Positions 1 to 22,423 of a stretch of DNA of 22,423 nucleotides are shown in pieces. Position numbers and translations under genes: made by a program. The notes below the pieces were generated by a model, which saw only the letters and a list, made by a program, of their open reading frames with translations, was not told the origin of the DNA and made no database searches. The first letter of the stretch is position 1. The number at the start of each line of letters is the position of its first letter. Origin of the DNA: a virus; IMG/VR virus record IMGVR_UViG_3300033153_005726, positions 64,001-86,423 of that record; one strand, given 5' to 3'.

Positions 1-1827
1 AGGTACTTTAATATCCTTAAAATGGGTAAACGCATCACCAAGTTTTGCAATATTCTCTACAGTGATAGTTTTAAGGTCTATGTCATTCAAGACACTCAAC
101 CCTTCAGCAAACTGCTTTAGGTTAGGTACTTTAATACGTGTGAATTGTTTAATACCCATCGCAAGTGGGCGAAGCATCTTAATCCAATCTTCACGCAAGT
201 CCACTGTGTTTAGTTCGTTCAGCCCGTCAGCAAAGTTCTTAAGGTTAGGTGCTTTAGCATCTTTTAACTTTAAGATACCACTTGCTATATCAGTAAGGTT
301 TTGAGAAAAGTCATCAGCAAGCTTAATTTTGTTTAATTTGATTAACCCTTCAGCAAAGTTCTTAAGGTTAGGGGTAGAAATATCTTTGGGGAAATCTTTT
401 AACGCATCACCAATAGTTTTGAGTTTCTCAGGTAGCTTAGACTTAGAACCTATGTTAGCTTTATTGAGGGCAGAGATACCCTCAGAAAACCCTTTAAGGT
501 CAGGGAATACAGACACTTTAGGGAATTTTTTAAGTGCTTCTCCAATAGTTTCTATAGTAGTGGCGAACCCTTTCTCAATCTTTACTCCAGAAAGTATGCT
601 TATACCTTTGGCAAAACCTTTGAGGTCTGGCACCTTGACAGTATCAAAAGCATTAATAACGGGTTCAAGTTTAACAAGAGATTGTACAACAGGGTCTATG
701 TCACCAACGCCAGCTAATGCAGTAATACCCTTTGCAAAAGTCGCTAACTGCGGTGTTTTGGTCCCATCATACTTTTTAATAGATAAATAGAGTTCGTCCA
801 GTTTGTCAGATACATTTTCAATACGCCCTACTTTTATAGAAGATATTTCTTTAATACCTTTAGCGAATTGAGAAAGTTGTGGTACCTTAATGTCTTTGTA
901 TTCAACAAGGGCATCACGCAGAAATGTGAGGTGAGATGCTACATCATAAATCTTATCGCCATCAATCTTAGCAATTTTTTCAATACCAGAAGCGAACTGC
1001 CCTAACTGAGGAACCTTCAGAGATTCCATCCTACCATCACTGGTGGTTATATAGAGCTGCTTAATACTGTTAGCTAAAGTCTCAAACTTCATAGGTAACT
1101 TCGTTACCTTTGCGTTCATAACGGTATCTGCTAATAATGCAACACCTTCAGCAAATGGTTTGAGGTTGGGCACTTTGAGTTTATCTAACTTGGCTATGCT
1201 GGTAGCTAGGGTCTCAAACTTCATAGGTAACTTCGTTACCTTTGCGTTCATAGTGGTATCAGCGAGAATCTGAATACCTTCAGCAAACCCAGCTAAATTG
1301 GGTACAGATAATTTATCGTAGGGTTCTATACTTGCGTGAAGTTTCTCTAAAGCACTCGCAGCGGTAGTAATGGCATCATCATCAACATCTTTGAATGTTT
1401 TGAGACCATTGGCGAATTTCTGTAAATCTGGGAGGGATTTGATGTTATCAATCTGACCCAATTGCTTGAGTGAATCAATAATAAGTTGGAGACGTTTTGC
1501 ATCAGGAGCAGATACAGTTTGGAGCTCAGAAAGTCCCTTAACAAACCCGTCAAGGTTGGGCACCTTAACGGTGCTCAACCCACGGAGTTGTCTCAGTGTT
1601 TCAGTAAAGCCTTTAGGGACTTCTACTGTTGCCAGTGCCTTACCTAACTCACCAGCCCATTTAGCACTAAGCTGTACTGACTCTTCAACACCCTGCAGAA
1701 CTTGACGTACTGAGCCAAGGTTCAGGTTGGATGAATCAAGGGAATTAGAAAAACTCTCAAATACCTTTCCAAGGGTACCTGTTACATTAATTTCTATCTC
1801 AACTACTTTCTTAAATGAATTAGCCAT
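1..1827 (-). CDS. Tape measure protein, N-terminal part (runs off left edge)
   Basis: Reading leftward from ATG at 1827-1825, the frame has no stop to the window edge, giving 609 codons. The protein is built from about 12 degenerate repeats of 41-53 residues. Each carries a core like VP-N/D/Q-L-xx-FA-xG-I/L followed by helix-like text with spaced leucines (examples VPNLKPFAEG, VPQLGQFASG, VPDLKGFAKG). A very long, repetitive, helical protein directly after a frameshifted tail assembly chaperone is the standard position and build of a tape measure protein, which sets tail length and is threaded through the tail tube. The start abuts the stop of the chaperone fusion (TAAATG), so the two are probably translationally coupled; a weak AGGGAAG lies upstream. 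The C-terminal part, where hydrophobic or lytic domains often sit, is not in the window. The assignment rests on context and repeat structure, since the repeat itself is not one I can name. Confidence 0.85.
   Translation of the reverse strand, partial: MANSFKKVVEIEINVTGTLGKVFESFSNSLDSSNLNLGSVRQVLQGVEESVQLSAKWAGELGKALATVEVPKGFTETLRQLRGLSTVKVPNLDGFVKGLSELQTVSAPDAKRLQLIIDSLKQLGQIDNIKSLPDLQKFANGLKTFKDVDDDAITTAASALEKLHASIEPYDKLSVPNLAGFAEGIQILADTTMNAKVTKLPMKFETLATSIAKLDKLKVPNLKPFAEGVALLADTVMNAKVTKLPMKFETLANSIKQLYITTSDGRMESLKVPQLGQFASGIEKIAKIDGDKIYDVASHLTFLRDALVEYKDIKVPQLSQFAKGIKEISSIKVGRIENVSDKLDELYLSIKKYDGTKTPQLATFAKGITALAGVGDIDPVVQSLVKLEPVINAFDTVKVPDLKGFAKGISILSGVKIEKGFATTIETIGEALKKFPKVSVFPDLKGFSEGISALNKANIGSKSKLPEKLKTIGDALKDFPKDISTPNLKNFAEGLIKLNKIKLADDFSQNLTDIASGILKLKDAKAPNLKNFADGLNELNTVDLREDWIKMLRPLAMGIKQFTRIKVPNLKQFAEGLSVLNDIDLKTITVENIAKLGDAFTHFKDIKVP
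1079..1252. repeat. 42-bp exact direct repeat inside the tape measure gene
   Basis: The bases at 1079-1120 and 1211-1252 are identical over 42 bp and 132 bp apart. That spacing is a whole number of codons and equals one protein repeat unit. Other repeat units agree only in protein, so this pair looks like a recent unit duplication or a gene-conversion tract. Confidence 0.9.
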
Positions 1828-2540
1828 TTATTTCTTCCCTACCATAAAAGAAGCCAATCTGTTCCAGTCCTTATTAACTTCTTCTTTAGATGGACCTTCA
1901 TCTTTAGAAGCAGTCTTTTTATTCATGCCACTTATAACTTCTTTTAATCCTTTATATTGTAAGTTAGCTCCCATCCATAGATGAGTCAACTGCTCTGCTT
2001 TATCCTCCTTTTCCTGTGCTACAACTGCTACGAAAAATACTCCTATTTCAGCAAGTGAATAAGATTGTATGCTCGGCCAAGAATGCCCATACGCAACTAG
2101 CTTTTGGACTGCTTTTGCGATTTGGGCTTCGGTGATTGGACCAGACTGAACCGTCCCGCCAAGCTCTTGAAGTTTCCCTCAAGTTTCTCTTTGGACTTCA
2201 TATTCACTTCGAGTACTTTATCAAGAATCTCCACAACAATATCAATTGGTAATTGTTGTAAATCTTCAGAAGCAATGTTTGATCCTTCTTCAAGGACGTC
2301 AGGAAATTGTTCAAGCAGAATAACGGCAAGTTTAAGCAGGTTTTCAGGTTGATTGTAATTTTCCCAATCTACACCTTCTTCTGAAAGGACTTTACCAAAA
2401 CCTTTTAATTTACGTGCGATGATTGCAAGTTGCTTGATACCAAGGGGGCGGATATCAATGGTTTGTTCGCCGATGGTGAGGGTGTCTCCAGGGAATAACG
2501 ATTCTAGGTTGAAACTTAACCTTATTCTTTCTTTAGCCAT
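1828..2540 (-). CDS. Tail assembly chaperone, long -1 frameshift fusion (gpGT-like)
   Basis: From the start at 2540, the zero frame is read to the AAC codon at 2174-2172 of a GGGAAAC heptamer. A -1 slip then opens a second frame that continues without a stop to TAA at 1830-1828. The product would be 123 zero-frame plus 114 -1-frame residues, 237 in all. The -1 segment contains AEIGVFFVAVVAQEKEDKAE, then HLWMGANLQYKGL, and ends in a charged tail. In lambda and many other siphophages, G and GT proteins made this way from the gene before the tape measure bind that protein and help tube polymerisation. The extension has no start or SD of its own, which supports access by frameshifting only. The fusion stop abuts the tape measure start. 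Confidence 0.85.
2097..2540 (-). CDS. Tail assembly chaperone, short form (gpG-like)
   Basis: This 147-residue zero-frame product ends at TAG 2099-2097. It begins MAKERIRLSFNLESLFPGDT and has a compact N-terminal domain followed by helices (LLKLAVILLEQFPDVLEE, IVVEILDKVLEV). The last 13 residues are polar and lysine/serine-rich (SPKPKSQKQSKS), as expected of a tail read only when ribosomes do not shift. An SD-like AAGGAAGAAG precedes the ATG. Between the tail tube gene and the tape measure this is the usual slot for the G-type chaperone. There is no clear domain signature beyond context, length and the frameshift signal, but together those are strong. Confidence 0.85.
   Translation of the reverse strand: MAKERIRLSFNLESLFPGDTLTIGEQTIDIRPLGIKQLAIIARKLKGFGKVLSEEGVDWENYNQPENLLKLAVILLEQFPDVLEEGSNIASEDLQQLPIDIVVEILDKVLEVNMKSKEKLEGNFKSLAGRFSLVQSPKPKSQKQSKS
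2126..2178 (-). promoter_or_regulatory. -1 programmed frameshift signal: GGGAAAC plus stem-loop
   Basis: The heptamer G GGA AAC (2178-2172) is in the exact X_XXY_YYZ phase with the zero frame. It differs from the lambda G/T site (GGGAAAG) only in the last base. After a 7-base spacer there is a foldable element: GCTTGG (2164-2159) can pair with CC(G)AAGC (2132-2126, one bulge), enclosing GGAC (2156-2153) paired with GTCC (2141-2138). The heptamer is certain; the stimulatory stem is a by-eye fold. Confidence 0.82.
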
Positions 2541-2622
2541 TTTCTTCTTCCTTCTTGTATAGGCTTAGTATGAATGATGGAGGGCTTTTACACCCCCCAC
2601 CAGTATGTAGCTTAGATACTTC

Positions 2623-3672
2623 TTAAGCGATGATAATATTCATGTAAGGACTATCTGGGTGTCCAGTCTCATCCTTCAGAATCTCACCAGTAAACCCAAG
2701 GGTTGACCAGTCATCACCAATCATAGCAGTATCACCACTTGGTGTCAAGGAACAACGCCATACTTCCAACTCTTGCTGAGTACCAGCAGGGTTATCAGAT
2801 ACGAAACGAAGTTTACCCTCAATCTGAGTTTCTTTAAATGCCTGAACCTCAGTATACTCTGGGGCATCAAAGTTGTAATGAGCATGAATATCAGTTCCAG
2901 GGGTGATACCACCACCGTCAACAATCTGCACACGGCCAATTACATCATCTTTCAATGCAAGATCAACGGTGTAATCCACGCCATACTCATAGAATACGGT
3001 ATCAGCAAGGTCAGAAAGTATAAGACCAACGATAGTAGCACTCTGCACTACAACTTCAGAAGATACAGTACAGGCACCAGTACCAGAAGTACCAGCAAGT
3101 ACATCAGAAGCAGCAAATGCAATACCATTAGTACTTGCAATAATCAAAGTACCATCATCAACGGCAGCACCAGCAGAAATAGAAATTACGTAACCTTCAG
3201 CTCCAGAACCTGTAGCAGTTACATCTTCACCTTGTACAAATAAGGCAGTACCAGCATCGTAAGGACATACATATGCCATCTCAATACCACGTGCAGCAAG
3301 GTCAGTACGCTTACCAGCAAATGGACTGAGTACAGTAGCAGCAGGGGTTGCACAGCCATTGGTGTCACCAGTAGCAGCAACAACAACATTCAGTTCAGCA
3401 AGGGTCAAGAGAGCAAGGTTCTCTTTATTAATTTCATCAAGGGTGAAAGAAAGACCAGGAGTAATCTGAGAGATAATCTCTTTATCTTTCGCTTTCAACC
3501 CACCACGAGAACTGAAATGCTCCAGTTTCTCAAGGGCAATGTTAAATGAGAAAGCAGGTGCGTTACCAAGGTCACGCTCACCAGTGAGTTCACCAGTAGC
3601 TTGATCTTTCTGGTCAAAGAAGACAACTCCTTTTCCAAGGGTATAATTGTCAGTATTTGGGGAAACAGCCAT
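2623..3672 (-). CDS. Major tail tube protein
   Basis: This 349-residue protein begins MAVSPNTDNYTLGKGVVFFD. Its early text, GNAPAFSFNIALEKLEHFSS and then GLKAKDKEI, is characteristic of siphophage tail tube subunits, in which a beta-sandwich ring stacks to form the tube. The middle (about residues 95-220) is rich in A, G, T, S and V and looks like an extra beta-domain exposed on the tube, making the protein longer than a minimal tube subunit. A strong SD (AAGGAGG) lies before the ATG. It sits between the tail terminator and the tail chaperone, the canonical order. The C-terminal half (TEVQAFKETQIEGKLRFVSD) again reads like a tube domain. The family is inferred from pattern and position. Confidence 0.85.
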   Translation of the reverse strand: MAVSPNTDNYTLGKGVVFFDQKDQATGELTGERDLGNAPAFSFNIALEKLEHFSSRGGLKAKDKEIISQITPGLSFTLDEINKENLALLTLAELNVVVAATGDTNGCATPAATVLSPFAGKRTDLAARGIEMAYVCPYDAGTALFVQGEDVTATGSGAEGYVISISAGAAVDDGTLIIASTNGIAFAASDVLAGTSGTGACTVSSEVVVQSATIVGLILSDLADTVFYEYGVDYTVDLALKDDVIGRVQIVDGGGITPGTDIHAHYNFDAPEYTEVQAFKETQIEGKLRFVSDNPAGTQQELEVWRCSLTPSGDTAMIGDDWSTLGFTGEILKDETGHPDSPYMNIIIA

Positions 3673-3696
3673 TGTGTAATCCTCCTTAGGATTTTA

Positions 3697-4122
3697 TTAA
3701 TTAAGTTCGCCTGTGTCTGTATAAAACATATTAAACACTAAACGCATTCCAAGTACATCGGGCAGACCGTAGCCTGTTGGACCTTCTGTGCGAATTTCTT
3801 GGATAAACGTGTTGTCGGCCACAACAGGGGTATCCGATAATACAACAGAACGCACATTTCTGTATAACTCTTTTACATCATATTCCCTATCAGTAATAAT
3901 TTCAAGAACAACTTCAAGTCGCCTTCTCATAGGGTAACCAAATTTTCCACGTGAAGATGTGTCTATTACTTCATCAACATCTTCAACCATAAATATACAC
4001 GGTAGGTAGCCTTCGTCAATAGGTTTTGTGGGTGAACGCTTAAACCCTTTTAATCCAAGGGCGTCTTTCGCAGTATAAATGCGGTCATAAATTTTAATCA
4101 ACCCATTTTCTCTATTTTGCAC
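3697..4122 (-). CDS. Tail terminator / tail completion protein
   Basis: This 141-residue protein has the size and position (between an HK97 gp10-like protein and the tail tube gene) of the tail terminator, the hexameric ring that caps the finished tube and docks it to the head. Its pattern is typical: an N-terminal helix, then hydrophobic beta-strands with a central RRRLEVVLEIITD strand pair, and a late GMRLVFNMFYTDTGELN strand close to the C-terminus. The start overlaps the end of the upstream gene by 11 bases, so translation is probably coupled. No catalytic residues are expected. The assignment is mainly by synteny and fold-like pattern. Confidence 0.7.
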   Translation of the reverse strand: MQNRENGLIKIYDRIYTAKDALGLKGFKRSPTKPIDEGYLPCIFMVEDVDEVIDTSSRGKFGYPMRRRLEVVLEIITDREYDVKELYRNVRSVVLSDTPVVADNTFIQEIRTEGPTGYGLPDVLGMRLVFNMFYTDTGELN

Positions 4123-4612
4123 GCTGTAATCCGTCCATAATTATATTACCAACAGTTTTGGCAAGCCTATTGGCATATACATCTGTTATTATTTGGTTGA
4201 CAGTACCTCCCGGTGCTGATCTAGACCAAATACGTTTCTCTGCACCACCTGATCCAGGGGTTGTTAATTCTACAGTTTTTGGACCCATTTGAGGCCATGG
4301 TGCATTTCCTGGGATAACACCTTCTTCTATATACACACCATATCCAACTTGGTTGTACACAGAAAATTGTGCGATTTGTTTATTTGTGTCTTGTACTCTC
4401 CAGCCATGAGAATATCTACCTTTATCATATGGGGCTGCTTTCCTTAATAGGTCACGTACAATGTGGGCAGAACGAGATACATGTAAATAAATATTCTTCT
4501 CAGCTTCAACCATATTCTTTTGTAAAGAAGTGGTTAAAGAACGCAGGGCCTTATCATGCACAACAATAAGCTTACCCTTACTAGGATCAAACTTTGGTCG
4601 TCTCTTGGCCAT
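4112..4612 (-). CDS. HK97 gp10-like neck / head-tail protein
   Basis: This 166-residue protein has the signature of the HK97 gp10 family. A helical N-terminus ends in HVSRSAHIVRDLLRKAAPYD (residues about 44-63), and a KGRYSHGW stretch follows. Next come the beta-strand text NQVGYGVYIEEGVIPG, a proline-rich loop, and a final amphipathic helix after VNQIITDVYANRLA. Members join the finished head and tail. The start codon overlaps the stop of the preceding gene (TAATG at 4614-4610), a typical coupling junction. Lengths of 110-180 residues are usual for this family. Confidence 0.75.
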   Translation of the reverse strand: MAKRRPKFDPSKGKLIVVHDKALRSLTTSLQKNMVEAEKNIYLHVSRSAHIVRDLLRKAAPYDKGRYSHGWRVQDTNKQIAQFSVYNQVGYGVYIEEGVIPGNAPWPQMGPKTVELTTPGSGGAEKRIWSRSAPGGTVNQIITDVYANRLAKTVGNIIMDGLQRAK

Positions 4613-4983
4613 TAGGTTTTCCTTAATAGTAAGATGTACAAGGCTTCTGCAGGATCTGTTTTATATGCAATAATAGCATACGTGATTGTATCGTCCCTGA
4701 CGATAACATCCCTAGTTGATAAAGAAGTTATACCATTATCACGTAACTGCTTGCCTCTGACAAGACCTTTTACGTCAGTTGGTTGGATTAAATTAGAAAA
4801 AGATAAAAATTGAACATCTCGCTCTGCGAAAGTATCAACTATTAAATCTATTGGGTGAGAAGTGCTTGTATCAACATCAAAGCCGTCTTTTTTGACCACA
4901 GTATATTGTGCTTTGTACACAAGGCTTTTAAATACCTTGAAAACAGTCACAGCAGCCTTTTGAAACGTCGTATTCAATGACAT
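4612..4983 (-). CDS. Putative head closure (stopper) protein
   Basis: This 123-residue protein lies between the DnaT-like adaptor and the gp10-like protein, the slot of head closure proteins that seal the connector after packaging. The text is mainly beta-strands: FKSLVYKAQYTVVKKDGFD, HPIDLIVDTFAERDVQF, KGLVRGKQLRD, then TRDVIVRDDTITYAIIAYKT. The VRGKQLRD...VIVRDDTITYAI arrangement (a beta-barrel binding a DNA-proximal ring) is common in such proteins. I cannot name a family with certainty; position and length carry the call. Translation is coupled at both ends by short spacing or overlap. Confidence 0.6.
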   Translation of the reverse strand: MSLNTTFQKAAVTVFKVFKSLVYKAQYTVVKKDGFDVDTSTSHPIDLIVDTFAERDVQFLSFSNLIQPTDVKGLVRGKQLRDNGITSLSTRDVIVRDDTITYAIIAYKTDPAEALYILLLRKT

Positions 4984-4999
4984 GGTACTTTGCCCTTAA

Positions 5000-5500
5000 T
5001 TATGCACGCATTAACCGCACAACTCCGATACCACTCTTTGTAGTTAATCCCTCAAGGATTTTCCAAATGTGGTCGGGGATTGTATCAGGTTTAGTATTAT
5101 ACAAACCATCATCAGCTTTAATCATTAATGATGCTGCACGTACCTCAGAAATACCAGCAAGGTCACTATCTTGTGTTCGGTCGCTACCAAGTGATGCTAA
5201 TGCCATTTCAAAAACAGCAGTTTTTACATCAGGTGGTATTACATCCTCAGGATACAATATAGCAACCTTATCGTATACACCAGAACGAGGCCAATCCATA
5301 CTTTGCGTACCAGTTGCACGGGTACCTTTCCAAGTAACGTGCCAATCAATGACTCGAGAAGCGGTAATCAGAGCTTGATCCTGATTCTCCTCTTCTTCCC
5401 AAGCACTTGAATGTGCCCTGTCAGCAAAATACGCATTAGCCTCGGCCAGCGTAACATAACTGTTGGTGGAAGCACCACCAACTGTGGCGTCTATAGCCAT
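5000..5500 (-). CDS. DnaT-like head-tail adaptor (connector) protein
   Basis: This 166-residue protein matches the phage family annotated as putative DnaT-like ssDNA-binding protein. Its start, ATVGGASTNSYVTLAEANAY, is followed by ALITASRVIDW, then WKGTRATGTQSMDWPRSGV, then a helix rich in Ala and Leu (KTAVFEMALASL). In siphophages this gene follows the capsid gene and acts as an adaptor ring beneath the portal; the DNA-binding name comes from remote similarity and may be misleading. The start lies 3 bases after the preceding stop. The N-terminal signature is very typical, so the family is well supported while the connector role is inferred from synteny. Confidence 0.8.
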   Translation of the reverse strand: MAIDATVGGASTNSYVTLAEANAYFADRAHSSAWEEEENQDQALITASRVIDWHVTWKGTRATGTQSMDWPRSGVYDKVAILYPEDVIPPDVKTAVFEMALASLGSDRTQDSDLAGISEVRAASLMIKADDGLYNTKPDTIPDHIWKILEGLTTKSGIGVVRLMRA

Positions 5501-5503
5501 AAT

Positions 5504-5737
5504 CTACTCCGCTTTTTTAGCAGTACGACGTTTCTTAGGTGCAGCCTTTTTAGGGGCTTCTTTAACTGACTTAACTTCTTCAGCTTTAGGCTCTTCTACC
5601 TTAGCTGGTTTTGGTTCAGGTTTGGGTTCAGGTTTTGGCTTAGATTCGGTACGTGACCAACCAGCATTTTCCATAGCTGGTATTTGCTCAACATTGGCAA
5701 TACAAGCAGAGCCACCCTTATACATTTTCACAGGCAT
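5504..5737 (-). CDS. Small K/E/P-rich protein after the capsid gene
   Basis: The 77-residue product has two parts. Residues 1-30 (start MPVKMYKGGSACIANVEQIP, ending near AGWSRT) form a small globular-looking unit of a kind I have seen in small phage structural-region proteins. Residues 31-77 are low complexity: KPEPKPEPKP repeats, then alternating charged text ending in KKRRTAKKAE. The very basic C-terminus could bind DNA or the acidic inner capsid surface. A strong SD (AGAAGGAG) and the capsid hairpin precede it. Function unknown; a minor capsid, decoration or linker role is only a guess from position. Confidence 0.75.
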   Translation of the reverse strand: MPVKMYKGGSACIANVEQIPAMENAGWSRTESKPKPEPKPEPKPAKVEEPKAEEVKSVKEAPKKAAPKKRRTAKKAE

Positions 5738-5760
5738 TGATTTCTCCTTCTGTCAATTGT

Positions 5761-5788
5761 AGGGTGGCTCTGCAAAGAAAACCACCCT
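5761..5788. other. Inverted repeat between capsid gene and next gene
   Basis: AGGGTGG (5761-5767) and CCACCCT (5782-5788) can form a 7-bp stem in the transcript just after the capsid stop. No T-run follows on the minus strand, so it is more likely an RNA stability or processing element, or a weak attenuator lowering downstream expression, than an intrinsic terminator. Confidence 0.6.
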
Positions 5789-5812
5789 GCAATCAAGGGT
5801 TAATGTTCAAGA

Positions 5813-6979
5813 TTACTGAGTGTCACCAAGCAGGGTAATTCGGCGAGGATCATGTGCAAATGCACCACACAGTAAGTCAAGAGACATTGTGGTTTTCTTG
5901 GTATTGATGTCATACCCTTTTACGATTCGGATACTTACTCCGTTATTGGCGGCAGTAGCGGTAACTTTATCTCCGGGCATATCCAGCATTGGGAATGCAA
6001 CGGCAAGAGAACGGTCATCAAAAATAGCACCGTGAATATCAAATGTTGCAGCCTGTCCGCCAACGATGGTGATTGCAGCATCATCAGCGATGATCTCTGT
6101 AATAGGATCAACCAAGGTAACAGTGGTAGCAGCATTTACATCAGCTACTTCAGCAGCAACGATGAGAGGACGACGACAACCAGCAACCAAAATACGATCA
6201 CCAGCAAGAAGTGTCTCAGCAACAGTACCACCATCAAAGGTCAGCACTTTGAGGCCAATCTTGTTATTGGTAGCAACAGTGTTGTCGGTCAACAGCGTAC
6301 CAACAGCACCAAGGGTACCATTAGTGCGGGCAGATTCAGGGAATGTGATAGCAGAGTACCAATCCATACCCATTACGTGCCCCATCTTTCCTGTATTCAG
6401 GGTAGTCTCACCAGCAGCACCACGGGTCTGTGATTGATTGAACCAAGTTTGACCGAGCATTTTTGCTTCAGTATCAAGGTCGACCAGACAGAAACGGTTT
6501 GTGGCAAGTTGTTGCAGAGTAGACGCTTTACGGGCAAGTGCGATATCAGCAGCATCAACAAACAGGTCAGCAGAAGTATACAATCCAGCACCCTGAAGGA
6601 TTTTACCAGCAACATATTTCTCAGTCATCTCAGCGAGACGATAAGCAGCAGGGCGGATTACTTGATCACTGAAAGAATCAAGGTCAAGTACTTCTTCACG
6701 AGCAGTCACTTCAACGGAAACGTCAAGGTGCTTTTCAATCTGCATTGCACGACTGGATGTCTGAATGTCCTGAATGTTAATGGTACCAGTGAAATCTTCA
6801 GCAGCGTAATCACCATGTGTACGGAAGGAGACAGTGTCGCCTTTTTTCCAGCCATTTGCTTTGCTGGTAAACTCAGCAGTATTGTCCTTAGCACACATAT
6901 TGGTCACTACAAGAGCGTCCTCAAGGTGTGTAAGAGCTTCCTGAGCAATGATTGCGGGATGTTCCCATATATTGGCCAT
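5813..6979 (-). CDS. Major capsid protein, P22-type HK97 fold
   Basis: This 388-residue protein forms the head shell. Features that fit P22-type coat proteins are the N-terminal helix (IAQEALTHLEDALVV), GWKKGDTVSFRTHGDY (a beta-strand seen as GDTV in the family) and the long helix after SFSDQVIRPAAYRLAEMTEKY (the spine-helix region). There is also a beta-rich insertion at about residues 220-308 (GDRILVAGCRRPLIV, VTLVDPITEI) that corresponds to the telokin/I-domain insertion. The C-terminal strand set ends AFAHDPRRITLLGDTQ. The adjacent scaffold gene fits assembly of this fold. The SD GGAGG precedes the ATG. No cleavage site or protease gene is evident. Confidence 0.88.
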   Translation of the reverse strand: MANIWEHPAIIAQEALTHLEDALVVTNMCAKDNTAEFTSKANGWKKGDTVSFRTHGDYAAEDFTGTINIQDIQTSSRAMQIEKHLDVSVEVTAREEVLDLDSFSDQVIRPAAYRLAEMTEKYVAGKILQGAGLYTSADLFVDAADIALARKASTLQQLATNRFCLVDLDTEAKMLGQTWFNQSQTRGAAGETTLNTGKMGHVMGMDWYSAITFPESARTNGTLGAVGTLLTDNTVATNNKIGLKVLTFDGGTVAETLLAGDRILVAGCRRPLIVAAEVADVNAATTVTLVDPITEIIADDAAITIVGGQAATFDIHGAIFDDRSLAVAFPMLDMPGDKVTATAANNGVSIRIVKGYDINTKKTTMSLDLLCGAFAHDPRRITLLGDTQ

Positions 6980-7003
6980 CTTTAAATTCCTCCAAAGAAT
7001 TTA
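6968..7003 (-). repeat. Capsid leader, copy A (SD plus first codons)
   Basis: On the minus strand this holds TAAATTCTTTGGAGGAATTT, then ATG and the codons for MANI of the capsid gene. A near copy lies at 7628-7665 on the other side of the endonuclease gene. The leading TAA is also the stop codon of the endonuclease, so the insertion ends exactly at the start of this repeat. Confidence 0.85.
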
Positions 7004-7519
7004 GGTACTTAGTACCTTTTTATCAATTAAATAATGCTTGGCGGGGCTATACCCACCCCAAGCTAAACACTGTTCAGCAGCATAACGAGCACAAACAGCA
7101 TTGATTTTGTTAACATACAAACCAAGATGCCTAAATTTACCACATACAGTTATTCTCGCAAGCCATTTTCCGTGATTTCTACCTACTCCTTTAATTCCAC
7201 TAGTCGTGTTATTTTTAGGTGTAGCTTGATTACGTTCATTATATGATTGAAAGCATTTCACTAAATTACAATACCGATCATCGTTCCGTATTCTGTTATC
7301 ATGATCAACTTGCCCATTAGGAAATTCCCCTTCCATATAAAGGATTGCTAAACGTCCTGCCCTATAACACTTACCCTTGATTTTAATTTGGGTATACCCT
7401 TTATGAGTAATTGTGCCAGCAACAGAACCAATCTTAATCTGTGCTCTACTAACTCTCCAAGTAAATAAGCCAGTATTAGGATTGTAACATAATAGTTTCT
7501 TTAATTCAACTTGGTTCAT
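7001..7519 (-). CDS. HNH homing endonuclease with AP2 DNA-binding domain
   Basis: This 172-residue free-standing endonuclease has a cluster resembling NUMOD4 at the start (YNPNTGLFTWR, residues 12-22) and an HNH core at about 70-98 (GQVDHDNRIRNDDRYCNL, with His73 and Asn94/Asn97). A C-terminal AP2-like domain follows at about 105-155 (TTSGIKGVGRNHGKWLARIT, then FRHLGLY). Such proteins nick DNA of uninvaded relatives and spread their own gene by homing. It lies between scaffold and capsid genes, where it is not needed for assembly, and is flanked by a duplication of the capsid leader. SD TGGAGAT precedes the ATG. A hairpin GGTAC-TAA-GTACC (7004-7016) sits at its very end. Confidence 0.92.
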   Translation of the reverse strand: MNQVELKKLLCYNPNTGLFTWRVSRAQIKIGSVAGTITHKGYTQIKIKGKCYRAGRLAILYMEGEFPNGQVDHDNRIRNDDRYCNLVKCFQSYNERNQATPKNNTTSGIKGVGRNHGKWLARITVCGKFRHLGLYVNKINAVCARYAAEQCLAWGGYSPAKHYLIDKKVLST

Positions 7520-7558
7520 TTTTAATCTCCATTAAAAATAACTCATATATAAATTGAG

Positions 7559-7588
7559 GCGGGGAGTGAGTTGCTCCTTTTCAACCGC
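7559..7588 (-). other. Possible RNA pseudoknot upstream of the HNH gene
   Basis: On the minus strand GCGG (7588-7585) can pair with CCGC (7562-7559). Inside, UUG (7584-7582) can pair with CAA (7572-7570), while GGAG (7577-7574) can pair with CUCC (7566-7563), crossing the first pairing. It may be a leader limiting endonuclease expression or a remnant of a mobile intron. The stems are short and judged by eye. Confidence 0.35.
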
Positions 7589-7606
7589 TAAGTCTAGCCC
7601 CAAACC

Positions 7607-7639
7607 TTAAACATTAGCAGAATCTGGGATATTAGCCAT
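7607..7639 (-). CDS. Ten-residue ORF starting like the capsid protein
   Basis: ATG at 7639-7637 behind a strong SD (GGAGG) encodes MANIPDSANV followed by TAA. The first four residues and the whole leader match the capsid gene. It is most likely a decoy or remnant left when the endonuclease entered, though ribosomes should initiate on it. Functional status unknown. Confidence 0.4.
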   Translation of the reverse strand: MANIPDSANV

Positions 7640-7665
7640 TTTGAAATTCCTCCAAAAAGAATTTA
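7628..7665 (-). repeat. Capsid leader, copy B
   Basis: The minus strand carries TAAATTC, TTTTTGGAGGAATTT, then ATGGCTAATAT, closely matching copy A at 6968-7003 apart from 2 extra T residues and a few substitutions. The two copies bracket the HNH gene as direct repeats. Confidence 0.85.
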
Positions 7666-7831
7666 TGTTTAAATCGTTATAAGTTAATTTGGCCGATCAG
7701 TACTACTTCTTCTTTAATGAACTTTCCCAATGGCCTCTGGCCGTTCCCAATCCTCAGGATCGTTAGTAGGGATATCATTGTTATGTTATAGGCTAACAAT
7801 CTATTTGTCAACCTATAATTTTAAATTACTA
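7666..7831 (-). other. Intergenic leader of the capsid/HNH transcript
   Basis: This 166-bp gap between scaffold stop and capsid leader copy B holds the promoter at 7783-7811 and a GGCC-AGA-GGCC hairpin near 7731-7741. One leftward frame reads DIPTNDPEDWERPEAIGKVH and then stops, but it has no start codon; it looks protein-like and could be a decayed fragment. No gene is called. Confidence 0.5.
7783..7811 (-). promoter_or_regulatory. Internal late promoter (sigma70-like) ahead of HNH/capsid
   Basis: The -35 TTGACA (7811-7806) is a perfect consensus, the spacer is 17 bases and the -10 is TAACAT (7788-7783). The spacer and upstream flank are AT-rich. It would let the HNH, capsid and downstream tail genes be transcribed apart from the packaging genes, giving the extra capsid mRNA that assembly requires. 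Confidence 0.65.
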
Positions 7832-8593
7832 TTATCCCGCCATTTGTGTCCTGAGGCGACGGTAACCTGCCATATCGCCTTTCTTGGCGAGGGCAGCAAG
7901 TTTCTCGGTTGTGTCCGCATCACCTGTAATGTTACCACCTTGTGCACCTGAACCTTCAGATGAAGGCCAGTAATGTGGGCTTACAGTTTTCAAACCTTCC
8001 ATCCATACAGATGGGGTTACGACATTACCGTCTTCATTTTTTTGCAATTTACCATCAGAAGTACGGGCTTCAACGCTACCATCAGTCCCAAGATTGAACA
8101 GGGTCTTCGCATGAAGTAATACATCAGGGATTGCTTCTGGTCGAATACCAGCTTTGATAGCAACAGCACGGAGAGCATCATCCATGATTTTAGTTTGGTA
8201 CAGTCCTTTATACTTACCTTTACCATCTGTCACCTCAAGTAATTTCTCACTCAAATCGGTAATAGCAGTATCATGTTCAAGACGCATTGTTGAGGTACGC
8301 TTCTCAAGAAGCTCATCAAATTTACCATCACGGATCATTTGGGCTTCTTCACTTTCATTAATGAACTTTAGTGCTTTAATAGCTTCCTCAGGATCACTGA
8401 TGTCGGCAAACTTCTGAAGTTTCTCTTGAATGGTTTTCTTCTCTCCGAGAAGTTCTTCATTCTTAGTTTTCAGGCCAGCAACAGCAGCAGATATCTTTGA
8501 ATCAATATCCTCAGTGTTTGCTTTCACTTCTGCGTTATAAGCCTCTTCAGCTTGTCCTCTTAATTTGTCATCTTCAATAAACGTAAAATCCAT
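7832..8593 (-). CDS. Capsid scaffolding protein
   Basis: The 253-residue, highly charged, helical protein lies between portal and capsid genes, the standard scaffold position. Residues 1-130 are rich in E, K and D with coiled-coil text (AAVAGLKTKNEELLGEKKTI, then LSEKLLEV). The middle (KIMDDALRAVAIKAGIRPEA) is a motif common in such scaffolds, and a flexible Gly/Asp linker leads to a compact C-terminal helix, KLAALAKKGDMAGYRRLRTQ. In P22 the basic C-terminal helix-turn-helix of the scaffold binds coat; this C-terminus is likewise basic. SD CTGGAGGG precedes the ATG, and a small hairpin (8619-8633, GTAGTC-TCT-GACTAC on plus) lies just upstream. No protease motif is seen. Confidence 0.85.
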   Translation of the reverse strand: MDFTFIEDDKLRGQAEEAYNAEVKANTEDIDSKISAAVAGLKTKNEELLGEKKTIQEKLQKFADISDPEEAIKALKFINESEEAQMIRDGKFDELLEKRTSTMRLEHDTAITDLSEKLLEVTDGKGKYKGLYQTKIMDDALRAVAIKAGIRPEAIPDVLLHAKTLFNLGTDGSVEARTSDGKLQKNEDGNVVTPSVWMEGLKTVSPHYWPSSEGSGAQGGNITGDADTTEKLAALAKKGDMAGYRRLRTQMAG

Positions 8594-8651
8594 GGTATTC
8601 CCTCCAGGAATAGTTGCAGTAGTCTCTGACTACCAAGTCGTCCGTTGTGGA

Positions 8652-10220
8652 CTATTTTTTGCCCTTTTTAGGCTGTGGTTTCTTTTTCGGTGCTTCTAGT
8701 TCTTTCTTTTTATCTTTACCGTCATTATTATCATCTTTCTTGGGGTTGTCAATAGGATTTCCATCGTCTATCAAATCAGTCGCTGTAGAAACAGCTTCTT
8801 CAATTGTAAGGCCAGCTTCGTCAAAAACTTTTTTACCTTCAATGAGTTGCTCTATATATTCTTTTTCACTTATAGTCTGATCAAGTAAACCGGAACCTAC
8901 AAGATATTTATGAATAACACCAAGTGGAATAACATTTTGGCCAAAACCTTCAAGAATACTTCTGATAACATTAGAATCAGGTATCCCGTAAGTCAATGCG
9001 GATGGTGCATCAATAATAACATCGTCTTTATTAAATCCAGCCCATTTGCACATTAACTCAAGGCCACCTTTAACAGCATTGAGTGCAGAAAGGTACACAC
9101 TGTAGATACTAGCTGATTGTGTAGCCTGACGGATACGGAGTGCTTCAGCAGACTCAACACCTTTACGTGAATCAAGAATGGCAACACCATGACGAATAGC
9201 TTCCTCATATAAATCATCAATATGAGTCTTGACATGCTTTAATGCTGCTGTATCAGTTTCGGTATAAAAGATACGTGCCTGTGGGTCAGGTAGAACAATC
9301 ATTACTGAGGAGCCAACCACATTAGGTAGATCGTCATCATTAGAAGCGCCAACCATGCAAAGAGTTGGATTGCAACTAAGGAACTCGCTATTTGCGAGGT
9401 CTGCTTCTTTTCGATAAATCTGGATGGAACAATTAGCCACAGACAAAAGTGGGATAGGCTGATTGTCAGTACTATTGTTAATAGAACCAGCAACAAAAAG
9501 TGGAAGTTCATCAATTGTTGAGCCCATATAAGAAGGTTTTGTAAAAAAGTCAGTAAGCTCATGTCCTTTATCATCATATAAATGAGAAACGTAGTTACCA
9601 TCTTCCATACACAATACTCTGTATACATCAACTGTGTCATGCGAGAAAATATCTTCATCTGAAGGCATTGCTTCTTTCAAAACACCTAGAATGAGGTTTT
9701 TCTCTGAACCCATTGACTGCTCTTTCCAGTTAATAAAAGCTTCTGCATTGTATTTAACAAATTTGAACTGATTAGTTCCAGGGTCAATATCAACTACCAA
9801 TGGACACTTACCTGTTTGGAGAATCTCAATAACAATCTCCATAAACAACTGCTGAATAGTAATACCATCCTTTGTTGCTTCTTTAAGGATATACTCCATT
9901 TGTTTAGGGACGTTAAATTCAGGTAGTTTAGTTATAATGACACCCAAGGCACCTTGAAGTGCATACGAACAAATTTGGGGGTAATGTGCCCTCTCAATGT
10001 ATGCGTCATAGGCTTCAGCAAATTCACCTGTCATACCGCCAGGGCGTGGAAGGTACTTTTCAGTTTGCAATTTAATATGAGATTCACTTTGAATACAATC
10101 ACGGATTCTATCCCAATCTTTTTCCTGGGACATATAATTGGGATGTTTTAATGTAGGATCAGAACTTTCAGTAATTCTCTGTTTCCCTGCGAATACTTCT
10201 GCACCTTTATTAATAGTCAT
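8652..10220 (-). CDS. Portal protein (DUF4055-like)
   Basis: This 522-residue protein would form the dodecameric ring at one capsid vertex through which DNA is packaged. The text KYLPRPGGMTGEFAEAYDAY, then IERAHYPQICSYALQGALGV, and FMEIVIEILQTGKCPLVVDI matches the N-terminal pattern of DUF4055 phage portals. A central region (ARIFYTETDTAALKHVKTHI) and the helix-rich SAEALRIRQATQSASIYSVY fit the portal stem and crown. The last 40 residues are low complexity, D/N/K then KKKPQPKKGKK, and may reach DNA. The start lies one base after the terminase stop with no strong SD, suggesting translational coupling. Confidence 0.9.
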   Translation of the reverse strand: MTINKGAEVFAGKQRITESSDPTLKHPNYMSQEKDWDRIRDCIQSESHIKLQTEKYLPRPGGMTGEFAEAYDAYIERAHYPQICSYALQGALGVIITKLPEFNVPKQMEYILKEATKDGITIQQLFMEIVIEILQTGKCPLVVDIDPGTNQFKFVKYNAEAFINWKEQSMGSEKNLILGVLKEAMPSDEDIFSHDTVDVYRVLCMEDGNYVSHLYDDKGHELTDFFTKPSYMGSTIDELPLFVAGSINNSTDNQPIPLLSVANCSIQIYRKEADLANSEFLSCNPTLCMVGASNDDDLPNVVGSSVMIVLPDPQARIFYTETDTAALKHVKTHIDDLYEEAIRHGVAILDSRKGVESAEALRIRQATQSASIYSVYLSALNAVKGGLELMCKWAGFNKDDVIIDAPSALTYGIPDSNVIRSILEGFGQNVIPLGVIHKYLVGSGLLDQTISEKEYIEQLIEGKKVFDEAGLTIEEAVSTATDLIDDGNPIDNPKKDDNNDGKDKKKELEAPKKKPQPKKGKK

Positions 10221-10221
10221 A

Positions 10222-12723
10222 TTAAAATCTCACTTTACGTCTCTTCATTTTAGTAAATTTACGGGTCAATCCGTAACGGAGTGCATCCATTGCATGATCC
10301 TCTAAATCAGAATCAATATCCTCAGGTTTTTTATCATCAATCTGCTGAATAGGTAAAGTTCTAATGTGATGTCTTGCAGGTTCTTGGAAATAAAGTCCAG
10401 GATTTTCAAGGTCACCCCGTTTGGCTGCACCAAGCATAGTTCGCATCAAACCCCAACCAGCTACACGACTACCGCTTCCTTTATAAGCTTTCCGCCAATG
10501 TAACCCATGACGTTGCATATTAGATGCAAGTGAAGAACCATCACGTACTTCATAAATATTTGTATCAGCGGGTCCTGGCCTCACCCTTACTTTAAACTCC
10601 CTTTCAATGTTTCTGTCAACTTCTAAAACACGTTCAGCAATATCTTGTGATGTTGCACGGTCACCTTCGTTGACCGTTCCATTCCAACCGTATAACTCAT
10701 TTATAACAATTGAAGAGCCATCTGGGAAATAAGGTAATTCTTCATCAGGGGCATCAGGTTGCTCTCCATTACATTCTGCAATATAAGTAACTGCCCATGG
10801 TTTTGAAGAACCCCAGTCAAAACTTCTGATAACATCCCAACTTGACGGGATTTGGAAATAGGGAAGTATATGTTTTGCAGGATCCCATAAATCAGTGAAA
10901 AACCCACCAGCAATAATATCCCACTCACCAAGTACCCATGCTTTATACTTAACAGGATCATCAGCAGCAGCAGCTAAGATAGTATTAACATAATTTGGAT
11001 CTGCGTCAAGTAATGTGGTATTCTCACTCAGGCTTGAGGGTATATGAACCCTTGTTTTCATACTTTCTTTATCAAGAAAGAATTTCATTGCGGGCATAGG
11101 GTCGATAAAACGCTGCTTCACCCAACCATGTCCTGGACCTGAAGGGTTGCAGGTACTACGATACTTTCTTGGTACATCAGGGTCTGAACAACGGTTACAT
11201 GACATCATTGAAAGATAACATTCGTCTGTAGCCCAGTTTGTAAGCTCTTCCCAACCAATCCAAGGATATTCATGACCATGATAGTTCCAGTAATCACTTG
11301 GTACACGCATATATCGCAAATATAAGGTTTCGCCGTCAGGGAATGTCCATTTATGCTCACTTCCGTTATATTTGGCTCCAGGGAATATTTGACTGATCCA
11401 TTTCTTACTTTTATTGATTACATCGGTTAATTGAGTGTATTCTTCACGAAAAAGAATACCACGCCATTCAATACCATAGCCTACACCCACATGCTGCAAG
11501 AAATCCATCAAGAGTACATCAGTATTGTGTGTTACGATAAAATCATCTGTTAGGTAAAGTCCATTTGGATTATTTACCTTAATACACTGACATTCTTCTT
11601 TTCCTATCAAATCTATGCTAACTATTTTGCGCACTAACCTACCATGCATATAATCAGCGGCTTTATCTTTTTTACGTTGTAATCTAAACAGTTCTTTTTG
11701 TTCAGGCAACCGTATATAAAGACCCCAACCTTTTTTTGTTTTCTTATAAAAACCTTTAGGCCACTCTGCTTTTCTATACTTGAATTGGTTCCCACGCTTC
11801 CCACCAATCAGTGTAGACCACCCACCTAAACTACCAATCAAAAACTGAATGTCTTTTATTAATGTATAAGAAGCGCTAGAATAATAGGCTTTTCCATCAT
11901 GAGCCTCTCCGTCAGTATCCATTAAACCTTGTAGTAAAGCAATCCTATCTTCTATAGAAGCATAGAGGTATTTTTTAGGTACAAATTTTGTATCGCTTTT
12001 AGTTCCCCGTAATTTAGAATGCTTTAAATCGTCATATAGCGGATTGTTTCTACGTATTTGCAACCCTATACAACTACCATCTCCTTTAACAGTAGTCGTT
12101 TTGGTATTATAAAAACCAAAACGACTAACGTAATCAACTAATTCCTGATCACCTGTATGAAAACAAACATCTTCTCTACTAAGAGATCCATCCCCTAACA
12201 ACAACCCTAATAAATAAGGATCAAAAGAATGTTGTGCTTTACTACTTATTCCTTTATTAAAAGAAACAGGTTCTGGGCAAGGTATTAAAAAAGTATTTCC
12301 AGCTTTTACTTTTTCTATAAGTTGGGTAGTTGTATAAATGTATCCACTAAATTGTAATGGGGCATATATTTTGTCTTTATTTCTGGATTTATTCCTATTG
12401 GCTACTTTTCCATACCATAAATGCTCATCAGTGCAGTGAGTGACACTACCATCTGAAAATTTAATTCTATATACATCTTGAACCCCTTGTGGGTACACAC
12501 CAATAACAGTACTGCACGTACCATCTGGGTTGAAGACACGGCTACCTATTTGCATTTCGCCTACAGTACGTTCCCCGTATGGGGTCTGCACAGGTGATGA
12601 TAGTGGTTGAGCTTTCCCACCACCACGGTTTCCGGCAATTAATGCCTCATCAGCAGGGCAAGTCAGGAACTTTTTCTGACTTCCAGGATGTGGTTGCCAT
12701 ATGACTTTATCTTGCGCAATCAT
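10222..12723 (-). CDS. Terminase large subunit, interrupted in frame by an intein
   Basis: The 833-residue precursor has an N-extein (1-37), an intein (38-400) and a C-extein (401-833). Splicing would give a 470-residue terminase, a normal length. The ATPase Walker A is GNRGGGK (31-37) joined after splicing to T401. Walker B is WIGWEE (488-493), and a coupling-type motif STCNPSG is at 523-529. The RNase H-like nuclease shows FDWG (635-638, Asp636), PAD (Asp720) and DHAMDAL (809-815, Asp809/Asp813). The enzyme cuts concatemeric DNA and pumps it through the portal. It abuts the upstream gene (TAAATG) and is followed by the portal after one base. Because the Walker A is split, the precursor should lack ATPase activity until splicing. 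Confidence 0.95.
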   Translation of the reverse strand: MIAQDKVIWQPHPGSQKKFLTCPADEALIAGNRGGGKAQPLSSPVQTPYGERTVGEMQIGSRVFNPDGTCSTVIGVYPQGVQDVYRIKFSDGSVTHCTDEHLWYGKVANRNKSRNKDKIYAPLQFSGYIYTTTQLIEKVKAGNTFLIPCPEPVSFNKGISSKAQHSFDPYLLGLLLGDGSLSREDVCFHTGDQELVDYVSRFGFYNTKTTTVKGDGSCIGLQIRRNNPLYDDLKHSKLRGTKSDTKFVPKKYLYASIEDRIALLQGLMDTDGEAHDGKAYYSSASYTLIKDIQFLIGSLGGWSTLIGGKRGNQFKYRKAEWPKGFYKKTKKGWGLYIRLPEQKELFRLQRKKDKAADYMHGRLVRKIVSIDLIGKEECQCIKVNNPNGLYLTDDFIVTHNTDVLLMDFLQHVGVGYGIEWRGILFREEYTQLTDVINKSKKWISQIFPGAKYNGSEHKWTFPDGETLYLRYMRVPSDYWNYHGHEYPWIGWEELTNWATDECYLSMMSCNRCSDPDVPRKYRSTCNPSGPGHGWVKQRFIDPMPAMKFFLDKESMKTRVHIPSSLSENTTLLDADPNYVNTILAAAADDPVKYKAWVLGEWDIIAGGFFTDLWDPAKHILPYFQIPSSWDVIRSFDWGSSKPWAVTYIAECNGEQPDAPDEELPYFPDGSSIVINELYGWNGTVNEGDRATSQDIAERVLEVDRNIEREFKVRVRPGPADTNIYEVRDGSSLASNMQRHGLHWRKAYKGSGSRVAGWGLMRTMLGAAKRGDLENPGLYFQEPARHHIRTLPIQQIDDKKPEDIDSDLEDHAMDALRYGLTRKFTKMKRRKVRF
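11524..12612 (-). mobile_element. Full-length intein with LAGLIDADG endonuclease in terminase Walker A
   Basis: The intein covers 363 residues (38-400 of the precursor). It begins with Ala (AQPLSSPVQTPYGERTVGEM) rather than Cys or Ser. Block B has the TDEH motif (98-101) and the C-terminus reads LYLTDDFIVTHN before Thr +1, so the final His-Asn and the +1 nucleophile are intact. Two LAGLIDADG helices are visible, LLGLLLGDGS (171-180) and LLQGLMDTDG (263-272), so the homing endonuclease is probably active. It interrupts the Walker A between Lys and Thr, a conserved site many inteins use. Ala1 inteins splice by a variant pathway in which the +1 residue attacks the N-terminal peptide bond directly. 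Confidence 0.95.
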
Positions 12724-13155
12724 TTAGTCAGAAACCCTTACACCAGTGGGGCGTTCACGAGGGGTATCAACAAGAACAACCTGTACACCTTCTTTTGAAA
12801 TGGTATCCCTTCGTTTATACATTTCTTTATCAGAAAAGTCTAAATGAGAACCTTCATCTTGCATAAATTTCCTGCGTGTTTCAATTAACTCAGGGTTATT
12901 TTGGTACGCTTGTTTTATTCTACGTGAAAACTCACCAGGATGCTCTTTAAAATACTTTTTAGCAGCTTTACTTCGTTTTCTACCCATGGCTCGACCACAA
13001 CTTTTTTGAGTATTTAAAAGCATAGCTTCAGGGTTAAAATTACGTAAGGAATTCTCACTGCGTATAGCTGCACTATTCTTATATCCAATAGTACAGTACA
13101 TTCTACCTGTTTTTAAACAACGCACTTTCCGTGCAGTCTGCTTTTTACCAGCCAT
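12724..13155 (-). CDS. Small basic protein between terminase subunits, unknown
   Basis: The 143-residue product lies between the terminase subunit genes and abuts the large subunit start. It is strongly basic: SCGRAMGRKRSKAAKKYFKE (about 52-71) and RRKFMQDEG follow an N-terminal KKQTARKVRCLKTGRMYC with a CxxxxxxxC pair. The second half turns acidic and then ends VVLVDTPRERPTGVRVSD. I do not recognise it. The basic stretch suggests nucleic acid binding, perhaps an accessory to DNA packaging or a decayed endonuclease, but neither can be shown here. Confidence 0.8.
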   Translation of the reverse strand: MAGKKQTARKVRCLKTGRMYCTIGYKNSAAIRSENSLRNFNPEAMLLNTQKSCGRAMGRKRSKAAKKYFKEHPGEFSRRIKQAYQNNPELIETRRKFMQDEGSHLDFSDKEMYKRRDTISKEGVQVVLVDTPRERPTGVRVSD

Positions 13156-13157
13156 GA

Positions 13158-13766
13158 TTAATTCTCACCTTCCCATTCTTTCTGGGATTGTTGGGCAGGT
13201 ACCATGAGTACACCAGCAGTAATGTTTAAATTTTTACTCTCCATTTTATCAGAGTATCCAAGTTTATTTCCTGCAAGAAATTTAAACAGGCCAGTATTGT
13301 AACTTCGGTTATCAAGGTTTTCTTTACCTTCACGTAACCACCAAGCCTCATGCATATCTTTACCAATATCATAAGCGGTATTGAAATCAGCAAATCTCTC
13401 AGACCACCCTCGCAGGGTAGTTACACTAACCCCAAATTCAGCAGCAATCTCAACATCGCTTAATCCCTCTCGGCTCAAAGCAATGAATTGTAAAGGGTGA
13501 CCATCAGGATCGTATTTGGTATTCATCAAAGTACCTATAGGAATTTCTCTGACTTCCAATAAGTTCTCTTTAATCACAGGGTCACCACCACACCGTTTGC
13601 AAATCACTCCTTTACCAACAGCATTATGCGTGCACCCTTCAGTCATGCATTGTTCTTTAGGGTATCGTTTAATAACTTTTATCTTGGGTTCACTTTTAAG
13701 TTTTTCAGGCCGTCTTAACTTTTTCTTACCTGACCCAACGCTTAACCTTCTACGTAATTTAGACAT
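13158..13766 (-). CDS. Terminase small subunit
   Basis: This 202-residue protein recognises the packaging site and hands DNA to the large subunit. It has a basic N-terminus (RRRLSVGSGKKKLRRPEKLK) and a small zinc-ribbon-like unit with Cys40, Cys45, Cys56 and Cys59. The helix-turn-helix GLSDVEIAAEFGVSVTTLRG (101-120) is followed by WSERFADFNTAYDIGKDMHE and AWW, characteristic of this family. Next comes FKFLAGNKLGYSDKM, leading to the C-terminal NLNITAGVLMVPA that is likely the oligomerisation part. It overlaps the preceding gene by 8 bases. The zinc ribbon is less common and may add to DNA contact. Confidence 0.9.
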   Translation of the reverse strand: MSKLRRRLSVGSGKKKLRRPEKLKSEPKIKVIKRYPKEQCMTEGCTHNAVGKGVICKRCGGDPVIKENLLEVREIPIGTLMNTKYDPDGHPLQFIALSREGLSDVEIAAEFGVSVTTLRGWSERFADFNTAYDIGKDMHEAWWLREGKENLDNRSYNTGLFKFLAGNKLGYSDKMESKNLNITAGVLMVPAQQSQKEWEGEN

Positions 13767-14031
13767 GAGATAAATCTCCTAAAGCATTTTGATACATCCT
13801 GATATCAAGAGTCTGGTCAAGCATATCAGCAAGTAAAGTATCTACAATAAATCCACTAAGTCCTTTGGCAGTATCCCCTTCCCATTCATCCATAATACTG
13901 TGGCATACGTCAAGGACATGATCTTGAACCTTCTGTGCATCATTACCACAAATAACATAGTGCAGGGCACAAACACTATCCCTGATTGAAACTGAGGTAA
14001 CTCTACCATTTATTCTTGTTGATACTTTCAT
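13759..14031 (-). CDS. First gene of late operon, unknown
   Basis: The 90-residue protein (start MKVSTRINGRVTSVSIRDSV) has a beta-strand pair, then a long helix (CALHYVICGNDAQKVQDHVL) and DGDT-like acidic text, ending FIVDTLLADMLDQTLDIRMY. I do not recognise it. Its start codon is the last triplet of the first of three 19-bp tandem repeats, and its end overlaps the small terminase gene. First in the operon, directly behind the strong late promoter, it may be a regulator or small packaging factor. Its SD is only GGGA. Confidence 0.75.
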   Translation of the reverse strand: MKVSTRINGRVTSVSIRDSVCALHYVICGNDAQKVQDHVLDVCHSIMDEWEGDTAKGLSGFIVDTLLADMLDQTLDIRMYQNALGDLSHV

Positions 14032-14085
14032 TCCCTGTACACTCTTTCATTCCCTGTACACTCTTTCATTCCCTGTACACTCTTT
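14029..14085 (-). repeat. Three 19-bp tandem repeats in the late leader
   Basis: AAAGAGTGTACAGGGAATG occurs three times head to tail (14085-14067, 14066-14048, 14047-14029). Each unit holds the palindrome TGTACA, a GGGA and an ATG. The last ATG starts the first gene of the operon. Read from the ATG at 14069, a 13-residue peptide (MKECTGNERVYRE) ends in TGA overlapping the true start (ATGA), so it could couple initiation. Confidence 0.9.
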
Positions 14086-14112
14086 CCTTCTATTGGATGA
14101 TCAATTGATACC

Positions 14113-14141
14113 AGTGTACATGTTATCTTTTTATCTGTCAA
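14113..14141 (-). promoter_or_regulatory. Late operon promoter (sigma70-like) with TGTACA element
   Basis: TTGACA (14141-14136), a 17-base spacer and TACACT (14118-14113). The -35 is perfect and the spacer optimal. The octamer AGTGTACA at 14113-14120 overlaps the -10 and occurs again, in the opposite orientation, three times in the repeats 14029-14085. A factor bound to these sites could block or modulate the promoter. Confidence 0.75.
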
Positions 14142-14241
14142 GTTAAAAAGACACCTCAAATACTACCAATGCTTTTATCTAAAAATTTTGGGGTATTACA
14201 GGAGTATTATAGGGGTACTTTTAACTTCTTCAGAACAAACA

Positions 14242-14285
14242 GGTCAAGAGATGGTCAAAGAATGGTCAAGGGATGGTCAAGGGAT
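14242..14285 (+). repeat. Four 11-bp phased iterons GGTCAA
   Basis: GGTCAA starts at 14242, 14253, 14264 and 14275, exactly 11 bp apart, each followed by a purine-rich AT-ending pentamer; a partial fifth unit follows. The helical phasing suggests cooperative binding of a protein on one face of the DNA. Confidence 0.85.
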
Positions 14286-14353
14286 GTCTAAATCCTTTGT
14301 GGGTATACAAAGATGTAAAAGCAAGGAGGTGTGAAGTCTGATTGTACTCTTGA

Positions 14354-14397
14354 TGGTTGAATTTCAACCAACTAGGAGGCAGCATTTCAACCAACTA
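14354..14397. promoter_or_regulatory. 17-bp palindrome TGGTTGAATTTCAACCA plus half-site
   Basis: TGGTTGAA (14354-14361) and TTCAACCA (14363-14370) are perfect arms around one base. A further copy of ATTTCAACCAACTA at 14384-14397 repeats 14361-14374 with a 23-bp offset. This resembles an operator of a dimeric repressor. Confidence 0.7.
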
Positions 14398-14418
14398 ACT
14401 CTTATACTACTACTGATA

Positions 14419-14439
14419 GTATATTACTTCGTAATATAC
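14419..14439. other. Perfect 9-bp inverted repeat, 3-base loop
   Basis: GTATATTAC (14419-14427), loop TTC, GTAATATAC (14431-14439). There is no T-run on either side, so it is more likely a binding site or cruciform than a terminator. Confidence 0.75.
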
Positions 14440-14465
14440 CTACCCTCCTACGTCGGGTTCGTAAT

Positions 14466-14504
14466 TAAATGATGTTTTTAAATGATGTTTTTAAATGATG
14501 TTTT
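14466..14504 (+). repeat. Three 13-bp tandem repeats TAAATGATGTTTT
   Basis: Three exact consecutive units, at 14466-14478, 14479-14491 and 14492-14504, each AT-rich and with a T-run. Such triplets of 13-mers are a hallmark of DNA-unwinding elements in bacterial origins (oriC has 13-mers), so an unwinding role is possible. Confidence 0.85.
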
Positions 14505-14698
14505 ATTTCACTACCACTTCACAGTACCTTGCATAAATAAAGCAGCTCAGGGAATAAAAAGAAATACCTTGATAAAACCTTGTACCGCCCCGTACAGCGT
14601 TTTTTACATACTGGGTATGCCATTGTACCATTAAACCTGTTACAGACGCATGAGCAGCTCTACAGAGGTCTTTAAAGGTTCTTGGTGATGCTGGTTAT

Positions 14699-14740
14699 AA
14701 GCGTAAGCGTGAATATAAGCGTAAGCGTAAGCGTAAGCGT
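14699..14740 (+). repeat. AAGCGT hexamer array
   Basis: AAGCGT occurs at 14699, 14705, 14717, 14723, 14729 and 14735, two then four in tandem, separated by GAATAT. It runs into the first of the 49-bp repeats and shares GCGTGAAT with them. Confidence 0.85.
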
Positions 14741-14899
14741 GAATTGATAACTAAAATACCACGATAGCACGATAAAAAGCTGTCAGGATGAGAAAAGCGT
14801 AAGCGTGAATTGATAACTAAAATACCACGACAGCACGATAAAAAGCTGTCAGCGTGAATTGATAACTAAAATAATACGCTAGTACGATAAAAAGTTCTC
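14737..14899 (+). repeat. Three copies of a 49-bp repeat
   Basis: Copies at 14737-14785 and 14803-14851 differ at one base; a third (14852-14899) directly abuts the second and is about 80% alike. Each begins GCGTGAATTGATAACTAAAA and ends with an ACGATAAAAAG segment. A 17-base spacer separates copies 1 and 2. They could be iterons for a replication initiator. Confidence 0.9.
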
Positions 14900-14999
14900 C
14901 GCTATAGATGCCCCCGCCCCTGTTTCAAACAAAAGGCATCAAAGTAAAACCAAATGAAAAAACAACGCTAAAACAGGTATTTAAAAGTGAAATTAAACC

Positions 15000-15027
15000 T
15001 TGCAATAGTATATAAACACTGCATAAT
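15000..15027 (+). promoter_or_regulatory. Early promoter ahead of the first rightward gene
   Basis: TTGCAA (15000-15005), a 16-base spacer, CATAAT (15022-15027), about 77 bases before the gene at 15105. A GCTGA-ATTT-TCAGC hairpin (about 15062-15075) lies in the leader before the SD AAAGGG. Confidence 0.5.
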
Positions 15028-15104
15028 AAATCATGGCAAGTGAATAATCACTTTGCTATATAGCTGAATTTTCAGCAAAAATTCATACCTTAAAGGGTGA
15101 TAAA

Positions 15105-15809
15105 ATGAAAGTAACAAAAAACAGTAGTAATGGTAATGGCAACAACGTAGCAAAAACATCAAAAATTCAAGTAGTTAGCATTAATAACAGGCGTGCAATA
15201 AATGCACCCACTACTGTACCGCAAGTAGTTGAAATGACTGATGTTTTTAAGCAAGTGCAATCACTGAGTAGTTTAACAGTTGAAAATGGGTATTTACTTG
15301 ATGCAAGTGGTTGTTATTACTCACCATTTGGGCATGGTAAAAAACGTGAACTGGCTAAAATGGCAAACAACGCCCAAATTGATGTGGCCTTGTGTCAAGG
15401 GGCCGTAATGATTGATATTTTAGTAAGTGATACTGATACGCCAAGTAGGGTATGCAATAGGCATAATGAGTATGATATTGAAAAACGGCCTGAATGCAAT
15501 AACACACTAAATCAGCTATTTACACTTGATTTAATTTATAATCACTTAGCATTTTTAAGTGGTAAAGGTAATGGCAAAAATAGCCTACAAAAACGGTTAC
15601 TTAACACACTTGACAAAGCCACTATTGAGCAAGTGAATGACATTGCTAGCCAGGTACATGAAATCATTACAAAAATGTGGGTTACGTGTGAGCATATGAT
15701 AAACACACGTGATGGTAGTAAAAAGCATAGTGCTCAACAGTACCAACAAACCTGTGAAATATCAGGTACTTACGGCAGGTCATTCAGTACCAAAGCAGCA
15801 ATTGTATAG
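15105..15809 (+). CDS. Early protein, paralog 1 of a SPFGH / FLSG-NGKN family, unknown
   Basis: The 234-residue protein has an N/S/T-rich start and then conserved blocks: SPFGH (73-77), IDVALCQG (92-99), a helix with HLAFLSGKGNGKNSLQKRLL (147-166), and SQVHEIITKM (182-191). All four blocks recur in the same order in the product of 20326-20814. The GNGKN segment is Gly/Asn/Lys-rich and could bind phosphate, but no known family is recognised. The gene starts the rightward cluster, behind the early promoter and SD AAAGGG. Its extra N-terminus (about 50 residues) and C-terminus (CEISGTYGRSFSTKAAIV) are absent from the paralog. AT-rich codon use marks it off from the later genes. It is probably early expressed, with unknown function. 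Confidence 0.85.
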   Translation: MKVTKNSSNGNGNNVAKTSKIQVVSINNRRAINAPTTVPQVVEMTDVFKQVQSLSSLTVENGYLLDASGCYYSPFGHGKKRELAKMANNAQIDVALCQGAVMIDILVSDTDTPSRVCNRHNEYDIEKRPECNNTLNQLFTLDLIYNHLAFLSGKGNGKNSLQKRLLNTLDKATIEQVNDIASQVHEIITKMWVTCEHMINTRDGSKKHSAQQYQQTCEISGTYGRSFSTKAAIV

Positions 15810-15821
15810 CTGGTAACTAAC

Positions 15822-15848
15822 ACCTTGCCAGCATAGTGCTGGCAAGGT
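15822..15848 (+). other. 12-bp perfect hairpin between early genes
   Basis: ACCTTGCCAGCA (15822-15833), loop TAG, TGCTGGCAAGGT (15837-15848). It is flanked by TAACTAAC direct repeats and lies before the next SD. No T-run follows, so it is a likely mRNA stabiliser or processing site. Confidence 0.85.
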
Positions 15849-15882
15849 AACTAACTGATAACACATAACAAAGGACAACAAA

Positions 15883-16044
15883 ATGACAATTACAATCAAT
15901 ACGCAAACTACTGAAATCATTGACAATAATGACCTACAGCAATTAGCTGATGATTGTCAGCAACTTACTGAAATCATTGATGAATTTAATGACCTGAATA
16001 CTGATATTGATTATGAGCTACTTGATGGTACAATCATCAAATAA
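15883..16044 (+). CDS. Small very acidic protein, 53 residues
   Basis: ATG at 15883 behind AAAGGACAACAAA encodes 53 residues to TAA at 16042-16044. It is extremely acidic: 13 Asp or Glu against one Lys at the C-terminus, with text LADDCQQLTEIIDEFNDLNT suggesting a helix. No family is recognised. Small acidic phage proteins of this kind may inhibit host DNA-binding enzymes by charge mimicry, but that is only an inference from charge. Placed between two strong hairpins, it has the layout of a real gene. Confidence 0.75.
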   Translation: MTITINTQTTEIIDNNDLQQLADDCQQLTEIIDEFNDLNTDIDYELLDGTIIK

Positions 16045-16056
16045 GTGAACAATTAC

Positions 16057-16119
16057 AATGAGTTAGCTATGTTAGCTCATTGTGCTGGTTTACTTATAAA
16101 CCAAATGGCAATATTGCCA
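16057..16119 (+). other. Two hairpins/palindrome before the next gene
   Basis: AATGAGTTA (16057-16065) pairs with TAGCTCATT (16073-16081) with one G-U pair. TGGCAATATTGCCA (16106-16119) is a perfect 14-bp palindrome. SD TTAGGGG follows before 16148. Confidence 0.7.
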
Positions 16120-16147
16120 ACAATAACACCTACTTAGGGGTAACAAC

Positions 16148-16825
16148 ATGAACTTAATTGAAAGTAATGACTACCAAACAACCCGTTTAAATAACCGTTT
16201 TAACTCATTAAATTTGAATGACCTGCAAGCTGAGACGGTAATTTGTATAGCATATGCAATATGCTATACACTTGATGAATATGAAAATTTCATGAATAAA
16301 ATCAGTATTGCAGGCACTATCGCTGATAATGTTGATGATATAGTAAAGCAGTTTAATATTGCTCATTTTGTTGGCTGCGATGATGTACTTACCGGACCAC
16401 AATGTATAAGTGAATTCACTGAAATTGAAAATAAGTATAAACACCCCACGGCAATAACGCCAACCACCCCTACAACTGAGGACGTAAAAATGACTGATTT
16501 ATCAATGACTAATTTAACTGGTAAAATTGAATCAAGTGAACCTGATGTATGTTTTGAATCATTGAATGCTATGAACATCATGTTTTGTGTAATGAGTATT
16601 GATCCAATGCTTGAATATGCACAAGCCACAAAAATTGTAAATTCAATACGGTATGCAACAAACCACGTTGAGTTTGACTGGACACCAAGTTTACAACTTG
16701 ATGAAGTGAGCCAAGTAATTTTCATGGTAAATGATAAGTACAATAAAAGTAATGCTGATTTTGATGCTTCACAAATGCTTGATATGTGTGATTACGAACA
16801 CAAAAACGCATTTAAAATAGTGTAA
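16148..16825 (+). CDS. Early protein with possible internal duplication, unknown
   Basis: The 225-residue acidic protein has two similar-looking halves split by a Pro/Thr linker (HPTAITPTTPTTEDV, about 98-112). Half one runs from FNSLNLNDLQAETVICIAYA to ISEFTEIENKYK, half two from FESLNAMNIMFCVMSI to VSQVIFMVNDKYNKS; both start with F-x-SLN and end with a similar helix and KY. The halves may be diverged duplicates, but identity is low by eye. No known family. SD TTAGGGG, 11 bases before the ATG. Codon use is AT-rich, like the first gene. Confidence 0.8.
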   Translation: MNLIESNDYQTTRLNNRFNSLNLNDLQAETVICIAYAICYTLDEYENFMNKISIAGTIADNVDDIVKQFNIAHFVGCDDVLTGPQCISEFTEIENKYKHPTAITPTTPTTEDVKMTDLSMTNLTGKIESSEPDVCFESLNAMNIMFCVMSIDPMLEYAQATKIVNSIRYATNHVEFDWTPSLQLDEVSQVIFMVNDKYNKSNADFDASQMLDMCDYEHKNAFKIV

Positions 16826-16840
16826 TCATTAATCATTAAC

Positions 16841-16874
16841 TAGTTGCTGGTAGCAATAACGCTACCAGCAACTA
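16841..16874 (+). other. 14-bp perfect hairpin before next gene
   Basis: TAGTTGCTGGTAGC (16841-16854), loop AATAAC, GCTACCAGCAACTA (16861-16874). The strongest stem in the window; just before the SD TAGGAGAA. No U-run. Confidence 0.9.
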
Positions 16875-16891
16875 CTACCTAGGAGAACGAC

Positions 16892-17314
16892 ATGAACGCA
16901 ATACTTATTAACGGTTTGGCAATAACTTATACAGTAACGGCAATATTTGACTATAGAGAAAACTACGCAGCCAACGACTGGGATGGCGAAGGTCACTGTC
17001 CACAATGCTGGAAGTGTAAATATGGCGATGATATACTGGTCGCTGATGGTATCACACAAGAAATGCTGGATGATGCAGCGTTCATGGAAACGCTGTATGG
17101 GATGGCAAGGGAGCATGATTATGGCAACGATTATGCTACTAATTGGTTCAGTCACTTTGATGTCTCACTCTCTGGTGCACCAACAAGAGATGAGGAAATG
17201 GACCTGGAGATGATGGAATGGGAAAGTAACATGGCTAGGGAAGCAGCATATGAGGAAGTGGGCAGTGACGGATACTGGATGACAGTAGCGGAAAGCATGG
17301 GTTATGAAGCGTAA
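16892..17314 (+). CDS. Early acidic protein with Cys cluster, unknown
   Basis: The 140-residue product behind CTAGGAGAACGAC has a beta-rich start (ILINGLAITYTVTAIFDY) and a C-x2-C-x2-C cluster in GHCPQCWKCKYGDD (about 34-47). A long acidic helical tail (DEEMDLEMMEWESNMAREAA) follows. The clustered cysteines could hold zinc, but a complete four-ligand set is not clear. I do not recognise a family. Confidence 0.78.
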   Translation: MNAILINGLAITYTVTAIFDYRENYAANDWDGEGHCPQCWKCKYGDDILVADGITQEMLDDAAFMETLYGMAREHDYGNDYATNWFSHFDVSLSGAPTRDEEMDLEMMEWESNMAREAAYEEVGSDGYWMTVAESMGYEA

Positions 17315-17329
17315 GACGTGAAGGGGGTG

Positions 17330-17419
17330 GGTATCTTGACTGATACCGCCTCGTTATAAAGGGGTGGGTATACAGGGGTATACCCATCACATCTAAACAG
17401 GGGGATATAGACAGCCCCC
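17330..17419 (+). other. Three hairpins between 17315 and 17434
   Basis: GGTATC (17330-17335) with GATACC (17342-17347); TGGGTATAC (17365-17373) with GTATACCCA (17378-17386), 9 bp and extendable; GGGGG (17400-17404) with CCCCC (17415-17419). SD ATAGGAG follows at once. No gene is seen in this gap. Confidence 0.75.
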
Positions 17420-17434
17420 ATATAGGAGAACAGT

Positions 17435-17659
17435 ATGAAACGAGTAGCATGGATTACAAATGAGACAATCACCGTATGTGAAGTACCTGAAATTGACCTG
17501 TACGACCCTAGAGACGGTGAGTGCCAAAATGCATATGGGGTGCATACGGTAGCAGTGGACGGGGATATTAGTGATTATCATATTATCAACGTTATGGAAA
17601 CGGCATTTCTTGATTGGAGCACTGTTGACTATATTTGTGCAGAGCGGCATAGCAAGTAG
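17435..17659 (+). CDS. Small early protein, 74 residues, unknown
   Basis: Starts behind ATAGGAGAACAGT. Acidic and beta-rich, with text KRVAWITNETITVCEVPEID, then VHTVAVDGDISDYHIINVME. A central G-rich segment separates two strand pairs. No family is recognised. It shares an SD type (AGGAGAACAGT) with the gene at 19000. Confidence 0.75.
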   Translation: MKRVAWITNETITVCEVPEIDLYDPRDGECQNAYGVHTVAVDGDISDYHIINVMETAFLDWSTVDYICAERHSK

Positions 17660-17672
17660 ACACCTGGATTAC

Positions 17673-17701
17673 TTGCTAAACGATGGTATATATACTATAC
17701 T
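17673..17701 (+). promoter_or_regulatory. Early promoter TTGCTA-17-TATACT
   Basis: -35 TTGCTA (17673-17678), 17-base spacer, -10 TATACT (17696-17701). The predicted transcript starts about 10 bases before the 17718-17743 hairpin, so the RNA 5' end would be capped by the stem. Confidence 0.68.
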
Positions 17702-17717
17702 AAAAATAAAAACACAC

Positions 17718-17743
17718 GGGGTATGTCACCTACGACATACCCC
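17718..17743 (+). other. 5'-leader hairpin with ACCTAC loop
   Basis: GGGGTATGTC (17718-17727), loop ACCTAC, GACATACCCC (17734-17743), a perfect 10-bp stem. Followed by SD CTTAGGAGGG. The loop CCTA could in principle pair with the TAGG of the SD. Confidence 0.85.
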
Positions 17744-17768
17744 ACAACAACCCTTAGGAGGGTATATC

Positions 17769-17987
17769 ATGACTACAAATAAACAAGTAGCTCAAACGAC
17801 AATAGCAGTTCAACATGGTGGCGACATTGACCATATCACTAAATGGGTTCATGCTGTCCGTATGACTGATGAAAATGATATGGGTACGACATTCACCCGT
17901 ATAGCCACTTGGTTCAATGAAACTTGGGAGGTTACCATTTATGAAGGCAATCAGTATGCTGCCGACATAATCAGCAAAACACTGTAG
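17769..17987 (+). CDS. Small early protein, 72 residues, unknown
   Basis: The start chosen is ATG at 17769 behind CTTAGGAGGGTATATC, not the in-frame upstream codon at 17571 that would overlap the previous gene. The 72 residues read MTTNKQVAQTTIAVQHGGDI, then a helix (ITKWVHAVRMTD) and two strands (TRIATWFNETWEVTIYEG). The gene sits directly behind a promoter and leader hairpin and is the first of a transcript. No family recognised. Confidence 0.75.
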   Translation: MTTNKQVAQTTIAVQHGGDIDHITKWVHAVRMTDENDMGTTFTRIATWFNETWEVTIYEGNQYAADIISKTL

Positions 17988-17999
17988 GACAAAACTAAA

Positions 18000-18025
18000 G
18001 GGGTGGCTCACTTACGAGGTGCCTC
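18000..18025 (+). other. Leader hairpin with ACTTAC loop
   Basis: GGGGTG (18000-18005) pairs with TGCCTC (18020-18025) using G-U pairs, and CTC (18007-18009) pairs with GAG (18016-18018) around ACTTAC. The loop resembles that at 17728-17733. An SD (TTAGGGG) follows. Confidence 0.6.
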
Positions 18026-18049
18026 TTAATTCAAATTAGGGGACATAAC

Positions 18050-18448
18050 ATGGGACAGTATGGTAAATACAGTATTGAAGACAAGTTTAATTTCCACCCT
18101 TGTATTACAGTGACCGACTTTGCTGGACAAGGGGTGCCGCAGGAAGTGCAGGACGTACTTGAGGAATTAACCACCGACCTTAATCATGTTGAGGTACTTG
18201 AGGACATCAAAATTGCATGTTCATCAAATACAGGATGCTGCCCGAGTGATAAAGGTCCTGTTGAGTGGAGCGTAGGATCACAATATGAGGGTGGCTCTAC
18301 CTGTATATGGACGTCATATGAAAACAATGGGGTATACAGGTGGGTATACAGAGAGAGTTGGTCCGGTAATGACCATGCAGTAATTAACCAAGGACGGGAA
18401 GTGGTAGCTGATTGTTTGTGTCTTGCGACTGAAGGAAACCCTTACTAG
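18050..18448 (+). CDS. Early protein with several cysteines, unknown
   Basis: The 132-residue product begins MGQYGKYSIEDKFNFHPCIT and is mostly beta-strand and loop text, with VEWSVGSQYEGGSTCIWTSY and YRWVYRESWSGND in the middle. It contains seven cysteines (including CC in NTGCCPSDKG) and a C-terminal VADCLCLATEGNPY. The arrangement suggests a compact beta-rich domain. No known family is recognised. SD TTAGGGG. Confidence 0.77.
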   Translation: MGQYGKYSIEDKFNFHPCITVTDFAGQGVPQEVQDVLEELTTDLNHVEVLEDIKIACSSNTGCCPSDKGPVEWSVGSQYEGGSTCIWTSYENNGVYRWVYRESWSGNDHAVINQGREVVADCLCLATEGNPY

Positions 18449-18457
18449 GAGAATACA

Positions 18458-18511
18458 ATGCACGCCTTGAGAGAGCGAGGGTATATAACCGTAGGTAAGA
18501 CATTGATTTGA
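18458..18511 (+). CDS. 17-residue small ORF
   Basis: ATG behind CTAGGAGAATACA (a good SD of the same type as neighbours) encodes MHALRERGYITVGKTLI and then TGA. It lies between 18448 and the promoter at 18524. Coding status is uncertain, but the SD is as good as that of accepted genes, so a leader peptide or micro-protein is possible. Confidence 0.4.
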   Translation: MHALRERGYITVGKTLI

Positions 18512-18512
18512 T

Positions 18513-18552
18513 TACCAAACTACTTGACTTTAGATGGAATGTTTGGTACTAT
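18513..18552 (+). promoter_or_regulatory. Early promoter TTGACT-17-TACTAT with flanking inverted repeat
   Basis: -35 TTGACT (18524-18529), 17-base spacer, -10 TACTAT (18547-18552). TACCAAAC (18513-18520) and GTTTGGTA (18541-18548) are an exact 8-bp inverted repeat flanking the -35 and reaching the -10, so this looks like an operator at which a bound protein would block RNA polymerase. Confidence 0.68.
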
Positions 18553-18567
18553 AAAAATAAAACACAA

Positions 18568-18593
18568 GGGGCTGACCACCTACGGACAGCCCC
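18568..18593 (+). other. 5'-leader hairpin with ACCTAC loop (second copy)
   Basis: GGGGCTGACC (18568-18577), loop ACCTAC, GGACAGCCCC (18584-18593) with one A-A mismatch. It follows the promoter as at 17718-17743 and precedes CCTAGGAGGG. Stem sequence differs while the loop and SD are kept, which suggests selection on structure. Confidence 0.85.
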
Positions 18594-18618
18594 ACTATAA
18601 CCCCTAGGAGGGTATAAC

Positions 18619-18933
18619 ATGGCACGCATCAAACGACAGTTAATAATCAGGCGTGATGGTGAGACCACTGAAAAAACGGTATACACACCACAGGTCGTAA
18701 AACGTCCATCACCTAAAACATGGGAGAAGGTATGTATGACAGGTAGCACCGATGAGCAGCGTAAACGCCTCACCAATGGACAGTGGGCTGAATATAGTGA
18801 GCTCCGCAGGGGTTTACACATCATTGATCCAAACATGATGATTGAAGACGCAAGCCTCAGTACATTGCGGGACATCATGCGCACTGTTAATATCATGGAC
18901 TGCAAGGTGGCTATTCACCGTATGTCCGTATAA
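18619..18933 (+). CDS. Small early basic protein, 104 residues, unknown
   Basis: Behind CCTAGGAGGGTATAAC. Unlike its acidic neighbours it is basic at the start (MARIKRQLIIRRDGETTEKT), with a charged loop (VKRPSPKTWEKVCMTGSTDE) and helix (QRKRLTNGQWAEYSELRRGL). Then comes LSTLRDIMRTVNIMDCK. No family recognised; nucleic acid binding is possible from charge. Confidence 0.77.
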   Translation: MARIKRQLIIRRDGETTEKTVYTPQVVKRPSPKTWEKVCMTGSTDEQRKRLTNGQWAEYSELRRGLHIIDPNMMIEDASLSTLRDIMRTVNIMDCKVAIHRMSV

Positions 18934-18940
18934 CACAACT

Positions 18941-18984
18941 GGGGTGGCTACGACAGCACCTCACAATTTACCCCTAAAGGGGTA
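18941..18984 (+). other. Two hairpins before 19000
   Basis: GGGGTG (18941-18946) with CACCTC (18957-18962), loop including CTACGAC; and TACCCC (18969-18974) with GGGGTA (18979-18984). The SD TAGGAG follows. Confidence 0.7.
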
Positions 18985-18999
18985 CACTAGGAGAACAGT

Positions 19000-19395
19000 A
19001 TGAAAATTTTAGTAGACCAAACAAGCTTTCAATCCCAGGATTATGCAGGCATCACCGACCCAGTAGCATCACTGTCCATTATTGAGGTACCTGATACGAC
19101 CAATGTGCAATTGATTAACAACGGCACTTCCTGTAACTTTATTTGGTTGGATGAACCTGATCAATACCCTATCATCCGCAATATTAATATCACACTGGAT
19201 GATGTGTTTATCAACCCTATGTGCGACACTGCCCCTGATCATATTTATGATGCCTTTGCATTTGACAAAGGGGACGTGCCTGCTGCAGGACAGCCTGATG
19301 ATGAACGGTTTAGGATGTCAGTAGCACTGCATCATCTGTATTACCGCATTGTTATCACTGAGGACATCATGGCCATTTACGCTGATTACTTATAG
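19000..19395 (+). CDS. Early acidic protein, 131 residues, unknown
   Basis: Behind CTAGGAGAACAGT. Strongly acidic: DDV, DEPDQYP and CDTAPDHIYDAFAFDKGDVP. Starts MKILVDQTSFQSQDYAGITD, then beta-strand text (ASLSIIEVPDTTNVQLIN), and a C-terminal helix LHHLYYRIVITEDIMAIYAD. No family recognised. Its SD class matches 17435, which suggests co-regulation at the translational level. Confidence 0.77.
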   Translation: MKILVDQTSFQSQDYAGITDPVASLSIIEVPDTTNVQLINNGTSCNFIWLDEPDQYPIIRNINITLDDVFINPMCDTAPDHIYDAFAFDKGDVPAAGQPDDERFRMSVALHHLYYRIVITEDIMAIYADYL

Positions 19396-19413
19396 GATAC
19401 CTAACCAACCATA

Positions 19414-19497
19414 TAGTAGTGTCCTCTAAATAGTTAAGGGCTGTAAGTAGGGGACATTACTACAATTGTCTACTTTCACCGCCTAGGGCAAAGTAGA
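19414..19497 (+). other. Two hairpins in the gap before 19522
   Basis: TAGTAGTGTCC (19414-19424) with GGACATTACTA (19452-19462), one G-U pair; and TCTACTTT (19469-19476) with AAAGTAGA (19490-19497). They are followed by ACACAAGGATACC before the gene at 19522. Confidence 0.75.
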
Positions 19498-19521
19498 TAA
19501 AACCTAACACAAGGATACCAT

Positions 19522-19860
19522 ATGAATTTCTTACTTATCGCAGCTTACAGGGCAGGTTATCAAATGTACGGTCCTGAATCAGGGCATGTCTACTTTTCGT
19601 TTTACTCTACTGATATCGTCCATACCACACTATCTGAACGTATTGAAGAGGATGAGGAGAACGGGTATGATCCTGAAGACTTTGGTTTACTTGGGACACA
19701 TGAGTATGGCTTTACCTTGGACGGGGTGGGTATTGATTGTGCCGACACCCTTATTTCAGAACATGCTACCCATGACACTTTTTACACTTATCATCCTGAA
19801 GTGGGTGTCTCAGTAATAACGGGGTGTAATGCAACACTGAGATGTGGTTCTAAAGAGTAG
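19522..19860 (+). CDS. Early acidic protein, 112 residues, unknown
   Basis: Begins MNFLLIAAYRAGYQMYGPES, a hydrophobic start followed by acidic text (IEEDEENGYDPEDFGLLGTH). The rest is beta-like (TLDGVGIDCADTLISEHATH) with a C-terminal VSVITGCNATLRCGSKE. SD AAGGATACC. Not recognised. Confidence 0.75.
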   Translation: MNFLLIAAYRAGYQMYGPESGHVYFSFYSTDIVHTTLSERIEEDEENGYDPEDFGLLGTHEYGFTLDGVGIDCADTLISEHATHDTFYTYHPEVGVSVITGCNATLRCGSKE

Positions 19861-20233
19861 TAATCGGACGCTCACACGTCTAACAGGGGGTGGCATCTGC
19901 CTTGGTATGGCCTAATAAAAAAAGACGGGTACAGGGCAACCTCACGTCTTCGTCCTTCAAAAAGGACACCTGTCGTCTAAAACAATGTATCGTCCCGATT
20001 AGGGGTGGCACGTCCTTTCCACGACGATAGGAATTAGACAATACCGAATTAGAAATATTAGACGACCATATACTTTCGGGTCGGTATTTCATTTATTGGA
20101 CCAAAGGAGTCTGGGTCGCAATATAACAACGGGGATATGGACAACCACTCGTCCATGTCCATATATACCGTAGGTATATAGGACACCCTTAGAAATAAGA
20201 AGGAAACTATTTTCAAATAGAGGAAACTTTTAC
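19861..20233 (+). ncRNA. Candidate structured RNA in a 465-bp gene-free gap
   Basis: No ORF with a plausible start is seen on the plus strand. Stems read by eye: GGCA (19892-19895) with TGCC (19898-19901); AAGACG (19922-19927) with CGTCTT (19945-19950), enclosing AGG-GCAA-CCT; GTCCTT (19952-19957) with AAGGAC (19962-19967); and ATCGTC (19989-19994) with GACGAT (20023-20028) around GTGG/CCAC. Two stems are mutually exclusive: ATATGGACA (20135-20143) with TGTCCATAT (20156-20164), versus GTCC(A)TATATACC (20157-20169) with GGTATATAGGAC (20173-20184). GACG and GTC motifs recur throughout. A promoter for it was not found, so it could also be the long leader of 20326. Confidence 0.45.
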
Positions 20234-20262
20234 TTGCAAATAGACACGAAACTTTGTAAATT
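20234..20262 (+). promoter_or_regulatory. Early promoter TTGCAA-17-TAAATT
   Basis: -35 TTGCAA (20234-20239), 17-base spacer, -10 TAAATT (20257-20262) overlapping a further TATAAT. The tract TTGCAAATAGACA is also the -35 and start of the spacer of the promoter at 22142. It precedes the paralog gene at 20326, with a hairpin at the RNA 5' end. Confidence 0.62.
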
Positions 20263-20273
20263 ATAATTATCAA

Positions 20274-20300
20274 TGAGGCACACCACTAATGGGAGCCTCA
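20274..20300 (+). other. Leader hairpin with ACTAAT loop
   Basis: TGAGGC (20274-20279) with GCCTCA (20295-20300), an inner CC/GG pair and a central ACTAAT. SD CCTAGGAGGG follows. Confidence 0.7.
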
Positions 20301-20325
20301 CATATAAACCCTAGGAGGGTACAAC

Positions 20326-20814
20326 ATGACAAATCTTAACACTTTCAAAGCTATTGCCGAGAGAGCAGTCAATTCACCTAAGATAGCTGAAATTACAGAC
20401 GCCAATGCTGCATTGGATGAGCTTAGACTTCTGAATCTGCAGGGGCAGATGCAAGGTAATCGCCACTTGTCACCGTTTGGACATAACGCTACTGCTACCA
20501 ACGGGGATATTGATTTTGCTCTGTGTCGTGGGGAGCGTTTGTTGGACGATGTGATTGACAAAGTAAGTCGTTTCAAGAAGACACGTAAGGCTGACTATAG
20601 TACAGACAGAGGCGCATTGGCAAAATGTGTAGATCAGCACTTGAAATTCTTGTCAGGCCGCAATAATGGTAAGAATCGCCTTGCAGACCGCCTTATACGC
20701 TTCATGGGTGAAGATAAAATGGCACAGGCCATTGAAATGGAAGCTCAGATACACGCTATCATGTCACCTATTTACGATAGGATGCACACTGCATACCTTG
20801 CCACCTATAAGTAG
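20326..20814 (+). CDS. Early protein, paralog 2 of the SPFGH / FLSG-NGKN family, unknown
   Basis: This 162-residue protein is homologous to the product of 15105-15809: SPFGH (49-53), IDFALCRG (62-69), HLKFLSGRNNGKNRLADRLI (105-124), and AQIHAIMSPIYDRM (140-153). It lacks the other's long N- and C-terminal extensions, so it may be closer to the core domain. Its codon use has more GC. Starts behind CCTAGGAGGGTACAAC, a promoter and a leader hairpin, so it is the first gene of a transcript. The family is unrecognised. The Asn/Gly/Lys motif and conserved helix suggest a nucleic acid or nucleotide binding role, unproved. Confidence 0.87.
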   Translation: MTNLNTFKAIAERAVNSPKIAEITDANAALDELRLLNLQGQMQGNRHLSPFGHNATATNGDIDFALCRGERLLDDVIDKVSRFKKTRKADYSTDRGALAKCVDQHLKFLSGRNNGKNRLADRLIRFMGEDKMAQAIEMEAQIHAIMSPIYDRMHTAYLATYK

Positions 20815-20829
20815 GACGATATAGGCTGA

Positions 20830-20870
20830 AGGGCACTCATTTACCACGATACAGGGTGGGTGAGTGCTCT
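20830..20870 (+). other. Hairpin after paralog 2, possible weak terminator
   Basis: AGGGCACTCA (20830-20839) with TGAGTGCTCT (20861-20870), 10 bp including a G-U pair, followed by TTTG. The short U-run makes this a weak candidate for an intrinsic terminator. Confidence 0.55.
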
Positions 20871-20872
20871 TT

Positions 20873-20956
20873 GAAGGACTGCTCAGGAAGCATGCGGGGG
20901 AAACATGAAGGACTGCATGGGAAACATGAAGGACTGCTCAGGAAGCATGCGGGGGA
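20873..20956 (+). repeat. Two 29-bp exact repeats with a related unit between
   Basis: The bases at 20873-20901 and 20928-20956 are identical; both begin GAAGGACTGCTCAGGAAGCA. A shorter related unit (starting about 20907) lies between. The tract is followed by an inverted repeat CGTATAG (20976-20982) with CTATACG (20985-20991). No gene is called here: a GTG-start frame at 20856 exists but it lies in the repeats. Confidence 0.85.
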
Positions 20957-21020
20957 TAACATACTGCCCAGGAAGCGTATAGGACTATACGGGGATAATA
21001 CTCACATAGGAGGACACAAC

Positions 21021-21092
21021 ATGAAAATCATCATAGCGATTATAGACATCATGGTATTGATAATGATACTGGTAGGAATAGCCAAGATATAG
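21021..21092 (+). CDS. 23-residue single-pass membrane micro-protein
   Basis: ATG at 21021 behind a strong ATAGGAGGACACAAC encodes MKIIIAIIDIMVLIMILVGI and then AKI. It is one hydrophobic helix with an N-terminal Lys and C-terminal Lys, so it should insert in the host membrane. Small phage membrane peptides often disturb or block host membrane functions or superinfecting phages; this is only inference. An upstream in-frame reading from 20856 exists but the SD at 21005-21012 supports 21021. Confidence 0.6.
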   Translation: MKIIIAIIDIMVLIMILVGIAKI

Positions 21093-21149
21093 AATAAACT
21101 GGAAGTAGAAAGAACACGTAACTAACTAATATCACAGGAGTAAATCATC

Positions 21150-21437
21150 GTGAAAAATAAATGTATTTCCGGGATCTCATATAGGAGCGTGAATGCAGCG
21201 AAAGAATCATTACACCGACAACAGGACTATGGGTGCCGTGTTAAGAGAGCCTACAGATGTAAGGAATGTGGGATGTTTCACTTAACAAGTAGTTCACGGC
21301 CATACCATAAAGAAGGAAGGGGGAGGGGGAAGAATAAGAGAATAAATGCCAAGACAGCCTTTTTAAGAAAGATGCTTGAGAGAAGAACTGCTAAACAGTT
21401 ATTACTAGGTAGACAACTCATGGAAGAATTAGTATGA
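21150..21437 (+). CDS. Small basic protein with zinc-ribbon motif
   Basis: GTG start at 21150 behind CACAGGAG. The 95 residues include RAYRCKECGMFHLTS (about 34-48), a CxxCG-xx-HLT signature seen in a group of small phage proteins with a single zinc ribbon. A basic, glycine/lysine-rich tail (HKEGRGRGKNKRINAKTAFL) and a C-terminal helix follow. It likely binds nucleic acid. The stop TGA overlaps the ATG of the next frame (ATGA at 21434-21437). Confidence 0.75.
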   Translation: MKNKCISGISYRSVNAAKESLHRQQDYGCRVKRAYRCKECGMFHLTSSSRPYHKEGRGRGKNKRINAKTAFLRKMLERRTAKQLLLGRQLMEELV

Positions 21438-21535
21438 ACGGTGGGGGAGGAGTTAAGAACGGTGGGGGAGGAGTTAAGAACGGTGGGGGAGGAGTTATGA
21501 ACGGGGAGGAGTTAAGAAATGGGTATCACTATTAG
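21434..21535 (+). CDS. 33-residue Gly/Val repeat peptide, coupled ORF
   Basis: ATG at 21434 overlaps the previous stop (ATGA) and reads MNGGGGVKNGGGGVKNGGGG, then VMNGEELRNGYHY and TAG. It is encoded entirely by a 21-bp repeat. It may be a by-product of repeat expansion; no function is proposed. Confidence 0.35.
   Translation: MNGGGGVKNGGGGVKNGGGGVMNGEELRNGYHY
21437..21516 (+). repeat. 21-bp tandem repeat carrying multiple SD sites
   Basis: Three units, at 21437-21457, 21458-21478 and 21479-21499, plus a shorter fourth, all contain GGAGGAGTTA. Each is a near-perfect SD; the last serves the ATG at 21519. An array of SDs in front of a gene is unusual. Confidence 0.85.
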
Positions 21536-21815
21536 AGTAGGAGTTATTGCTATTGCTATTGGATTTGCTATAGCAGATGGAGTAGCAAGCAAGGATAGCG
21601 GTCACGAAACTTACCCTATTAAAGACTGTTGCCAGAACGGAGTGGGAAACCAGAACGGAGTGGGAAACCAGAATAAGTTGTTTGAATACCGTGCAGAGGA
21701 AAGGGACAAGAAGTTTATTGAAGATACAAAGTATAAACAAAGAAGGAGGGAAGAAAGGGCTAGAGAGAGGAATGAAGACTTTGATTACAAGATAAACCTT
21801 ATACTAGAGAATTAG
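21519..21815 (+). CDS. Small membrane-anchored charged protein, unknown
   Basis: 98 residues behind GGGGAGGAGTTAAGAA. The N-terminus is one hydrophobic segment (GITIRVGVIAIAIGFAIADG), then GHETYPIKDCC, a duplicated NGVGNQ (18-bp DNA repeat at 21632-21667), and a highly charged helix (YRAEERDKKFIEDTKYKQRR). It reads as a membrane anchor plus cytoplasmic or periplasmic coiled coil. No family recognised. It is in the early cluster, far from where lysis genes would be expected, so a spanin identity is unproved. Confidence 0.72.
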   Translation: MGITIRVGVIAIAIGFAIADGVASKDSGHETYPIKDCCQNGVGNQNGVGNQNKLFEYRAEERDKKFIEDTKYKQRRREERARERNEDFDYKINLILEN

Positions 21816-21818
21816 GAT

Positions 21819-22091
21819 ATGACTGAATGTAAGAGAAGTGCTGCTGGAAAAGGATACGTAGAATTGTGTTGTGGGACATGTTACAATGTACAAGAGTGTA
21901 CTGTACTAGACATTACCAATAAAGAAGATTGTACTGGATGGAGTAGTGCAGAAGAAGTATGCACTAGGTGTAAGTTTAACAAGGGGGAGGAAGATGTATT
22001 GAGACATCCCTTAGACGATAGGGATATGGTAGCCGTGGTAGAAGGTACCAAGGTGTGCATTTACTGCAAAGAGTGTAAAGAGGAAATATAG
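21819..22091 (+). CDS. Small cysteine-rich protein, likely zinc-binding
   Basis: The 90 residues have a Cys-rich pattern: CCGTC (17-21), Cys27, Cys38, CTRC (48-51), CIYCKEC (80-86). That gives at least two metal-site-like groups. Acidic loops occur between (DITNKEDCTGW, VEGTKVCIY). The weak SD (TAGGAT) and a gap of 3 bases after the previous gene suggest coupling. No family recognised. Confidence 0.72.
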   Translation: MTECKRSAAGKGYVELCCGTCYNVQECTVLDITNKEDCTGWSSAEEVCTRCKFNKGEEDVLRHPLDDRDMVAVVEGTKVCIYCKECKEEI

Positions 22092-22237
22092 CTGAATTGG
22101 GCTGAATTGGATTCTATATGGGGTGGCTTAGATCTATACGGTTGCAAATAGACATAACCCCCTGTATAGTATATGTATCAGTGTATGTATCAATGGGTAA
22201 CTCAATAAAGGGATACCCGTAACGTAGGAGACTTAAT
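22091..22237 (+). other. Gap with repeats before the last gene
   Basis: GCTGAATTGG is duplicated in tandem (22091-22110), and a 12-bp tandem repeat GTATATGTATCA / GTGTATGTATCA lies at 22169-22192. The octamer GGGGTGGC is near 22120. A stem TGGGTA / TACCCG spans about 22195-22219. The promoter is listed separately. Confidence 0.6.
22142..22170 (+). promoter_or_regulatory. Early promoter TTGCAA-17-TATAGT
   Basis: -35 TTGCAA (22142-22147), 17-base spacer, -10 TATAGT (22165-22170). The first 13 bases (TTGCAAATAGACA) are identical to the promoter at 20234. Confidence 0.68.
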
Positions 22238-22423
22238 ATGTCAGTTCCATTGAATAACGAAGTATCAACTGTTAGCGTGAAGAAGAAGAGTGCACGTAGC
22301 AAGACCATGTGTACTATGACGAAGGTGTTCGATGCGATGAATGAAACCCGTCAGCAGTACCAGGATGGGTTGCTTCACAGAGGTGAGGCAGTAAGGATTA
22401 TGCAAAGGAAGTTGGAAGAGTTA
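22238..22423 (+). CDS. Early gene, N-terminal part only (runs off right edge)
   Basis: ATG at 22238 behind GTAGGAGACTTAAT. The 62 visible codons are open to the window end. Text starts MSVPLNNEVSTVSVKKKSAR, then KTMCTMTKVFDAMNETRQQY and QDGLLHRGEAVRIMQRKLEE, a basic N-terminus followed by helices. No function can be assigned from the fragment. Confidence 0.65.
   Translation, partial: MSVPLNNEVSTVSVKKKSARSKTMCTMTKVFDAMNETRQQYQDGLLHRGEAVRIMQRKLEEL

What the first reader, a model, noticed from the sequence alone, without database searches (positions are those of the whole stretch)
17673..20300. Family of 5'-leader hairpins with ACYTAC-type loops on early transcripts
At least three early promoters (17673, 18524, 20234) are followed within about 15-20 bases by a GC-rich hairpin, then an SD. 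Loops are ACCTAC, ACCTAC and ACTAAT, and another leader (18010) has ACTTAC. The stems differ in sequence but keep their pairing, so structure and loop seem selected. Loop CCUA could pair with the SD UAGG or with a phage protein. This may be a regulon of RNA stabilisers or translational switches.
Basis: partly seen in the sequence, partly recalled or inferred. Interest (0 to 1): 0.72.

Follow-up and report, generated by a model that had tools for sequence, protein, structure and literature searches.

The report
Promoter–hairpin–SD modules on phage early genes

Summary
Leaders A (17673), B (18524) and C (20234) each have a sigma70-like promoter (17-nt spacer), a hairpin, then an SD. A, B and the 18000-18025 hairpin share an ACYTAC hexaloop and covary: 5 of 10 pairs change on both sides, 28 of 30 cells stay paired. 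A fourth module at 15000 was missed. Leaders of this early block are unusually structured (median z -3.6, against -0.07 in the other early block, -0.92 in late leaders, -0.13 in coding windows).

Three relatives carry the same layout at orthologs of genes B and C (B in 4/4 phages, C in 3/3). Across ten modules the hairpin starts at +1 to +16 of the predicted start and ends 16-32 nt before the AUG. Hairpin sequences and loops differ, which rules out the ACYTAC loop as a clade-wide signal. Loop-SD pairing is at most 4 bp and fails for C. No module has a + strand U-tract.

Best reading: structure-only 5' stem-loops that protect or insulate early mRNA, as in ompA or T7 gene 10, in repeated cassettes reminiscent of T4-type PeSLs but without their terminator. 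The mechanism is inferred: start sites are predicted and no expression data exist.

The parts
15033..15059 (+). 5' leader hairpin of module P, loop ATAA, starting about at the predicted transcription start
   Evidence: z -3.5 for the leader
15105..15809 (+). gene P, 234 aa, paralog of gene C, no Pfam/PHROG family
   Evidence: (E 8e-15)
15822..15848 (+). intercistronic hairpin, 12 bp, upstream of gene 15883
   Evidence: z -4.2
16045..16093 (+). intercistronic hairpin upstream of gene 16148
   Evidence: z -5.1 for the leader
16841..16874 (+). intercistronic hairpin, 14 perfect bp, upstream of gene 16892
   Evidence: z -9.6
17321..17419 (+). three successive intercistronic hairpins upstream of gene 17435
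   Evidence: z -2.9, -5.3, -2.3
17673..17701 (+). predicted promoter A, TTGCTA-17-TATACT
17718..17743 (+). leader hairpin A, 10 bp, loop ACCTAC, +11 to +36 of predicted start
17750..17763 (+). SD of gene A inside a 4-bp mini-hairpin ACCC-TTAGGA-GGGT
17769..17987 (+). gene A, 72 aa, unknown function
18000..18025 (+). intercistronic hairpin upstream of gene 18050, loop ACTTAC; no promoter of its own
18524..18552 (+). predicted promoter B, TTGACT-17-TACTAT
18568..18593 (+). leader hairpin B, loop ACCTAC, +10 to +35 of predicted start
18600..18613 (+). SD of gene B inside mini-hairpin ACCC-CTAGGA-GGGT
18619..18933 (+). gene B, 104 aa, unknown; orthologs in L046, L049 (partial), L178
18940..18984 (+). 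two intercistronic hairpins upstream of gene 19000
   Evidence: z -3.1
19414..19500 (+). two long intercistronic hairpins upstream of gene 19522
   Evidence: z -5.4
20234..20262 (+). predicted promoter C, TTGCAA-17-TAAATT (weak match)
20274..20300 (+). leader hairpin C, interrupted stem, loop ACTAAT in one paired reading
   Evidence: z -2.7 to -3.0
20308..20320 (+). SD of gene C inside mini-hairpin ACCC-TAGGA-GGGT; the string ACCCTAGGAGGGT is the same in the L178 ortholog
20326..20814 (+). gene C, 162 aa, unknown; orthologs in L046 and L178

Best explanation
The hairpins are structure-only stem-loops at the 5' ends of early mRNAs. Host RNA polymerase starts at a sigma70-type promoter; the RNA folds, from its first 1-16 nt on, into a hairpin that ends 16-32 nt before the AUG, about at the edge of the ribosome's footprint. 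The hairpin shields the 5' end from host decay enzymes that need a free 5' end (RppH/RNase E type) and keeps upstream RNA from masking the SD, so that few early transcripts give much protein. The promoter-hairpin-SD unit has been copied within the genome, and stems drift freely as long as they pair. Intercistronic hairpins of the same block would serve downstream cistrons in a similar way. Shown: the layout, the covariation, the recurrence at orthologous genes, the lack of loop conservation. Inferred: start sites, protection, insulation, the enzymes involved.
For: Covariation in the paralogous hairpins. Early-block leaders median z -3.6 against -0.07, -0.92 and -0.13 in controls. Orthologs of B in four phages and of C in three all have promoter, hairpin and SD. 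Ten modules: nine read with a 17-nt spacer, one (P) with 16; hairpin start +1 to +16, hairpin end 16-32 nt from the AUG, mean z -3.3, hairpin sequences unalike. Five promoters in more distant relatives mostly lack it (mean z -0.8, one below -2.5). Precedent: sequence-independent 5' stem-loops protect ompA and T7 gene 10 mRNA, and adding the T7 one quadrupled GFP output (PMC2254391).
Against: No transcript ends or half-lives are known. Stabilisers of the ompA type work best with very few unpaired 5' nt (own knowledge); A, B and two L178 modules leave 9-15. Single z-scores are weak for L046_B (-1.3), L046_C (-2.1) and L178_g16892 (-0.6). The modules in relatives were picked out by eye around a known layout, so part of the regularity is selected for. 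The host is unknown, so its decay enzymes are too.
Confidence: 0.5

Rival explanations
1. A translational operator: a phage or host protein binds the leader hairpin (ACYTAC loop) or the SD mini-hairpin and switches early translation, as T4 gp43 or MS2 coat protein do.
For: A, B and 18000-18025 share an ACYTAC hexaloop. In several phages the SD lies in a small hairpin whose arms covary: ACCC/GGGT here, AAACC/GGTTT and TACC/GGTA in L043, TTTACT/GGTAAA in L044, CTACT/GGTAG in L047; unrelated viruses with CCGTAGGAGG show no such arms beyond chance.
Against: Loops are not kept in orthologous modules. The SD mini-hairpin is absent from L049_B and L178_B, and genome-wide SD pairing is not above permuted pairs (G000 7.71 against 7.52). 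Protein operators normally keep loop bases.
Confidence: 0.15
2. A PeSL-like mobile regulatory cassette: the promoter-hairpin unit mainly serves as a recombination patch that shuffles small early genes, and any expression effect is secondary.
For: The unit is repeated within one genome (81% A/B over 71 nt) in front of unrelated small genes; L046 likewise has two similar promoters and SDs.
Against: PeSLs are promoter-terminator composites by the title of Comeau 2014; no + strand U-tract follows any of ten hairpins. The modules stay with the same orthologous genes in four phages. In L046 the two hairpins differ more (11 of 23) than their flanks (31 of 40, 25 of 35), unlike a recombination patch.
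Confidence: 0.12
3. An attenuator, pause or antitermination signal in the nascent RNA (put-like or nut-like) that modifies RNA polymerase.
For: The hairpin emerges right after initiation on early transcripts, as in HK022 put (own knowledge).
Against: One hairpin only in most modules, no shared sequence, no U-tract; no Rfam match. put and nut need specific sequences (own knowledge).
Confidence: 0.1
4. RNase III or other processing sites that cut polycistronic early mRNA.
For: Perfect intercistronic stems of 10-14 bp.
Against: Stems of the promoter modules are mostly 5-10 bp, short for RNase III, and lie at 5' ends where cutting would free little. Not tested.
Confidence: 0.06
5. Terminators read on the opposite strand that block antisense transcription into early genes.
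For: A and B are followed by U-rich tracts on the minus strand; A is called as terminator-like.
Against: The minus-strand tract is weaker in the other modules (2-5 T in 8), and the U-rich stretch is just the A-rich start of the transcript.
Confidence: 0.05

Closest known systems
5'-terminal stem-loop stabilisers (E. coli ompA, papA; phage T7 gene 10 leader)
   Same: Hairpin at or near the 5' end, upstream of the SD, sequence-independent
   Different: Here it is multi-copy across an early region, stems differ at every gene, some leave 9-15 unpaired 5' nt; no stability data
PeSL cassettes of T4-type phages (Arbiol 2010; Comeau 2014; seen here only through citations and titles in PMC4503421)
   Same: Early sigma70-like promoter plus stem-loop, repeated between small variable early genes
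   Different: No U-tract, so no sign of a terminator; the hairpin lies in the leader of the gene, followed by an SD; modules stay with orthologous genes
T4/RB69 gene 43 RNA operator (PMC3014915)
   Different: That loop (UAAC) is conserved and bound by gp43; here loops vary and the genes have no polymerase match

Membership tests
PeSL (promoter early stem-loop) | early sigma70-like promoter | tested here: inconclusive
   hexamers with 16-17-nt spacers in all ten modules, but promoter matches overall equal shuffled expectation
PeSL (promoter early stem-loop) | stem-loop that is an effective transcription terminator | tested here: not met
   0-3 T in the 8 nt after the stem on the + strand in all ten modules
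PeSL (promoter early stem-loop) | repeated units that mediate gene shuffling | tested here: inconclusive
   repeats present; no exchange seen, modules stay with orthologs
ompA/T7 g10-type 5' stabiliser | stem-loop at or within a few nt of the 5' end | tested here: inconclusive
   predicted hairpin start +1 to +6 in six modules, +10 to +16 in four; real 5' ends unknown
ompA/T7 g10-type 5' stabiliser | sequence-independent, structure conserved | tested here: met
   covariation, unalike hairpins at orthologous genes
ompA/T7 g10-type 5' stabiliser | longer mRNA half-life | not testable with these tools
   needs experiment
loop-recognised translational operator | conserved loop nucleotides | tested here: not met
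   loops differ across four phages
curated RNA family | Rfam covariance model at gathering score | tested here: not met
   no match in the window
RNase III site | cleavage by RNase III | not testable with these tools
   needs experiment

The most novel reading that the evidence does not exclude
A clade of uncultured siphophages marks its early mRNAs by shape alone, with a 5' hairpin of free sequence at a fixed place between promoter and SD, so that they outlast host messages under host or phage-induced decay: a self-mark without a sequence code.
Probability: 0.12. Interest if true: 0.65.

Novelty: new variant of a known kind. Interest (0 to 1): 0.42.

Why it matters
It is a natural replicate series: the same two small early genes in several phages keep promoter, hairpin and SD while the hairpin sequence turns over. 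That separates shape from sequence without mutagenesis and offers compact, sequence-flexible leader parts. If the hairpins protect early mRNA, it shows how a phage secures early expression without a dedicated binding protein.

Tried and rejected
Loop-SD pairing: at most 4 bp, fails for C. Conserved loop as protein signal: lost in relatives. Intrinsic terminator: no U-tract. Rfam: nothing credible in the window. SD mini-hairpin as a general rule: mean not above permutations, not consistent at major capsid leaders of 33 relatives, arms in unrelated viruses at chance. A perfect-stem scan alone misses interrupted hairpins such as B and C. Exact cassette SD string in IMG/VR: no match. Searches with early proteins of the window in IMG/VR: no relatives; L046's own B protein found only itself and a near-identical contig. 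Terminase small subunit as anchor worked. Genome contigs gave one distant terminase relative in a MAG contig that is the same sequence length as a viral contig already seen, so no host is named. Cultured phages: no DNA match, no B or C homolog. The PeSL papers are not held.

Full report
Setting. The window is 64001-86423 of an 86,423-base phage record. Late structural genes lie on the minus strand (terminase, portal, capsid, tail), early genes on the plus strand from 15105 on. No cultured phage matches by DNA, and the early proteins tested have no clear Pfam or PHROG family.

Observation. The three promoter-hairpin-SD leaders are present. Hairpins A and B are far more stable than dinucleotide shuffles (0 of 300 reach them); C is moderate. 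The unit from about -10 to ATG of A and B is repeated (81% over 71 nt) and its SD end recurs at C (87%). On the ungapped alignment of A, B and the 18000-18025 hairpin, five of ten pairs change on both sides and 28 of 30 cells pair; slid controls give no such change. Only three paralogous rows, so this is suggestive on its own. A fourth module was found at 15000-15107; its gene is a paralog of gene C.

Is it local? Leaders of the block 15.1-20.4 kb have median z -3.6, 8 of 13 below -3; the other early block has -0.07 (2 of 17), late leaders -0.92 (1 of 11), coding windows -0.13 (1 of 35). Gene calls were made by a simple script, which uses the same leader routine, lists the leaders of genes 17769 and 18619 twice, so two of the 13 are probably counted twice; the numbers are approximate.

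Relatives. Capsid and terminase small subunit searches gave relatives in IMG/VR. Gene B has orthologs in L046 (E 6e-6), in L178 (found with the L046 protein, E 1e-6) and, from its N-terminal 33 residues at a contig end, in L049 (by eye, not by BLAST); gene C in L046 (5e-4) and L178 (7e-6). Each is preceded by a TTG-17-TA promoter-like pair, a hairpin and an SD. Over ten modules in four phages the hairpin starts at +1 to +16, ends 16-32 nt from the AUG, mean z -3.3, with three weak cases. Hairpin sequences and loops differ: ACCTAC twice, ACTAAT, ATAA, ATAAG, GAGTG, GACATA, TGAA, ACAC, AGTGA. Five promoters in more distant relatives mostly show no such hairpin (mean z -0.8); five is few. L049 has three called intercistronic leaders, and a fourth seen by eye, with GGGACCG-CYTGC-CGGTCCC whose outer pair switches between A-U and G-C.

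Mechanism. No U-tract on the + strand argues against termination. Variable loops argue against a loop-binding protein or loop-SD pairing. What is constant is a stem near the 5' end that stops short of the start codon by about a ribosome footprint. That is the layout of ompA and T7 gene 10 leaders, where a 5' stem-loop protects the mRNA; adding the T7 stem-loop to an expression vector quadrupled GFP (PMC2254391). I therefore favour protection or insulation of early mRNA, at 0.5. It is inference; start sites are predicted.

SD mini-hairpins. In A, B, C and at several early genes of L043, L044 and L047 the SD sits in the loop of a 4-7 bp hairpin whose arms covary. Unrelated viruses with the same SD core show no excess. 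It is missing from other modules, so it is a second, separate lead for translational control.

Verdict. Observation confirmed; interpretation partly supported: structure yes, loop no. A new variant of a known kind.

Noticed in passing
10222-12723 (-): The large terminase has an insertion of about 360 residues (roughly aa 39-400) relative to relatives, splitting the Walker A region; it looks like an intein (matches span intein-bearing terminases, a primase and a helicase loader). Some relatives seem to carry an insertion near aa 805 instead.
   Followed up: partly
7001-7650 (-): An ORF that looks like an HNH endonuclease (by eye) sits just upstream of the major capsid gene, and a near-copy of the capsid gene's own leader and start (AAATTCTTTTTGGAGGAATTTCAAAATGGCTAATATC) lies upstream of it, as if a mobile gene had inserted there and duplicated the leader.
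   Followed up: no
19861-20233: A 373-nt stretch without a called gene, strongly structured (z -4.0), upstream of gene C; L178 has a long gene-poor structured stretch at the same place (z -2.8).
   Followed up: partly
L038:16018-17775 (same phage record, outside the window): An ORF matching thymidylate synthase only at its C-terminus, with an HNH endonuclease match in the middle: possible intein or intron-like insertion.
   Followed up: no
L042, L043, L044 early leaders: Another recurring leader element, TTCATTATCAGG-stem-CCGAATAAGGTNTTAAT, with variable stems in three relatives; no Rfam match.
   Followed up: no
L043:8218-8287 (-): Rfam match to int-alpA RNA (RF02996, 39.9 bits) in a relative's early region.
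   Followed up: no
14700-14890: Repeats of the type GCGTAAGCGTGAATTGATAACTAAAATACCACGA in the gap between the divergent late and early blocks, a candidate origin or control region.
   Followed up: no
20880-21000: Short repeats (GGAAACATGAAGGACTGC, GAAGCATGCGGGGG) after gene C.
   Followed up: no
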